A DNA stretch of 64,000 bases. Source: Dyella sp. GSA-30. GTDB lineage: Bacteria > Pseudomonadota > Gammaproteobacteria > Xanthomonadales > Rhodanobacteraceae. Below, piece after piece: positions 1 through 64,000 of the stretch. Numbering within the stretch: position 1 is the stretch's first letter; each line of letters opens with the position of its first letter. Under the pieces are notes generated by a model. It was given only the letters and a program-made list of their open reading frames with translations, was not told where the DNA came from and did not search any database. A program made the translations under genes and the position numbers. Location of the stretch: the NCBI RefSeq assembly GCF_027924605.1, contig NZ_AP027042.1, positions 2,767,524-2,831,523 of the forward strand, written 5' to 3'.

Positions 1-1
1 G

Positions 2-187
2 CTGATGCCGCTGATCGAAGCGCTTAACTGTGCGCCCAACCCTATCGCCGTCAAGGCAGGGCTGCCTTCGCTGGGGCTGGGCACCGCGGGTTTACGCCTG
101 CCTTTGGTCGAATTGGAAGACGGCCCCGACCGTGCACGCATACTCGCGGCACTGGCGGGTCTGGCATCCTTGGCGGATGCCGCCTGA
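2..187 (+). CDS. dapA: 4-hydroxy-tetrahydrodipicolinate synthase, C-terminal fragment
   Basis: Only the last 61 codons lie in the window; the 5' part is off the left edge. The readable C-terminus (PLIEALNCAPNPIAVKAGL, then LRLPLVEL) matches the end of DapA, which condenses pyruvate with aspartate semialdehyde in lysine and diaminopimelate synthesis. The next gene on the same strand is a BamC-type lipoprotein, and dapA-bamC is the classic gammaproteobacterial order, which supports the call. The TGA stop is followed 43 bp later by the bamC start. Confidence 0.8.
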   Translation: MMPLIEALNCAPNPIAVKAGLPSLGLGTAGLRLPLVELEDGPDRARILAALAGLASLADAA

Positions 188-230
188 ATCTCCTGCTCGA
201 TATAAAAAACTTTTACCGGAACCCGACTTC

Positions 231-836
231 ATGAAGAAAACCCCGCTCGTTGTGGCCCTGCCGATCCTGGCGATGTCTGCCTTGCTGTTGTCCGGCTGCG
301 GCATGTTTCGTTCGCACAAACAGTGGGAGACCGCCAAGCAGGAGTCGCCGCTGGAGATTCCGCCGGGCCTGGATACGCCCTCGACCAGCGCCGCGCTGGT
401 GATTCCGGAGCCGGGCGCCAACGCCCCGACGCCCAATGGCGCCACTGCCAAGTTTGGTCCGGGCGGCGGCGTGATCGCTGACGGCTTCGTGATGACCGAT
501 ACGGTCGATGCGACCTATCAGCGCGTGGGTCAGGCGCTGGAGCACGGCGATATCGGCCAGGTGCTCTCGCATGACGACGCAACGCACAGCTACACGCTGA
601 GCGTGGTTGCCTCGGACAATCCGGCCCCCAAGCGTGGCTTCATTGGCCGCTTGTTCCACGGCAAGTCGGACAACGGCGCAGCCGATTCGTCCAGCGCCCC
701 GGGCGCCAAGCCGCACCAGGTGCAGTTGGTCGTGTCCGCAAGTGGCGAGACCGCCGCCGAAGTGCGCGCACAGGGCGATGCCGGCGCGGTGTCCAAGGTT
801 ATCGACACGCTCAAGTCGCGCATGGGCGCCAAGTAA
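231..836 (+). CDS. bamC: Outer membrane assembly lipoprotein, BamC/NlpB-like
   Basis: 201-residue lipoprotein. The start at 231 gives a clean lipoprotein signal: basic MKK, a hydrophobic core and the lipobox LLSGC with Cys23 as the lipidated residue; an in-frame extension upstream would bury this signal. The mature N-terminus carries ESPLEIPPGLDTP, the 'LEIPPDL' type segment by which BamC contacts BamD. The family is normally ~340 residues with two helix-grip domains, so this is a short member with a single C-terminal domain (about residues 85-200). Its role would be as an accessory lipoprotein of the BAM beta-barrel insertion machine on the periplasmic face of the outer membrane. Position behind dapA agrees with E. 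coli. Function is by homology and context. Confidence 0.72.
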   Translation: MKKTPLVVALPILAMSALLLSGCGMFRSHKQWETAKQESPLEIPPGLDTPSTSAALVIPEPGANAPTPNGATAKFGPGGGVIADGFVMTDTVDATYQRVGQALEHGDIGQVLSHDDATHSYTLSVVASDNPAPKRGFIGRLFHGKSDNGAADSSSAPGAKPHQVQLVVSASGETAAEVRAQGDAGAVSKVIDTLKSRMGAK

Positions 837-909
837 GGCTAGTAGTGAGTGATTAGGAGTGAGGAGTGAGAGAGAGCGGCGTAGCCGCGCTTTTTCTCTG
901 ATCAGCGCT

Positions 910-940
910 AAAAAAGCCGGGCACATGCCCGGCTTTTTTA
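910..940. terminator. Bidirectional intrinsic terminator after bamC
   Basis: Perfect hairpin AAAAAAGCCGGGC-aca-tGCCCGGCTTTTTTA with A-run on the left and T-run on the right, so it can stop transcription from bamC and from the convergent fdxA side. Confidence 0.85.
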
Positions 941-957
941 TTCGGCGACCAGAAACG

Positions 958-984
958 AAAAAAGCCGAGCAGAGGCTCGGCTTT
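958..984. terminator. Second terminator-like hairpin, fdxA side
   Basis: AAAGCCGAGC-aga-GGCTCGGCTTT hairpin, shorter T-run than its neighbour; probably the terminator of fdxA on the minus strand. Confidence 0.6.
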
Positions 985-1076
985 AATGATTTGCAAGAGT
1001 AGGTTCAGTCAGAAGTCCGCTGGCAACGATGCCGGCTCTTATCTCACTCCTCACTCCTAATCACTCTCTCCTGCTT

Positions 1077-1400
1077 TTAGCGCTGTAGCAAGCCCAGCTT
1101 ATCCGGCTTGTTCTCCCACTCCTTGGCGTCGGCCAGGCCGTCCTTACGCTCGGTGATGACCGGCCAGTCGCGGGCCAGTTCGGCGTTCAGTGCGACGAAG
1201 CCTTCTTGCCCGGCGGGCACATCATCTTCCGGATAGATCGCGTTGATCGGGCATTCCGGCTCGCACAAGGTGCAGTCGATGCACTCGTCCGGATTGATCA
1301 CCAGGAAGTTGGGGCCTTCGTGGAAGGCATCGACCGGGCAGACTTCGACACAGTCGGTGTATTTGCACTTGATGCAGTTGTCGGTAACGACAAAGGTCAT
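1077..1400 (-). CDS. fdxA: Seven-iron ferredoxin FdxA
   Basis: 107-residue soluble ferredoxin. The N-terminal half has the typical arrangement for one [3Fe-4S] and one [4Fe-4S] cluster: [14 protein letters not shown] (residues 9-22) and [12 protein letters not shown] (40-51). The C-terminal extension ([11 protein letters not shown] near the end) is characteristic of the Azotobacter FdI/FdxA family. It is a low-potential electron carrier; the partner cannot be told from this locus. It lies 48 bp downstream of tRNA-Glu on the same strand and may share its transcript. Length and start agree with the family. Confidence 0.95.
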
Positions 1401-1448
1401 GTGGCGGCGCGCCTTTTTGAAGCTCTTGGCCCGTGCCAGGCCGGGATG

Positions 1449-1524
1449 TGGCGCTCCCTACGAGGTTCGAACTCGTGTTCCCGCCTTGAGAGGGCGGTGT
1501 CCTAGGCCACTAGACGAAGGGAGC
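1449..1524 (-). tRNA. tRNA-Glu (CTC anticodon)
   Basis: Reading the minus strand, acceptor stem GCTCCCT pairs with AGGGAGC, discriminator G and an encoded CCA. The anticodon stem-loop is CCGCC-CTCTCAA-GGCGG giving CTC (decodes GAG). The T-arm CGAG-TTCGAAC-CTCG is present. 76 nt including CCA. Confidence 0.95.
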
Positions 1525-1544
1525 GAAATGCACCGGAGCGCGGT

Positions 1545-1572
1545 AGTATAACGGAAATGTTCGGCCCGGCAA
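1545..1572 (-). promoter_or_regulatory. Sigma-70 promoter for tRNA-Glu (and possibly fdxA)
   Basis: On the minus strand TTGCCG (1572-1567), 16 bp spacer, TATACT (1550-1545), placing the transcription start about 12 bp before the tRNA 5' end. Confidence 0.6.
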
Positions 1573-1693
1573 TGCCCGTAGGCGTTGCGGAACGAACCTA
1601 AAAAGGCCCCCGGCAACGCCTCTGGCGCGCACCGGGAGCCATCTCTTTCGGGGCTCAGGGGCCCGTCTTCATGGTTGCAAGGATCCACATCGC

Positions 1694-3061
1694 TTGAACT
1701 TGAAAGCAAGGAACGAGAACGACGCCACGTCTGCGTTACGCATCATTCCGCGCGAGCAGCATGTGATTTCGCGCAAGAACATCAGCAAGGCGGCGTTGCG
1801 TGTGCTCTATCGGCTCAACGAGGCTGGCTACGCCGCCTACCTGGTTGGCGGTGCTGTGCGCGATCTGCTGCTTGGCGGCCATCCGAAGGATTTCGACGTC
1901 GCTACCAATGCGACGCCCGAAGACGTCAAGAAGCTGTTTCGCAACTGCCGCCTGATCGGTCGCCGCTTTCGCCTGGCGCATGTCGTCTATGGCTCGGAAA
2001 TCATCGAGGTGGCGACCTTCCGCGGCACCGGTGAGGAGGGCGTCGCCAACGATGGCGATCGCCACGTCGTCGACGGCCGCATCGTGCGCGACAACGTCTG
2101 GGGCACGATCGAGGAAGACGCGGTGCGCCGCGACTTTCGTGTCAACGCGCTGTACTACGACATCAGCGATTTCTCGGTGCGCGACTACGTCGGCGGCGTA
2201 CAGGACGTGCAAGACCGGGTGCTGCACCTGATCGGCGACCCGGAAACGCGTTATCGCGAAGATCCGGTCCGTATGCTGCGTGCCGTTCGCCTGGCCGCCA
2301 AGCTGAATTTCCGTATCGATGCGGCCGCGTCGGCGCCGTTCGACGACCTCGGGCCGCTGCTCGCCGACGCGGCGCCGGCGCGTCTGTTCGACGAGTCGCT
2401 GAAGCTGTTCCTGGCCGGCCACGGTCTGAAGAGCTTCCGCATGCTCGAGCAATGCGGTTTGCTGCGTTTCATGTTCCCGGCCACGGCGCGCGCGCTCAAG
2501 CGCGGCGACGACGCCTTGCGTTCCCTGATCGAACAAGGGCTGTCGAGCACCGACGAGCGTGTCGCCGAAGGCAAGTCGGTCACGCCGGCGTTCCTGTTCG
2601 CGGTGCTGCTCTGGGGCGAGGTGCGCGATCTTGCGCATGCCTGGATGGCCAAGGGCGTCGACAGCAACGAAGCCTGGTCGCGTGCGTCGATGAATGTGGT
2701 CGCCGAACAGTGCCAGCGCGTGGCGATTCCGCGTCGTTTCACTTTCACGATGGAAGAGATCTGGTCGCTGCAGCCGCGCTTCGAGCAAGTACAGCGCAAG
2801 CGCGTCTTCCGTTTGATGACGCATCCGCGTTTCCGTGCGGCGTTCGATTTCCTGCTGTTGCGTGCGGGTGAGTCGCCGGCGATCCGCGAGCTCGGCCAGT
2901 GGTGGGACCACGCGCAGAAGTTGCCGCATGAGACCTTGGCCGCGGCGTTATCGGGCAGTGCAGCCGTGGCCGAAGCGCCGCCGCAGGCATCGGCCAGTCA
3001 GGCAGCGGCCAAGCCGCGCAAGCGCCGTCGTCGCCGCAAGAGCAAACCGGACGCCTCGTGA
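1694..3061 (+). CDS. pcnB: Poly(A) polymerase I
   Basis: 455 residues. Adds poly(A) tails to RNA 3' ends and so marks them for decay. The class II nucleotidyltransferase core is clear: GGAVRD at 52-57 and the metal-binding DFD at 66-68, followed by FRNCRLIGRRFRLAHV and EIIEVATFRG, which distinguish poly(A) polymerase from CCA-adding enzymes. The RNA-binding middle region follows and the protein ends in a strongly basic tail (KPRKRRRRRKSKPDAS). The TTG start at 1694 is about 11 bp behind an AAGGA; no ATG is available before the conserved HVISRKNISKAALRVLY block, so the exact start is uncertain. Overlaps folK by 4 bp (GTGA), an order (pcnB-folK-panB) shared with many gammaproteobacteria. Confidence 0.93.
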   Translation: MNLKARNENDATSALRIIPREQHVISRKNISKAALRVLYRLNEAGYAAYLVGGAVRDLLLGGHPKDFDVATNATPEDVKKLFRNCRLIGRRFRLAHVVYGSEIIEVATFRGTGEEGVANDGDRHVVDGRIVRDNVWGTIEEDAVRRDFRVNALYYDISDFSVRDYVGGVQDVQDRVLHLIGDPETRYREDPVRMLRAVRLAAKLNFRIDAAASAPFDDLGPLLADAAPARLFDESLKLFLAGHGLKSFRMLEQCGLLRFMFPATARALKRGDDALRSLIEQGLSSTDERVAEGKSVTPAFLFAVLLWGEVRDLAHAWMAKGVDSNEAWSRASMNVVAEQCQRVAIPRRFTFTMEEIWSLQPRFEQVQRKRVFRLMTHPRFRAAFDFLLLRAGESPAIRELGQWWDHAQKLPHETLAAALSGSAAVAEAPPQASASQAAAKPRKRRRRRKSKPDAS

Positions 3062-3540
3062 ACCAGGCTTTTATCGGCCTGGGGAGCAACCTGGGCGATT
3101 CGCGTCAACACATACTGGATGCCATCGACGCGCTGGCGCGGTTGCCTGGGACACGGGTGCTGGCGCGGTCGCGTCTTTACAGCACGCCGCCCTGGGGCGT
3201 GCTTGAACAGCCATCGTTTGTGAACGCTGCCGTGTCGATCGAGACGCCGCTGGCGCCGCACGAGCTGCTCGATGCGTTGCTGACGATCGAGCGCGCCGCC
3301 GGTCGCGTCCGTGGTGGCGAACGTTGGGGGCCGCGTACGCTCGACCTGGATCTGCTGCATGTTGCAGGCGTGACGTTGAGTGACGAGCGACTGACCTTGC
3401 CGCATCCACGCATGGCCGAACGTGCCTTCGTTCTGTTGCCGCTCAACGATCTCGCGCCTGACCTCCAAGTGCCCGGAGTGGGTACGGTCGGCGAGTTGCT
3501 GGCGGCCGTCGATAGCTCGGAATGCACGTTATTGCCTTGA
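3058..3540 (+). CDS. folK: HPPK: 6-hydroxymethyl-dihydropterin pyrophosphokinase
   Basis: 160 residues, the usual length. Transfers pyrophosphate from ATP to 6-hydroxymethyl-7,8-dihydropterin in folate synthesis. FIGLGSNLGD opens the protein and the metal-binding motif GPRTLDLDLL (residues 91-100, with Asp96 and Asp98) is intact. The GTG start overlaps the pcnB stop as GTGA, implying translational coupling. The -35 of a promoter for the next operon overlaps its stop codon. Confidence 0.95.
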   Translation: MNQAFIGLGSNLGDSRQHILDAIDALARLPGTRVLARSRLYSTPPWGVLEQPSFVNAAVSIETPLAPHELLDALLTIERAAGRVRGGERWGPRTLDLDLLHVAGVTLSDERLTLPHPRMAERAFVLLPLNDLAPDLQVPGVGTVGELLAAVDSSECTLLP

Positions 3541-3566
3541 GCCGTTATGGCTGCGCGCCGGATAAT
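3537..3566 (+). promoter_or_regulatory. Candidate promoter of panBCD
   Basis: TTGAGC (3537-3542), 18 bp spacer, GATAAT (3561-3566). The -35 overlaps the folK stop codon; the panB start is 39 bp further on with GAAGGAA as ribosome site. Confidence 0.6.
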
Positions 3567-3604
3567 GCCTACTTCGCTGTTTAGCTGACTCTGAAGGAAT
3601 TCAC

Positions 3605-4435
3605 GTGTACGTTCAGAACGCCAACGCATCCGATCGCAAGCCGGTTACCGTGCCGGGTCTGCGCGCGATGAAAGCGGAAGGGCGGCGAATCGTCATGTTG
3701 ACCGCCTATGACGCCAGCTTCGCCTGGCAGCTCGAGGCCGCCGGGGTCGATGTCGCGCTGGTCGGCGACTCCTTGGGGATGGTGGTGCAGGGGCATCGCA
3801 GCACCCTGCCGGTGACGCTGGACCACATGGTCTATCACACCAGCATCGTCGCGCGTGGCTTGAATGCGACCCTGCTGGTAGCCGATCTGCCGTTCATGGC
3901 CGATCGCGATGTCGCGCATATGCTGGAAGCCGGTGCGCGCCTGGTGGGCGAGGGCGGTGCGGCGATGGTCAAGGTCGAGGGTGCGGCGCCGCATATTCTC
4001 GACGGCATCCAGGCGCTGACCGTACGGGCCATTCCGGTCTGTGCCCACCTGGGGCTGACGCCGCAGTCGGTACACAAGTTCGGCGGTTTCCGTATCCAGG
4101 GCCGCGAAGAAGAAGCCGCCGAACGTTTGGTCAAGGAAGCGCTCGCGGTCGAAGCGGCTGGTGCGGCCATCGTGGTGCTCGAGGGCATCCCGACGGCCCT
4201 GGGTGAGCGGATTACCCAGGCCATATCGATCCCGACCATCGGCATCGGTGCCGGCCCGCATTGCGATGGCCAGGTACTTGTATTGCACGACATGCTGGGC
4301 ATTACGCCCGGCAAGCGTCCCAAATTCAGCAAGGATTTCCTCGCAGGACGCGATTCTGTAGCGGCGGCCATTGCCGCCTATGTACAGGATGTACGCAGTG
4401 GTGCCTTTCCGGCACCGGAACACGGCTTCAACTAG
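3605..4435 (+). CDS. panB: Ketopantoate hydroxymethyltransferase
   Basis: 276 residues. First committed step of pantothenate synthesis: transfers the methylene group of 5,10-methylene-THF to 2-ketoisovalerate. Metal and catalytic residues align with the family: Asp55 (VGDSLGMVVQGH), Asp94 (ADLPF), Glu125 (VKVEG) and Glu193 (VLEGIP). The GTG start has a strong AAGGAA 6-8 bp upstream. First gene of a panB-panC-panD group, with folK (another one-carbon/folate step) just before it. Confidence 0.96.
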   Translation: MYVQNANASDRKPVTVPGLRAMKAEGRRIVMLTAYDASFAWQLEAAGVDVALVGDSLGMVVQGHRSTLPVTLDHMVYHTSIVARGLNATLLVADLPFMADRDVAHMLEAGARLVGEGGAAMVKVEGAAPHILDGIQALTVRAIPVCAHLGLTPQSVHKFGGFRIQGREEEAAERLVKEALAVEAAGAAIVVLEGIPTALGERITQAISIPTIGIGAGPHCDGQVLVLHDMLGITPGKRPKFSKDFLAGRDSVAAAIAAYVQDVRSGAFPAPEHGFN

Positions 4436-4476
4436 CTCGCGCCGGGCCCATTTTTTAAGAGTAAAGCGACTCCTTT

Positions 4477-5322
4477 ATGCAGACAGTGCAAGACGCCGCG
4501 GCCCTGCGTGCCGCCGTTCGCGGTTGGCGCAATCAAGGCCAGACCGTGGGTTTGGTGCCCACCATGGGCAACCTGCATGCGGGTCACTACTCGCTGATCA
4601 AGCTGGCGCGTGCCCGTGCCGACCGTGTGGTTGCCAGCGTGTTCGTCAATCCGACCCAGTTCGGGCCGAACGAGGATTTCGAGCGCTATCCTCGGACCCT
4701 GGCGCAGGACCAGGCCGGTCTGGCCGAGGCCGACTGCGATGTCCTGTTCGCCCCGGAAGTGGCCACGATGTATCCGTTCGGGCCGGCCAACAGCGTCAGC
4801 CTGCACGTGCCGCAACTGACCGAAACCCTCGAAGGTGCACATCGCCCGGGTCATTTCGATGGTGTGGCGACGGTGGTGTGCAAGCTGTTCAACCTGGTGC
4901 AGCCGGATCTGGCGGTGTTCGGCCAGAAGGATTTCCAGCAGCTCAAGGTCATCGAGCGGATGGTTCGCGACCTCTCGTTGCCGGTAAAAGTGATGGCTGG
5001 AGCCACCTTGCGCGCCGATGACGGCCTGGCGCTCAGTTCCCGCAACCAGTACCTGTCACGGGACGAGCGTGAGCTTTCGACGCAGATTCACGCCACCCTG
5101 TTGCAGATGCGCGAGCTGATCGACAAGGGACATGCCTGGCGCGTGGTGGAACAGGCCGCGGCGTCCAAGCTGCAGCGGGCCGGTTTCGAGCCTGACTATG
5201 CGGCCATTCGCCGCGCCGAGGACCTTGCCGAGCCCGCCGATGGCGAGACCAGTGGGCTGGTCGCCCTGATCGCCGCCCGCCTGGGCACTACCCGGCTGAT
5301 CGACAACCTTTTGTTCGATTGA
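4477..5322 (+). CDS. panC: Pantothenate synthetase
   Basis: 281 residues. ATP-dependent ligation of pantoate and beta-alanine through a pantoyl-adenylate. Nucleotide-binding HxGH motif is PTMGNLHAGHYSL with His34 and His37; the KMSKS-like loop appears as LALSSRNQYLS. FGQKDFQQL, the adenylate-contacting segment, is intact. 41 bp after panB on the same strand; ends IDNLLFD as in other members. Confidence 0.96.
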   Translation: MQTVQDAAALRAAVRGWRNQGQTVGLVPTMGNLHAGHYSLIKLARARADRVVASVFVNPTQFGPNEDFERYPRTLAQDQAGLAEADCDVLFAPEVATMYPFGPANSVSLHVPQLTETLEGAHRPGHFDGVATVVCKLFNLVQPDLAVFGQKDFQQLKVIERMVRDLSLPVKVMAGATLRADDGLALSSRNQYLSRDERELSTQIHATLLQMRELIDKGHAWRVVEQAAASKLQRAGFEPDYAAIRRAEDLAEPADGETSGLVALIAARLGTTRLIDNLLFD

Positions 5323-5393
5323 GCGACTTTTCGTGAGCCGCCTGGGCCGCCTTTGGGCCCGGGTCTTGCTCCGATATTGAACCCTCGCGCCCC

Positions 5394-5410
5394 GCCCCCA
5401 CGTAGGGGGC
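5394..5410. other. Hairpin in the panC-panD gap
   Basis: GCCCCC-acgta-GGGGGC, a perfect 6-bp GC stem with a 5-base loop, 83 bp before the panD start. There is no T-run behind it, so it is not an ordinary terminator; it could pause or protect the transcript. Confidence 0.4.
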
Positions 5411-5492
5411 CAGAGAGAGTAAGTTGCGGCGACTGGTTCGTCGGTTGGATAATTTCCCGTTACGCAGGGCTGTTCCTGCTGGAATGTCTGTC

Positions 5493-5879
5493 ATGAATCT
5501 GAACATGCTCAAGGCCAAGATCCACCGTGCCACGGTGACCCATGCCGAGCTCCATTACGAAGGCTCGATCGCGATCGACGGTCTGTTGCTCGATGCGTCG
5601 GGCATCCGCGAGTACGAGCAGATCCACTGCTGGAACATCAACAACGGCAAGCGCTTCGTCACCTATGCGCTGCGTGCCGAAGAAGGCTCGGGCATCATCT
5701 CGGTCAATGGCAGTGCCGCGCACCGCGCGCAGCCGGGCGATCTGGTCATCATTGCCGCCTTCGCCCAGTTGTCCGAAGCCGAAGTCGAGCAGTTCCAGCC
5801 GATGCTGGTGTATGTCGATGCGGACAACCGCATTTCGCATACCAATCGCTCGATTCCGAAGCAGATGGCAGCTGCCTGA
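5493..5879 (+). CDS. panD: Aspartate 1-decarboxylase
   Basis: 128 residues from the ATG at 5493. This start places the self-cleavage site Gly24-Ser25 ([10 protein letters not shown]) at exactly the E. coli numbering; the ATG at 5484 would add three residues. The precursor cleaves itself to create the pyruvoyl group that decarboxylates aspartate to beta-alanine, the co-substrate of Pan[30 protein letters not shown] and GAAHR-type segments are all present. Separated from panC by 170 bp with a GC hairpin, so it may have its own control. Confidence 0.95.
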
Positions 5880-6066
5880 TTGAGAGCGGGGAACAGGGAT
5901 CGGGGAACGTCAAGTTTCTCGTGAGTTGTTGTCATCGGTAGCGTATTGCGCGCGACGCGCGATACGCGTGACTACTCTCCATTCCCAGTTCCCCGTTCCC
6001 AGCGCTTTTTATTTACATCGCAACTCGTAAGATGGTGCTCTCCGTGACCCACATGTGCGAGTTCCT

Positions 6067-7701
6067 ATGTCTGCCGATTCGAGTTCTCCGTTTGCCGAAC
6101 ATATCGAGCGTCTTTCGCGTACCCACCTGCGCGATCTGCTGAAAGACAGCGCGCGTGGCGAAAGCCTGCGCTTGCGACTGGGCCCGATCCTGCTCGACCT
6201 CAGCCGGCAGAAGCTTGATGCTGAAGCGCTCGACGCGCTGGGCGCTTTTGTCGAGGCCAGCGGTTGGGAGAAGGCACGTGATGCGATGTTCTCCGGTGAG
6301 CCGATCAATACCTCGGAAAACCGCGCGGTGCTACACACGGCCTTGCGTGCCAGCGGTTCGCGCCTGAAATCGCCGGCACCGCGCGAGGCGCTGCAGGAAA
6401 TCGAGCAGACGTTGCAGCGTATCGAAAAGCTGGTTCATGCCGTCGAGCACGGCGATACCGAGAGTCTCGGTCTCGCGCCGACGATCACCGACGTGGTCAA
6501 CGTGGGTATCGGTGGTTCCGATCTGGGCCCGCGCCTGGCCACGCATGCGCTCAACAATTTTCATGTGCCGCGTATTCGCAGTCACTTCCTTACGAATGTC
6601 GACGGTCAGGCGGCGGCCGACCTGATGCGCGATCTCGATCCCAAGCGCACCCTGGTCATCGTGGTTTCCAAGACGTTTACGACGCAGGAAACCCTGCTCA
6701 ACAGTCAGGTGCTGCGTGACTGGATCGTGCGCGCCTATGAAGGCGACGAGCGCGCCACGACGCGGCATTTTCTAGCGGTCAGCTCCAACGTCAAAGCAGC
6801 CGAGACCTGGGGTATTGCGGCGTCGCATGTGTATCCGATGTGGGATTTCGTCGGTGGCCGCCTGTCGGTATGGTCCGCGGTCGGTCTGTCTCTTGCGATG
6901 GCGGTGGGCATGGAGAATTTCCGTGCGTTCCTCGCCGGTGCCGCCGAGGTCGACGACCATTTCCGTACCGCGCCGTGGCGACAGAACCTGCCGGTGCTGT
7001 TGTCGCTGGTCGAGTACTGGAATCGCAATGTGCTGGGCTACAGCAGCCGTGCGGTGATTCCGTATGCCGACCTGCTGGGCGATCTGACCTCGTACCTGCA
7101 GCAGCTGGAAATGGAAAGCCTCGGCAAGCAGGCCACGCCGCAAGGTGGCCACGTCAAAGGCTCGACGGTGGCCGTCGTGTGGGGCAGTGTCGGCACGAAC
7201 GCACAGCACGCCTATTTCCAGGCATTGCACCAGGGTACCGATACGGTGCCGCTCGATTTTATTGGCGTGATCAAGCCGGCGCACCATCTGCGCGCCAGCA
7301 ACGATGCACTGCTATCCAATCTGCTGGCGCAGGCTGCGGCGCTGGCCCTGGGCAAGACGTTCGACGAGGCCTTGGCCGAAGCCAAGGAGGGCGATGAGGT
7401 TGCGCGTCGCGCCCTGGCCGCGCAGCGTACGTTCCCGGGCAATCGTCCCAGCAGCGTGTTCATGCTCGATGCGCTGACGCCGCATTCGCTTGGCGCACTG
7501 ATTGCGTTGTACGAGCACAAGGTGTTCATGCTCGGTCACCTGTGGGGCGTCAATGCGTTCGATCAGTGGGGCGTGGAGCTGGGCAAGTCGATCGCGCGGC
7601 AGATTCTGCCGGCGTTGAATGGCGATGCGAAGGAGCTGGCGGCGTTGGATTTGTCGACGCAGGCGTTGATCGGGGCGATCCAGGGTAAGCGCGAAGGCTG
7701 A
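6067..7701 (+). CDS. pgi: Glucose-6-phosphate isomerase
   Basis: 544 residues from ATG 6067 (a GTG four codons earlier is possible). Interconverts glucose-6-phosphate and fructose-6-phosphate in the cytosol. Family hallmarks are NVGIGGSDLGPRLA, the signature GSVGTNAQHAYFQALHQGT, and the C-terminal KVFMLGHLWGVNAFDQWGVELGK containing the catalytic lysine. The first copy of a ~130 bp palindromic repeat lies immediately downstream, between pgi and the convergent queG, and probably terminates both. The gap before pgi (5880-6066) contains an imperfect inverted repeat and the palindrome-like GCGCGCGACGCGCGATACGC but no recognisable gene. Confidence 0.96.
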   Translation: MSADSSSPFAEHIERLSRTHLRDLLKDSARGESLRLRLGPILLDLSRQKLDAEALDALGAFVEASGWEKARDAMFSGEPINTSENRAVLHTALRASGSRLKSPAPREALQEIEQTLQRIEKLVHAVEHGDTESLGLAPTITDVVNVGIGGSDLGPRLATHALNNFHVPRIRSHFLTNVDGQAAADLMRDLDPKRTLVIVVSKTFTTQETLLNSQVLRDWIVRAYEGDERATTRHFLAVSSNVKAAETWGIAASHVYPMWDFVGGRLSVWSAVGLSLAMAVGMENFRAFLAGAAEVDDHFRTAPWRQNLPVLLSLVEYWNRNVLGYSSRAVIPYADLLGDLTSYLQQLEMESLGKQATPQGGHVKGSTVAVVWGSVGTNAQHAYFQALHQGTDTVPLDFIGVIKPAHHLRASNDALLSNLLAQAAALALGKTFDEALAEAKEGDEVARRALAAQRTFPGNRPSSVFMLDALTPHSLGALIALYEHKVFMLGHLWGVNAFDQWGVELGKSIARQILPALNGDAKELAALDLSTQALIGAIQGKREG

Positions 7702-7735
7702 TGGTGTTAGTAGGGATGTTCCTGCGAGCACCCGG

Positions 7736-7867
7736 CCCCCTCACCCCAACCCTCTCCCCCGGCAGAGCCAGGGGAGAGGGAGCAAAAGCGCGAAACTTTG
7801 AAGACTTGCCTCAGTACGTCCCCTCTCCCCTGGATTTGCCGGGGGAGAGGGTTAGGGTGAGGGGGGG
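7736..7867. repeat. Long palindromic repeat, copy A
   Basis: Left arm starts CCCCCTCACCCCAACCCTCT and runs to about 7781; its near-perfect inverse runs 7819-7867. The ~38 bp middle differs from the two other copies in the window (33244-33381 and 63081-63225). It lies between convergent pgi and queG; its right arm is read as the C-terminal codons of queG. Confidence 0.9.
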
Positions 7868-8935
7868 CTTTTGTTCATGCCGCCGCAACGCCCACGCCAC
7901 ATGCTCCCGCACCATCTCCGACGGATAGTCGGCCCGCGCACGCAACGAAGCGATCACCTCGGCAGAAGACGGCGCATTACCCAACCCCACCGCGATATTC
8001 CGCAGCCACCCTTCAAACCCGGTGCGCCGAATCGCCATGCCTTCGGTGCGCTTGAGGAACTCCTGCTCGCTCCAACCGAACAGCTCCACCAGCTTGGCCC
8101 CATCCAGACTGTGCCTGGGAGCAAAATCAGGCTCGCTGGCGTCCTGCGCGAACTTGTTCCAAGGACAGATCAACTGGCAGTCGTCGCAGCCGAAGATGCG
8201 GTTGCCCATCGGTGCGCGCAATTCTTCCGGGATGCTGGTTTTCAACTCGATGGTGAGATAGGAAATGCAACGACGCGCATCGAGCCGATACGGTCCGACG
8301 ATCGCCTGTGTCGGGCAGATATCGATACAACGTCGACAACTGCCGCAATGCGCACTGGCAGGCTTGTCGACCGGCAAGGGCAGGTCGGTATAAAGCTCGC
8401 CCAGAAAGAAGTACGACCCGGCGCGGCGATTGATCAGCACCGTGTGCTTGCCGATCCAGCCAAGCCCGGCGTTGCGCGCCAGGGCCTTTTCCAGCACCGG
8501 CGCGGAATCCACATAAGCGCGGTAACCGAAATCGCCGACCTGTTCATGGATGCGCTCGGCCAGCTTCTGCAGCCGGTTGCGCATCAGCTTGTGATAGTCG
8601 CGCCCCAGGGCATAGCGCGCGACATAGCCTGCCTCGGCATCGCCCAGCACGTCCCATGCATTGCGTGTGCCGGGCGGGACATAGTCCATGCGTACCGAAA
8701 CAACGCGGATGGTGCCGGGTTCGAGTTCCTGTGGGCGGCTGCGCTTGTCGCCGTGGCGCGCCATGTAATCCATCTCGCCATGGTGGCCGTCGTCCAGCCA
8801 GCGCTTGAGATGCAGCTCGTCCTCGGTCAGGTCGGTATCGGCGACGCCCGCATCGGCAAAGCCGAGTTCCAGCGCCCAGCGCTTGATATCGCGCGCGAGC
8901 GCAGCGTAATCGCGAGGGGGTGGAGAGGATGACAT
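7811..8935 (-). CDS. queG: Epoxyqueuosine reductase
   Basis: 374 residues. Cobalamin- and iron-sulfur-dependent enzyme for the last step of queuosine synthesis in tRNA. Two [4Fe-4S] motifs are visible: Cys197/200/203 with Cys207 (CGSCRRCIDICP) and Cys250/253/257 (CDDCQLICPWN) with Cys223. The proposed catalytic Asp lies in YVDSAPVLE (Asp143). The family sequence ends around VREHVAWALRRHEQK; the remaining ~18 residues (PPLTLTLSPGKSRGEGTY) are encoded by the inserted palindromic repeat, which also provides the stop codon. Divergent from nnr with only 58 bp between the two start codons. Confidence 0.95.
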   Translation of the reverse strand: MSSSPPPRDYAALARDIKRWALELGFADAGVADTDLTEDELHLKRWLDDGHHGEMDYMARHGDKRSRPQELEPGTIRVVSVRMDYVPPGTRNAWDVLGDAEAGYVARYALGRDYHKLMRNRLQKLAERIHEQVGDFGYRAYVDSAPVLEKALARNAGLGWIGKHTVLINRRAGSYFFLGELYTDLPLPVDKPASAHCGSCRRCIDICPTQAIVGPYRLDARRCISYLTIELKTSIPEELRAPMGNRIFGCDDCQLICPWNKFAQDASEPDFAPRHSLDGAKLVELFGWSEQEFLKRTEGMAIRRTGFEGWLRNIAVGLGNAPSSAEVIASLRARADYPSEMVREHVAWALRRHEQKPPLTLTLSPGKSRGEGTY

Positions 8936-8959
8936 CCGGCTATTTTACGCGCTGAATGC

Positions 8960-8987
8960 TTGCCTCATGCCACGCGGCTTCTACAAT
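8960..8987 (+). promoter_or_regulatory. Promoter of nnr, implying a leaderless mRNA
   Basis: TTGCCT (8960-8965), 16 bp spacer, TACAAT (8982-8987). The ATG at 8994 begins 7 bp after the -10 box, where transcription should start, and no Shine-Dalgarno sequence precedes it. Confidence 0.6.
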
Positions 8988-8993
8988 CGCCTG

Positions 8994-10475
8994 ATGACTC
9001 CCCAAACGCATCGCCACGCGCTTTACACGGTCGATCAGGTGCGCGCGCTGGACCAGCGTGCGATCGACGACCTGGGTATTCCCGGTTTTGAACTCATGCG
9101 TCGGGCCGCCTGGGCGGCCTTGTCCAGCTTGCGGCGTCACTGGCCCTACGCGCGTCGCATTGCCGTCTACGCGGGTCAGGGCAATAACGGCGGCGACGGG
9201 TTCCTGCTTGCCGCGTTGGCCAGCGAAGCATCGATGCATGTCGATGTCTGGTCGGTCGGCGGCCCCTCCCATGGCGATGCCGCGCGCGCACGTGCTGCCT
9301 GCGAGGCGGCACATGTGCATATCGCCGATGGCGATGCCCCCGATGTGCTGGCCGAGGCCGATGTCATCGTCGATGCGCTCTATGGCACCGGACTGCGGCG
9401 CGCACCCGAAGGCGCTACGGCGGCGCTGATCGAACGGATCAATCACAGTGGCATTCCCGTGCTGGCATTGGATGTTCCCAGTGGGCTGAATGCCGATACC
9501 GGCCAATGCCCGGGCGCGGCCATTCGCGCCGCCGTGACGGTGAGCTTTATTGCGGCCAAGCGGGGGCTTTACACCGGCAAAGCTGCTGGTCAGGTGGGCC
9601 TGCTGGAACTCGATACGCTCGGTCTGCCCGATGAATTATGGGCGGATCGTTCGGCGTATGCCTCGTTGCTGGACGTGCACACCTTGCCGCGTCGTGCGCG
9701 CGATGCACACAAAGGCAATAACGGCCATGTGCTGGCGATTGGCGGCGACCATGGCACCGCTGGGGCCATCCGTCTTTGTGGAGAAGCCGCGCTTCGAGCC
9801 GGTGCGGGTCTGGTCAGCGTGGCGACGCAGGCCGAGAACATCATTGCCTTGAACAGTGCGCGCCCGGAACTGATGGCGCATGGCGTGCATGGCCCGCAGG
9901 CGCTGGAGCCGCTGCTTAAAAAAGCCAGCGTGCTTGCGGTAGGCCCGGGGCTGGGTCAGGCGGGCTGGGGGCATGCGATGTGGCTGACCGCGCTGGAGGC
10001 CGGCAAGCCGCTGGTGCTCGATGCCGACGGCTTGAACCTGCTGGCGCTGGAGCCGCGTCGCTTCGAGCAAGCGGTGGTGATGACACCGCATCCTGGCGAG
10101 GCAGCGCGTTTGCTCGGTATCTCCACCCGGGAGATCGAGGCTGACCGTTATGCGGCGGTAACCCAACTGGCCACGCGCTATAACGCAGTTGCCGTGCTCA
10201 AGGGCGCAGGCAGTCTGATCGCCGCACCGGATGGACGTCTAGCCGTCTGTCTCTGGGGCAATCCCGGCATGGCCAGCGGTGGCATGGGCGACCTCCTGAC
10301 CGGTGTGATTGCAGCCCTGCTGGCCCAGGGCCTCGATGCCTGGGAGGCGGCCTGCCTCGGTGTCGGGCTGCATGCGCGCGCTGGCGATGCGGCGGCACAG
10401 GAGGGCGAACGCGGCTTGATCGCCAGCGATCTGCTGGGGCCGATCCGCCGTCTTTTGAACGAGAACGCCGCATGA
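8994..10475 (+). CDS. nnr: Bifunctional NAD(P)H-hydrate epimerase / ADP-dependent dehydratase
   Basis: 493 residues. Repairs hydrated NADH/NADPH: the N-terminal YjeF_N domain (about 1-210) epimerises and the C-terminal YjeF-type kinase-fold domain (about 220-490) dehydrates. Seen in sequence: the N-terminal YAGQGNNGGDGF and ALDVPSGLNADTG, and the C-terminal KGNNGHVLAIGGDHGTAGAI, MTPHPGEAARLL and GNPGMASGGMGDLLTG (nucleotide/active-site loop). ATG 8994 is preferred over ATG 8967 because a good -10 box sits between them. It is followed by tsaE with a 4-bp overlap, the usual partner. Confidence 0.93.
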   Translation: MTPQTHRHALYTVDQVRALDQRAIDDLGIPGFELMRRAAWAALSSLRRHWPYARRIAVYAGQGNNGGDGFLLAALASEASMHVDVWSVGGPSHGDAARARAACEAAHVHIADGDAPDVLAEADVIVDALYGTGLRRAPEGATAALIERINHSGIPVLALDVPSGLNADTGQCPGAAIRAAVTVSFIAAKRGLYTGKAAGQVGLLELDTLGLPDELWADRSAYASLLDVHTLPRRARDAHKGNNGHVLAIGGDHGTAGAIRLCGEAALRAGAGLVSVATQAENIIALNSARPELMAHGVHGPQALEPLLKKASVLAVGPGLGQAGWGHAMWLTALEAGKPLVLDADGLNLLALEPRRFEQAVVMTPHPGEAARLLGISTREIEADRYAAVTQLATRYNAVAVLKGAGSLIAAPDGRLAVCLWGNPGMASGGMGDLLTGVIAALLAQGLDAWEAACLGVGLHARAGDAAAQEGERGLIASDLLGPIRRLLNENAA

Positions 10476-10936
10476 GTCGCTGGTCGGTGGATCTACCCGA
10501 CGAAGCCGCCACCATCGCCCTGGCCGAACAGGTTGCGGCGGTCATGGCCGAAGGCTTGGTCATCTATCTGCATGGCGATCTGGGCACGGGCAAGACCAGT
10601 TTCGCCAGAGCCCTGTTGATGGCGCTCGGGGTCGGCGAGCGAGTCAAGAGTCCGACCTACAGTCTGGTCGAGTCCTATCGTTTGCCCGACCGCACAGCCT
10701 GGCACCTGGACCTGTATCGGATTGCCGATCCTGGTGAACTGGAGTGGCTCGGGTTGGACGCGCTCTCCGATCCGGCCGCCCTGGTGCTGGTGGAGTGGCC
10801 GGAGCGTGGTGCGGGTGCGTTGCCGGCGGCCGATCTGCAGATTGACCTGGCTTACGCGGGATTGGGTCGTAAGGCGGCGTTCAGCGCGCTGACATCGCGT
10901 GGTGCGGAGCTGCTGGCGCGAATGGAGAAGCCTTAA
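10472..10936 (+). CDS. tsaE: tRNA t6A biosynthesis ATPase TsaE
   Basis: 154 residues, family length. Provides the ATPase that drives TsaB-TsaD in making threonylcarbamoyl-A37 on ANN-decoding tRNAs. Walker A GDLGTGKTS at 35-43; KSPTYSLVESY and WHLDLYRI (residues contacting the nucleotide and TsaD) and LVEWPERG follow. ATGA overlap with nnr indicates coupling. The ~170 bp after it up to amiC contains no gene. Confidence 0.94.
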   Translation: MSRWSVDLPDEAATIALAEQVAAVMAEGLVIYLHGDLGTGKTSFARALLMALGVGERVKSPTYSLVESYRLPDRTAWHLDLYRIADPGELEWLGLDALSDPAALVLVEWPERGAGALPAADLQIDLAYAGLGRKAAFSALTSRGAELLARMEKP

Positions 10937-11108
10937 GCCTTTGTTTAGGCTGATGAATTTTTGATGTCTTCATGCTTTTCGCCGCCAATTCGATAGCTTC
11001 GTTTACAGCCCAAAGCTGGACGTCACCTGACGAAAAGCTTGCAGGTTATGGATAATCAAGGGAAAAGGGGCTTGTGTTCAGCGAAACGCTGCGCTTCAAT
11101 ACCGCCCT

Positions 11109-12710
11109 ATGAGGGGATACCGCGCCGTATGTTGCCTAATCACCAGCTTCGCCATCCTGGCGAGCCTGCCCTTTGGTGTGTCCAAAGCGGCTGATGTGAA
11201 GTCGGCCCGCGTCTGGGCTGGGCCGGAATACACCCGCCTGGTGCTGGATCTGTCCGGCCCGGTGACCTACAAGATCGATCAGGACAGTGGCCAGGTCGTG
11301 CTGAATCTGCCGAGCAGTGCACTCGCCGGTGGATTTGTCTCGCCCAAGGCGCAGGGCCTGTACAAGGGCCTGGGCAGCGATAGCCAGGGCAGCCGGTTGC
11401 TGCTGACCGCCAAGGTCGATCCTGATAGCCGCGCCAAGAGCTTTGTGATCAAGCCGTCCGCGGATGCCAAGGATTACCGCCTGGTGGTCGACCTGTATCC
11501 GGGCAAGGGAAATCAGGGCAAGGGAAGCGCCGGCAGCAGCAAGACCGCGCCGGTCGACGACGATGACGATTCGGCACCGGTCGCCGACGCCGCGCCATCT
11601 GTTCCGCCACCGACGGTAACGCCGAGCAAGTCCGGCGGCCGCAATAGCGTCAAATCCAGTCAGAGCGGTATGGCCTCCACGCGCCAGGCCGCGGCGTTGC
11701 TCAACGGTAGCCGCAAGGTCGTGGTGGCGATCGATGCCGGCCACGGCGGCAAGGATCCGGGTTCGCACGGTCCGGGTGGCACCTTGGAGAAGAACGTGAC
11801 GCTGGCGGTCGCCAAGGAGTTGGCGGATCAGATCAATCGCCAGCCCGGCATGAAGGCCGTGCTGACGCGCGATGGCGACTATTTCATCCCGCTGGCGCAG
11901 CGCTACAAGATTGCGCGCGAGAACAACGCGGACATGTTCGTCTCGATTCACGCCGACGCCTACACCAGCTCCGACGCGCGCGGCTCGTCCGTGTGGGTGC
12001 TGTCGCCGCGTGGCAAGACCAACGAAGCGGCGCGCTGGCTGGCCGATCGCGAAAACCGCGCGGACTTGATCGGCGGCGTGTCGCTGGACGATAAGGACGA
12101 TAGCCTGGCTGCGGTGTTGCTCGATCTGCAACAGGGTTATGCGATGCAGGCCAGCGAATCGATCGCCGGTAACGTATTGAAGGCATTGGGGTCGCTGGGC
12201 CCGACGCATCGTGGTTATGTCGAGCGCGCGAACTTTGTCGTGCTGCGTTCGCCGGATGTGCCCTCGATCCTGGTCGAGACGGCCTTCATCAGCAATCCGG
12301 TGGAAGAGCGCAAGCTGCGCGATCCGACGCATCAATCGCGCCTGGCCGAAGCGGTCATGGGCGGCGTGCGCAACTACTTCGAAGCCACGCCGCCGCCCGG
12401 TAGCTGGTTTGCCGCGCAGGCGGCGCGCCGGGCAGGAGTACAGGTCGCTTCCACGAGCGGTTCCGACAATGCCGCTGCCGATGATGACGACGACAGCAGC
12501 AAGTCGCCGGCCTCGTCCAGCAAGACCGTGGTCGCCAGCGCCAGCAAGGACGAAGACGTGCGTGACCTGCACAAGGTCGAGCGCGGCGAGAGCCTGCGCA
12601 GCATCGCGCGCCAGTATGGTGTGAGCATCAGCGCGCTCAAGAGCGCCAATCGTCTCAACAGCGATGCGTCGGTCCGCACCGGCATGGTGCTGGCGATCCC
12701 CTCCAGCTAA
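11109..12710 (+). CDS. amiC: N-acetylmuramoyl-L-alanine amidase with AMIN and LysM domains
   Basis: 533 residues, exported. A signal peptide (to about ...GVSKA-AD, residue 27) is followed by an AMIN domain (VKSARVWAGPEYTRLVLDL, about 28-130) that targets the septum, a low-complexity acidic/Pro linker, an Amidase_3 domain (about 205-430) and a C-terminal LysM (485-532). Zinc ligands appear as His212 in DAGHGGKDPGS, the Glu of LEKN and the His of SIHADAY; VETAFISNPVEE carries the catalytic Glu. It would cleave septal peptidoglycan for daughter-cell separation; E. coli AmiC lacks the LysM, as seen more often in Pseudomonas/xanthomonad AmiB. The AmiB/AmiC name is therefore interchangeable. Located between tsaE and mutL, the standard amiB-mutL order. 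Confidence 0.9.
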   Translation: MRGYRAVCCLITSFAILASLPFGVSKAADVKSARVWAGPEYTRLVLDLSGPVTYKIDQDSGQVVLNLPSSALAGGFVSPKAQGLYKGLGSDSQGSRLLLTAKVDPDSRAKSFVIKPSADAKDYRLVVDLYPGKGNQGKGSAGSSKTAPVDDDDDSAPVADAAPSVPPPTVTPSKSGGRNSVKSSQSGMASTRQAAALLNGSRKVVVAIDAGHGGKDPGSHGPGGTLEKNVTLAVAKELADQINRQPGMKAVLTRDGDYFIPLAQRYKIARENNADMFVSIHADAYTSSDARGSSVWVLSPRGKTNEAARWLADRENRADLIGGVSLDDKDDSLAAVLLDLQQGYAMQASESIAGNVLKALGSLGPTHRGYVERANFVVLRSPDVPSILVETAFISNPVEERKLRDPTHQSRLAEAVMGGVRNYFEATPPPGSWFAAQAARRAGVQVASTSGSDNAAADDDDDSSKSPASSSKTVVASASKDEDVRDLHKVERGESLRSIARQYGVSISALKSANRLNSDASVRTGMVLAIPSS

Positions 12711-12753
12711 GCACGGTCTAGCCCTCATCGGGTTCAAGCTCTAAGCTTGCCCG

Positions 12754-14589
12754 ATGTCTGCCATACGCCCGCTTCCGCCCGAACTGATCAACCAGATTGC
12801 CGCCGGCGAGGTGATCGAACGTCCTTCGTCCGTGGTCAAGGAACTGGTGGAAAACAGCCTCGATGCAGGCGCCACCCGCATCGAAGTCGATATCGAGCAG
12901 GGCGGTGCACGCCTGATTCGCGTACGCGATGACGGCGGCGGTATTCCCAAGGACGAATTGCCGCTCGCGGTGGCGTCGCATGCCACCAGCAAGATCGGTA
13001 GTTTCGACGATCTGGAGCACGTCGCCAGCATGGGTTTTCGCGGTGAGGCGCTGGCCTCCGTGTCGTCGGTGGCACGCTTTGCGCTGACCTCGCGCGCGCG
13101 TGGCGAAGACGCGGCGTTTCGCATCGAAGTCGATGGCGGCAAGCTGCAGGCGGCGCGGCCGGCACAGCATCCGCAAGGCAGCAGCGTCGAGGTACGCGAT
13201 CTTTTTTACAACGTGCCGGCACGACGCAAATTTCTCCGCGCCGAGCGCACCGAGTTTGCGCATATCGATGACTTGCTCAAGTCGCTGGCGTTGGCGCGCA
13301 GCAAGGTCGAGTTCCGTTTGAGTCACAACGGCAAGCCGGTGCGCATGCTCAAGGCAGCGCGTGACGAAAACGCCGCTCTGCAGCGCGTGGCCGAAGTCTT
13401 GGGCGAGGAATTTCCCGCACAAAGCCTGCGTATCGATCACGCGGCGGCGGGCCTGCATCTTTCTGGCTGGGTCGGCTTGCCGACGGCATCGCGGTCCCAG
13501 GCCGATTCGCAGTATTTCTACGTCAACGGCCGCCTTGTGCGTGACCGCATCGTGGCGCACGCGGTGCGGCAAGCCTATGCCGACGTGCTGTTCCATGGTC
13601 GGCATGCTGCTTTCGTGCTGTATCTGGAACTGGATCCGGCCGGTGTCGACGTCAACGTGCATCCGGCCAAGAGCGAAGTGCGCTTTCGCGAGCAGCGGCT
13701 GGTGCACGATTTCCTGTTTCGTACCCTGCACGAGGCATTGGCACAAACGCGTGCCGGCCAAGTGGTGACGAACGCGCAATCGAGCGATGGCGTATTGGCG
13801 ATGGCGTCGACGACGCAAGCGGCATACGCCAATCCCATGCCGGTGCGAACCTCGACGCCCGCCTGGTCCGGGCAATTCAGCCAGAACCGGTTGAACCTCG
13901 GTGTGCGCGACGAACCCTTGGCTGACTATGCTGCATTGCTGGGCGAGCCGGGCAATGCGTCGGTTGTTGCCGCGATGCCGTTACCCGAAACGGAAGAGGG
14001 TGAGGCGCCGCCGCTTGGCTTCGCGATCGCGCAACTGAAAAACATCTACATCCTCGCGGAAAATGCTCAAGGCCTGGTGCTGGTCGACATGCATGCAGCG
14101 CATGAGCGCATTACCTATGAAAAGCTGAAGACAGGGCGCGCTTACAGCAATCTGCGTTCGCAGTTGTTGCTGGTGCCGTTGCAGGTCTCGGTCAGCGCCA
14201 AGGAAGCCGCCGCCGCGGAGGAACATGCCGACGCTCTTGCCGAGTGGGGTCTGGAGCTTTCGCGCAGTGGCCCGTCCGGCGTGGTGGTGCGGCGCATTCC
14301 CGCCTTGCTCGAAGGCGCGGATGTGGCGCAGCTTTGCCGCGATGTGCTCGGAGAGCTTGCTCAACATGGCAGCTCCCGGCGCCTACAGGAGCTCGAAAAC
14401 GAATTGCTTTCCACCATGGCTTGTCATGGCTCGGTGCGCGCTGGCCGCCGTCTGAGCGTGCCCGAGATGAACGCGTTGCTGCGTGAGATGGAGGCGACCG
14501 AGCGCTCCGGACAATGCAACCACGGCCGTCCCACCTGGACCCAGCTCAGCCTGGGCGAGTTGGACCGCCTGTTCATGCGTGGCCGCTGA
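12754..14589 (+). CDS. mutL: DNA mismatch repair protein MutL
   Basis: 611 residues. Couples mismatch recognition by MutS to strand incision. N-terminal GHKL ATPase: [37 protein letters not shown] and [14 protein letters not shown]. The C-terminal dimerisation domain contains [12 protein letters not shown] (445-456), a close match to the DQHA(X)2E(X)4E endonuclease motif with Met for Gln, plus ACHGSVRAG and CNHGRPTW, which belong to the same metal site. This suggests an endonuclease-proficient MutL of the MutH-independent kind, unlike E. coli MutL. Directly downstream of amiC. Confidence 0.95.
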
Positions 14590-14650
14590 AGGCTTGCGTT
14601 CTGGATTTGGACGTCCATACTGCAAAACGTCCATCTCATCGGTGTCCGCC

Positions 14651-15580
14651 ATGCTAGGTCGATTTCTGTTTGGATTTGGTTTGAGTCTTGGAGTGGTTAC
14701 TGTGCACGCCGAAAATACCGTGTCGCCGTCTGACGCCTCTGCCGCCGAGGTGACGAAACAGGTCGAGCAATGGAAGCAGGGGCGCCTGCAGCGCCTTACC
14801 GCCCCGGACGGCTGGCTTAGCCTCGTCGGGCTGGAATGGCTGCACCCGGGCGCCAACCGGGTAGGCAGCGCCAGTGACAACGACATCGTGCTGAAAGTCG
14901 GCCCGGCGCACCTGGGCGTGGTCACCCTGGCCGCCGATGGCACGGCCAAGATCGTGCTGGCCAAGGACAGTGGTGCCACCATCGATGGCAAGCCGGCGCA
15001 AGAGGCGACACTGGTCGACGATATCCAGGCCGGTGAAAACGGTCATCCGACGACGATCGCCTTTGGTGCCGCGAATTTCTACGTGATCGAGCGCGATGGT
15101 CGCAAAGGGCTGCGCGTCAAGGATGCGGACGCGGCAACGCGCAAGCACTTCCTGGGGCTGGACTATTACCCGATCGACCCGTCCTGGCGCATCGTTGCCG
15201 ACTGGGTGCCGTTCGATCCGCCGCACAAGCTGGAGATCGGTTCGGTCCTGGGCACCATCGACAAGGTCGACGTGCCGGGCAAGGCCGTCTTCAAGCGCGA
15301 CGGTCATACCTTCGAACTGTTGCCGTATCAGGAAGAGCCGGGCGGCGAGCTGTTCTTCGTGCTGGCCGACCGCACCTCGGGCAAGGAAACCTATGGCGCT
15401 GCGCGTTTTCTCTACGCCGCGCTGCCGAAAGACGGCAAGGTGATCCTGGATTTCAATCGCGCCTACAACCCGCCGTGTGCCTTCACCGAATACGCGACTT
15501 GTCCGCTGGCGCCGCCGGAGAACCGGTTGGATGTCGCGGTAACCGCGGGCGAAAAGAAGTATCGCGGCTCCGAACACTAA
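14651..15580 (+). CDS. DUF1684 family protein, exported
   Basis: 309 residues with an N-terminal signal sequence (MLGRFLFGFGLSLGVVTVHA). The body is the DUF1684 fold: WRQGRLQ-type start (EQWKQGRLQRLTAPDGWLSL), VGLEWLHPGANRVGSA, and the conserved end LDFNRAYNPPCAFTEYATCPL-APPENRLDVAVTAGEK. The family has no assigned activity, although the opening part resembles an FHA-like segment. The two cysteines in NPPCAF and YATCPL could form a disulfide. The gene stands alone between mutL and a REP-type palindrome. Confidence 0.8.
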   Translation: MLGRFLFGFGLSLGVVTVHAENTVSPSDASAAEVTKQVEQWKQGRLQRLTAPDGWLSLVGLEWLHPGANRVGSASDNDIVLKVGPAHLGVVTLAADGTAKIVLAKDSGATIDGKPAQEATLVDDIQAGENGHPTTIAFGAANFYVIERDGRKGLRVKDADAATRKHFLGLDYYPIDPSWRIVADWVPFDPPHKLEIGSVLGTIDKVDVPGKAVFKRDGHTFELLPYQEEPGGELFFVLADRTSGKETYGAARFLYAALPKDGKVILDFNRAYNPPCAFTEYATCPLAPPENRLDVAVTAGEKKYRGSEH

Positions 15581-15597
15581 AGCGGACCACCCTAGTT

Positions 15598-15670
15598 TTT
15601 GTAGGAGCGACTTCAGTCGCGACATCGCGGTTACGTCACGGTATGTCGCGACTGAAGTCGCTCCTACAAA
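15598..15670. repeat. REP-like palindrome with 28-bp perfect arms
   Basis: Left arm 15598-15625 begins TTTGTAGGAGCGACTTCAGT; right arm 15643-15670 is its exact inverse complement; the loop is 17 bp. Sits between the convergent DUF1684 and enoyl-CoA hydratase genes and ends in T-rich DNA on both sides, so it may terminate both transcripts. This GTAGGAGCGACTTCAGTCGC sequence type is a widespread repeat in Pseudomonas and Lysobacterales. Confidence 0.9.
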
Positions 15671-15688
15671 CTAGCTCGGTGTTGGCTT

Positions 15689-16471
15689 TCAGCGCCCCTT
15701 GAACTCCGCCTTGCGCTTCTCCAGGAACGCCGTCGTCCCCTCGCGCATATCGTCGGTCGAGAAAGCCAGTGCAAACGCTTGGGTCTCGAACTCAAGTCCT
15801 TGATCGATCACGGTCTCGCCGCCTTGCAGGATGGCATCGAGAATGCCGGCGGCGGCTAGCGGCGCGGCGGCGGCCAGTTGATCGGCCATCGCATTGATGG
15901 TGTCGTCCAGCGCCTCGGGCGCGACGACGCGGTTGACCACGCCCAGTTCATAGGCGCGCTGCGCGTTGATCGGCGCGCCGAGCAGACACAGCTCCAGCGC
16001 TGCGGCACGTCCGGCCAGACGCAGCAGGCGTTGCGTGCCGCCGAAGCCTGGAATCAGGCCGAGATTGATTTCCGGCTGGCCAAACCTGGCTTTTTCGCTG
16101 GCCACGCGCAGATGACAGGCCATCGCCAGCTCCATGCCGCCGCCCAGGGCAAAGCCTTGCACCCGTGCGATGACCGGTTTGCCCAGGCGCTCGATGCTGC
16201 TCATCAGGCGTTGCCCCGCACGCGAAAAGCCCTGCGCCTGCACCGGTGTGTATCCATTCATTTCGGCAATATCGGCGCCGGCGACGAATGCTTTCTCGCC
16301 TGCACCGGCCAATACCACGACACGCACCGCATCGTCCTGTGCAGCCTGGGCGAAGGCCAGGGTCAACTCGTTGAGCGTCTCGCGATTGAGCGCATTGAGT
16401 TTGTCCGGGCGGTTGACGACGATATGGCGCACCGCGCCGCGGTTGCTGATTTCCAGGTTGCGATAGGCCAT
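15689..16471 (-). CDS. Enoyl-CoA hydratase (crotonase family)
   Basis: 260 residues. Predicted to hydrate trans-2-enoyl-CoA in beta-oxidation. Both catalytic glutamates are in place: Glu114 in LGGGMELAMACH and Glu134 in FGQPEINLGLIPGFGGTQRL; the oxyanion hole segment AFVAGADIAEM is typical. Best described as a short-chain EchA/Crt-type hydratase; the physiological substrate is not visible. Monocistronic, convergent with the DUF1684 gene and divergent from the FKBP gene. Confidence 0.88.
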   Translation of the reverse strand: MAYRNLEISNRGAVRHIVVNRPDKLNALNRETLNELTLAFAQAAQDDAVRVVVLAGAGEKAFVAGADIAEMNGYTPVQAQGFSRAGQRLMSSIERLGKPVIARVQGFALGGGMELAMACHLRVASEKARFGQPEINLGLIPGFGGTQRLLRLAGRAAALELCLLGAPINAQRAYELGVVNRVVAPEALDDTINAMADQLAAAAPLAAAGILDAILQGGETVIDQGLEFETQAFALAFSTDDMREGTTAFLEKRKAEFKGR

Positions 16472-16603
16472 GGCAAGTTATCCGGTAGATAAAGCCCAAT
16501 ATTATCAGCGGGAACCTTTGCGGCGGCCCGCTTTCTTATGCCTGATCCGGGCGCTGGATGCGTACGGGCATGGTAAGGTTCGCGAGTTGCGACGGAGGAT
16601 GGC

Positions 16604-17320
16604 ATGACACATTGGCGTTGGTTGGCTCTGGGCATGCTTTTGCTGGCAAGTCTGGCGCATGCGCAGAATCGCGCCGCCGCGCCCGGTCCGGCTCCCGTGA
16701 AGCTGGACAAGAACAAGCTTTCCTATGCGATCGGTTACCAGATCGGCAGCCAGTTCGCCGGCGGCGAACCGGATGTCGACATCGCCACACTGCAGAAAGC
16801 CATTCAGGACGCCTATAACAAACGTTCGCCCGCGGTGCCGATGCTCGACATGCATCGCCAGTTGCAGGCACTCGACAGTCAGGCCCACGATCAGGCGGTC
16901 GCTGAATTCAAGCGCATCGCCGCGTCGAACGCACGCAAGAGCGCGGACTACCTCGAACGCAACGCCAAGCAATCAGGCGTGGTGCAATTGCCCTCCGGCA
17001 TTCAGTACCAGGTGTTGAAGAAGGGCGACGGTAGCGCCAGCCCGGTGGTGACCAGCATGGTCACGGTCAACTACCGCGGCATGCTGATCGACGGCACCGA
17101 GTTCGATAGCACCTGGGCCCGTGGCGCCCCAGTCAGCTTCATGGTCGACAAGGTCATTCGCGGCTGGCAGGACGTGATTCCGCGCATGCACGTGGGCGAC
17201 CGCTGGAAAGTCGTGATCCCGCCGAATCTTGCCTATGGCGAAGGCGGTGCCTTGCCGCGTATCGGGCCGAACGAGGCCCTGGTGTTCGAAATCGAGCTGC
17301 TCGAAATCAAGCAGCCCTGA
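16604..17320 (+). CDS. FKBP-type peptidyl-prolyl isomerase, periplasmic (FkpA/Mip-like)
   Basis: 238 residues. Signal peptide MTHWRWLALGMLLLASLAHA, an FKBP_N helical dimerisation segment (about 33-120, KLSYAIGYQIGSQF...YLERNAK) and a C-terminal FKBP domain (about 125-235) with VTVNYRGMLIDGTEFDST, VIRGWQDVIPRM and IPPNLAYGEGG. Folding catalyst or chaperone of the periplasm, in the FkpA/Mip class. A strong GGAGG lies 6 bp before the ATG. Followed after 60 bp by a small operon with its own -10 element. Confidence 0.9.
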   Translation: MTHWRWLALGMLLLASLAHAQNRAAAPGPAPVKLDKNKLSYAIGYQIGSQFAGGEPDVDIATLQKAIQDAYNKRSPAVPMLDMHRQLQALDSQAHDQAVAEFKRIAASNARKSADYLERNAKQSGVVQLPSGIQYQVLKKGDGSASPVVTSMVTVNYRGMLIDGTEFDSTWARGAPVSFMVDKVIRGWQDVIPRMHVGDRWKVVIPPNLAYGEGGALPRIGPNEALVFEIELLEIKQP

Positions 17321-17346
17321 TACGGGGCTGCTCTCGCACCGCAGCG

Positions 17347-17374
17347 TTTGGTCGGAGGCGACCTGAGCTAATAT
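17347..17374 (+). promoter_or_regulatory. Weak promoter of the DUF1289 operon
   Basis: TTTGGT (17347-17352), 16 bp spacer, TAATAT (17369-17374). The -10 box ends 9 bp before the ATG at 17384, so the transcript would have a leader of only a few bases. Confidence 0.4.
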
Positions 17375-17383
17375 ATGAGGCTC

Positions 17384-17575
17384 ATGTCGAACGATTCCGC
17401 CCCCCTCATTACACCTCCGCTAAGCCCCTGCATCGGCATCTGCCGGCTGGATTTTCGCGGCTATTGCGAAGGTTGCCTGCGCAGCGGCGATGAGATCGCG
17501 CGCTGGCGCGGCATGGACGATGCCGAGCGCCTGCGCTATATGCGCGAGATTCTTCCCGCGCGGCGGCTCGATTGA
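17384..17575 (+). CDS. DUF1289 small cysteine-rich protein
   Basis: 63 residues from ATG 17384 (an ATG at 17375 would add three). The DUF1289 signature is complete: SPCIGICRLD, YCEGCLRSGDEIARWRGM and RLRYMREILPAR, with four cysteines spaced to bind a metal. Function of the family is not established. The choice of start follows from the TAATAT box at 17369-17374, which would make the upstream ATG lie too close to the -10. The stop shares one base with the start of the Nudix gene (TGATG), so the two are translationally coupled. Confidence 0.82.
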   Translation: MSNDSAPLITPPLSPCIGICRLDFRGYCEGCLRSGDEIARWRGMDDAERLRYMREILPARRLD

Positions 17576-18177
17576 TGGGGCCGACGTGGCCCGAGCTGGA
17601 AGGCGCATTATTGCCGCTGTCGCAACCACCGACAGGGCCTGGCTGGAACCACGCCGAAATGGCCGATCTGCTGGGCGAAGGCGAGCGCCGTCCGGCTGCC
17701 GTACTGGTGGCCCTGCGAGAAAGCGTCGAGCCGCGATTGATCCTGACCGTGCGTACCGATCATTTGCAATCGCATGCCGGGCAGGTAGCGTTTCCCGGCG
17801 GCAGCATGGATCCGGACGATCGCGATGCCGTGCATACGGCCTTGCGTGAAGCGCACGAAGAAATCGGTCTCGACCCGACGCTCGTTACCCCCATGGGTTA
17901 CCTCGACGGTTTCGAAACGATCAGTGGATTTCGCGTGACGCCGGTGGTGGCGCGCGTGTCCGCCGATGCGCCGGTGTATGCCGCCCCGGATGAGGTGGCG
18001 GATATCTTTGAAGTGCCGTTATCGTTCTTTCTGGAGCCGGCCAACCTGCGGCGTTACACCATGGATTTTCGCGGCCATCGTCGCGCCATGGTGGAATTCA
18101 CGCACGGTGGCTACCGTATCTGGGGAGCGACAGCGGCCATGTTGTTGAATCTGCTGACGAGGCTCGGGCGCATATGA
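17575..18177 (+). CDS. nudL: CoA pyrophosphatase, Nudix family (NudL-like)
   Basis: 200 residues. The Nudix box is intact (GGSMDPDDRDAVHTALREAH followed by EEIGL), and the neighbouring LQSHAGQVAFPGG is the UPF0035/CoA-binding signature that separates CoA diphosphatases from other Nudix enzymes. It would hydrolyse CoA or its derivatives to 3',5'-ADP and phosphopantetheine. ATG 17575 overlaps the preceding stop as TGATG; the end overlaps the next start as ATGA. Middle gene of a three-gene coupled operon. Confidence 0.88.
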   Translation: MGPTWPELEGALLPLSQPPTGPGWNHAEMADLLGEGERRPAAVLVALRESVEPRLILTVRTDHLQSHAGQVAFPGGSMDPDDRDAVHTALREAHEEIGLDPTLVTPMGYLDGFETISGFRVTPVVARVSADAPVYAAPDEVADIFEVPLSFFLEPANLRRYTMDFRGHRRAMVEFTHGGYRIWGATAAMLLNLLTRLGRI

Positions 18178-19022
18178 CGTTGCACACGACGTTGGTTTCG
18201 GTCGATGAGCTGGCCGCATTGGCGGCCGAGGGTGTACTGATCGTCGATTGCCGTACCGATCTGGCCGATCGCAGCAAGAGCGAGCAGGCTTATCGCGAAG
18301 GGCATATCCCCGGCGCTGTCTATGCCAGCCTCGAAGACGATCTGTCCGATCTTTCGCGCATTCCGCAAGGTCTGGGCCGTCATCCCTTACCGATGGAATC
18401 CGCATTCAGCGCGCTGCTCTCGCGCTGGGGCTGGCAGCCCGGCATGCAGGTGGTTGCCTATGACAGCGCCGGTGGTGCGTTGGCCGCCGCACGTCTGTGG
18501 TGGATGCTGCGCCTGATCGGCGTACGCGATGTTGCCGTGCTCGATGGCGGTTATCAGGCGTGGCTGGCCGCGGGCCGGCCGGTGGAAACGAAGGTGCAGG
18601 AGCGTGCGGCGAGTAACGTCTCGGTGCATTACGACCCGGCGCAGGTGTTGTTTGAATACGACGCTTCGGATCGCTCCGGCGCATTGCTGATCGACGCGCG
18701 CGCCAATCCGCGTTTCCGTGGCGATATCGAGCCGCTCGATCCGGTGGCAGGACATGTGCCCGGTGCGCGCAATCGTCCTTATGGCGACAACCTCGACGAG
18801 CAGGGACGCTTCAAGTCCGCTGCAACATTGCGCGAGGAGTTTCGCTCGATACTCGGCGACAGCACGGCCGACCGGGTCGTGCATATGTGCGGTTCGGGTG
18901 TAACGGCCTGTCATAACTTGCTGGCCATGGAGCATGCCGGTCTGCACGGTGCGCGCCTGTACGCGCCTTCGTGGAGCGGCTGGGTCAGTAACCGCAGCCG
19001 CCCGGTGGCCAAGGGCGACTAG
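18174..19022 (+). CDS. sseA: 3-mercaptopyruvate sulfurtransferase (tandem rhodanese)
   Basis: 282 residues made of two rhodanese domains (about 1-135 and 150-280). The N-terminal domain has DCRTDL and the structural WWMLRLIGVRDVAVLDGGYQ; the active loop in the second domain is CGSGVTA with catalytic Cys239, the form found in mercaptopyruvate sulfurtransferases rather than thiosulfate sulfurtransferases (CRKGVT). Cytosolic sulfur transfer to cyanide or thiols. Coupled by ATGA to the Nudix gene. Its stop codon TAG overlaps the TAG stop of the opposite-strand gene within CTAG at 19019-19022. Confidence 0.88.
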   Translation: MTLHTTLVSVDELAALAAEGVLIVDCRTDLADRSKSEQAYREGHIPGAVYASLEDDLSDLSRIPQGLGRHPLPMESAFSALLSRWGWQPGMQVVAYDSAGGALAAARLWWMLRLIGVRDVAVLDGGYQAWLAAGRPVETKVQERAASNVSVHYDPAQVLFEYDASDRSGALLIDARANPRFRGDIEPLDPVAGHVPGARNRPYGDNLDEQGRFKSAATLREEFRSILGDSTADRVVHMCGSGVTACHNLLAMEHAGLHGARLYAPSWSGWVSNRSRPVAKGD

Positions 19023-19774
19023 CCTTTGTTCTTCAGTCGCGCGACCAGTGCCTGCAGAACAGCCTGGGTCTGCGGATGGAAGAAGCCATCGATAAAGTCG
19101 TTCAACGGCAGGGCGTCGACGTCGGCATAGGCGGTGCTCAGATCGGCGCGTGCGGTCGCTCGTGTGGCAAGCATGGCGAGCGATGGGAGCGCCAGCACGT
19201 CGGTCAGCCAGTGCAGCGCACGCGGCACCACTTGTTCGACCGCGGTCAGCTCATCGACAAAGCCGTAGCTCAGTGCTTGTTCCGAATCGATCATCGCGCC
19301 GACCATCAGCAGACGTTCCGCGCGATAGGCGCCCACGACGCGGCGCAATGCCAGCTGGATGCATTCCGGCACGGACAGGCCCACCTGCACTTCATTCAAG
19401 CCGATGCGGAACGGACCGTTTGCCATGATGCGGTAGTCGCAGAACAGCGAGAGCACCGCGCCGCCGGCGGGGCTGTGGCCGGTAATGGCCGCAACCACCG
19501 GCACCGGGGAACGCGCCAGGCGCGCGCAGACGGTAAAGAAGGCATGCCAGTAGGTGCGGATGTCCTCGCGCTCGCGACCGAGCAGCGACGGTACGTCGAC
19601 GCCGGCGGAAAACATGCCTTGCGCGCCGGACAGCACGATGCCGCGTGCGCCATCGGCTACGGCGCGATCCAACGCATCGCGCAGAGCGTGCAGCAGTTCC
19701 AGATTCAGTGCGTTGACCGGCGGTCGCGCGAGATTGATTTCGACGATGGCGTCGTGGGCGATGATGTTGAGCAT
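19019..19774 (-). CDS. Delta3,Delta2-enoyl-CoA isomerase (ECI1/DCI-like)
   Basis: 251 residues from ATG 19774; the longer in-frame extension has no family similarity. Crotonase fold, but the hydratase Glu is replaced (GGAVL, Val107) and the catalytic acid is instead Glu128 in IGLNEVQVGLSVPE. The SPAGGAVLSLFCDYRIM segment and this GLNE motif are those of mitochondrial-type 3,2-trans-enoyl-CoA isomerases, which shift double bonds so that odd-position unsaturated fatty acids can be oxidised. A hydratase is thus less likely. Downstream it converges on sseA with overlapping stops; upstream lies a repeat-rich gap with three GTGACTCA sites. Confidence 0.8.
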   Translation of the reverse strand: MLNIIAHDAIVEINLARPPVNALNLELLHALRDALDRAVADGARGIVLSGAQGMFSAGVDVPSLLGREREDIRTYWHAFFTVCARLARSPVPVVAAITGHSPAGGAVLSLFCDYRIMANGPFRIGLNEVQVGLSVPECIQLALRRVVGAYRAERLLMVGAMIDSEQALSYGFVDELTAVEQVVPRALHWLTDVLALPSLAMLATRATARADLSTAYADVDALPLNDFIDGFFHPQTQAVLQALVARLKNKG

Positions 19775-19887
19775 GGCACGGCCTGGAGGCGGGAGAGGGA
19801 AGATGCCATTGGCCGATAAAATGGGGCGGGATGCAACAGGCGGTGCAGCAAGGGTTTGTTTCAAACGGGAATGGAGACGTGCTGTTC

Positions 19888-19928
19888 GTGAGTCGTCCGT
19901 GACTCACCTGTGACTCATTCGTGACTCA
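19888..19928. repeat. GTGACTCA sites at 11-bp pitch plus one inverted copy
   Basis: GTGACTCA at 19899-19906, 19910-19917 and 19921-19928, exactly 11 bp apart, with GTGAGTC in the opposite orientation at 19888-19894. Same-face spacing of one helical turn, 114-155 bp upstream of the isomerase start. Could be an array of protein-binding sites; no binding protein is identifiable. The rest of the 314-bp gap 19775-20088 holds an inverted repeat and no gene. Confidence 0.6.
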
Positions 19929-19933
19929 CCTAG

Positions 19934-20067
19934 TCGTCATTCCGGCGCAGGCCGGAACCCAGTGGGCTCAGTTGTGGGTTTTCGCGAACACATCCAAGAG
20001 TGATGAGGCGGCGACGCGACAACCGATTACTGAAGTCACTGGGTTCCGGCCTGCGCCGGAATGACGA
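19934..20067. repeat. 31-bp perfect inverted repeat (GTCATTCCGG family)
   Basis: Arm 19934-19964 begins TCGTCATTCCGGCGCAGGCC and recurs inverted at 20037-20067 around 72 bp. Each arm contains its own hairpin TTCCGGC-gcag-GCCGGAA. This is the widespread 'CGTCATTCCGGC...' intergenic repeat type of Proteobacteria. It lies between two minus-strand genes. Confidence 0.88.
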
Positions 20068-20088
20068 GTAGGTGGGACCGAGGTTTCG

Positions 20089-21543
20089 TTACTGCGGCTT
20101 GATGTCAGCCGCCCACTGATAACGCACCGAATATTCCAGCGTAGCCTTGCCATGCGCAGGCACCTCAACCCGGAAATCCAGCGTGTCCGGCGATTGCTTG
20201 CCCGGCTTGACTGACGACGAAGTCACCGTCCATTCGCGCCAACGACTGGGATGTTCGCGCACTGTGATCGTGCGCGCGCTGTCCCCGGCATTGCTCAGGT
20301 CGATCTTGAACGACTCATCCATCGTGCGTGCGGCTTGATCCACTTTGAATGCCGTGCGCTCGCGTTTCGCGGTGAGGTCGAATGCCTGTCCCAATGTGAT
20401 GGTGGCATCCTGGCCTTTGGCGGTGTCATTGATGCGTCCTTCGCCGATCACCTGTGGCGTGCCACTGCGATCCGCAGTCAGGACACGCAGGAAGCCGGCG
20501 GGCAGACTGTCGAAGGCCTTGATCTGCACCGTGCTTATGACGTTGCCGCCGTCGCTCATCAGGTCCGGTGAAATGTATGGTTGCGGAGGATGCCATCCGC
20601 GGTTACCCGATTCGTAGAGTGCTGTCTGCTCGCAATCGATCGTGCGCGTGGCATACAGCGGCGATTGCGTCACGCTGCCATCGGGTAGATCGATACTGCC
20701 GGGCAGCGTATAGCTGCGGTAATCGGCCAGCGTGGCTTGTTCGGGCATCGCGTCGATCGAAGCCATCGCTGCCGGAGCCGCCTTGGCCATCATGTACGCG
20801 CGCGGCGCCGACGGCTTGCTCAAGTTCGGCTCGCCGGCGATCAGCGTCAGCTTAAGGCCATTCCAGTCACGGCCGCTGCGGTTGGCGATGCTGGCACGCG
20901 CTTCGAAACGCATCTTGCAACTGCTGCCCGGCTGCAAGGTACCAATATAAGAAGCACGCCAACCCAGGCCCGAGGTGGGGTAGCTAAGTACCGCATCGGC
21001 CTTCTCGGTGCGCTCGCTCTGGACCCGAACCTGCAACACCGATCCTGGCGTCATATCGCCGTTTCCGAGAATGCCCGCATAGCTGCGAATCAGGGCGGTG
21101 CCTTGAGGACCTTTGATCAGCAACCCATTGTTGGCGCTGATCAGGGTGCCGCTGATCATGGGCTTGCCGTCGGGGCCCAGCACCGAGATATCTTTGCCGA
21201 CCAGGCTGCCGGCAATCGCGTCCTGGCCCTGGCCGAGAATCAACCGCTGCGAAATCACCTTCGCGCCGCCATCGATCGACAGCGACAGGCCTTCGGTATC
21301 GAGGAACTGCGGCAGGCCGCTCAGGCTAACGTCTTGCACGCCGCTTTTCAGATCCAGCGCGCGCGGCTCGCGTGCCACGGCGTAGCCGGACGAGACGCTG
21401 CCATTGTTGTCGGCACTGAAAAGCGAACTGTCGTCGCTGCGATAAAGCGTCAACTCGGTATGGTCGAGTGTCGCGGCAGCGGCCTGGCCGGCAAAAGCGG
21501 TGGCGCAGGCAAAGGCGAGCAGGGAGGGGGAAGGGCGGCGCAT
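20089..21543 (-). CDS. DUF4139 family exported protein
   Basis: 484 residues from ATG 21543, chosen because AAAGGAG lies 8 bp before it and the product then starts with a proper signal peptide (MRRPSPSLLAFACATAFAGQAAA). The rest is a beta-rich DUF4139 protein: an N-terminal region with DVSLSGLPQFLD, a middle part with LSYPTSGLGWRASYIG (the family's most conserved stretch) and a C-terminal part ending in YSVRYQW. Eukaryote-like 'mucoidy inhibitor A' proteins share this domain, but no activity is known. Periplasmic or surface location is inferred from the signal. A two-hairpin gap separates it from the thioesterase upstream. Confidence 0.8.
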   Translation of the reverse strand: MRRPSPSLLAFACATAFAGQAAAATLDHTELTLYRSDDSSLFSADNNGSVSSGYAVAREPRALDLKSGVQDVSLSGLPQFLDTEGLSLSIDGGAKVISQRLILGQGQDAIAGSLVGKDISVLGPDGKPMISGTLISANNGLLIKGPQGTALIRSYAGILGNGDMTPGSVLQVRVQSERTEKADAVLSYPTSGLGWRASYIGTLQPGSSCKMRFEARASIANRSGRDWNGLKLTLIAGEPNLSKPSAPRAYMMAKAAPAAMASIDAMPEQATLADYRSYTLPGSIDLPDGSVTQSPLYATRTIDCEQTALYESGNRGWHPPQPYISPDLMSDGGNVISTVQIKAFDSLPAGFLRVLTADRSGTPQVIGEGRINDTAKGQDATITLGQAFDLTAKRERTAFKVDQAARTMDESFKIDLSNAGDSARTITVREHPSRWREWTVTSSSVKPGKQSPDTLDFRVEVPAHGKATLEYSVRYQWAADIKPQ

Positions 21544-21595
21544 GGGGCGAACTCCTTTCGTGGGATCCGCGCCGATCTTACCCATATCGCATGAA

Positions 21596-21617
21596 GCTGC
21601 GGCATCCGTGCCGCAGC
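21596..21617. other. Perfect 9-bp hairpin between thioesterase and DUF4139 genes
   Basis: GCTGCGGCA-tccg-TGCCGCAGC. No T-run on either side; a possible rho-dependent pause or mRNA-stabilising structure. Confidence 0.45.
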
Positions 21618-21624
21618 CTCGATC

Positions 21625-21641
21625 AACCCCAAACAGGGGTT
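21625..21641. other. Second hairpin, AACCCC-aaaca-GGGGTT
   Basis: Perfect 6-bp stem 8 bp before the thioesterase stop codon region. With the neighbouring hairpin it fills most of the 105-bp gap between the two minus-strand genes. Confidence 0.4.
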
Positions 21642-21648
21642 CTGTGCG

Positions 21649-22083
21649 TTATGCCGCCGCGCTGTCGCGAACGACCTGCGGCAGCGGCACGGATTTACCG
21701 GTCTGCGGGTTCATCCACACCATCACCACATGCCCGTCGCAATAGACGCGCTCGCTGTCGCTCGCGTCGACAATGCGGTGGCCGATGACCATCGAGGTAT
21801 TGCCCAGGCGCTGGTTGAACAGTTGCACGCGGACCTGTGCCGGCCACGCGATCGGCCGGCGATAGTTGACTTCGCTGGCCGCCATCACGGGTGCGGCCTG
21901 TGCATTCATCCACTCGCCCGGCAGTTGCTGCAGCCACTGCAAACGGGCTTCTTCCAGATAGGTGAGATAGTTGGAGTTATTGACGTGGTTGAACGCATCG
22001 AGATCGCGCCAACGGACGCTGATGTCCGCCTCGATCAATGCGACGGTGGGTGCGCTGTCCACGATGGTACCGGTCGAACTCAT
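21649..22083 (-). CDS. Acyl-CoA thioesterase, hot-dog fold (YbgC/4HBT-like)
   Basis: 144 residues. The motif [20 protein letters not shown] (24-43) contains Asp27/Asp29 and the HVNN of the 4-hydroxybenzoyl-CoA thioesterase family; EEARLQWL and the beta strands that follow fit a single hot-dog domain. Hydrolyses an acyl-CoA, substrate unknown. Overlaps the end of uvrA by 4 bp (ATGA), so it is translated behind uvrA; the association looks like simple operon packing. Confidence 0.85.
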
Positions 22084-24938
22084 GCTTTCTTTTTCCGTGC
22101 CTTTGGCTTTCTGATTTCAAGATGCGGCGCCAGGAAGCGGCCCGTATGCGAGTTGGGTGTTTCCGCGACGACTTCCGGCGTGCCCGATACCAGGATGCGC
22201 CCACCGCCGCCACCGCCTTCGGGGCCTAGGTCGACGATCCAGTCGGCGGTCTTGATCACGTCGAGGTTGTGCTCGATGACCACCACGGTATTGCCTTGGT
22301 CAACCAGTTGATGCAGCACGTCGAGCAATTGCTCGATATCGTGGAAATGCAGGCCGGTGGTCGGTTCGTCGAGGATATACAGCGTGCGGCCTGTATCGCG
22401 CTTGGACAATTCCTTGGACAACTTGACGCGCTGCGCCTCGCCGCCGGACAGCGTGGTCGCGCTCTGGCCGAGCTTGATGTAATCCAGGCCGACCGCACGC
22501 AAGGTATCGAGCTTGCGCGCGATGGTCGGCACGTTCTCGAACAGCTTCAGTGCGTCTTCCACAGTCATGCCGAGCACGTCGGAAATGGTGTGGCCCTTGT
22601 ACAGAATCTCCAGCGTCTCGCGGTTGTAGCGCTTGCCGTGGCAGACGTCGCAAGGCACGTAGACGTCGGGAAGAAAGTGCATCTCCACCTTGATCATACC
22701 GTCGCCTTCGCAGGCCTCGCAGCGGCCGCCGCGCACGTTGAAGCTGAAGCGGCCCGGCGTGTAGCCGCGCGAGCGTGCCTCGGGCACCTGCGCGAACATC
22801 TCGCGCAGCGGCGTGAACAGGCCGGTATACGTGGCCGGGTTCGAGCGTGGCGTGCGGCCGATCGGCGACTGGTCGATGTCGACAACCTTGTCGAACAGCT
22901 CCAGCCCTTCGATCGATTTGTACGACGCCGGTTGCGCACTGGAACCGTTCAATTCGGCGGCGGCCAGACGGAACAGGGTGTCGTTGATCAGGGTGGACTT
23001 GCCCGAACCCGAGACGCCGGTGACGCAGGTAAACAGTCCCGCAGGAATATCCAGGTTCACGTTCTTGAGGTTGTTGCCGCTGGCACCCTTAAGATGGAGC
23101 CACGAGTCCTTGTCCGTCTGCTCGCGGCGTTCCTGCGGTACTTCGATCGCACGCTTGCCGGAGAGGTACTGGCCGGTGACCGAGCGTGGCGAGTTGAGGA
23201 TGTCCTTCATACTGCCTTGTGCGACGATTTCGCCACCATGCACACCTGCACCGGGGCCGATATCGAGCACATGGTCGGCGGCGCGAATGGCGTCCTCGTC
23301 GTGTTCCACCACGATGACCGTGTTGCCGAGATCACGCAGCCGCGTGAGCGTGCCGAGCAGGCGCTCGTTGTCGCGCTGATGCAGGCCGATCGACGGTTCG
23401 TCCAGCACATACATCACGCCGACCAGGCCGGCGCCGATCTGCGATGCCAGGCGGATGCGCTGGGCTTCGCCGCCGGACAAGGTGTCGGCCTGGCGATCCA
23501 GTGTGAGGTAGTTGAGACCGACGTCGTTGAGGAAGGTCAGACGTTCGCGAATTTCCTTGACGATCTTCACCGCGATCTCGCCGCGCCAGCCAGCCAGCTT
23601 CAGCGCATCGAAGAAAACCAGCGTGTCGTCGATCGAGCGCGAAGTCAGCGAAGGCAGCGCGTGGTCGGCAACGAACACGTTGCGCGCCGAGCGATTCAAG
23701 CGCTGGCCGCCGCAGTCGGGGCAGGGATGATCGCTGATGTACTTGGCCAGCTCTTCGCGTACGGCTGGTGATTCGGTTTCTTTGTAGCGGCGTTCGAGAT
23801 TGGGCAGGATGCCTTCGAAGGCATGCTCGCGCGTGACCTTACCGCCGCGCTCGGTCAGGTAGCGGAAGGCGATCTTGTCCTTGCCGCTGCCGTAAAGCAC
23901 TGCCTGCTGGACCGTATTGGACAGCTTCTGCCACGGCGTATCGACATCGAAGCCGTAGTGGTTGGCCAGCGACATGATCAACTGGAAATAGTGCGCGTTG
24001 CGCCGGTCCCAGCCACGCACCGCGCCGCCGGAAAGCGGCAGCTCCGGGTGGCCGACCACGCGCGACGGGTCGAAGACCTGGGTCACGCCCAGGCCGTCGC
24101 AGGTCGGGCAGGCGCCGACCGGCGAGTTGAACGAGAACAGGCGCGGTTCCAGTTCCGGCAGCGAGTAATCGCATACCGGGCAGGAATAGCGCGACGACAT
24201 CAATTGTTCCGGCGCCTTCGGATCGTCCATGTCCGCCAGGATCACCAGGCCGTCGCCAAGCCGCAGTGCGGTCTCGAACGATTCGGCCAGGCGCTGCTTG
24301 ATGTCTTCGCGCGGACGGAAACGGTCGATCACCGCTTCGATGGTGTGCTTCTGGCGCAAGGTCAGCGGCGGCACCGCATCGAGATCGAACACCGTACCGT
24401 CGACGCGGGCGCGCACGAAACCCTGGGCACGCAATTGCTCGAACACCTGCACATGTTCGCCCTTGCGCTCGCGGATCACCGGCGCCAGCAGCATGAAGCG
24501 CTTTTCCGGGTCGAGCGCGAGGGTGGAGTCGACCATCTGGCTGACCGTCTGGGCTTCCAGCGGAATGCCGTGATCGGGGCAGCGCGGTGTGCCTACGCGC
24601 GCATACAGCAGGCGCAGGTAGTCGTAGACCTCCGTAATGGTGCCGACGGTCGAGCGCGGGTTGTGCGAGGTGGACTTCTGCTCGATCGAGATCGCCGGGG
24701 ACAGGCCTTCGATGTGATCGACCTCCGGCTTTTCCATCATGGAGAGGAATTGCCGCGCATAGGCCGACAGCGATTCGACATAGCGTCGCTGCCCCTCGGC
24801 ATAGATGGTGTCGAAAGCCAGCGACGACTTGCCCGAGCCGGAAAGGCCGGTGATGACGATCAGCTTGTCACGGGGCAGGTCAAGGTCGATGTTCTTCAGA
24901 TTGTGCGTGCGCGCGCCGCGTATGCGGATCGTATCCAT
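22080..24938 (-). CDS. uvrA: Excinuclease ABC subunit A
   Basis: 952 residues, full length. Damage-recognition ATPase of nucleotide excision repair. Two ABC modules: Walker [10 protein letters not shown] at 31-39 and [10 protein letters not shown] in the second half, signatures [16 protein letters not shown] and [15 protein letters not shown], Walker [14 protein letters not shown] and [13 protein letters not shown]. Zinc modules [24 protein letters not shown] and [14 protein letters not shown] are intact. The upstream gap contains CTGT followed 8 bp later by AAAC, only a half match to an E. coli-type SOS box, so LexA control cannot be claimed. Divergent from the DUF2059 gene. Confidence 0.97.
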
Positions 24939-25112
24939 AGCACCTGGGGTGTCGGGGGTTGGGAAAACTGTACTATATCAAACCGCTCAGGTTACTTATT
25001 GCGGCGTGGTGGTGTTCCGAGGGGGTTGTGGCTTAATACCGGATGCGGCCGTACTCGGGTCGCCGGCAGGCCTCTTATCTGGGGCTGAAATACGAATAAT
25101 CGAGGGATAACG

Positions 25113-25643
25113 ATGAAAAAGAGCGTATGGCTGAGTCTGGGCGCGGGTCTGGCGCTGACATTGACAGCCGGGCAGGCGTTGGCCGCCCAGGCGACCGAGG
25201 CCAAGGTTCGCGAGCTCATGGACGCTGTGGGGGTCGGCAAGATGCTGTCGCAGATGAACGGCCAGATGGCCGGCGTGATGCAGCAGACGCTGCCTTGCGT
25301 GCCAGGCAGCTACTGGCAGGGCTTTATCGATGCCAACGGCACCCAGCAACTGATCGGCCGCATGGTGCCGATCTACCAGCGCCACTTCACCGCCGAGGAC
25401 GTCGACGGCCTGCTGAAGTTCTATCGTTCTCCGCTTGGCCAGAAGGTGATCACCGAAATGCCGGCGACTATGGCCGAAGGCATGCAGATCGGCCAGCAAT
25501 GGGGCCAGGAGCGTGGTCGCCAGATGATTACCGAGCTGCAGCAGAAGGGCACTCTGGATGCCCAGGGACGCTGTCCGGCCTCGCCAGCGGCCGCTCCGGC
25601 GACTCAGCCGGCAGCACCGGCCAAGGGCAAGGGGAAGAAGTGA
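25113..25643 (+). CDS. DUF2059 exported protein
   Basis: 176 residues. Signal peptide MKKSVWLSLGAGLALTLTAG then ALA, followed by the DUF2059 domain (about 30-140) with KVRELMDAVGVGKML, the core IYQRHFTAEDVDGLLKFYRS and PLGQKVITEMPATMAEGMQ. The C-terminus is a short Ala/Pro linker ending in KGKGKK. The family is common in proteobacterial envelopes but has no known role. Single gene between uvrA and the rplU operon; a possible ribosome site AGGGATAA precedes the ATG. Confidence 0.85.
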   Translation: MKKSVWLSLGAGLALTLTAGQALAAQATEAKVRELMDAVGVGKMLSQMNGQMAGVMQQTLPCVPGSYWQGFIDANGTQQLIGRMVPIYQRHFTAEDVDGLLKFYRSPLGQKVITEMPATMAEGMQIGQQWGQERGRQMITELQQKGTLDAQGRCPASPAAAPATQPAAPAKGKGKK

Positions 25644-25699
25644 TTTGGGATTTGAGGGGTGAGGGCCTGGTTGGCTTCACCCTTCTATCTGGTCACTAA

Positions 25700-25729
25700 T
25701 TGACCAGCCTCCCTTCCCCCCGATATACT
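25700..25729 (+). promoter_or_regulatory. Strong sigma-70 promoter of rplU-rpmA
   Basis: TTGACC (25700-25705), 18 bp spacer, TATACT (25724-25729). About 60 bp of leader precede the rplU start. Confidence 0.75.
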
Positions 25730-25797
25730 CCGCAGTTCGCCAAGCCCGAAAGGCTTTGAGCGAAACCCAAGAGAATAACGACAGAAGGGATAATCCC

Positions 25798-26112
25798 ATG
25801 AGTTATGCAGTCATCAAGACCGGTGGCAAGCAGTACCGCGTTCAGCAGGGCGATGTCCTGCGCGTGGAACTCTTGAACGCCGAAGAAGGCGCCAGCGTGA
25901 ATTTCGACCAGGTGCTGCTGGTCGGTTCGGGCGAGAGCATCACCGTCGGCGCGCCGACCGTGAGCGGTGCCACCGTCAGTGCCACCGTGCGTAAGCACGG
26001 CCGCGCCGATAAGATCCGCATCGTCAAGTTCCGCCGCCGTAAGCACTACAAGAAGCAGCAGGGACATCGTCAGCACTTCACCGAAGTCGAGATCACGGGC
26101 ATCAACGCCTGA
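25798..26112 (+). CDS. rplU: 50S ribosomal protein L21
   Basis: 104 residues from ATG 25798, preceded by [24 protein letters not shown] opens the protein and [16 protein letters not shown] is the conserved rRNA-binding loop; ends VEITGI. Binds 23S rRNA near L20. In the standard rplU-rpmA-obgE order. Confidence 0.98.
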
Positions 26113-26137
26113 TCCGCCAATTCTGGAGTAATCAGTC

Positions 26138-27654
<1,517 letters not shown>

Positions 27655-27708
27655 GCCGCTCGCCGGTTTGGATCAGCGAAGGATCGTCGCGGGGGCGCCA
27701 TTCCAAGC

Positions 27709-29178
27709 ATGAAGTTGCAAGCTCGTATCGCCGGATACCGGCGGCTGCGCGAACAAGCCCTGTGGCGGCTGCTGGCCGCCGATCACGCGCCTGAAATCAT
27801 CGGTCTTCTGCAGACGGTATTGATGGACGGCGAGCGCAAGCTCGGTGCATCCGTGCTGCTGGAGCGCCTGCAATACCAGCTGGACACGCTCAATGCGTCG
27901 GAGCTGCCACGCGAGTTGCCGCGTACGGCCCAGGCCTATGTCGCCGACTGGCTGTCCAAGGGCATCCTGGAACGTCGTCTGCCCGACGATGCGCTGGAAG
28001 AAGAATACGAGCTATCGGCGCAGGCGGCACAGGCCATCCGTTTTATCGGCGGCCTCGACGCGCAGCGTAGCGCCGCCACGGAAAGTCGCCTGGCCCTGGT
28101 GATCGAGCAACTCGTCCGTCTGGCCGAACAGACCGAAACCGATCCAGCCGCACGTCTGTCCGCCCTCTATGCAGAGCGTGACCGCATCGATGCCGAAATT
28201 ACGCGTATCGGCACCGGCAAGGTGGCCGCCATCGATGGCAAGCGCGCCCTCGAACGTACGCGCGAAATCATTCAGCTGGCCGACGAGCTTACCGAGGATT
28301 TTCGTCGCGTGCGCGACGATTTCGAGCGACTCAATCGGGAATTTCGCGAACGTATCATCGACGATGAAGGCGAGCGTGGCGACGTGCTTGACCGGTTGTT
28401 CGAAGGTGTGGACGTGATCGGCGAAAGCGAGGCTGGCCGAAGCTTCAACGCCTTCTGGAGTCTGCTTAACGATGTCGAGCAGAGTGCGCAGCTCGACGCG
28501 GCACTGGAAGAAGTTCTTTCACGCAATTTCGCGCGCAAGTTGCAGCGCAACGAGCGGCAGTTTTTGCGCGGTATTACCGGCGTCATGCTTGAACGCGGTG
28601 GCGAAGTACACGATGTGCTGCAGACCTTTGCCCGCAGCCTGCGCGGTTTCGTGCAGAGTCGCGGCTACCTGGAACAGCGGCGGCTCAACCAGTTGCTCAA
28701 GCAGGCGCAGGCCGAGGCCTTGCAACTGCGCGACTCGGTGCATACCCGCCAGCGCACGTCCTATACCTTGCAGCTGACGACCAGCCGCCTGCGCTCGTTA
28801 TCGCAATGGAAGCTGCACGACCCGCGGAGCACCAGAATCGACGGTCGCATCGACCGTAGCGGTGGCGCGGCCATTTCGCTCGATAGCGTGAGCGAACTGG
28901 TGGCCCAGTCCGAAATCAATTTCCGCGGCCTGCGCCGCGATCTGCACGAACTGTTGGACACGCACGAGCAACTTTCCATTGGGCAGGTGCTGCTGCAGAA
29001 ACCGGCCGAACAAGGCCTGGGCAGCGTGATCGGCTATCTGTCACTGGCAACACGCCATGGCGTGGTTGCCGACGGCGAATGGGAGGCGATCAGCTGGCTC
29101 GGCGGCGACGGAAGCTGGCGGCATGCTCGCGTACCCCTGGTGTGGTTCCTGAAAGAGAAGCGCAATGAATTTGCTTGA
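27709..29178 (+). CDS. jetA: JetA/MksF-like kleisin subunit (DUF3375)
   Basis: 489 residues of the DUF3375 family, the kleisin of Wadjet-type (JetABCD, also MksFEBG) SMC complexes. Seen: a winged-helix-like N-terminus (about 1-130) with [22 protein letters not shown], a long helical region with [23 protein letters not shown] and [15 protein letters not shown], and a C-terminal winged-helix end ([14 protein letters not shown]). No transmembrane segment. It would bridge the two JetC heads and recruit JetB. Overlaps jetB by 14 bp. Family assignment rests on protein similarity that I recall and on the three-gene order. Confidence 0.85.
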
Positions 29179-29827
29179 GGACGAACTCCCCATCGAGGAA
29201 GTCAGCGCGACGCCATCGAAATCCGGCGCGCTCTTCGATGGCGATACTGGCAGCTTGCCGTTGGACGCGCGTCGCGCGCTTTGCCAGCTGTTGAGCGGAC
29301 CCAGCCTGGATGCGGGTCGTCACGACACGCTGTGGCCGGCATTGCTGCGCTACGAGTCACCGGTGCGTTCGCATCTATGCGAGCTGTTCCTTGAGCTGGT
29401 GATCGACCGCGAGGCCGGTGTGGCCTTTACGCGTCAGGCCGATACCGGCGAGCTGGATACACCCGTATTGCTGCGCTCGTCGCCGTTGACCTTCATCGAC
29501 TCGGTCCTGCTGCTGCACCTTCGTCAACAACTGGCCGAGGCGGAAGCCCGCGGTCATCGCGCGGTGGTCGAAGAGGCCGCCTTGTCCGATGCGCTTTCGG
29601 TCTACGAAAAGAATCTGTCCACCGACCGGGCCGGTTTCGCCAAGCGCGTGTCTTCGTCGATCGCCAAGATGAAGGAAAACCACGTGCTGGAAAAACTACG
29701 CGGCAGCGAAGATCGCTACGAAGTCTCGCCCGCCTTGAAGCTGCTGTTTTCTGCCGAAGACGTGCAGGCGCTGGCACAGGTTTACCGCGAGCTGCGCGAT
29801 GCTGGCGATGACGAGGTAGACGCATGA
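29165..29827 (+). CDS. jetB: JetB/MksE-like KITE subunit (DUF4194)
   Basis: 220 residues, DUF4194 family. A short N-terminal leader is followed by a tandem winged-helix (KITE) protein: [33 protein letters not shown] and [18 protein letters not shown] are the typical family stretches. In Wadjet/Mks complexes this subunit binds the kleisin and DNA. Overlaps jetA upstream (14 bp) and jetC downstream (ATGA), so the three products are made in coupled fashion. Confidence 0.85.
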
Positions 29828-32800
29828 GCACCAAGCCCAAGGCGCCGCGTAAGAGTGCACCGAAAAAGCCCAAGCCGGTGCGCACGGTCGCGCCGTCGCT
29901 GTTTCTATCGGATTTGCCCGATCCGCGCGACGAACAGTTCCGCATGCGCCGCCTGCAGGTGTTCAACTGGGGCACGTTCAGCGGTCTGGTCGAAGTGCCT
30001 ATTGCCGAGCGTGGCTTTCTGTTTGTCGGTCGCTCCGGCTCAGGCAAGTCCACCTTGCTCGACGCGATGTCCGCCTTGCTCGTGCCGCCGAACCTGGTCG
30101 ATTTCAACGCCGCCGCGCGTGAAGCCGAGCGCAGCGGGCGTGACCGAAATCTCGCCTCCTATGTCCGCGGCGCCTGGGCCGATCAGCACGATAGCGATTC
30201 GGGCGAGATCGCCACCCAGTATCTGCGCAAGGGCAGTACCTGGGCGGCGCTGGCGCTGGAGTATGGCAATCGCCTTGGCCAGACCGTGAGCGTGATCCGC
30301 ATGTTCTGGATCGCCGGTAATGGTTCGGCAGCGGCAGACGTCAAAAAACATTACATGGTCACCGAGCGTGCATTCGATATTGCCGCCGAACTGGACGGTT
30401 TCGACCTCGACCTGCGCCGCCTGAAAAACCGGCTGGGCGATGACGTTCATCACTTCGATACCTTTGCCGGTTATGCCGAGCGTTTTCGCCGCCTGCTGGG
30501 CATCCAGAACGAGATGGCACTGAAGCTGCTGCACAAGACGCAGTCGGCCAAGAACCTGGGCGATCTCAACCAGTTCCTGCGCGGTTTCATGCTGGACGAG
30601 CCGGAAACCTTCGCCGCGTCGCAACGCCTGGTCGCGGATTTTGCCGAGCTCGATGCCGCGCACAAGTCCGTGGTGATCGCGCGCGAGCAGGTCGACACTT
30701 TGTCGCCCGCCCGCGTTGCGCACGACGACCTGCTGACGCTGCGTCGGCAGACCGGCGAGCTGCGTGAGCTGCACCTTTGCGTGGACGCCTACCGTGAACA
30801 GCGCCGTCTGGTCCTGCTGGACGCGCGCATGGCCGAGATCCAGGTACAGGACACGGCGCTCGCCGGCGAGGTGGCGCAGCGGCGCCAGACGGTGGAAAAC
30901 CACGATCAGCGTCTGGCGGATCTTGAACGTCAACGGCGCGAGCAGGGCGGCGATGCGCTCGATGCACTCGAGCGCGAACATGGTCAGGTGACGCGCGAAC
31001 GCGACGATCGCCTGCGCCGCCGCGGCAAGGTCGAACAAGCCTGTCGCGAACTCGCCTGGAACCTGCCGGGTACGGCACAAGGCTTTGCCGAAATTGTTGG
31101 TCAGGCGCGAGAGTTACTGGACGGCGCACGCGATCGTGCGGCTGGCGTCGAAGACCGCATGGATGCGATCAAGCGCGAACGCGTGCAGGCCGAGCAACGC
31201 TTTGCCGAGGTGCGTGCCGAAATCGACGCCTTGAAGCGCAACCCGTCGAACATTCCGGCGCCGGTTCAGGCCATGCGTGCGCGCCTGTGTCAGGAGCTTG
31301 GCCTCTCCGAGAACGCGTTGCCATTTGTTGGCGAGCTGTTGCAGGTCAAGAGCGAGCACGCCGCGTGGCGTGGCGCGATCGAGCGCGTGCTGCATGGATT
31401 CGCGCTTTCGCTGCTGGTCGACGAGCAGCATTACGCCGAAGTATCGGCCTGGATCAACAAGACTCATCTGGGCGGCAAGCTGGTTTACTACCGTGTCGGT
31501 CATGTCGATGCGCTGCGCGGTCGCGCTCTGGACGCGCGCTCGATGGTGCATCGGTTGGATATTCGCGACCACGCGCACCGCGACTGGCTATCGGCCGAGT
31601 TGTCGCGTCGTTTCGACTATACCTGTGTGGATACGGCGGCGGCTCTGCGCCATGCCGAGCGTGCGATCACTCGCGAGGGCCAGGTCAAGCATCCAGGCGA
31701 TCGTTTCGAGAAGGATGACCGTCGCGCGGTCGACGACCGTCGTCACTGGATCCTTGGCTTCGATAATCGCGACAAGCTGGGCGTTTTCGAGCAGGAAGGG
31801 CAGGGGCTGGCGCAAACCATTGCGCAAAGCGCGGCGGCGCTCGATACGTTGAAGGCCGAGCGCGACGCCGATGGCGACCGCCGGGTGTCGGCGGCCAACC
31901 TGCTGCATGTGGAATGGGAAGAGATCGACGTGGCGCCGAAGCTGCGCCGCCTGGGTGATATCGAAACCCAGTTGCAGCAGTTGCGTCAGGGCGATGCGAG
32001 CCTGCAGGACGTGATGCAGCGGCTCGACGAAGAGCGCACCTTGCGTGTCCGCGCCGCCAAGACATACGAAGATGCGATGGCCGAACGGCTGGCCGTGGGC
32101 AAGGAGCGGGAGCGGATCGAAGCGCGTCGCGAGGGTTGTGCATCCAGAGCTGGTGAGATGCCGCTGTCGCCGATGCAGTCCCAGGGGCTTGCGGGGCGCC
32201 TGCCAGCGCACCCGCCGCTTACGCTGGACAACCTGGACGGCCAGGTCAATCAGGTCGAGCGTGGCTTGAACGAATCGCTGGCCCATCAGGCCGCGCAGGA
32301 CAACGCACTAGTTCAGGCCATCGAAGAATGTTTCCGCGCGTTCTGCCGCCGTTGGCCCCAGGATGGCGGTGACTTCACGCCGAATATGGATTCCGCCGAA
32401 GGCTTTCTCGCCCGCCTGCGCCGGCTGGAGCTCGACGGCCTGCCCAAGCATGAGGCGCGCTTCTTCGATCTGTTGCAAAGCCAGAGCAAGCAGAACCTGC
32501 TGGTCCTGCAGAAACACATGACCGAGGCGCGCAAGTCGATCGGCCAGCGCATGGACGAGGTCAACGAGAGTCTGGAGCGCGTCCCCTTCAACCGAGGTAC
32601 GCTGTTGCAGATCGATCTCTCCGATCGCGGTCTGCAGGAGGTGCGCGACTTCCAGCAGCAGCTGCGCGACGTGCTATCGCACAACCAGACCGAAGATCGT
32701 GAGCGCGCCGAAGCGCAGTTCGCGATCCTGCGCCAGTTGGTGGCCCGACTCGGGGCGGATGACCCAGAGCACAAGCGTTGGCGCGAGCAGGTGCTGGACG

Positions 32801-33243
32801 TGCGCCAGCATGTCGAATTCGTTGGCGTGGAAATGGAGGCCGATACGCGTCGGCAGATCGAGGTGTATCGCAGCGGCGCGGGCAAGTCCGGCGGTCAGCG
32901 GCAGAAGTTGGCCACCACCTGTCTGGCCGCCGCATTGCGTTATCAGCTTGGTGGTGATGACGGCCACCTGCCGCGCTATGCGCCGGTGGTGCTCGACGAG
33001 GCGTTCGACAAGGCCGACAACGAGTTCACTGCGTTGGCGATGAATATCTTCGAGAACTTCGGGTTTCAGATGGTAGTGGCCACGCCGTTGAAATCGGTGA
33101 TGACGCTGGAGCCTTTTATTGGCGGGGCGTGTTTTGTCGATATCACTGGACGCCATGATTCGGGCGTGTTGCTGATCTCGTATGACGAGGATGCCAGGCG
33201 GCTGGCGTTGCCGGAGAAGGTGCGTGAGGTTGAGGTGGTGTAA
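29824..33243 (+). CDS. jetC: JetC/MksB-like SMC ATPase
   Basis: 1139 residues. N-terminal basic tail ([17 protein letters not shown]), then an SMC head with Walker [10 protein letters not shown] at 69-77, two coiled-coil stretches (about 300-470 and 620-780, rich in Arg/Glu/Gln heptads) around a central domain (about 485-610, [20 protein letters not shown] and [16 protein letters not shown]) that acts as hinge, and the second head half with signature [10 protein letters not shown] (Ser1022) and Walker [12 protein letters not shown] (Asp1058). All catalytic motifs are intact, so it should be an active loop-extruding ATPase. The stop codon is followed at once by palindromic repeat copy B, and no JetD gene follows. 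Confidence 0.87.
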
Positions 33244-33381
33244 GAGCCCCCCTCACCCCAACCCTCTCCCCCGGCAGAGCCAGGGGAGAGGGAGCACACT
33301 GAGGCAAGTTTTAATCGTGCGCGTTTTAGCTCCCTCTCCCCTGGCTCTGCCGGGGGAGAGGGCTGGGGTGAGGGGGCGCTC
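33244..33381. repeat. Long palindromic repeat, copy B
   Basis: Begins one base after the jetC stop. Left arm AGCCCCCCTCACCCCAACCC... to about 33295; inverse arm about 33329-33381. Arms pair with only a few mismatches. Between convergent jetC and rpsT. Confidence 0.9.
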
Positions 33382-33389
33382 TCGATCAG

Positions 33390-33503
33390 AAAACAAAAAA
33401 AAGCCGACTTTCGCCGGCCCGCTTTTATAGGTAAACAAAAAAGCCGACTCACGCCGGCCCGCTTTTATAAGTAAACAAAAAAGCCGGCTCACGCCGGCTT
33501 TTC
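33390..33503. repeat. Three tandem 40-bp units, each a terminator-like hairpin
   Basis: AAGCCG begins at 33401, 33441 and 33481, exactly 40 bp apart, within units of the form AAGCCGRCTYWCGCCGGCYY...TTTTATARGTAAACAAAA. Only the unit nearest rpsT has a perfect stem; the two outer copies carry matching mismatches, consistent with tandem duplication of a terminator. Confidence 0.85.
33476..33503 (-). terminator. rpsT: Terminator of rpsT
   Basis: On the minus strand AAAAGCCGGC-gtga-GCCGGCTTTTTTG, perfect stem and T-run, 32 bp after the rpsT stop. Confidence 0.85.
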
Positions 33504-33534
33504 TTATCCAACCCGAATGTAATCCAAGGCCGGC

Positions 33535-33798
33535 TTACGCCAGCTCGTGGATCTTCGCGTTGAGGCGGCTCTTATGACGAGCGGCCTTGTTCTTGTGGAT
33601 CAGGCCGCGGGCGGCGTAACGATCCATCACCGGCTGGGCGGTGGCAAAGGCTTCGACAGCGGCAGCCTTGTCCTTGGCCTCAATGGCCTTGATGACCTTC
33701 TTGAGGGCGCTGCGCACCATGGAACGGGCGCTGACGTTGCGCAGGCGGCGCTGCTCGGACTGGCGCGCACGCTTCTTCGCGGACTTGATGTTGGCCAA
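33535..33798 (-). CDS. rpsT: 30S ribosomal protein S20
   Basis: 87 residues. [20 protein letters not shown] then [20 protein letters not shown] and [20 protein letters not shown] are the diagnostic S20 helices that bind 16S rRNA. Monocistronic, with its own strong promoter and terminator. Divergent from murJ, the standard rpsT/murJ neighbourhood of gammaproteobacteria. Confidence 0.98.
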
Positions 33799-33838
33799 GG
33801 TAGAACTCCGAAATCGTTAGGGTTGGAAAAAGACGGCG

Positions 33839-33867
33839 ATTATCACGTCTTTGCGTCGCTACGTCAA
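33839..33867 (-). promoter_or_regulatory. rpsT: Sigma-70 promoter of rpsT
   Basis: On the minus strand TTGACG (33867-33862), 17 bp spacer, GATAAT (33844-33839); start codon ~40 bp downstream. Confidence 0.75.
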
Positions 33868-34030
33868 TAGCTTAGCTCGGGGCGACGCAGGCGAGGATCG
33901 CCATTTTGCCACATCTGGCCTGTCATCTTGCCCGATGGGGCTGTCAAACTACGCGCCTTTTCGGGCAAGACCGCAGTTTACTCGGTTTTGCCGCCCATTC
34001 CGCCTCCCAAGAGAAGGTTCCGGCGACCGC

Positions 34031-35638
34031 ATGAAGTCCCCCAGCATGTTCCGCGGGCTGCTCTCGTTCAGCAGCATGACGATGGTTTCGCGCGTCCTCG
34101 GGCTGGTCCGGGATATGTCGATCAATATGGCGTTTGGCGCGAATGCAGCCACGGACGCTTTCTGGGTAGCGTTCCGCATCCCCAATTTCATGCGTCGGTT
34201 GTTCGCCGAGGGCTCGTTTTCCACCGCTTTCGTACCGGTCTTCACGGAAGTGAAGGAAAAACGTCCCCACGAAGACCTCAAAGGGCTGATGTCCCGGGTC
34301 TCGGGCACCCTGGGCAGCGTCCTGCTGATCATTACGGCACTGGGCATCATTTTCGCCCCCCAGGTGGCCTCGCTTTTCGATTCGGGCGCGGCGGCCGAGG
34401 CCGGCAAGTACGAGCTGACCGTCGACCTGTTGCGCCTGACCTTTCCCTTCCTGCTGTTCGTCTCGCTGACGGCGTTGTCGGGCGGGGCGTTGAACAGCTT
34501 TCATCGTTTCGGCGTGCCGGCACTGACGCCGGTGATCCTCAACCTGTGCATGATCGCCGGCGCCCTGTGGTTGTCGCCGCGCTTGCATACCCCGATCCTG
34601 GCGATGGGTTGGGCGGTGCTGGCGGCCGGCCTGCTGCAGTTGCTGTTCCAGCTCCCCGCTCTGCGGCAGCTGGACCTGCTGACGCTGCCGCGCTGGGGCT
34701 GGAAGGACCCGGATGTGCGCCGGATCATGCGGCTGATGGTCCCGACCCTGTTCGGCTCCTCGGTGGCGCAGATCAACCTGCTGCTGGACACCCTGATCGC
34801 CGCCCACCTGATCGACGGCTCGCAAAGCTGGCTCTCGCAGGCCGACCGGTTTCTCGAGCTTCCGCTGGGAGTGTTCGGCGTGGCTCTGGGTACGGTAATC
34901 CTGCCATCGCTGTCACGTCACCACGTGGCCACCGATCGGTCCGGTTTTTCGATGGCGCTCGACTGGGGGCTGCGCACCACGTTGCTGATCGCGGTACCGG
35001 CGATGTTCGCGCTGATGCTGCTGGCCGAGCCGCTGGTGGCGACGCTGTTCCAGCATGGCGCGTTCACTGCGTTCGACACGCACATGGCGACCTTGTCGAT
35101 TTCCGCGCTGAGTTTCGGCCTGCCGGCCTTTGCCCTGGTCAAGGTGGTGTTGCCGGCGTTCTACGCGCGCCAGGACACGCGTACGCCGGTCCGTGCGGGC
35201 GTCGCGTCGCTGGTGGCCAATATGGTGTTCAACCTGCTGTTTCTGGCCTTGCTGTTCAGTTGGTGGGCGTCGCCCGAGATCAAGCAATTGCCGGTGATGG
35301 AAGCGTTGGTCAAGGTGCCGGGGCTGCATATGGCACTGGGCATGGCGAGTGCGACGGCCAGCTATATCAATCTGGCGCTGCTGTGGCGTTGGTTGGGCAA
35401 GGCCGGCGTCTATGAGCGCCAGCCGGGGTGGGGGCGTCATTGGGTGCGGCTGGGCTTGTCATGCGCGGTGATGATCGTCGTGCTGCTGCTGGGTCGATGG
35501 TTGTGGCCGGATTGGTCCACGACGACGTGGTGGACGCGCGTCTGGCATCTGGGCATGCTGGTGGCTGCCGGCGGTGGTGCGTATGTCGCAACGTTGTTTG
35601 CAACCGGTTTCCGTATGCGCGACTTGCGCGGCGTGTAA
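34031..35638 (+). CDS. murJ: Lipid II flippase MurJ
   Basis: 535 residues from ATG 34031 (in-frame codons further upstream lack the family start). Polytopic inner-membrane protein of about 14 helices of the MVF/MATE-like superfamily that moves lipid II across the membrane for peptidoglycan synthesis. Conserved N-terminal segment: FSSMTMVSRVLGLVRDMSIN, FGANAATDAFWVAFRIPNFM and RRLFAEGSFSTAFVPVF, which carries the essential Arg residues; later DRFLELPLGVFGVALGTVIL and PAFYARQDTRTPV. First gene of murJ-ribF-ileS-lspA-ispH. Confidence 0.95.
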   Translation: MKSPSMFRGLLSFSSMTMVSRVLGLVRDMSINMAFGANAATDAFWVAFRIPNFMRRLFAEGSFSTAFVPVFTEVKEKRPHEDLKGLMSRVSGTLGSVLLIITALGIIFAPQVASLFDSGAAAEAGKYELTVDLLRLTFPFLLFVSLTALSGGALNSFHRFGVPALTPVILNLCMIAGALWLSPRLHTPILAMGWAVLAAGLLQLLFQLPALRQLDLLTLPRWGWKDPDVRRIMRLMVPTLFGSSVAQINLLLDTLIAAHLIDGSQSWLSQADRFLELPLGVFGVALGTVILPSLSRHHVATDRSGFSMALDWGLRTTLLIAVPAMFALMLLAEPLVATLFQHGAFTAFDTHMATLSISALSFGLPAFALVKVVLPAFYARQDTRTPVRAGVASLVANMVFNLLFLALLFSWWASPEIKQLPVMEALVKVPGLHMALGMASATASYINLALLWRWLGKAGVYERQPGWGRHWVRLGLSCAVMIVVLLLGRWLWPDWSTTTWWTRVWHLGMLVAAGGGAYVATLFATGFRMRDLRGV

Positions 35639-35706
35639 AGGCGCTGGGCCCCGGCGTCTTGGGCCTTCAGGACGATTTCGGACGGCCAGAATCCAGGTCC
35701 AGCCGC

Positions 35707-35712
35707 TATACT
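35707..35712 (+). promoter_or_regulatory. ribF: -10 box TATACT placing ribF start at +1
   Basis: TATACT ends 6 bp before the ATGATG of ribF. No clear -35 is found at the usual distance and no Shine-Dalgarno precedes the start codon; a leaderless transcript is the simplest reading. Confidence 0.45.
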
Positions 35713-35718
35713 CGGCCG

Positions 35719-36672
35719 ATGATGAGACTTTCCAGGGACGTCGCGGGCCCTTGTCTGGCCCCCGGCGGTAGCGTGGTTGCCGTTGGCGCCTTCGATGGCC
35801 TGCATCGCGGGCATCAGGCGCTGTTGGCGCAGGTGCGTGAGCGCGCGCAGATCAGCGGCTGGACGCCGACGGTGGTGAGCTTCGAGCCGCTGCCGCGGGC
35901 ATTTTTTTCGCCTGTGCCGGTGCCGCGGCTTTCCGGCGTGCGCGAAAAGCTGAAAGGCTTTGCTGCGGCCGGGATCGAGCAGGCCTTGCTGCTGCGTTTC
36001 AATAAAGCCCTTACCGCCATGTCGGCCGAGGATTTCGTGCAGCGCGTGCTGGTCGAGCGCTTGGCCGCCCGTGAAGTATGGGTCGGCGGGGATTTTCGTT
36101 TCGGTCACAAGCGCGCAGGCGACGTCGCCTTGTTGGAAACGATGGGCGCGGCCTGTGGTTTCGAAGCGCATGTGATGGCGCCGGTATTGCTGGAAGGCGA
36201 ACGTGTCTCGGCCACCCGCGTGCGCAGCCTGCTCGCCGCCGGCCAATTTGGCGCCGCCGAGCCGCTGCTGGGCCGGCCGTTCGTGATCGAGGGCAAGGTC
36301 GAGTACGGCAACCAGCTTGGTCGCACCCTTGGCTTTCCCACCGCCAACATCCATCTTCGTGAGAGGGTCACGCCGGTGCAGGGCATTTTTGCCGTCCGCG
36401 TCGGCCTGGGCGAAAGCGAGTGCAGTTGGCCCGGTGTCGCCAGCCTGGGCGTACGGCCCACGGTGAACGAAGTGGCCGAGCCCTTGCTCGAAGTCCATCT
36501 GTTCGACTTCGATGGCGATCTGTACGGTCGACGCATGGCGGTGGAGTTTGTCGCCAAGTTGCGTGACGAGCAGAAGTTCGACGGCCTGGAAGCGTTGACG
36601 GCCCAGATGAATCGCGACGCACGTGAAGCGCGCGCGGCACTGGGCATGAATCCGCGTCTGGCCGAAGCGTGA
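35719..36672 (+). CDS. ribF: Bifunctional riboflavin kinase / FAD synthetase
   Basis: 317 residues from ATG 35719. The N-terminal FAD synthetase domain (about 1-185) has VGAFDGLHRGHQALL (nucleotidyl-transfer HxGH) and VSATRVRSLLAAGQF; the C-terminal flavokinase domain (about 190-310) has LGRTLGFPTANI and ASLGVRPTV. Converts riboflavin to FMN and then FAD in the cytosol. Long in-frame upstream sequence overlaps murJ and has no family similarity. Confidence 0.95.
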   Translation: MMRLSRDVAGPCLAPGGSVVAVGAFDGLHRGHQALLAQVRERAQISGWTPTVVSFEPLPRAFFSPVPVPRLSGVREKLKGFAAAGIEQALLLRFNKALTAMSAEDFVQRVLVERLAAREVWVGGDFRFGHKRAGDVALLETMGAACGFEAHVMAPVLLEGERVSATRVRSLLAAGQFGAAEPLLGRPFVIEGKVEYGNQLGRTLGFPTANIHLRERVTPVQGIFAVRVGLGESECSWPGVASLGVRPTVNEVAEPLLEVHLFDFDGDLYGRRMAVEFVAKLRDEQKFDGLEALTAQMNRDAREARAALGMNPRLAEA

Positions 36673-36749
36673 CCTAAGTTTTTCAAGAATCGCGCGGCAC
36701 CGTTCGGCGACGAGCCGGTGCCGACCACTACCCGATGGCAGCGTAAACA

Positions 36750-39623
36750 ATGAGCAAGGATTACAAGAGCACCATCCATCTGCCGCAGACGGAATTTCCG
36801 ATGCGCGGCGATCTGCCCAAGCGCGAGCCGAACTGGCTGGCGGAATGGGAGAAGGTGGACCGCTATGCGCAGATTCAGGCGCAGACCGCCGGTCGCGACA
36901 AGACGTTCGTGCTGCACGACGGCCCGCCCTATGCCAACGGCATGATTCACCTGGGCCATGCGGTCAACAAGGTGCTCAAGGACGTCGTGGTCAAGTCCAA
37001 GCTGATGGCCGGCTATCGCTCGCCTTACGTGCCCGGCTGGGACTGCCACGGCTTGCCGATCGAAATCGCCATCGAAAAGAAATTCGGCCGCGTCGGTGAC
37101 AAGCTGGATGCCGACGCCTTCCGCCAGAAGTGCCGCGAATATGCGCAACAGCAGATCGATCTGCAGCGCACCGACTTCAAGCGGCTTGGCGTGCTGGGCG
37201 ACTGGCAGAATCCGTACCGCACCATGGACGCCAAATACGAAGCGGACATGCTGCGTGCATTGGGCAAGATCGTCGAGAACGGGCACGTCGTGCGCGGCGC
37301 CAAGCCGGTGTACTGGTGCTTCGACTGCGGCTCGGCACTGGCCGAGGCGGAGATCGAGTACGGCGATAAGGTCTCGCCGGCCGTCGACGTAGCCTACGAT
37401 GCCGTCGATGCAAAAGCGCTGGCGGCGAAGTTCGGTGTCGATGCCGGCGATGCGATCGTCGCCATCCCGATCTGGACCACCACGCCGTGGACGCTGCCGG
37501 AAAGCCAGGCCGTCTCGCTCGGTGCGGCGATCGACTATGTGCTGATCAAGGCACCCAAGCGCGACGGGCGCGAGGTGTGGGTCGTGGTCGCGCAGCGCCT
37601 GGCCGATAAGGTCGCGCACCGCTATATGCAGGTCGAGCACGCCGAGCAGGTGGCGGGCAGTGTCGCGGTAGCGGGTGCGGAACTCGATCGCGTCGCTCTG
37701 CGTCATCCGTTCTATCCGCGCGAAGTGCCGGTGATTCTTGGCGACCACGTGTCGGATGAAGACGGTACCGGTGCAGTGCATACCTCGCCCGATCATGGCG
37801 CGGAAGATTTCGTCGCCGCCAAGCCGTATGGCATCGACACGCTCAACTACATCGGTTCGCGCGGCACGTACGGCGACAACACGCCGAACGTGGGCGACAC
37901 CGTGCTGGTCGGTCAACATATCTGGAAGGCCAACGATCAGATCGTCGAGTTGCTGCGCGAGCGTGGCGTGCTGCTGGCGTTTGCCAAGATCGAGCACAGC
38001 TATCCCAATTGCTGGCGCCACAAGACGCCGGTGATCTTCCGCGCGACGCCGCAGTGGTTTATCAGCATGGAGCAGAAGGGTCTGCGCAAGACCTCGCTCG
38101 ATGCGATCAAGACCGTGCGCTGGATCCCCGGCTGGGGTGAGGAGCGCATCTCCGGCATGATCGCCGACCGCCCGGACTGGTGTATCTCGCGCCAGCGTAC
38201 CTGGGGCGTGCCGATCGCGCTGTTCGTGCACAAGACAACGCAGGATCCGCATCCCGATTCCGTCGCGCTGCTCGAAAAAGTCGCGCAGAAGGTGGAGCAG
38301 GGCGGTATCGATGCGTGGTTCGCACTCGACCCGGTCGAGCTGCTGGGCGCGGACGCGGACAACTACGAAAAAGTCACCGACGTACTCGATGTGTGGTTCG
38401 ATTCGGGTACGAGTCACTTCACCGTGGTCGGCCAGCGTCCCGAGCTGCAGCAAGGCACCGCGAGCGAATACAAGGTGATGTACCTGGAAGGCAGCGATCA
38501 GCATCGCGGCTGGTTCCATTCTTCGTTGCTCACCTCGGCGGCCATCTACGCGCGTGCGCCCTACCAGGAAGTGCTCACCCACGGCTTCACCGTGGATGCG
38601 CAGGGCCGCAAGATGTCCAAGTCGCTGGGCAACGGTATCGAGCCGCAGGACATCATGAAGAACCTGGGTGCGGACATCCTGCGCCTGTGGATCTGCTCGA
38701 CCGACTACCGCAACGAAATGTCGCTGTCGGACGAAATCCTGAAGCGCGTGGCCGATACGTATCGCCGTATCCGTAACACTGCACGCTTCCTGCTCGGTAA
38801 CCTGGATGGTTTCGATCCGGCGACGCAGTTGCTGCCGGTGACCGACAGCGTGTTGCTCGACCAGTGGGCCGTGCAGCAGGCCTACGACACACAGCAGGCA
38901 GTGGCGGCCGCATACGATCGTTACGACTTCCCGGAAATCGTGCAGCGCGTGCAGAATTTCTGCACCAACGAAATGGGCGCGCTGTATCTGGACATCACCA
39001 AGGACCGGCTCTACACGATGCCGGAAAACAGCCATGGTCGCCGCAGTGCGCAGAGTGCGATGTATCGCATCCTCGAAGCCCTGGTGCGCTGGCTGGCGCC
39101 GATGCTGAGTTTCACCGCCGAGGAAATCTGGCAGCACATGCCGGGCAAGCGCAGCGAAAGCGTGATGTTCGAGACCTGGTACGACGGTCTGGCCGCGACG
39201 CAGGGTTCGCCCGAACAGCGCCGTTACTGGTCCGATCTGTTGGTCATTCGCGACACCGCTTCGCGTGTGCTCGAAGAGATGCGCAAGGGTGGTCAGATCG
39301 GCGCGTCGCTCGAAGCGAAGCTCGCCATTCACGCCGACCAGGCCGTCGTGTCGCGTTACGCGTCGGCGATGGAAGAGATGCGTTTCTTCTTCATCACCTC
39401 CGATCTGCGTCTGGATGTTGCCGGCGGTCAGCCGGAGACGGCAGTGCTCACCGAGCTGGAAGGGGCCGATGTGTGGGTGTCGGCCACGGTCAGCGAAGCG
39501 CCCAAGTGCATCCGCTGCTGGCATCGTCGCGACGACGTCGGTACGCATGCCGAGCATCCGGAGCTGTGCGGCCGTTGCGTGAGCAATGTCGACGGTCCGG
39601 GCGAAGATCGCCATTACTTCTAA
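36750..39623 (+). CDS. ileS: Isoleucyl-tRNA synthetase
   Basis: 957 residues, class Ia. HIGH motif as HLGH (67-70) within [25 protein letters not shown] at 621-625, editing domain segments such as [15 protein letters not shown], and a C-terminal zinc-binding end [20 protein letters not shown]. Charges tRNA-Ile. The bacterial type is shown by the C-terminal zinc module and by [10 protein letters not shown] terminator-like hairpin directly follows, separating it from lspA. Confidence 0.97.
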
Positions 39624-39631
39624 GACGCAAG

Positions 39632-39661
39632 GGCGCACCTCAAGGGTGCGCCTGATTTTTT
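39632..39661 (+). terminator. Terminator-like hairpin between ileS and lspA
   Basis: GGCGCACC-tcaag-GGTGCGCC followed by TGATTTTTTC; 8-bp GC stem with T-run, 8 bp after the ileS stop. Confidence 0.7.
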
Positions 39662-39679
39662 CTTCGACCGAGTTTGTTC

Positions 39680-40177
39680 ATGTCGCCCAAACCCTCTGCT
39701 CTGTCCTGGCTGTGGCTTACCGCCGTGGTCATCGTGCTCGATCAGCTCAGCAAGGTCTGGGCATTGAGCGCGTTGCAGCCACCCGGTGTACCGCACCCGG
39801 TCATCCCCGGGTTGCTTAACTGGACCCTGGCCTTCAATACCGGCGCGGCGTTCAGTTTCCTGGCCAATAGCGCGGGCTGGCAGCGCTGGTTTTTCGTGGC
39901 GTTGGCGCTGGTGATCGGCGTGACGCTGGTGGTGTGGCTGTCGCGCATCTCGCGCCGCGACTGGCGTACGGCAGTACCGCTGGCGATGATCATCGGCGGC
40001 GCCTGGGGTAACGTCATCGATCGCCTGCATCAGGCCAAGGTCACCGACTTTATCCACGTGCATTACTACGACAGCTGGGATTTTGCAGTTTTCAATGTGG
40101 CCGATTCGGCCATTACGGTTGGGGCGGTCATGCTGATCGTATTCGGCTTGTTTACAAAGCAGGCTTCGCAGCCCTAA
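39680..40177 (+). CDS. lspA: Lipoprotein signal peptidase (signal peptidase II)
   Basis: 165 residues from ATG 39680 (TTG 39674 would add MF). Four-helix inner-membrane aspartyl protease that removes signal peptides from prolipoproteins after lipidation. Catalytic aspartates Asp114 in GNVIDRLHQ and Asp142 in NVADSAI; NTGAAFSFLAN is also conserved. Natural partner of envelope lipoproteins such as the bamC product. Between ileS and ispH as in E. coli. Confidence 0.95.
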   Translation: MSPKPSALSWLWLTAVVIVLDQLSKVWALSALQPPGVPHPVIPGLLNWTLAFNTGAAFSFLANSAGWQRWFFVALALVIGVTLVVWLSRISRRDWRTAVPLAMIIGGAWGNVIDRLHQAKVTDFIHVHYYDSWDFAVFNVADSAITVGAVMLIVFGLFTKQASQP

Positions 40178-40240
40178 CAAAGCTGAACGTCCCGACGTGC
40201 GATAATCCCTTCAAAGCAGCCAACGAGCTTCCCCAGCCCC

Positions 40241-41200
40241 ATGGACATCCTTCTCGCCAATCCCCGCGGCTTCTGCGCCGGCGTCGATCGCGCCATCGCC
40301 ATCGTCGAGCGGGCGCTCGAATCGTATGGCGCGCCGATTTACGTGCGTCACGAGGTTGTGCATAACCGCTATGTGGTCGACAAGCTGCGGGCGGGCGGGG
40401 CGGTATTCGTCGAAGAGCTCGACGAAGTGCCGGATGGTTCCACTGTCATTTTCAGTGCGCACGGCGTGTCCAAGGCCGTGCGTGAAGAAGCCGAAAGCCG
40501 CAACCTGAACGTTTTCGACGCGACCTGTCCGCTGGTCACCAAGGTACATATGGAAGTGGCGCGCCTCGGGCGCGGCGGGCGCAGCGTGGTGCTGATCGGC
40601 CATGCCGGCCACCCGGAAGTCGAAGGCACGATGGGGCAGTGGAACCCGGCCAATACGGGCGAGATCCTGCTGGTCGAGTCCGTCGACTGCGTGGCGAAAC
40701 TGCAGCCGAAGTTTCCGCACGAGCTGTCCTATGTCACGCAGACCACGCTGTCGGTCGACGACACCAAGGCGATCATCGCGGCGCTGCGCGAGAAATTCCC
40801 GGACATCGATGGACCGCGCAAGGACGATATCTGCTACGCGACGCAGAATCGCCAGGATGCGGTGCGCCGGCTTGCCGATGCGGTCGATCTGGTCCTGGTA
40901 GTCGGGTCGGTCAACAGCTCCAATTCCAACCGCCTGCGCGAGCTGGCGGAAAAGCAGGGCGTGACGTCCTACCTGATCGACGGTGCCGAGCATATCGAGC
41001 GCAGCTGGCTCGACGGCGTAAAGCGCATCGGCCTGACCGCGGGCGCCTCCGCTCCGGAAAAGCTGGTCCGCGACGTGATCGCCCGCCTGCAGTCCTGGGG
41101 CGGCAACGAGGTGCAGGAACTGGACGGCGAAGCGGAAACCATCACGTTCGCTTTGCCCAAGGAGCTGCGCGTGGTCGGCAGCTCGTCGGCAAGCCTTTAA
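40241..41200 (+). CDS. ispH: 4-hydroxy-3-methylbut-2-enyl diphosphate reductase
   Basis: 319 residues. Terminal step of the MEP pathway, making IPP and DMAPP with a [4Fe-4S] cluster. The three cluster cysteines are Cys12 ([10 protein letters not shown]), Cys96 ([11 protein letters not shown]) and Cys198 ([11 protein letters not shown]), nearly identical to E. coli numbering. His of [22 protein letters not shown] and NSSNSNRL are conserved active-site stretches. Last gene of the murJ-ispH block. Confidence 0.96.
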
Positions 41201-41213
41201 GCATCCCGACGGC

Positions 41214-41242
41214 TTGCGCCGGTTGGCTTGGCCCCGTAAAAT
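41214..41242 (+). promoter_or_regulatory. Candidate promoter of tRNA-Thr
   Basis: TTGCGC (41214-41219), 17 bp spacer, TAAAAT (41237-41242), 13 bp before the tRNA. Confidence 0.5.
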
Positions 41243-41254
41243 TCCAGATTCACT

Positions 41255-41330
41255 GCCGGAATAGCTCAGTTGGTAGAGCGGCGCATTCGTAATGCGTAGG
41301 TCGTAGGTTCGATTCCTATTTCCGGCACCA
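41255..41330 (+). tRNA. tRNA-Thr (CGT anticodon)
   Basis: Acceptor GCCGGAA pairs with TTCCGGC, then A and encoded CCA. The anticodon loop TTCGTAA gives CGT (decodes ACG). D-arm GCTC..GAGC and T-arm TAGG-TTCGATT-CCTA present. 76 nt. Confidence 0.95.
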
Positions 41331-41343
41331 TTTTTTGCAATTG

Positions 41344-41382
41344 AAACAGCGCATTACACGTTGCAGTGTAGTGCGCTGTTTT
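41344..41382 (+). terminator. Terminator of tRNA-Thr
   Basis: AAACAGCGCATTACAC-gttgca-GTGTAGTGCGCTGTTTT, a 16-bp stem with one mismatch ending in TTTT, 13 bp after the tRNA. Confidence 0.8.
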
Positions 41383-41476
41383 GCTATGAACGGCAGGATT
41401 TTGTAGAACGGCTACGGCAAATTTGTGGCAAGCTACGACCTGCAATTGACGCCTATGCCACGACGGGGAAATAGCC

Positions 41477-41998
41477 ATGCCACTCAAAGCAAGGTTTGTT
41501 GCGGCGATGGTTCTCCTAGCCGCCCACTTACTTCCTGTGGCGTACGGTTCGGAGCCGGCCAAGGGTTATATCTATGACGCAGCCGATGCAGGCGACAACA
41601 GGGCCCTTGTCATCGATGTCGTTACCCGTAACGTGGAAATTCAGAGTAAAGCCAAAGCACACATTGACGCGCCACTTGGCGATCTTGGTGGCGGCTACGA
41701 CGATTGCGGAAATGAAAAGTTCTTTTGCCTGACTGGCCTACTTGAGATCGTCATTCCAAAGGCCATGCCGATGAAGCAGTGGGGGTATCACGGGTTGTTT
41801 TGCAAAGGCGTCGCTCAGCCGAGAGGCGATATCTATCGCATCGCGTGTCGCTCATCCAAGTATCGTGGGCACCCCACTTATACGTACTCGCGCTCGCGTG
41901 GTGTCCTATCCATTGATAGTTCACCTATAGGCGGGGCACGAGGTGGATTCCAGCTGCGCGGCGAATATGGGCTGTTTTCACCTGGTAGTAATCCCTAG
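41477..41998 (+). CDS. Exported hypothetical protein, no family recognised
   Basis: 173 residues with a signal peptide (MPLKARFVAAMVLLAAHLLP up to about VAYG-SEP). The mature part has four cysteines (DDCGNEKFFCLTG, LFCKGVA, RIACRSS), which could form two disulfides, and ends in a basic, Tyr/Gly-rich tail. I do not recognise it. It is an orphan between tRNA-Thr and the pilus cluster, with A/T-richer DNA than the neighbouring genes and a weak start region, which suggests a late arrival at a tRNA 3' end. No integrase or attachment repeat was found. Confidence 0.6.
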   Translation: MPLKARFVAAMVLLAAHLLPVAYGSEPAKGYIYDAADAGDNRALVIDVVTRNVEIQSKAKAHIDAPLGDLGGGYDDCGNEKFFCLTGLLEIVIPKAMPMKQWGYHGLFCKGVAQPRGDIYRIACRSSKYRGHPTYTYSRSRGVLSIDSSPIGGARGGFQLRGEYGLFSPGSNP

Positions 41999-42273
41999 CC
42001 GAACGCGAGGTCGCTCAAGGCGAATAGCCGGGGCGTTGACGGACGCCGAGAGCGGCTTGGGTAACGGCAAGGGCCAAGTGATTCTCTTAGCGTTCCTCCC
42101 CAGTGCGGGCTTTTTTGTGCCTGGAACCCGCCCGAAGGCGTGTGAAGGCCGTCACTCTTGTTCGGGCCGTCGCCGCCGCTCGTCGGCCAATTCCGACCGC
42201 TCATCGGTGGGGGCCTTGGCGGCTGCGCGGCCCCGGTCCACAGTTCGCCCAAGGGCATCCAGGGGGAATCCCA
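41999..42273. other. 275-bp gap before the pilin cluster, no convincing gene
   Basis: GC-rich DNA with no recognised protein on either strand. The minus-strand frame is Pro/Arg-rich without a credible start and looks like a chance reading or a repeated element. The ribosome site AGGGGGAA for pilV lies at its right end (42261-42268). Confidence 0.4.
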
Positions 42274-42801
42274 ATGCGGGTTATATCGCGCCAGCGAGGC
42301 GTCTCGCTGATCGAAGTGCTTGTGGCGATCGTCATCTTCAGCGTCGGCGTACTCGGCCTGGCGTTGTTGCAGATCAAGGGCGCTCAATTCACCAAACAGG
42401 CTGGGTCGCGCAGCTACGCCATTATCCAGGTGCGTAGCCTGATCGATGCGATGCGCGCCAACCCGACCGTAGCGGTACTGCCGCAGACGGCGGCCGATCA
42501 GTCGGCACCGACCGCGAGCGAGTGTCCTTATTGTTTCTCCGGCTCGACGCCGCCGACGCTGATCGATTGCTCCGCGGGCTGCACGCCGCAGCAGATAGCC
42601 AGCAACGATATCAGCCAATGGATCAATCGCCTGAAGAGTGCCGCGCCGGGACCGGTTGGCGGCAATCTGGCCACGGTGACCTGGAATGGATCGCTTGGCC
42701 AGTACCAGATAACCGCACATTGGTCCGGTGGCTCCGTCGATACCAACACGACGACCAGCGCAAACGATGATCTCTCCTACACATTGAACTACATGCCATG
42801 A
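42274..42801 (+). CDS. pilV: Type IV pilus minor pilin PilV
   Basis: 175 residues from ATG 42274. Prepilin leader MRVISRQRG, cleavage before Val10, and the N-terminal helix VSLIEVLVAIVIFSVGVLGL with Glu at +5 (Glu14). The body has cysteine pairs (ECPYCFSG, DCSAGCTP). Minor pilin that helps nucleate the pilus and place PilY1 at its tip. First gene of a run with overlapping or near-overlapping starts; AGGGGGAAT 5 bp before the ATG. The longer in-frame extension upstream has no prepilin signal. Confidence 0.88.
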   Translation: MRVISRQRGVSLIEVLVAIVIFSVGVLGLALLQIKGAQFTKQAGSRSYAIIQVRSLIDAMRANPTVAVLPQTAADQSAPTASECPYCFSGSTPPTLIDCSAGCTPQQIASNDISQWINRLKSAAPGPVGGNLATVTWNGSLGQYQITAHWSGGSVDTNTTTSANDDLSYTLNYMP

Positions 42802-43919
42802 AGCGACCCGAGTCCATGCAACGGCGGTCCCGGCAGTTGGGCGTTTCGCTGATCGAGCTGTTGGTAGCGGCATTGCTCGGTCTGATCGTGGTCGCGGGCC
42901 TGATTCAGGTACTTCTGGCCAATCGCCGTGCGTATCAGGTGCAGCAGGGCAGCAACTATCTGCAGCAGAACCTGCGCTTTGCCAACGACACCGTCAGCTG
43001 GTCGGTGCGCATGGCCGGCTTCTGGGGCGGCGTGTTACCGAACGAAATCCAGGGGCTGACCGATGGCACCGGGGCTTCGTCCTGCAACGACGCCTGGCTG
43101 CTGGCCGCACAGAATGCCACCGGTTCGGGTAGCGTGTACGGTGTCGATGGCGGCGCTAAATTCCCTGTCACCGGGTGCGTCAACGACGCCAACTATGTGC
43201 CTGGCAGCGACGTGCTGGTAGTGCGCTATGCCGATGCGGACCCTTGTGCCGTGGATACCGGCGCGACCGCACTCGATACCAGTACCTGCCTGCCGGCATC
43301 CACCTATTACCTGGCCGCAAACGTCGGTCAGACGGGGCAGATCTTCAAGGCATCCGCCTCGGTACCGACGCTACCGGGCAGTACGCATCGCTATGTCTAT
43401 CCGTATCGGGTGGACATGTATTACCTGCAGCCGTGTTCCGATACCAGCGGTGGCAATTGTTCGGCAACGAGCGACGGTGGCACGCCGCAGCCGACCCTGA
43501 TGCGCATGAGCATCAGCGGTGGCAAGTTCCAGGCGTTCCCGATCGTTTCGGGTATCGAGCAGTTGCAATTCGAATACGGTGTGTACATCCCCAGCGGCCA
43601 GCAAAGCGAAGTACCCGCGGTCAATCAATACAAGAGCGCGGCCAAGATGACTGATCAGGACTGGACCAATGTCCTGTCCGTGCGAGTGAGCATGGTGGCC
43701 CGCGGCCGCGAGCGCGACCTGTCCATTCCGCAAACCGGCACGTTCGCCTTGACCGGTACCTGCTCTTACGAAGTGGATGCCGGCGGCAAATTTACGCTTA
43801 CCAGCACGGGTGCCGACTGCGATGGTTTTTCCATGGCAGGGCTGAACCGTCCCGATCAGTTCGTGCGTACGTTGATGCAACAGACCGTGCAGCTGCGTAA
43901 TCGCAGTCGAGGTGGATAA
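42798..43919 (+). CDS. pilW: Type IV pilus assembly protein PilW
   Basis: 373 residues. Prepilin motif QRRSRQLG-VSLIELLVAALL with Glu20 at +5 and a hydrophobic helix through LIQVLLANR; the typical YQVQQGSNYLQQNLRFA and IEQLQFEYGVY segments of PilW follow. Overlaps pilV by 4 bp (ATGA). Minor pilin of the tip complex. Ends two residues beyond LRNRSRGG, with a TAATG overlap into pilX. Confidence 0.88.
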   Translation: MKRPESMQRRSRQLGVSLIELLVAALLGLIVVAGLIQVLLANRRAYQVQQGSNYLQQNLRFANDTVSWSVRMAGFWGGVLPNEIQGLTDGTGASSCNDAWLLAAQNATGSGSVYGVDGGAKFPVTGCVNDANYVPGSDVLVVRYADADPCAVDTGATALDTSTCLPASTYYLAANVGQTGQIFKASASVPTLPGSTHRYVYPYRVDMYYLQPCSDTSGGNCSATSDGGTPQPTLMRMSISGGKFQAFPIVSGIEQLQFEYGVYIPSGQQSEVPAVNQYKSAAKMTDQDWTNVLSVRVSMVARGRERDLSIPQTGTFALTGTCSYEVDAGGKFTLTSTGADCDGFSMAGLNRPDQFVRTLMQQTVQLRNRSRGG

Positions 43920-44656
43920 TGGCTAGTCGCGCTCCTGGTTACGCAACGCTCCGTCGCGCACAGCGCGGCGTCGCACTGTTTATCGGCCTGGTATTCCTTG
44001 TCGTGCTGTCGGTGGTGGCGGTCATTGCCATGCGTGGCACGCTCACTGAAATGCATATGGTCAATAATGTCGCCCAGCATGAGCAACTGTTCGAAGTATC
44101 CGAATCGTTGCGCGATGTCACGGTAGCTTTGTTCGACGACCACACTTTCAACCGTGGCTGGCCTACGACCATGACCGGCGGGACGGTGCCCTCCACCGAT
44201 TTCAGTACGTTTCCGATCTGCGGCTCCAAGCCTATCGGCAGCAGCGGCGTCACCTGCGACATGCTCAAGAGCATGACCATCCGTACCGATGCCACCACCG
44301 GCACGGTCAATCTTTACGCCATTGCCTATCAGACCAGCGAACTTGCCTACGATCCTTCCACCTGGGTCAAGAACAGCAAGCCGGACGTCACCATCACCAG
44401 TTGCACCAGCGGCGATTGCACCAGCGGCGGCACATCCAGCATCTGGGTGCGGCCCGATGGCACCGGCCTGCAGGCCGGCTCGGCCGCGGCGCAGGCTGCG
44501 GGCTATCGGGGGCAGGGCAGTGGTGCCGCCGGTGGTAGCGCAGCCATGTACTTCGAAATTCTGAGCGTGGCGAGCGCCGGCGGTACCGGTCCGACGGATG
44601 CGTCCGCGACCAATGCCATGACGCTCTCGCAATACAAACAGCGCATTGCCAACTGA
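43919..44656 (+). CDS. pilX: Type IV pilus assembly protein PilX
   Basis: 245 residues. RRAQRG-VALFIGLVFLVVLSVVAVIAM is a prepilin helix lacking the +5 glutamate, as is usual for PilX (GspK-like), and MRGTLTEMHMVNNVAQHEQL corresponds to the family's conserved stretch after the helix. Start overlaps the pilW stop as TAATG. Rich in Gly/Ser/Thr in the C-terminal part. Works with PilV, PilW and PilY1 in the tip priming complex. Confidence 0.85.
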   Translation: MASRAPGYATLRRAQRGVALFIGLVFLVVLSVVAVIAMRGTLTEMHMVNNVAQHEQLFEVSESLRDVTVALFDDHTFNRGWPTTMTGGTVPSTDFSTFPICGSKPIGSSGVTCDMLKSMTIRTDATTGTVNLYAIAYQTSELAYDPSTWVKNSKPDVTITSCTSGDCTSGGTSSIWVRPDGTGLQAGSAAAQAAGYRGQGSGAAGGSAAMYFEILSVASAGGTGPTDASATNAMTLSQYKQRIAN

Positions 44657-44692
44657 CCGCACAGCAAGCCCATACCTTTGAAGAGACGGGTC

Positions 44693-47600
44693 ATGAATCG
44701 ATTCCTTCGTCCCAACCAGGCACTACATCGCTCCGCTCGCCGGATGATGTTGGCTGTGCTGTTGATGCTCCTGGCGATATTGCCGCTATCTGCCGCCATG
44801 GCGGCTACGGCGGCCGGCGCGCCGGGTGCTTCCATCGCGGTGAACAAGAACAACAAGACGGCGGTGGGCGGCGACTACACCGCATATCCCACCTTGAACG
44901 CCAGCGCGGTGGCGCCATTGGTGATGCTGGTTATCTCGCGCGACGAGCAGCTGTTCATCAAGGCCTATACCGACTACACCGATCTGGACGGCGACGGCGT
45001 CGTAGACACGACCTACAACGACAAATTCAACTATTCGGGCTACTTCGATTCCAACCTTTGCTACCAGTACGGTACCGCCACTTATAAGGCCAGTGCCAAG
45101 GCGACTGGGACAAACGGTCATCAGTGCGATGGCACAACCTGGAGCGGCAACTTCCTGAACTGGCTGACCATGAGCCGCTTGGATGTCTTGCGCTTGGTGC
45201 TTTACGGCGGTTTGCGTTCCACCGATACGTCGACGGCTACCACGCTTGAGCGTGCGCCGATTCCCAATGACCTGCATGCCTGGGCGAAAGTCTATTCGGG
45301 CACCGATATCAACAATTTCACGCCGTTCACCACAACGATGTCGTTTTGTAACGCGACGTTTGACGACAACGGCAACTACAGCGTCAGTGGCTCACCGCGC
45401 CTGCGCGCTGCAAAGGGTGTATTTTCCGAATGGGGTTCCACGGCCAGTCAGCAGTGCCAATGGCAGACTGGTAGCAAGCCTTCCAACGGAAACAGCAACT
45501 GGTTCGATATTCCCAATCAGTCTTCGACCGGCGGTACGTCATATACCGTACGCGTTCAGGTATGCGATCCGGGTTCGAGCTTCCGCGAGAGTTTTTGCCA
45601 GTCGTACAACAACAGCGGTACGCCCAGCTACAAGCCGGTGGGCCTGCTGCAGCGTTACGGCGAAAACGGCCAGATGCGTTTCGGTCTGATCACTGGCAGT
45701 TATGGCGACCCGCGTTCGGGTGGTGTGCTGCGACGGAACATCGGCAAGCTTGCCGGCAATGTTGCCAACACCGACTGCGGGACCGGGGACGAAATCAGTC
45801 TGCAGACGGGTGTCTTTTGTTCGTCGGCGTTGGCTTCGGGAGCCGAGGGCATCGTCAATGCGCTGAATCGCTTCAATATCGTCAATAACATCGGTAGCTG
45901 GAATGGCACCTGGTCCGATTGCAATACCTACGGCATCAATAACCGTACGGGCGGCAACGGTCATTTGAACAATCCCGGCACCACGTCGAGCTACAGCTGC
46001 GAGGCCTGGGGCAACCCGCTGTCGGAGATGTACGCCGAGGCGCTGAATTACATTGCCGGTGGTACATCTACGGCAGCTTACTTGCCTGGGACTGACCTCA
46101 CTGGTTTGCCGAGCGCGACCTGGTTTGATCCTTACGGCAAGGACAGCAGCGGCAATGTGCGCAATCCGTACTGCGCGCAGTGCAGCATCATCGTGCTGTC
46201 GACAGGTCTGAATTCGTTCGATGGCGACGAGGTGTCCAGTGTTGCCATTCCCAACCTCGGCAGCACCGTTGCTAACGACTCGACCAAGACAGTAGGCACG
46301 CTCGAAGGAATCAACGGCACCTATCTGGTCGGTCGGTCGCTCGATAATCTGGTGGCGACTCAGTCGGCTACGGCAGGCCCGGCGCAGACAGGCGATGCAA
46401 GCGTAGTGGGCAATGCCGCGAACACGCATGAGGACATATGTACCGGCAAGACAGTAGATAATTTGAGCCTGGTGCGCGGGATCTGCCCCGATATTCCGTC
46501 GCAGGAAGGTAGTTACCTGATCGCCGGTCTTGCTTACAAGGCGCGCATTACCGATATGCGGCCCAACTTGAAGACGGCATCGGGCGCGGCCAAACCGTCA
46601 GGCAATCCCAACAATATTCAGACCTATACCGTGGCCTTGGCGGAAAACCTGCCGAAGTTCCAGATTCCGCTCTCAAATGGTAGTTTCAGCATCGTCCCGA
46701 TGTGCCAGGCCAACAATAGCGGTTCGGCCACGGCATCGTCGTCCGATTGGCGTAACTGCTATCTCGGTAACGTGACGATCGGCACCAAGACGTCAATCAT
46801 CTCCCCGTTCTTCGTCTATGGCCGCCCGCAGCTCAGCACCGGCAAGGCCGGTAGTTTCTCGGTGGTATGGGAAGATTCCCAATGGGGTAACGATCACGAT
46901 CTCGATACCGAGGTGATGTTCACCTATTGCGTAGGCGCCCAGTGCAACCTGACGACTACCAATCACGGTAGCTATACCGGCTATGACATCTGCTGGCTGG
47001 CGACATTGTCGACAAGCTCGGTGTGCGGCACCAGTGGTAAGCCTACTATCGGTGAAGACACGGCGCTGGTGCGCATCGAACATTTGTCCGCTTATGCGGG
47101 CAATGCAATGCTCGGTGGTTTTACCGTGACCGGCTCGGACAACGATGGCGTCAAGCGCGATCTGTTGCGTCCCGGTAATCAGGACAACTCCATTCTGACC
47201 CAGAGCAAGAACATACCCAGCACCTGGACGGTGCCCCAGGTCTACAAATTCAAGATCGGTAGCGCACAGGCTCAGGCACTGCAGAACCCGCTTTACTACG
47301 CTGCAAAGTACGGTGGTTTTGCTGCAACCACCGACGCCAATGGCAACGCCATCAACCAGCCTTGCGACAGCACCACGACACCTGCGTGCTCGACGTCCAA
47401 CTGGGATCGCGTGGACAACAACACGGGGCAGCCGACCACGGCCGGTACGGGCGATGGCTTGCCGGATAACTTCTTCCCGGTGCGCAACCCGGCGCAGCTT
47501 GGTGCCCGTCTGGCTGACGTGTTCAACAAGATCCTTGCCCGGTCGGGTTCGGGTACCTCGGCGGCGGTGGTTTCCAGCAGCGCCGCGGGTGAGGGTCTGA

Positions 47601-50104
47601 CGTATCAGGCGCTCTATCAGGCGCAGCAGCAGAATAAGGACGGCAGTCAGAAGGTGGCATGGACCGGCGCGCTGAATGCGCTGTGGACCGATGCGCAGGG
47701 TCGTCTGCGCATGGGCGGCTACAACGTGAATGGTGTGCCGACGCTGGGTAATTACACCCAGAATCCGATCGTAGTGTTCTGCACCACGACCACGGGTGAG
47801 TCGCGCTACCAGACCTTCACCGACGTAGCATCGGCGCCCAGTTCGATCGCGCCAGCGCAGTGTGCAGGCCAGACACTCGACACCTTGACGACGGTCTGGT
47901 CGGCGCAGACGCAGCTCAATGCCGGCACGTACACCACCGCTACCCAGCGTACCTATGGGACGGCGGCAACACCTGCCAATGGCCGCTACATATTCACCTG
48001 GGTCGACGCCAACCATAACGGCAAGGTCGACGCCGGCGAGCAGATGGATTTCACCTGGACGTCCAGCACGCTCAACGGCACAGGCACATGCGCGGGTACG
48101 ACGTTTACCGGCAACTACCGTTTCCTCAATACCTGCGATGCGACGGGTGCGAGCGCACTGGTCTCATGGGTACGCGGTGCGGACTATGTAGGTAGCGACG
48201 GCAAGCCCGACCCCAACTGGCGCTCGCGTACGCTCGATACCCAGGTCTACCGTCTTGGCGACATCATCAACTCCACGCCTTTGGCTGTTGGTACACCTGC
48301 CGAAGCGTTCGACCTGCTGTACAACGATGCGAGCTATGGCGGATTCCGAGCGGTCTATCAGAGCCGTCGCCAGATGATCTATGTCGGCGCCAACGACGGC
48401 ATGCTGCATGCATTCAATGGCGGCTTCTACGACGCGGCCAACAAGCAGGTCGATCTGCAGCCACCAAAATGCGCCAGTGACGGCACCTGTACTGCCGATA
48501 CCGGTTACACCGCGCACCCGCTCGGCGCCGAAGTGTGGGCCTACGTACCCGGCAACCTGCTGCCGCATCTGCGCTGGATGGCCGATCCGCAGTACACGCA
48601 CATGTTCTATGTGGACGGCTCGCCGATTTCCCAGGACGCGCGTATCTTCAGCGCGGACACGGGTTGCGCGGCCAGCGGCACGACGCAATGCCATCCCGAT
48701 GGCTGGGGTACGGTGCTGATCGTTCCGTTCCGTTTCGGCGGTGGCCCGATCGGTCTGGATACCAAGTCGGGCAGCGGTGCGACTCAGCAGAACTCGTTCT
48801 CCGCGTATGTGGTGCTGGACGTGACCAATCCGGAGGCCCCGCCGGTAGTGCTCGCCGAGCTGACCAATACCAGCGCGACCGGCACGACCTGCGCCAGCAC
48901 GATCGTTTCGTGCGCCGACCTGACCCAGCTGACGGCAACCTACACCTCGTCATTGCCAGCGGTTGCGATGTTCCGCCCGGCCGGCACCACCAACCCGAAC
49001 CCGAGCAAGTTCTACCTGTTCACCGGATCGGGTACCACGGATAACAGCGGCGTGGGCACGACCGAAGGCGGCAGCGCCGGCTCCTCGCAGAACCTGATGA
49101 TCCGCGCTTATGACATGGCCAACCTTGCCTCGGCCAACCCGACGCCGGTGACCTGGGGCAGCAAGAGCAATGCGGCCGATTTCGGCAACGTCGGTAGTGC
49201 GAAAGCCGGCGCACAGAGTTTCGCGGGCGACCTGATTGCCTCGGACTTCAATCTCGATGGTATTGCCGAGGCGCTTTACTTCGGCAGTTCCCAGGGCACC
49301 AGCAACTCGTTCAGTGGCGGCATGTGGGCGATCGATTTCAACAACAGTACTGATCCCACCGCCTGGACGCCTCGTATGCTGGTCTCGGGTGTCAATCGCC
49401 CGGTCACGATCCGTCCGACTCTGGGCGTGGACGACCAGCAGCGTTCGATGGTGTTCTTCGGTACGGGGCGTGCCTACACCAAGGCCGACCTGGGCGATCA
49501 GCAGCGACAGATCGTTGCGAGCATCATCGACAGCAAGGGCACGGTCGCGCTGTCGTCGCTGATCGATATCACCAACGTGCAGATCACGGCAGACGACAAG
49601 GTCGTCGGGTCGCCGAAGACGGTGGCTAACGAAGCGGCGTTCGCGCAGCTGGTGGCTACCTACCCGGGTTGGTTGTACAACCTGTCGGTCACGGACAGTA
49701 ATGGCAATACAGTGCCCGCCGAACGCGTTATCAGTTCCCAGGCCCTGGCCGGCGGTGTGTTGTTGACGACGACGTATCTCCCCGGTACCGATACCTGTAC
49801 CGACCAGGGCCAGGGCTTGCTCTACGGTATGGACTACAAGTCGGGCACGTCGAGCACGGGCTTGCTTGGCTTCCTCGACACGACCACCTCCGGGCAGTCG
49901 ACCTATGTTGCGCGCTCCGTTTCGCTCGGCGCCGGCCTGCCATCGCAGCCCAGCCTGCACAAGGGCGGTACCGACGCCAACGGTACGCAGCAGTTGCGCG
50001 TCTGCGTGCAGACGTCCAGTGGTGCCATCATCTGCCACGATGTCACTCCGCTGCAGGGCATCACCAGTGGCGAAATTTCCTGGCGCGAGCCGCTGGACAA
50101 GTAA
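44693..50104 (+). CDS. pilY1: Type IV pilus tip adhesin PilY1, unusually large
   Basis: 1803 residues from ATG 44693; PilY1 proteins are commonly 1000-1200. The signal peptide is long (MNRFLRPNQALHRSARRMML to about AAMAATA). The N-terminal half is Ser/Thr/Asn-rich with many beta strands and scattered cysteines; the C-terminal half has the PilY1 beta-propeller, beginning near YVGANDGMLHAFNGG (about 1230) and continuing to RGTGRAYTKADLGDQQRQ-like repeats. Three acidic loops fit calcium binding: DLDGDGVVD (97-105), DANHNGKVDAGE (from 1105) and DFNLDGIAE (from 1518); the last lies in the propeller like the PilY1 calcium site. Tip adhesin and pilus extension/retraction regulator by family. Followed by pilE. 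Confidence 0.9.
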   Translation: MNRFLRPNQALHRSARRMMLAVLLMLLAILPLSAAMAATAAGAPGASIAVNKNNKTAVGGDYTAYPTLNASAVAPLVMLVISRDEQLFIKAYTDYTDLDGDGVVDTTYNDKFNYSGYFDSNLCYQYGTATYKASAKATGTNGHQCDGTTWSGNFLNWLTMSRLDVLRLVLYGGLRSTDTSTATTLERAPIPNDLHAWAKVYSGTDINNFTPFTTTMSFCNATFDDNGNYSVSGSPRLRAAKGVFSEWGSTASQQCQWQTGSKPSNGNSNWFDIPNQSSTGGTSYTVRVQVCDPGSSFRESFCQSYNNSGTPSYKPVGLLQRYGENGQMRFGLITGSYGDPRSGGVLRRNIGKLAGNVANTDCGTGDEISLQTGVFCSSALASGAEGIVNALNRFNIVNNIGSWNGTWSDCNTYGINNRTGGNGHLNNPGTTSSYSCEAWGNPLSEMYAEALNYIAGGTSTAAYLPGTDLTGLPSATWFDPYGKDSSGNVRNPYCAQCSIIVLSTGLNSFDGDEVSSVAIPNLGSTVANDSTKTVGTLEGINGTYLVGRSLDNLVATQSATAGPAQTGDASVVGNAANTHEDICTGKTVDNLSLVRGICPDIPSQEGSYLIAGLAYKARITDMRPNLKTASGAAKPSGNPNNIQTYTVALAENLPKFQIPLSNGSFSIVPMCQANNSGSATASSSDWRNCYLGNVTIGTKTSIISPFFVYGRPQLSTGKAGSFSVVWEDSQWGNDHDLDTEVMFTYCVGAQCNLTTTNHGSYTGYDICWLATLSTSSVCGTSGKPTIGEDTALVRIEHLSAYAGNAMLGGFTVTGSDNDGVKRDLLRPGNQDNSILTQSKNIPSTWTVPQVYKFKIGSAQAQALQNPLYYAAKYGGFAATTDANGNAINQPCDSTTTPACSTSNWDRVDNNTGQPTTAGTGDGLPDNFFPVRNPAQLGARLADVFNKILARSGSGTSAAVVSSSAAGEGLTYQALYQAQQQNKDGSQKVAWTGALNALWTDAQGRLRMGGYNVNGVPTLGNYTQNPIVVFCTTTTGESRYQTFTDVASAPSSIAPAQCAGQTLDTLTTVWSAQTQLNAGTYTTATQRTYGTAATPANGRYIFTWVDANHNGKVDAGEQMDFTWTSSTLNGTGTCAGTTFTGNYRFLNTCDATGASALVSWVRGADYVGSDGKPDPNWRSRTLDTQVYRLGDIINSTPLAVGTPAEAFDLLYNDASYGGFRAVYQSRRQMIYVGANDGMLHAFNGGFYDAANKQVDLQPPKCASDGTCTADTGYTAHPLGAEVWAYVPGNLLPHLRWMADPQYTHMFYVDGSPISQDARIFSADTGCAASGTTQCHPDGWGTVLIVPFRFGGGPIGLDTKSGSGATQQNSFSAYVVLDVTNPEAPPVVLAELTNTSATGTTCASTIVSCADLTQLTATYTSSLPAVAMFRPAGTTNPNPSKFYLFTGSGTTDNSGVGTTEGGSAGSSQNLMIRAYDMANLASANPTPVTWGSKSNAADFGNVGSAKAGAQSFAGDLIASDFNLDGIAEALYFGSSQGTSNSFSGGMWAIDFNNSTDPTAWTPRMLVSGVNRPVTIRPTLGVDDQQRSMVFFGTGRAYTKADLGDQQRQIVASIIDSKGTVALSSLIDITNVQITADDKVVGSPKTVANEAAFAQLVATYPGWLYNLSVTDSNGNTVPAERVISSQALAGGVLLTTTYLPGTDTCTDQGQGLLYGMDYKSGTSSTGLLGFLDTTTSGQSTYVARSVSLGAGLPSQPSLHKGGTDANGTQQLRVCVQTSSGAIICHDVTPLQGITSGEISWREPLDK

Positions 50105-50115
50105 GGGGATACGAG

Positions 50116-50526
50116 ATGCATCGTCGTCAATCGGGTTTTACGCTGATCGAGATCATGATCGTGGTGATGATCGTGGCCATACTTGCCGCCATCGCGATCC
50201 CGGCGTATCACCGCTATGTGGTTCGGGCGCATCGTACGGATGCGACCCGTACGTTGCTGGATCTGGCGGGTCGTCAGGAGCATTACTTCTATTCGAACAA
50301 CACGTACACGACAGATGTGACCGCACTGGGTGGTACGACCACGATGGCGGGTCAGTTCTACGCCGTGGCCATCACCAGCGCCGATACGAAGAACTTCTCG
50401 ATCACGGCAACGGCGATCGGCCTCCAGGCGACAGAAGACACCGAGTGCGGGAACTTCACGATCAACCGCCAAGGTCAGCAGACCATCAGCGGTACCGGCA
50501 CCAAGGCCGCTTGTTGGGGCAACTGA
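50116..50526 (+). CDS. pilE: Type IV pilin, PilE-like minor pilin
   Basis: 136 residues. Textbook prepilin: MHRRQSG cleaved before Phe8, then FTLIEIMIVVMIVAILAAIA with Glu12 at +5 and IPAYHRYVVRAHRTDATRTL. Two cysteines (TECGNF, AACWGN) form the usual C-terminal disulfide pair. A clear AGGGG precedes the ATG. Directly follows pilY1 as in Pseudomonas and Lysobacterales fimT-pilVWXY1E clusters. Confidence 0.9.
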   Translation: MHRRQSGFTLIEIMIVVMIVAILAAIAIPAYHRYVVRAHRTDATRTLLDLAGRQEHYFYSNNTYTTDVTALGGTTTMAGQFYAVAITSADTKNFSITATAIGLQATEDTECGNFTINRQGQQTISGTGTKAACWGN

Positions 50527-50528
50527 CG

Positions 50529-50957
50529 ATGCCGACGCTGAGCCGACCATCGTTGAATAACCTTGCATTTGTCGCGCTGGCTTTGGCGTCCGAAGGGCTT
50601 TGCGCCCAGCAGGTCTATAAATGGACCGACGCCGCCGGCACGGTCCACTATGAAGAACATCCGCAGGCAAAGAATGCCAAGCTGGTGGAACTCAAAGGGG
50701 GCGTGGATACCCCTGTGCGGTCGATGGCCGATGCACCGCAGTTGACGGTGTCCAAGGCGGATGTGGATCAGATGGACAAAACGCAGCGCGTCCATCTTTG
50801 TCAGGTTGCGCGTGACAATCTCAAACGGATCGACGGTCAGGCAGCGGTTGTCGATAGCAGCGATATCCACGCAGCCCGATTACTCAGCAGCGACGATCGG
50901 TTGAAGGCGCGTGGCGATGCCCAGGCACAGATCGGGAGCTATTGCGATGACAAATAG
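50529..50957 (+). CDS. DUF4124 exported protein within the pilus cluster
   Basis: 142 residues. Signal-peptide-like N-terminus (MPTLSRPSLNNLAFVALALA to about SEGLCA), then the DUF4124 motif QQVYKWTDAAGTVHYEEHP, a short beta hairpin domain with Trp at its core, followed by a helical tail with two cysteines (VHLCQVARDNL, IGSYCDDK). Two bases separate it from the pilE stop and its own end overlaps the fimT start. Its role is unknown; presence inside the minor pilin cluster suggests a periplasmic part of pilus assembly, but that is inference only. Confidence 0.78.
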   Translation: MPTLSRPSLNNLAFVALALASEGLCAQQVYKWTDAAGTVHYEEHPQAKNAKLVELKGGVDTPVRSMADAPQLTVSKADVDQMDKTQRVHLCQVARDNLKRIDGQAAVVDSSDIHAARLLSSDDRLKARGDAQAQIGSYCDDK

Positions 50958-51567
50958 AACGCACTCGATTAAAGCGGGCAGGCTCAGGCACCAATCGGGC
51001 TTTACGCTGATGGAGCTGGTTATCACCACGGTGATACTTGCGATCCTTGCGGCGGCCGCGATGCCTAATTTCCGCGACTTCATGCGGCGCAATAACGTTG
51101 CCGCACAGGCCAACAATGTGCTGGCCGATCTGCAGAATGCACGCAGCGAAGCGATCAGCCAGCGCAAGCAGGTATCGGTATGTCCCCGCGCCCCCGGGGC
51201 TGCCGAAACGGATACGTCGTGTCAGTTGGCTAGCACCAATTTCGATGGCGGCTGGCTCTCTTACACGACCACCGCGGCCGGCTCGGCCTATGCGGCCGGT
51301 ACCGCCGGGTACGATCTCCTGCACAGCAGCTCGGGTAATCCCTCGCTTTCGATTCGCTCCAACCAGTCCGTATACACCTTCAATTCGCGCGGCGAGCTTA
51401 GCGACCAGGTACAGCACGCGATAAGCGTGTGCTTCAAGCCGGTGTCGGGTCAGGCCACCGAAGGCACCAGCACGGGTGCGGTGCCCGGCAAGACGATCAT
51501 TATTTCGCCGACAGGCCGAGCCATCGTTCAGGACCTGGCGGCTGGTACCGACTGCACGCCCACCTGA
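50947..51567 (+). CDS. fimT: Type IV pilus minor pilin FimT/GspH-like
   Basis: 206 residues from ATG 50947. Prepilin leader RLRHQSG, cleavage before Phe19, helix FTLMELVITTVILAILAAAA with Glu23, then MPNFRDFMRRNNVAAQANNV, a FimT/GspH hallmark; VSVCPRAPG and the late GKTIIISPTGRAI also fit GspH. Family members in this cluster normally sit first, here last. Start overlaps the DUF4124 stop by 11 bp. Ends 12 bp before the convergent recD stop. Confidence 0.87.
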   Translation: MTNRTHSIKAGRLRHQSGFTLMELVITTVILAILAAAAMPNFRDFMRRNNVAAQANNVLADLQNARSEAISQRKQVSVCPRAPGAAETDTSCQLASTNFDGGWLSYTTTAAGSAYAAGTAGYDLLHSSSGNPSLSIRSNQSVYTFNSRGELSDQVQHAISVCFKPVSGQATEGTSTGAVPGKTIIISPTGRAIVQDLAAGTDCTPT

Positions 51568-51579
51568 GGCTTGTTGGCG

Positions 51580-53502
51580 CTAGCTGGAAACTTTTTCGGC
51601 GAGTGCCGAATAGCGATGTGTCGGTTTGGCGATAGCGCTGTCGATGACCGTTTGCGACGCACAAAGCGTGAATCTCGACCGCGCGCGAGTAATGGCGGTG
51701 TACAACAACTCGCGCGACACCAAGGCGTTCGCTTCGTGTGGCAGCATCAGCGCGACATGGTCGAACTCCGAGCCCTGCGATTTGTGCACCGTCATGGCAT
51801 AGGCGGTTTCGTGGCTGGCCAGTCGGGACGGTTGCAGAAAGCGGATGCGCTCTACACCGTCGGTGCCCGTGGATATGCGGAAAGCGACGCGCAACTGCGT
51901 CAGGCCGCCTTCGACGGGAACGGACAAGGCAATGCCGACATCGCCGTTCATCAGGCCCAGGCTGTAATCGTTGCGAGTGATCATCACCGGGCGCCCTTCG
52001 TACCAGCCGTGCTCGCTGGCGATCAGCCCGGCTTCGTGCAGTAGCGAGACCACCTGCGCGTTCAACCCGGCAACGCCGTAGTCGCCATGACGTATCGCGC
52101 ACAACAGCTGAAATCGCCAGAATGAGGCAAGCGCCTGGCGCGCCCAGGCATCGATATCCTGCTCGCTTGCCTGCGGGTTGGGACGCTGCGCGGTGAGTCG
52201 GTCGAGATAATATCGGTAGCCCGTGGACGCATCGAGCACCAGGGTGGCCAGTGAACGCCTGTCGATGGCGCTCTGTAGCCAGTGCATGTCGTTCGACGAA
52301 GACAGAAGCTGTTGGGCGGTGTCGGCGCGACCGGCATTGACGGCTTGCGCCAGGCGCCCGATGCCGCTGGTCGCGCCGAAGCGATGACTCTGGCGTAACA
52401 TCGCAACGTGCTGATCGAGTGGTCGCTGATCATCGCCGACCCATGGGGTAACGTCATCGCCGCTGATGTCGCGCAGCCATTGCGCGGTGTCCGCGCTGTA
52501 GTGGCCGGCTTCGGCACGCTTGCACAGATCGCCGAGTACGGCGCCGGCTTCCACCGATGACAGCTGGTCCTTGTCGCCGAGCAGAATCAGCCGCGCCTGC
52601 GGTGGCAGAGCGGTAAGCACGGCGGACATCAATTCGAGGTCGATCATCGAGGCTTCGTCGATGACCAGAACATCGAGGTGCAGTCGATCGTTCGCCTGGT
52701 GATGGAAACGGCGGCTGTCGGGGCGCGCGCCGAGCAGTCGATGCAGCGTGACGACGTCATTCGGGATGGCCGCGCGTACAGCTTCGCTGACGTCCAGGGC
52801 CGCTACCTGTGACGCGATGGATGCATTCAGGCGTGCCGAGGCTTTACCGGTGGGGGCGGCCAGGCGGATGCGTAACGGGCGATGGTGTTCGGCCAGCTGC
52901 AAGGTCTGAAGCAATCCGAGCAGACGGACGACGGCGGTAGTTTTGCCGGTACCGGGGCCGCCGGTGATGATGCTGAAAGCACTGCGGGCAGCGAGGGCGC
53001 AGGCGACACGCGGCCATTGAACGGCACCGCTGCCGTCATCTGGAAACAACCGCAACAACTCCTGCTTGAGTCCCGGTGGCGGTGTAACGGGCGAGAGCAG
53101 GCGTTGCTGGATGGCGGACGCAACCAGGCGTTCGTGGTCCCAGTAGCGACGGAGGTAAAGCCGGCCGTTATCCAGTACCAATGGTGTCGCCGAGATCCGT
53201 TCGTCGCTTGCCACCACCGTCGAGGCGTTTAGTTGTTGCATGAGTGCAGGCGTATCCAGCAACGGCTCGCGCCAGCTCGCCGGCAAGTCCAGTCGATCGA
53301 TCAGGGCGCCCAGCGCGTCGAGCTCAAGGCAGAGATGGCCTTCACCGGACTGTTGGCTGACCAGGGCGCCGAGCATCGTTGGCACGACATTGCCGGTACC
53401 GTCCTGTTCGGCCAGAAAGCGTGCAAAGGCCGCGTCCAGCGGTCGCAGGCGACCTTGGTCTGCGGCCTGTTCGATGTGCCGTAGCAGTGCTTCAAGCGGC
53501 AT
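51580..53502 (-). CDS. recD: RecBCD exonuclease V subunit alpha
   Basis: 640 residues from ATG 53502, which overlaps the recB stop; longer in-frame N-terminus lies inside recB and is ignored. 5'-3' superfamily 1B helicase of RecBCD. Walker A GGPGTGKTT lies around residue 180, with VIDEASMIDLELM, LLGDKDQLSSVEAGAVLGDL and LPHEANALVSRELLYTAITR as motifs II, III and VI. Together with RecB and RecC it processes DNA double-strand ends. Convergent with fimT. Confidence 0.94.
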   Translation of the reverse strand: MPLEALLRHIEQAADQGRLRPLDAAFARFLAEQDGTGNVVPTMLGALVSQQSGEGHLCLELDALGALIDRLDLPASWREPLLDTPALMQQLNASTVVASDERISATPLVLDNGRLYLRRYWDHERLVASAIQQRLLSPVTPPPGLKQELLRLFPDDGSGAVQWPRVACALAARSAFSIITGGPGTGKTTAVVRLLGLLQTLQLAEHHRPLRIRLAAPTGKASARLNASIASQVAALDVSEAVRAAIPNDVVTLHRLLGARPDSRRFHHQANDRLHLDVLVIDEASMIDLELMSAVLTALPPQARLILLGDKDQLSSVEAGAVLGDLCKRAEAGHYSADTAQWLRDISGDDVTPWVGDDQRPLDQHVAMLRQSHRFGATSGIGRLAQAVNAGRADTAQQLLSSSNDMHWLQSAIDRRSLATLVLDASTGYRYYLDRLTAQRPNPQASEQDIDAWARQALASFWRFQLLCAIRHGDYGVAGLNAQVVSLLHEAGLIASEHGWYEGRPVMITRNDYSLGLMNGDVGIALSVPVEGGLTQLRVAFRISTGTDGVERIRFLQPSRLASHETAYAMTVHKSQGSEFDHVALMLPHEANALVSRELLYTAITRARSRFTLCASQTVIDSAIAKPTHRYSALAEKVSS

Positions 53503-56500
53503 CGGCGCGACCTTCGTTGTCGAACAGACGATCCAGTGCATCGACCAGCGCGTAGGGCAGGCATTCGTTATGGATGCCATGCCCTTCGCTGTCGACGCCG
53601 CGCAGATACAGGTACATCACGCCGCCCATATGGCGTTGGTATTGATATCCCGGCAGGCGTGCGCGCAACTGGCGATGCAAGGCAAGCGTGTATAACGCGT
53701 ACTGCAGGTCGTAGCGCTCGTTCAATACGGATTGCCGCATGGCATCGTGCGTATAAGCGTGGGCATCGGGCCCGAGCTGGTTGGATTTGTAATCGACGAT
53801 GTAGTAGCGCCCCTGATGCTCGAAGATCAGGTCGATAAAGCCCTTCAGCATACCGTTGATAGTTTCGCGTGCCAGCGGTTGGCGCGGTGTGCCGCTTAGC
53901 GTGTGCTTGACGACAAGCTGATCGAGTCGTTGCGTGTCTACCCGGTCCGCTTCGATCCAGAACTCGAGTTCCGCGTAGTACTGGCCGAGCTCCAGACTCG
54001 CCAGCGACAGGGTATTGCCGGTCGGTAGCTCTAACGATGTATCGAGCAATTGAATCAGCCATTCCGAAAGCATGCCTGCATGGTGTTGCCACGCATGGCG
54101 TAGTGCCCGCTGCGCGATCCAGGTAATCAGTTCTTCGTGCGAAGCCCTGGCATTCGCAAAACCTGTTTCGGCGGCCCATTCGAACAACTCATGCAGAAAC
54201 GTACCTGCCATGGCGCCGCGGTGAAAAGCATGAATGCCGCTCGGCTCGCCCTGTGTTTCGATGGAAGGCAACGTCGTTTCGCTCAATGCCTCGCTGAGCA
54301 CATCTTGCGACGCCGTTTCCGGCGCATGCGGTGTTGGTGCCGTTTCCGCGTACTTGAGACCGCTGTAGCTGGCTATGCGCCAAGGCTCGGGGGATGAGCC
54401 GGTATAGCGAAGCGCATGTCGGTTCGACGCAGCTTGGGCCTGGGCAGAGCGATAGACCCGCGTATCGGCATCATCGGCTAACGCAGTCACCACGATATCC
54501 GCGACACCGCGCCTGAGGTTCTCGAGTCGCTTGGGCAGATCGGCAGGTTCGATCGGTTCGCCACCGGATAGCAGGTAGCCCAGCGCCGAACGATGCAGCA
54601 TCGGCGCTTTTGCGTTGCCGATGCGATAGCAGGCAATACCAAGCCAGCAGGCATGACGTGCACGTGTCAAGGCAACGTAGAGCAATCGCAGGTCTTCCTG
54701 CCATTGCTCGCGTGCCGAAGCGGCACGCGCCAGGTCGCCGGCTGCCAGGTCTGCTACAGGCGTGCCGTCCTGGGTATGCCATACGACAACATCGCCGTCG
54801 CTGCGGGTGCGCGTCGCCGCCGCGAACGGCAGCATGACAAAGGGGTATTCCAGACCCTTGGACTGGTGAATGGTGATCACCTTGATCAACGCGTCTTCGC
54901 TTTCCAGGCGGACGATCTGTTCTTCGCTGGCGTCCACCTGCGCATCGTGTGCTTCGGTAATACGTGCGGCGAAATAGCGGATCAGGGCACGCTCGCCGTC
55001 GAGCGCTGCGGCGGCATGCTGCAACAGTTCGGCCAGGTGCAGGATATTGGTGAGGCTGCGTTCGCCGTCGGGCAACGCGAGCAGGCGAGCAGGGAGGTCG
55101 AACAAGTGCAGCAGATCGTGCACCATCGCCAGGACGCCGTGCCGTAGCCAGGTATCGTGGAGTCGGCGGAAACAGTCGCCGCTGCTTTCCCAGTAACGCT
55201 CATCGGTATTCAGACGTTCGAGCTCGTCGTAGCGCTGGCACATCGACGGCGTAGCCACGGCACCGCGCATGGCGCGATCGGAGCCCGGTTCGGCGCAGGC
55301 TTGCAGCCAGCGCAACATGTCCTCGGCCTGGGGCGAGGCGAAGACCGAGTCGCGATCGGAAAGGAATACGCTCTTAAGACCGCGTCGCCGCAACGCGTCG
55401 CGAATCAACGTGGCTTCGGTACGCCCACGTACGAGAATGGCGATATCGCCTTCGCGCAACGGGGTCAGCTCCCCGTGTGGGTCGACAAAGCCGCAGCGCC
55501 GATGTTGTGCGGCATCGAGCAGGTCGACCAGCGTCGCTGCGGCGTGCTCGGCCATGGCATGACGATACGACTGAATACCGACGGCTTGCTCGCCGCCCTG
55601 TAGCGCGAAGGTCAATGAGGCTACCGGCTGGCCTTCGTAGGTCAGCGTTTCGCTTCGACCGTGCGCGTCTACGGGGTGGAAGGGAAGCGCCTGGCCAAAT
55701 CCGAAGGCGCCGCTCTCATGCGTGTCCCCCAACTCGAACAGCCGATTGACGGCATTGACCATGCCATGGGTCGAGCGGTAGTTCGTGGAAAGCGTCCAGG
55801 TCGGTGATAGCGCTGCATCGCGCGCGCGCAAGTAGGTGTGAATATCCGCGCCACGGAAACTGTAGATGGCTTGCTTGGGGTCACCGATCAGCAACAGCGC
55901 CTGCTGCGGTCGTGTCGCATAGATGCGCTCGAAGATGCGCCATTGCAGCGGGTCGGTGTCCTGAAATTCGTCGATCAAGGCCGCCGGGAAATCCTTGGCC
56001 AGGGTGTGCGCCAGCCGGTCGCCGCTAAGGCCATGCAGCGCGCCATCCAGCCTACGCAGCATGTCATCGAAACCGATCTGTGCTCGCTGTTGCTTGATCG
56101 CTTCGATACGTCGATGAATCCACGGCACGGCATGCGCCAGTATCACGGGCTTCAACGGCGCAGCGTTGGCTTGCGCCGCTTGCCAGGCCTCGATCGCATC
56201 GAAGGCGCTGAAGGTCGGTGGCTTCGTCCCTTTTTTTGTCGCGCTGATCAGACGAGCCTGGGTGTAGCGCAGCAGAATCTTTTCGTCGATCGCGCCGCCT
56301 TCGCTCCAGCGGCGCAGCAGCAACAGATCGTTCGCCACTGCATCGGGCTTCATCATGTTGGCCTTGAAGCCGCCACTTTGGAGGATATCGGTAAGTGTCG
56401 AATCGATCGTGTCGATCTGTTCGCGCCACCGGCGTTGCGCCAGATCGAGCGCGGCGAGTTCCGGGCCAAGCGCTGTTTCGATCTGCTGCCCAAGATCTGC

Positions 56501-57154
56501 GATAGCGGGCAACGGGGCGCCATCGAGGCGCAGATAACCGATAGGTTGGCTTAACAACGGCCGCAAGGTGCGATGCAGATCGCGAGGTGTTTTCCAGTAG
56601 GCCCGGATCCGAGCGGCACCGTAACGGTCCAGCGGGAAGAAGTGCGCGCGCCAATAGTCGCGGATCGCTTCGGCCTGGAGCAGGCTTTCGTCGGCCTGGG
56701 TGTCTTGCGCGAATGGATGACCGCTGTCGAACGCGTGCTGCTGCAGCATGCGCTGGCACCAGCCATGGATGGTATGGATAGCCGCTTCGTCCATCCATTG
56801 CCCGGCATACTCCAGGCGTCGCGCCGCACCGGCACGCGCTTCATCGTCCGGATAGGCTGCGATTAGCTCGGCGAGAAATGCATCGTCCGGCGCCGTGGCC
56901 AAGCGGAACGCCAACGCGGCGTCGGCAAGACGTGCGCGGATGCGTTCGCGCAGTTCCGCGGTCGCCGCCTTGGTGAAGGTCAGGACCAGGATCTGCGATG
57001 GCAGGAGCGGTTCTTGAGCAGGTTCACCATGGCCTAGCACCAGGCGCAGATAAAGCGCGGCGATGGTCCAGGTCTTGCCGGTGCCGGCACTGGCTTCGAT
57101 CAATCGAATGCCGTGTAGCGGCATGGTCAGCGGTTGCAGGGTCAGCGTGCTCAT
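53492..57154 (-). CDS. recB: RecBCD exonuclease V subunit beta
   Basis: 1220 residues. 3'-5' SF1A helicase and the nuclease of RecBCD. Walker A ASAGTGKTW at 21-29 (IEASAGTGKTWTIAALYLRL), IDEFQDTDPLQWRIF and QAIYSFRGADIHTYL for motifs II and III, and a C-terminal PD-(D/E)XK nuclease centred on IVDYKSNQL with Asp1121 and Lys1123. QALLLIGDPKQ follows motif II. All catalytic parts are intact. Start overlaps the recC stop (ATGA); stop overlaps recD by 11 bp. Order recC-recB-recD without ptrA. Confidence 0.95.
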   Translation of the reverse strand: MSTLTLQPLTMPLHGIRLIEASAGTGKTWTIAALYLRLVLGHGEPAQEPLLPSQILVLTFTKAATAELRERIRARLADAALAFRLATAPDDAFLAELIAAYPDDEARAGAARRLEYAGQWMDEAAIHTIHGWCQRMLQQHAFDSGHPFAQDTQADESLLQAEAIRDYWRAHFFPLDRYGAARIRAYWKTPRDLHRTLRPLLSQPIGYLRLDGAPLPAIADLGQQIETALGPELAALDLAQRRWREQIDTIDSTLTDILQSGGFKANMMKPDAVANDLLLLRRWSEGGAIDEKILLRYTQARLISATKKGTKPPTFSAFDAIEAWQAAQANAAPLKPVILAHAVPWIHRRIEAIKQQRAQIGFDDMLRRLDGALHGLSGDRLAHTLAKDFPAALIDEFQDTDPLQWRIFERIYATRPQQALLLIGDPKQAIYSFRGADIHTYLRARDAALSPTWTLSTNYRSTHGMVNAVNRLFELGDTHESGAFGFGQALPFHPVDAHGRSETLTYEGQPVASLTFALQGGEQAVGIQSYRHAMAEHAAATLVDLLDAAQHRRCGFVDPHGELTPLREGDIAILVRGRTEATLIRDALRRRGLKSVFLSDRDSVFASPQAEDMLRWLQACAEPGSDRAMRGAVATPSMCQRYDELERLNTDERYWESSGDCFRRLHDTWLRHGVLAMVHDLLHLFDLPARLLALPDGERSLTNILHLAELLQHAAAALDGERALIRYFAARITEAHDAQVDASEEQIVRLESEDALIKVITIHQSKGLEYPFVMLPFAAATRTRSDGDVVVWHTQDGTPVADLAAGDLARAASAREQWQEDLRLLYVALTRARHACWLGIACYRIGNAKAPMLHRSALGYLLSGGEPIEPADLPKRLENLRRGVADIVVTALADDADTRVYRSAQAQAASNRHALRYTGSSPEPWRIASYSGLKYAETAPTPHAPETASQDVLSEALSETTLPSIETQGEPSGIHAFHRGAMAGTFLHELFEWAAETGFANARASHEELITWIAQRALRHAWQHHAGMLSEWLIQLLDTSLELPTGNTLSLASLELGQYYAELEFWIEADRVDTQRLDQLVVKHTLSGTPRQPLARETINGMLKGFIDLIFEHQGRYYIVDYKSNQLGPDAHAYTHDAMRQSVLNERYDLQYALYTLALHRQLRARLPGYQYQRHMGGVMYLYLRGVDSEGHGIHNECLPYALVDALDRLFDNEGRADAA

Positions 57155-60100
57155 GCTGCCGCCTCGTCGACCAGGGTTTCCATCAGCGGTCGGTAGAGCG
57201 GCAGGGTGGCTTCGAAACCGCCGCGATGGAGTGCGGCAAAGCTTGGCCAGGCGCGACTCAGATAGGAGTCGCGTTGCAGCTCCGCTGCCATACCAAAGTC
57301 ACTACCTTCATAACAAAGCCTTGCCGCTTCGTACGTGGGCTTGTCGCCCCGTTCCGCCTGCAGCCACGCGAAGGCAGCACGTGCCGATGCGGCGAGCGGT
57401 TGCGTCAAAGCCTGTTCAAGGGCGGCGATCAGTTGAGCCAGCCAGGCCAGCGCCTGCGTCGTATCGATGATTTCCAGGCGGAGCTGCGCGTCGGCGGAGA
57501 CGATATGCGTGCGCATCGACAAACCTTGCGCATTGGCCAGCAAGTGGATGATCCAGGGCGCGATGAGCTTGTCGTAACGCAGCGTCTTGCCGTCGCGCAG
57601 GCCGCCCTGTACCAGGGTGATACGAAGGCGTTGGTTGTCGTCACCGCTGCGTAGATCGTTCAACCAATCTTCGATCGTCCAGCCTCCGATCGCGAGCTGG
57701 AGTTCGACGGGTGCGAGCCGATGGGGGTAAAGCTCGTCCATAAATTGCCACAGCGCAGCCAGGTCGCCCACGCTCTCGTCCAGTTCGGCTTGCGCCAGGC
57801 TGCCGAACCCGCCTGGTGGTAATGCGCCCTGCGCGCGCAGGCGTTCGGTAGCTGCCATGATCGCTTCGCGCGGAGCGGCGGTGCCGAGCGCAGCCATGAG
57901 CAGCTCCTGTTCGGCCTGGTAGCGATCCAGTCCGCCGAGCGCAAAGGGCTCGTCATCGACGACTTCGGTATCGCTATCGTCGAAATACACTTTCAGACGC
58001 TGATTGAAAAAATAGCGAACCGGACGCGCAAGGAAGTTTTGCAACTGCGCGATACTCAGTGCAGCTGCCGGCACGACATCCGGTAGCGTGTCGAATGTGT
58101 CGACCGTCGCGACATCACGGCGCGCGTGCTCCCATTCGCTGGCGTACGTCGTCAGCATTGCGGGGTCGTTGGCGTCGAAATAACGTTGACTGAATGCCTG
58201 CAGTGGATGAACGGTAGTCAGCGCGGAAAGCAGCGACGTATCGTTTGGCGTATGCCAGCCTGCGGCGAGATAGTCGCGCAGCTGGCCGACCAGCACGGAG
58301 GGTGGCATGACACTGTTGTCCCGCTCGCTCAAACCCACCCAGCTTATGTGCAGGGTATCGCGTGCCGAGAGCAGCGCTTCGAGGAACAGATAGCGATCGT
58401 CTTCGCGACGCGAACGGTCGCCGGGGCGACTCAATGCGGGCAGCGCCATCAGATCGAAATCCGCTGGCGTCTGTCGTCGCGGATAATCACCGTCGTTCAT
58501 GCCAAGCAGGCAGATCACGCGAAAGGGAATCGCGCGCATCGGCATCAAGGTGCCGAAGCTGATTGCCCCGCCCATGAAGCGTTGCGTCAGCCGGCTTTCG
58601 TCGATTGCGGCCAGCCAGTGCTCGCGGACGATCTGTAGCGGTACGGGTAGATTGAACTGCGCTTGGGCACAGGCTTGCTGCCAGGTACTCAAGGCGTCGT
58701 CCAGGCGGCCGAGCAGATCGCTATCGTCGCTGTCTTTGCCGGTGTCGAAAAATTCGATCAAGAGTGCGCGCAGACGTTCGACCCAGGCGTCGGGCGTTGC
58801 CGGTTCGCGCAATGCGCGCCAGTAGGCCGCCAGTGTTTCCAGCAACCGTTGCAAGGGTCCGACGGTGGCTGCGTCCAAGCCGCCCACTTCGCCATACGGC
58901 GCGATACCGTTCCATACCTCGCCATCGCCCACGGCATAACCGAGCAGCATGCGGCGCAAACCGGTTACCCAGCTGTTCTGTTCGATCTGCGGGAGATCCA
59001 GGCTGCCGATCTGGGTGGCGTCCAATCCCCAGCGAACACCTGCACCTTCGATCCAGCGGCGCAGCATGGGTAGCGTGGCCTCATCGATATCGAAGCGACG
59101 CTGCAACGCCGGTACGTCAAGCAGATCGAGCACTTCGCTCACAGCGAAGCGCGAATCGGGCAAGGCGAGCAGATGTTCCAGTGCGACCAATAAGGGCACG
59201 GCACCGCGGCTGCGCTGGTCGGCGACCGAATAGGGCAGGTGGCGTGGATCGTCCCATGGAATGCGTCCGAATACCGCCTGGATATGCGGCGCATAGGTCT
59301 GGATATCCGGCACCATGACCATCACGTCGCGCGGCGCCAATGGCCTGCCGGCTTTTGCCGCCTGTTCGAAAAGAGCCAACAGCCGGTCATGCAGCACTTC
59401 AACTTCGCGCTGGCGGTTATGTGCGATGTGAAAGCCTAACGATGTGTCGTTTTGCTGCCAAAGCTTGCGCTGCTCAGGCGATGACGGCAGCGGTTGCAGA
59501 TCGAGAATCGCCTGCTGTATCTGCGCAAGCAACCGCGGACGTTCGGGGTCGGCAACGTCGGCAAACAGATCGATCCCGCGGCTCCAGGCGACGAACTGGT
59601 CGCGATAGCGTTCGGGCTGGTCGAAGGCATCGAGCAGGCGAATAAAGTCTCGCCCTTGTTTGCCCCAGGCGGCGAGCAAAGGATTGGCATGCAGGTGCAG
59701 GTCTTCGAAGCGCGGCTCGGCGGGCTGGCCGGGTTTGACCGCATGGCGGCGACGGTCGGCCCGAAGCAGCTCGCGCTCTTCGATGATGTCGGCCCAGTAG
59801 TGGCGGCACGGGTTGGCGACGACCAGGAAGATCTGAACGAAACGCGCCAGCGCGGTCAGCGCTTCGAGCGTCTGCTGCGGCAGCGACGACATGCCGAAGA
59901 CGACGATGCGCCGCGGTAATGCGGCCGGTCGTGTTGTGGTGGTTTGCAGGCGTTCGACAAAAGCCTGATGCACCGCCGCGCGATGGCTGTGCCGATCCGC
60001 CGGGGCAACATCGTCGATAAGCATGCGCCACAGGTGCGCCTGCCAGCGTTGGGCGTCGGGTAGTGGCAGGCTACGGCCGCGCAGCTCATCGCGCAGGATC

Positions 60101-60621
60101 AAACGCCCGGCCTCCCAATCGCCCAGCCAGTCGGCCCGATAGACCTGATACTGGTCGAACAGGTCGGCGATGCGTTCGGCCAGCTGAAAGCGTTTGTTCC
60201 AGTCGTCTCCGCTGAGAAAGTCCGACAGCGGCTTGAAGTCCGGTTGATGGAGCAGGTCCGGTAGCAGTCGCAGCAAACGCCAGGTCAGGCGTGACTTGTC
60301 GAACGGCGAGGTGGCCGGTACGGCCGCGTCACCAAGGACTGCACGGTAGGCCGTCCACAGAAACCGCCCCGGCAGCTGCATGTCCACGGCTGCGCTGATC
60401 CCCAGGCCGCCCTCGGCCGGGGACCGCGCCAGGGCCAGCTTCAGCCACTGCGCGATGCCGTTGCTTTGCACCAGCATCAGCTCGTTTTCCAGCGGTCGCA
60501 GCGGGGTGCGTGCCAGCCAGGCGGTCAGCAGGTCGCGCAGGTCTTCCAGGCGATTGCCATGGATGACCATCAGGCCGGGTTCGATCGGGACGCCCAGGGG
60601 CAGCTCGAGGGTGGTACTCAC
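57151..60621 (-). CDS. recC: RecBCD exonuclease V subunit gamma
   Basis: 1156 residues from a GTG at 60621. Structural subunit that holds RecB and RecD and scans for the Chi site. Seen: LMVIHGNRLEDLRDLLTAWL at the N-terminus, LMLVQSNGIAQWLKLAL, the inactive helicase fold with FGMSSLPQQTLEALTALARF and VMVPDIQTYAPHIQAVFGRIPWDD, and CLLGMNDGDYPRRQTPADFD. The C-terminal nuclease-like domain is present but lacks catalytic residues by family knowledge. Promoter region shared with the divergent signalling locus. Confidence 0.94.
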   Translation of the reverse strand: MSTTLELPLGVPIEPGLMVIHGNRLEDLRDLLTAWLARTPLRPLENELMLVQSNGIAQWLKLALARSPAEGGLGISAAVDMQLPGRFLWTAYRAVLGDAAVPATSPFDKSRLTWRLLRLLPDLLHQPDFKPLSDFLSGDDWNKRFQLAERIADLFDQYQVYRADWLGDWEAGRLILRDELRGRSLPLPDAQRWQAHLWRMLIDDVAPADRHSHRAAVHQAFVERLQTTTTRPAALPRRIVVFGMSSLPQQTLEALTALARFVQIFLVVANPCRHYWADIIEERELLRADRRRHAVKPGQPAEPRFEDLHLHANPLLAAWGKQGRDFIRLLDAFDQPERYRDQFVAWSRGIDLFADVADPERPRLLAQIQQAILDLQPLPSSPEQRKLWQQNDTSLGFHIAHNRQREVEVLHDRLLALFEQAAKAGRPLAPRDVMVMVPDIQTYAPHIQAVFGRIPWDDPRHLPYSVADQRSRGAVPLLVALEHLLALPDSRFAVSEVLDLLDVPALQRRFDIDEATLPMLRRWIEGAGVRWGLDATQIGSLDLPQIEQNSWVTGLRRMLLGYAVGDGEVWNGIAPYGEVGGLDAATVGPLQRLLETLAAYWRALREPATPDAWVERLRALLIEFFDTGKDSDDSDLLGRLDDALSTWQQACAQAQFNLPVPLQIVREHWLAAIDESRLTQRFMGGAISFGTLMPMRAIPFRVICLLGMNDGDYPRRQTPADFDLMALPALSRPGDRSRREDDRYLFLEALLSARDTLHISWVGLSERDNSVMPPSVLVGQLRDYLAAGWHTPNDTSLLSALTTVHPLQAFSQRYFDANDPAMLTTYASEWEHARRDVATVDTFDTLPDVVPAAALSIAQLQNFLARPVRYFFNQRLKVYFDDSDTEVVDDEPFALGGLDRYQAEQELLMAALGTAAPREAIMAATERLRAQGALPPGGFGSLAQAELDESVGDLAALWQFMDELYPHRLAPVELQLAIGGWTIEDWLNDLRSGDDNQRLRITLVQGGLRDGKTLRYDKLIAPWIIHLLANAQGLSMRTHIVSADAQLRLEIIDTTQALAWLAQLIAALEQALTQPLAASARAAFAWLQAERGDKPTYEAARLCYEGSDFGMAAELQRDSYLSRAWPSFAALHRGGFEATLPLYRPLMETLVDEAAA

Positions 60622-60810
60622 GGGTGCGGCAGGCTCGCAGTCGCTTCCAGGCCCTCATTGTGGCTGGATGGGGCGTCAATGTCCCGCAAGACGGTTATCT
60701 GTTTGTCACAAACCCTGCCTAGGCTAGATGCCTTACCGAGCGCTTTGCCTCCCGGTCGCGGAGCCGACCGCCCGGTGCGTACCTCCTTTTGAGATCGGGC
60801 GGGCTGGGGA

Positions 60811-61521
60811 ATGGCGGTGCCACGCGGTGTGCTTGTCTGGATCGGGTGCACGATGCTGGCCAGCACGCCTTGTGTTGCGGAAATCTTTCAGGCGGGCTTT
60901 TCCCAGGATGTTTCCGATGCAGCGACGGCTGACGAGCACACGAATTTCGACATCCCGGCGCAGGCGCTCATGACGGCCTTGCGTGCCTATAGCGAGCAGA
61001 CGGGCGTGGCGGTGTTGTTCGACGACAACCTGGTCCGCAACCGTCGTTCACCCGGCGTGACTGGCTCTTACAGCGCGCCCGACGCTTTGCAGCGTCTGCT
61101 GGATGGCAGCGGGCTGGCCGCACACTACGCCTCGCCCAAAGCCTTCACCTTGATGCCTGACCAAACTCCCGCAGCGGCGGCGAACGCCCCGAATGATGGT
61201 GTCGACGCAGCAGCCTCGGAACATTTCGCCGGTCGCTTGCAGACCAGTCTTGTGCGCAGCCTGTGCAGCTCGGAGCGGACGCACCCTGGGCGTTATCGCT
61301 TGGCCATGCAATTGTGGCTGGACGCCTCCGGTGCGGTGACGCGCACGCAGCTGCTCAGTTCCACCGGCAATGCCGCGCGCGATACCCAGATCGAAACACT
61401 CGCCGCCGGCCTTGTCGTCAGCGAGATGCCGGCCGATATGCCACAGCCGATCACCATTCTCTTGCTGCCGCGTCCAGCCGAGCATCCGTTCGACTGCAGT
61501 CCCTATCAGCGTGTCGGGTGA
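60811..61521 (+). CDS. Receptor-like STN/TonB_C signalling protein (VreA-like)
   Basis: 236 residues, exported (signal to about TPCVA-EIF). After the signal comes an STN domain (about 45-116, NFDIPAQALMTALRAYSEQT, VLFDDNLV, LQRLLDGSGLAAHY), as found at the N-terminus of TonB receptors that signal through FecR, then an Ala/Pro linker and a TonB_C-like domain (about 150-210, RYRLAMQLWLDASGAVTRTQ, LLSSTGNAARD). No beta-barrel follows, so it cannot be a transporter; it likely acts in the periplasm as the sensory part of a cell-surface-signalling system. Four bases separate it from the sigma factor gene. Resembles Pseudomonas VreA by layout; not verified by search. Confidence 0.75.
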   Translation: MAVPRGVLVWIGCTMLASTPCVAEIFQAGFSQDVSDAATADEHTNFDIPAQALMTALRAYSEQTGVAVLFDDNLVRNRRSPGVTGSYSAPDALQRLLDGSGLAAHYASPKAFTLMPDQTPAAAANAPNDGVDAAASEHFAGRLQTSLVRSLCSSERTHPGRYRLAMQLWLDASGAVTRTQLLSSTGNAARDTQIETLAAGLVVSEMPADMPQPITILLLPRPAEHPFDCSPYQRVG

Positions 61522-61525
61522 GGCG

Positions 61526-62071
61526 ATGAATTCCACCTCGGTCACCATGCTTGGTCTTTTCATGCAGCGGCAGCAGGATCTGCGCCGTCGCCTCAAGCGT
61601 CGGCTGGGTTCGGACGATCTGGTCGACGACGTATTGCAGGAAACCTATTTGCGCGTCGAACGCATGGACGAAGCCGGCGGCCAGGCGCGCAATCCCGATA
61701 GCTACCTGTTTCGCATGGCGCTCAACGTGGCGGCGGACCAGCGGCAAACGGACAGTCGTTTCCTGACTGGCAGCGAGGTCGAAGAGCTGCTGCATCTGGC
61801 CGACGATGCGCTCGACCCGGCACGGGTCGTGCATGCGCGGTTGGAGGTGGAGGTGCTCGAACAGGCCCTGAGCGAGCTCACTGCACGCCAGCGGGACATT
61901 CTGCTGGCGGCCCGTGTCGAAGAGGCTCCGCACCTGGAAATCGCCGCGCGCTACGGCATCTCGGTACGCATGGTGGGCAAGGAACTGCGCAAAGCCTTGG
62001 AATTTTGTGGCGAGCGTCTCGATCGGAAGGTGTTTCAGCGGTTCGGTCCCGGGGCAGGAAACGAGTCTTAA
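61526..62071 (+). CDS. ECF RNA polymerase sigma factor, FecI-like
   Basis: 181 residues from ATG 61526. Sigma-2 region LKRRLGSDDLVDDVLQETYL (about 17-36) with the core-binding DLVDDVLQETYL, and sigma-4 region TARQRDILLAARVEEAPHLE followed by IAARYGISVRMVGKELRKAL, the helix-turn-helix for the -35. Compact length without extra domains agrees with the FecI/PvdS group. Lies between the STN protein and fecR, the standard partners, with gaps of 4 bp on each side, so the three form one operon. Confidence 0.88.
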   Translation: MNSTSVTMLGLFMQRQQDLRRRLKRRLGSDDLVDDVLQETYLRVERMDEAGGQARNPDSYLFRMALNVAADQRQTDSRFLTGSEVEELLHLADDALDPARVVHARLEVEVLEQALSELTARQRDILLAARVEEAPHLEIAARYGISVRMVGKELRKALEFCGERLDRKVFQRFGPGAGNES

Positions 62072-62075
62072 GAGC

Positions 62076-63077
62076 ATGGCAGTCGAACTTTCCTCCCGCC
62101 CGGCACCCGAATCGCGCAGCGAAGCGCAGGCCTGGCTATTGCATTTGACCTCCGGTCAGGCCACTCCGGCCGACGCCGAGGCATTCCGTGTGTGGCTTTC
62201 CAGCAGCGAAGAACACGAGCGCGCTTTCGTCGAGGCACGGCTGCTGTGGGATGGGCTGGGCGCGGCGGCCAAATCGATGCGCCAGAGCGAAGCGCACGGT
62301 ACGCGGCGGCGGCCGATACGCGTGGCGCATGGCGGGCCACGCATGAATCGTCGAGCATTCCTCGGCGGCCTGCTTACTGCATCGGCTGCGGCAGTATGCT
62401 TTCTCAGTCTGAATCCGCCGGGGCATCTGTGGCCGGCGCTGGGCGAACTGACGGCCGATTACCGCACAGCCACGGGCGAGCAGCGTGAGGTCGCTGTCGC
62501 GCCGGGCGTGACCGTGCAGATGAATACGCAGACCACGATCAATATGCGCAAGACCGCCAGCGGTCATGTGGCGATGGAGCTGGTATCGGGCGAGGCACAG
62601 ATTCTTACTGACCCGCAGCTCATCCATCCTTTCACTGTGTTTGCCGGTGCGGGCAGCGTGCGTGTTGCCGCGGCCAGTCAGTGCAATGTGCGTTGCACCG
62701 GGCCACAAGTGCAGGTGATCTGCCTGGGCGGCGAAACCTCGCTGGAATGCGGTGACGACCACGTCGCGCTGCAGGTGGCGCATGAAGTGAATTACGACGC
62801 CGGTGGCGTGGGTGAAGCCATCGCAGTCGATCCCCAGAACGCGGTGGCATGGCGTCAACGCGTGCTTGTCTTCGACAACCAGCCGCTTGCCGAGGTGGTC
62901 GATGAGATCAACCGTTATCGTCCAGGCAAGATCGTGCTGATGGACAAACAGCTGGCTGCGCGCAAGGTGCATGCCCGCTTCATGCTCAACCAGCTGACCG
63001 ATGTCGCGGCGCTGATTCATGACGCCTATGGGGCGCATGTCACGTCGTTGCCTGGTGGGATTGTCTTGCTGAGCTGA
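62076..63077 (+). CDS. fecR: FecR-type anti-sigma regulator
   Basis: 333 residues. Cytoplasmic N-terminal anti-sigma region (about 1-85, WLLHLTSGQATPADAEAFRV, the DUF4880 type), one membrane segment (about 94-115, FLGGLLTASAAAVCFLSLN) preceded by twin arginines Arg92-Arg93 (MNRRAFLGG), periplasmic FecR domain (YRTATGEQREVAVAPGVTVQ, VFAGAGSVRVAAA), and a C-terminal STN-like end (FDNQPLAEVVDEINRY, HARFMLNQLTDVAALIHDAY). It would hold the ECF sigma factor inactive until the STN protein signals. A copy of the long palindromic repeat begins 4 bp after its stop. Confidence 0.88.
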   Translation: MAVELSSRPAPESRSEAQAWLLHLTSGQATPADAEAFRVWLSSSEEHERAFVEARLLWDGLGAAAKSMRQSEAHGTRRRPIRVAHGGPRMNRRAFLGGLLTASAAAVCFLSLNPPGHLWPALGELTADYRTATGEQREVAVAPGVTVQMNTQTTINMRKTASGHVAMELVSGEAQILTDPQLIHPFTVFAGAGSVRVAAASQCNVRCTGPQVQVICLGGETSLECGDDHVALQVAHEVNYDAGGVGEAIAVDPQNAVAWRQRVLVFDNQPLAEVVDEINRYRPGKIVLMDKQLAARKVHARFMLNQLTDVAALIHDAYGAHVTSLPGGIVLLS

Positions 63078-63080
63078 AGA

Positions 63081-63225
63081 GCTTCCCCTCACCCCAGCCC
63101 TCTCCCCCGGCAAAGCCAGGGGAGAGGGAGCAGGTTTTCGGAAATACGGAACGCTGAGGATCTACTCAGTCGGCTCCCTCTCCCCTGGCTTTGCCGGGGG
63201 AGAGGGCTGGGGTGAGGGGGGGAAG
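63081..63225. repeat. Long palindromic repeat, copy C
   Basis: Left arm 63081-63131 (begins GCTTCCCCTCACCCCAGCCC), inverse arm about 63172-63225. Starts 4 bp after the fecR stop; here the next gene runs in the same direction, so it may separate the regulatory operon from the transporter gene. Confidence 0.9.
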
Positions 63226-63721
63226 CAGAAGGCGATGCGAGGCGAGCCCGCGCCCCCTTCAAAGAAACGTGCCGCGACTGCAACGCCCGCATCGCCCGGG
63301 GAGGTCAGGATGCGGACGTCGTTGCAGTCGCGACAGGCGCGAACATTGTCTTTTTCTTATGACGCTTTGATGTCACACCCGCGCGTTTGGCCACCCATCA
63401 GGCCAACTCAGTGAATTTTTCGTGACATGTGTTCAGTCGTGCCGATAGACAGCCGTCTTCCCAGGCAAAGGCATTGAACATAGCGACAAGGACGTCCACT
63501 CATTGATAGGCCCGCCGCGATAGCGACGGGCAGGGGGACGAGCGGATGGTTTATCAGGCGGACTCGGATGGTGCCTATGGCGGCCTGTCCACGATCGGCA
63601 CGTCGTGGCTTGGCGGCATCGACGGTGCGACATCTGTCTGTCGCCATTCGGTTATCGATGGCGCGCTAGCGTGGCCTGCCGGCCGGCATGGAATGGTGCT
63701 GGCGCAACAGCGGGTGATCGG
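63226..63721. other. About 500 bp of spacer upstream of the TPS transporter
   Basis: No recognisable gene in 63226-63545. It holds short inverted CGACTGCAACG / CGTTGCAGTCG sequences (63275-63285, 63320-63330), which form a possible hairpin. The region is the likely promoter for the transporter and the obvious place for an ECF-dependent promoter. Confidence 0.4.
63275..63330. repeat. Inverted repeat CGACTGCAACG / CGTTGCAGTCG
   Basis: 11 bp at 63275-63285 is exactly complementary to 63320-63330, with 34 bp between, about 390 bp upstream of the transporter start. It may be an operator or a small terminator stem without T-run. Confidence 0.5.
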
Positions 63722-63725
63722 ATGA
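63546..63725 (+). CDS. Possible 59-residue open frame ahead of the transporter
   Basis: ATG at 63546 to TGA at 63723-63725. Its stop overlaps the transporter start as ATGA, the coupling signal seen elsewhere in this window, and AGCGG precedes it. The product (MVYQADSDGAYGGL..., Gly/Ala/Ser-rich) matches nothing I recognise and lacks a signal peptide. It could be a chance frame; the overlap is the only argument for it. Confidence 0.25.
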   Translation: MVYQADSDGAYGGLSTIGTSWLGGIDGATSVCRHSVIDGALAWPAGRHGMVLAQQRVIG

Positions 63726-64000
63726 GCATAAGGAATAAAGCGGGAGCAGCGTTGCTGCGCCGTTCGCTTGGGATGGCACTGGCCATGTCGGTGATGCCGA
63801 CTGTGTACGCCCAACAGGCCCCCCAGGCACCGGCACAGGCGCCGTCGAAGTTCGACGTCAACGAGTATCTGGTGCGTGGCAACACGGTGCTGGACAGCGT
63901 CGATATCGAATCGATCGTCGAGCCGTTCCTCGGCCCCGACCGGAGCATGGATGACGTGCACGGTGCGCGCGACGCGCTGCAGAAGGCCTATCAGGACAAG
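63722..64000 (+). CDS. Two-partner secretion transporter (ShlB/FhaC/HecB family), 5' part
   Basis: 93 residues visible; the gene continues past the right edge. Signal peptide MSIRNKAGAALLRRSLGMAL to about TVYA-QQ, a Pro/Gln/Ala linker, then the first POTRA-2 domain: FDVNEYLVRGNTVLDSVDIE and VEPFLGPDRSMDDVHGARDA. In the family a 16-strand barrel follows and moves a large TpsA protein across the outer membrane. A partner gene would be expected downstream. Placement behind STN protein-ECF sigma-fecR suggests that this system is switched on by that signalling set. Confidence 0.8.
   Translation, partial: MSIRNKAGAALLRRSLGMALAMSVMPTVYAQQAPQAPAQAPSKFDVNEYLVRGNTVLDSVDIESIVEPFLGPDRSMDDVHGARDALQKAYQDK

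What the first reader, a model, noticed from the sequence alone, without database searches (positions are those of the whole stretch)
27709..33243. JetA-JetB-JetC SMC complex with no JetD nuclease, behind obgE
Seen: three overlapping genes for a DUF3375 kleisin, a DUF4194 KITE protein and a 1139-residue SMC ATPase with intact Walker A (69-77), signature (Ser1022) and Walker B (Asp1058). Known: in Wadjet (type I) defence, JetABC extrudes DNA loops and JetD, a Toprim-like nuclease (DUF3322/DUF2220), cuts circular plasmids. Here jetC is followed at once by a palindromic repeat and by rpsT on the other strand, so JetD is absent from the locus. Inference: a nuclease-free MksBEF-like condensin, possibly for chromosome organisation, or a defence complex that borrows a distant or different nuclease. 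No terminator was seen in the 54 bp after obgE, so it may be co-expressed with an essential ribosome-assembly GTPase.
Basis: partly seen in the sequence, partly recalled or inferred. Interest (0 to 1): 0.7.

Follow-up and report, generated by a model that had tools for sequence, protein, structure and literature searches.

The report
Nuclease-less Wadjet-type SMC complex
This bacterium keeps the DNA-reeling motor of a plasmid-destroying defence machine but has lost its cutting enzyme, and many relatives have done the same while keeping the motor intact, which suggests that a defence weapon was turned into a housekeeping DNA organiser.

Summary
Confirmed: intact jetA-jetB-jetC (type I Wadjet kleisin, KITE, SMC) lie between obgE and rpsT, and no JetD is found in the complete 5.5-Mb genome. 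Among 18 genomes of three Dyella-type genera with a JetA match (the window's included), all have it behind obgE: 4 carry jetD after jetC, 13 lack it, 1 keeps a jetA scrap. In an order-wide sample 49 of 94 JetA genomes lack strong JetD, against 4 of 30 in the rest of the class. A 93-row JetC tree needs 8 JetD changes and the JetD tree follows the JetC tree, so repeated loss fits best. jetABC is not decaying: mean jetC dN/dS is 0.04-0.15 in four JetD-less clades, and on the window's branch it is lower than on its JetD-bearing sisters. Long lysine-rich JetC tails occur in 24 of 60 JetD-less and 0 of 33 JetD-bearing rows, but from only three or four events; the window has a short basic tail only. 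Best reading: a Wadjet-derived nuclease-free complex working as a second, MksBEF-like condensin (role inferred). Nuclease-free cases were known (Stenotrophomonas, P. aeruginosa); the published "probably inactive" is contradicted here.

The parts
26575..27654 (+). obgE, upstream flank of the conserved site (start codon inferred)
   Evidence: ORF; found upstream of jetA in 18 of 18 loci of genera g1, g8, g10 that have a JetA match; the gene name comes from the finding
27709..29178 (+). jetA (mksF-like kleisin, DUF3375), 489 aa, intact
29165..29827 (+). jetB (mksE-like KITE protein, DUF4194), 220 aa, overlaps jetA and jetC
29824..33243 (+). jetC (SMC ATPase), 1139 aa, no JetD gene follows
29824..29898 (+). 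basic N-terminal tail of JetC, about 25 residues, rich in lysine and proline
   Evidence: first 39 aa hold 6 K, net charge +5
30028..30054 (+). JetC Walker A (residues 69-77)
32887..32898 (+). JetC ABC signature SGGQ (residues 1022-1025)
32995..33000 (+). JetC Walker B Asp1058-Glu1059
33248..33376 (.). 48-nt inverted repeat (arms 33248-33295, 33329-33376); a dispersed repeat, three such pairs in the window
33397..33504 (-). three terminator-like hairpins downstream of rpsT, on its strand
33535..33798 (-). rpsT, downstream flank of the conserved site
   Evidence: found in 17 of 18 loci of g1, g8, g10, the 18th fetched stretch ending before it; the gene name comes from the finding

Best explanation
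This is the JetABC core of a type I Wadjet system that lost its JetD nuclease and was kept as a working SMC complex. Most likely it loads on chromosomal DNA, uses ATP to extrude or bridge loops, and acts beside the Smc of the same cell as a second, MksBEF-like condensin, without cutting DNA. Shown here: intact genes and motifs, no JetD found in the genome, repeated JetD absence in relatives with JetD-bearing alleles at the same site, and purifying selection on jetABC. Inferred: loop extrusion by this complex (from Wadjet relatives), action on the chromosome, and any DNA-binding role of lysine-rich JetC tails.
For: No JetD_C or DUF3322 in the complete genome, with the control ringing. The same obgE-rpsT site carries JetABCD in 4, JetABC in 13 and a jetA fragment in 1 of 18 genomes, with JetA, B and C full length in 13 of 13 JetD-less loci; no jetD remnant follows jetC in any of these 13. 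JetD state needs 8 changes on the 93-row JetC tree, 7 forced by supported branches, and the JetD tree mirrors the JetC tree (Mantel r 0.95, 0 of 999 permutations, 21 rows). Mean jetC dN/dS is 0.06, 0.10, 0.04 and 0.15 in four JetD-less clades against 0.08, 0.12 and 0.19 in three JetD-bearing ones. On the window's own branch it is jetA 0.06-0.07, jetB 0.07-0.11, jetC 0.08-0.10, below four JetD-bearing sisters, while obgE and murJ show no such slowing. The genome also has a 1202-aa Smc-type protein, as in P. aeruginosa, where SMC and MksBEF share chromosome work (PMC7485682, passages). PMC10586767 (passages) proposes that P. [quoted passage not shown]
Against: No direct evidence of chromosome binding or of any phenotype. 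dS on the window's branch is 0.5-0.8, so dN/dS is rough, and the date of the loss there is unknown. The slowing is not general: JetD-less G073 and G077, which share most of their branch with JetD-bearing kin, look like that kin (jetC 0.15-0.16), and jetA dN/dS in the JetD-bearing Dyella trio (0.06) is below both JetD-less Dyella clades (0.07, 0.10). Interrupted or decayed JetD-less loci exist: a jetA scrap in G080, a broken jetC in X. axonopodis (1 of 80 loci), a transposase-like ORF between jetB and jetC in X. phaseoli, a 3-kb gap between jetA and jetB in G070. Unordered parsimony on the 17-row Dyella-type tree needs only 3 changes and cassettes are exchanged. In C. glutamicum the related MksBEFG does not fold the chromosome (PMC7083940, passages).
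Confidence: 0.5

Rival explanations
1. The complex is still a defence or plasmid-control machine that acts without cutting: it traps, compacts or mis-segregates small circular DNA.
For: It is a type I JetABC by sequence. JetABC, not JetD, is thought to confer shape and size sensing (PMC10586767, passages). JetD-bearing and JetD-less cassettes appear to exchange at the same site (D. marensis).
Against: [quoted passage not shown] subtilis (PMC10586767, passages). In the two JetD-less Dyella clades dN/dS of jetABC (0.06-0.12) is near that of obgE and murJ (0.06-0.09), unusual for a defence gene (recalled).
Confidence: 0.22
2. JetABC works with a different nuclease supplied in trans.
For: Selection keeps jetABC intact. 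In S. maltophilia the JetD-less genes share an island with recBCD (PMC11680222, passages).
Against: No shared gene takes jetD's place: the jetC-rpsT gap is 186-333 bp in 5 of the 13 JetD-less obgE-rpsT loci (G000, G086, G088, G090, G091), and in 4 of the 8 longer gaps the leading ORF is one that also follows jetD in three JetD-bearing loci. No JetD_C or DUF3322 match in the genome. Other nuclease families were not searched.
Confidence: 0.13
3. A decaying remnant of Wadjet that has not yet been lost.
For: G080 shows that near-total loss happens. PMC11680222 (passages) calls the JetD-less S. maltophilia version probably inactive.
Against: Full-length JetA, B and C in 13 of 13 JetD-less obgE-rpsT loci; mean dN/dS 0.04-0.15 in JetD-less clades; the window's branch is slower than its JetD-bearing sisters.
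Confidence: 0.07

Closest known systems
Type I Wadjet (JetABCD / MksBEFG)
   Same: Gene order jetA-jetB-jetC; best PADLOC and PDB matches are JetA1, JetB1, JetC1 and solved JetC and JetA chains; four relatives at the same site have jetD
   Different: No JetD or MksG nuclease found in the genome
JetD-less Wadjet I of Stenotrophomonas maltophilia (PMC11680222, abstract and passages)
   Same: jetABC conserved without jetD; S. maltophilia loci without JetD fall in the same JetC tree
   Different: Other genome position (no obgE or rpsT hit in the Stenotrophomonas loci); read there as probably inactive, whereas selection measured here says otherwise
P. aeruginosa MksBEF (PMC7485682 and PMC10586767, passages)
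   Same: Three-gene kleisin-KITE-SMC complex without nuclease, beside a canonical SMC
   Different: Sequence kinship of its MksB with this JetC was not tested; its chromosomal role is demonstrated, here it is inferred
MukBEF and Smc-ScpAB
   Same: Same general SMC-kleisin-KITE architecture (recalled)
   Different: No MukB or Smc chain matched JetC in the PDB at E 1e-3; NCBIfam SMC model at 18 bits against a cut-off of 729

Membership tests
Type I Wadjet (JetABCD) | JetA with DUF3375 | tested here: met
   PF11855 512 bits; PADLOC JetA1 E 7e-191
Type I Wadjet (JetABCD) | JetB with DUF4194 | tested here: met
   PF13835 161 bits; PADLOC JetB1 E 5e-101
Type I Wadjet (JetABCD) | JetC SMC ATPase with intact motifs | tested here: met
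   PADLOC JetC1 1421 bits; motif columns invariant
Type I Wadjet (JetABCD) | JetD Toprim nuclease in the operon or genome | tested here: not met
   PF09983 and PF11795 have no match in the complete genome
Type I Wadjet (JetABCD) | Restriction of circular plasmids | not testable with these tools
   needs the bench
Nuclease-free MksBEF condensin (P. aeruginosa type) | Three-subunit operon without MksG | tested here: met
Nuclease-free MksBEF condensin (P. aeruginosa type) | Sequence kinship of JetC with P. aeruginosa MksB | tested here: inconclusive
   P. aeruginosa MksB was not obtained; one Pseudomonas genome gave only its JetC-type protein and one weak match at E 0.3
Nuclease-free MksBEF condensin (P. 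aeruginosa type) | Role in chromosome organisation or segregation | not testable with these tools
   needs deletion and Hi-C
MukBEF | JetC matches MukB | tested here: not met
   the 4 PDB sequences matched at E up to 1e-3 are all JetC
Smc-ScpAB | JetC matches the prokaryotic SMC equivalog model | tested here: not met
   TIGR02169 18 bits, cut-off 729.4

The most novel reading that the evidence does not exclude
In Xanthomonadales the Wadjet plasmid-cutting machine has been turned repeatedly into a chromosomal condensin: the nuclease is dropped, the SMC core stays under strong constraint, and JetC independently gains lysine/alanine/proline-rich, linker-histone-like tails (at the N-terminus in one Dyella clade, at the C-terminus in Xanthomonas and some Stenotrophomonas) that hold it on bulk DNA. 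The window would be an early stage of this, with only a short basic tail.
Probability: 0.3. Interest if true: 0.75.

Novelty: new variant of a known kind. Interest (0 to 1): 0.55.

Why it matters
It has been proposed that MksBEF, and perhaps MukBEF, came from anti-plasmid SMC systems (PMC10586767, passages). Dyella-type bacteria appear to show this transition more than once at one genomic site, with JetD-bearing and JetD-less versions about 80% identical in JetC. That makes the defence-to-housekeeping switch directly testable in close relatives. It also suggests that jetABC without jetD should not be written off as incomplete or inactive defence in these lineages, and the histone-like JetC tails are a concrete, testable clue to what a converted complex does.

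Tried and rejected
JetB docking motif: an IFDR motif at the JetB N-terminus is reported to contact JetD (PMC10586767, passages). My simple pattern flagged one of the listed rows, a JetD-less one and probably spurious, so it says nothing here.

Sites nearly invariant in JetD-bearing rows but lost in JetD-less rows: JetA 5 of 190, JetB 1 of 76, JetC 6 of 403, with four of the five JetA sites in residues 364-421; the window keeps the JetD-type residue at all five JetA sites. The reverse count is larger (JetA 23 of 246, JetB 8 of 98, JetC 41 of 519), so this is no evidence of a released JetD interface.

Remnants of jetD: an earlier script used a jetD query that overlapped the jetC end and its output was cut, and on it I first thought that D. 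flagellata kept a jetD start. Repeated with the query cut at the jetC stop: no jetD-like stretch in 13 of 13 JetD-less Dyella-type loci, except the last 20-40 nt of the jetD ORF, which match two loci (the window and G068); in the window this falls on the dispersed repeat. The notebook line about a clean cut after 7 codons is thereby withdrawn.

Tail-JetD association: raw 24 of 60 against 0 of 33. The independent-pairs sign test gives median p 1 (range 0.25-1), because few tail origins exist (4 changes for the three-state tail label). One JetD-bearing row (L124) has a 77-aa C-terminal tail at charge +3, just under my cut-off; 36 JetD-less rows, the S. maltophilia complex among them, have no such tail. 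Two tails tested match no Pfam family.

Transfer against loss: the jetABC tree disagrees with the tree of neighbouring genes for D. marensis (G087), so whole cassettes are exchanged at this site, and part of the JetD pattern may be allele exchange, not deletion in place.

Neighbours of JetD-less loci in Xanthomonas and Stenotrophomonas: eight flanking ORFs of three loci gave no nuclease family, one of them no family at all. My greedy ORF picking in these GC-rich genomes is crude.

Rows dropped. Order sample: 2 of 96 JetA genomes (G080, G448) as fragments; 3 of the 49 without JetD are under 90% complete; most of the 94 were judged by the two family searches, not by looking at the locus. Class sample: of 37 JetA genomes I set aside 3 of the own order and 4 weak matches, leaving 30, counted by hand; two of the 26 with JetD (G514, G708) show only a JetA end at a contig edge; of the 4 without, G603 has a broken JetA, G621 lies at a contig edge and G575 is 78% complete. 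The 93-row tree left out edge, fragmentary, duplicate and very distant (about 30% identical) rows, and Dyella silvatica, whose locus starts inside jetC. Family sample: of 44 JetA genomes 2 are fragments, 25 have strong JetD (one of them, G227, with a stop) and 17 have none; of these 17, G084, G177 and G229 lie near contig edges. G083 (a Dyella-type genome) has JetD beside a JetC only 42% identical to the window's on a 5.3-kb contig and was left out. obgE and murJ controls for dN/dS exist for the Dyella clades only.

No structure was predicted: it would not discriminate the readings.

Full report
WHAT IS THERE. Three intact, overlapping genes lie between obgE and rpsT: jetA 27709-29178, jetB 29165-29827 and jetC 29824-33243. 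Pfam gives DUF3375 (512 bits), DUF4194 (161 bits) and the two SbcC-like ATPase halves. PADLOC gives JetA1, JetB1 and JetC1 with very strong scores. Solved relatives found by sequence are JetC chains for JetC and JetA chains for JetA; JetB had no credible match. Walker A, signature and Walker B residues are invariant in an alignment with nine relatives. Whole-genome searches of the single 5.50-Mb contig with JetD_C and DUF3322 find nothing, while the C. glutamicum control rings. The same genome carries a 1202-aa Smc-type protein, so JetABC would be a second condensin-like complex.

SAME SITE, WITH AND WITHOUT THE NUCLEASE. In the family sample 44 of 233 genomes have a DUF3375 match and 45 of 233 a JetD_C match. 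I fetched the loci. In three genera (the window's, and two whose named members are Dyella by matching contig lengths) obgE lies upstream of JetA in 18 of 18 loci and rpsT downstream in 17, the 18th stretch ending before it. Four of these (G069, G071 = D. choica, G078 = D. nitratireducens, G087 = D. marensis) have jetD directly after jetC. Thirteen, the window included, have none, with JetA, JetB and JetC full length in all 13 and no jetD remnant after jetC. One (G080) keeps only a jetA fragment.

HOW WIDESPREAD. In an order-wide sample of 398 genomes, 94 have more than a JetA fragment; 45 of these have strong JetD and 49 do not (46 of 86 without JetD when genomes under 90% complete are left out). 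In a class-wide sample of 312 genomes, counting by hand and leaving out the own order and four weak matches, 26 of 30 JetA genomes have strong JetD. Fisher p is 2e-4; relatedness is not corrected for and assembly gaps can hide a jetD. Nuclease-less JetABC is thus concentrated in Xanthomonadales; among the named loci it is seen above all in Dyella, Xanthomonas and Stenotrophomonas.

LOSS RATHER THAN GAIN. A JetC core tree of 93 rows (33 with JetD, 60 without) needs 8 JetD changes, 7 forced by supported branches. The JetD tree follows the JetC tree (Mantel r 0.96 for 33 rows, 0.95 for 21 Xanthomonadales rows, 0 of 999 permutations each). JetD has therefore travelled with JetABC, and its absences are best read as losses. 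Two complications: unordered parsimony on the 17-row Dyella-type tree needs only 3 changes, and the D. marensis cassette groups with JetD-bearing cassettes of another genus although its neighbouring genes group with its own. Cassettes are exchanged at this site.

NOT DECAYING. Mean pairwise dN/dS within four JetD-less clades is 0.07-0.10 for jetA, 0.07-0.12 for jetB and 0.04-0.15 for jetC; within three JetD-bearing clades it is 0.06-0.15, 0.11-0.16 and 0.08-0.19. On the window's own branch dN/dS is 0.06-0.07 (jetA), 0.07-0.11 (jetB) and 0.08-0.10 (jetC). Four JetD-bearing sister branches give 0.10-0.13, 0.14-0.28 and 0.14-0.26, while obgE and murJ show no slowing on the window's branch. The branches of two JetD-less relatives, G073 and G077, which share most of their path with JetD-bearing kin, give 0.15-0.16 for jetC like that kin. 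These are Nei-Gojobori estimates at mean dS of 0.25-1.1 and so rough, but they contradict the reading of the JetD-less S. maltophilia version as probably inactive (PMC11680222, passages).

JETC TAILS. Many JetD-less JetC proteins carry long basic tails: 98-118 residues at the N-terminus in one Dyella clade (5 of 5 rows) and 73-320 residues at the C-terminus in Xanthomonas and some Stenotrophomonas and relatives (19 rows). Together 24 of 60 JetD-less and 0 of 33 JetD-bearing rows meet my cut-off (at least 60 residues, charge +5 or more). The longest (320 residues, X. phaseoli) ends unlike the others and may be frameshifted. The Dyella and several Stenotrophomonas-type tails have 12-21% lysine and 15-38% alanine; the Xanthomonas ones examined have 8-11% lysine and as much arginine. 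The JetC core has 3% lysine and nearly four times more arginine. This recalls linker-histone-like tails (recalled; no family match for two tested). The tail label needs 4 changes on the tree, and every tailed row lacks JetD; that is too few events to prove a link. The window itself has only a short basic N-terminal tail (6 lysines in 39 residues), and most of its JetD-bearing Dyella relatives have one too.

MECHANISM. From solved Wadjet complexes and the total-extrusion model (PMC10586767, passages), JetABC is a dimer-of-dimers motor whose collision with itself on small circles is thought to trigger JetD. Without JetD the motor could still load, extrude and bridge DNA. The most economical role is chromosome organisation beside Smc, as shown for P. 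aeruginosa MksBEF (PMC7485682, passages), which the review suggests arose by loss of JetD. The counter-example is C. glutamicum MksBEFG, which keeps the nuclease and does not fold the chromosome (PMC7083940, passages; nuclease role PMC10123090, passages). Non-cutting plasmid control, a trans-acting nuclease and slow decay remain as rivals in that order.

NOVELTY. Nuclease-free JetABC/MksBEF is known, so this is not a new kind. In full-text searches I saw no listing on repeated JetD loss with retained selection in Xanthomonadales, nor on histone-like JetC tails (open-licence library only, most hits seen as listings). PMC9148166 (passages) reports JetABCD in most Xylella fastidiosa strains, some with pseudogenes.

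Three statements were mended against the calls: the supposed jetD start in D. flagellata (withdrawn), the obgE-jetA spacing (8-223 bp) and the share of longer gaps with a shared ORF (4 of 8).

Noticed in passing
window 7750-7851, 33248-33376, 63098-63206: A dispersed, REPIN-like palindromic element occurs three times in the window (6 matches to a 20-mer, 0.01 expected); one copy follows jetC.
   Followed up: partly
window 33397-33504: Three terminator-like hairpins downstream of rpsT, two of them in 40-bp repeats 93% alike.
   Followed up: no
L075 (G087, Dyella marensis): jetABCD cassette groups with another genus while the flanking genes group with its own: allele exchange at the obgE-rpsT site.
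   Followed up: partly
L101 (G080), near 5007-5180: A Dyella-type genome of 3.5 Mb keeps only a jetA fragment between obgE and rpsT.
   Followed up: no
L177 8562-9788 (Xanthomonas phaseoli): A 408-aa transposase-like ORF (family recalled by eye) sits between jetB and jetC of a JetD-less locus.
   Followed up: no
L170: A contig labelled Bacillus subtilis carries a jetC that groups with Stenotrophomonas nematodicola, probably assembly contamination.
   Followed up: no
JetA residues 364-421: Four residues nearly invariant in JetD-bearing JetA are changed in many JetD-less JetA; the reverse count is larger, so a JetD contact patch is only a guess.
   Followed up: partly
L116 and L070, between jetA and jetB: Gaps of about 1.1 kb (D. 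nitratireducens) and 3 kb (G070) split the operon between jetA and jetB.
   Followed up: no
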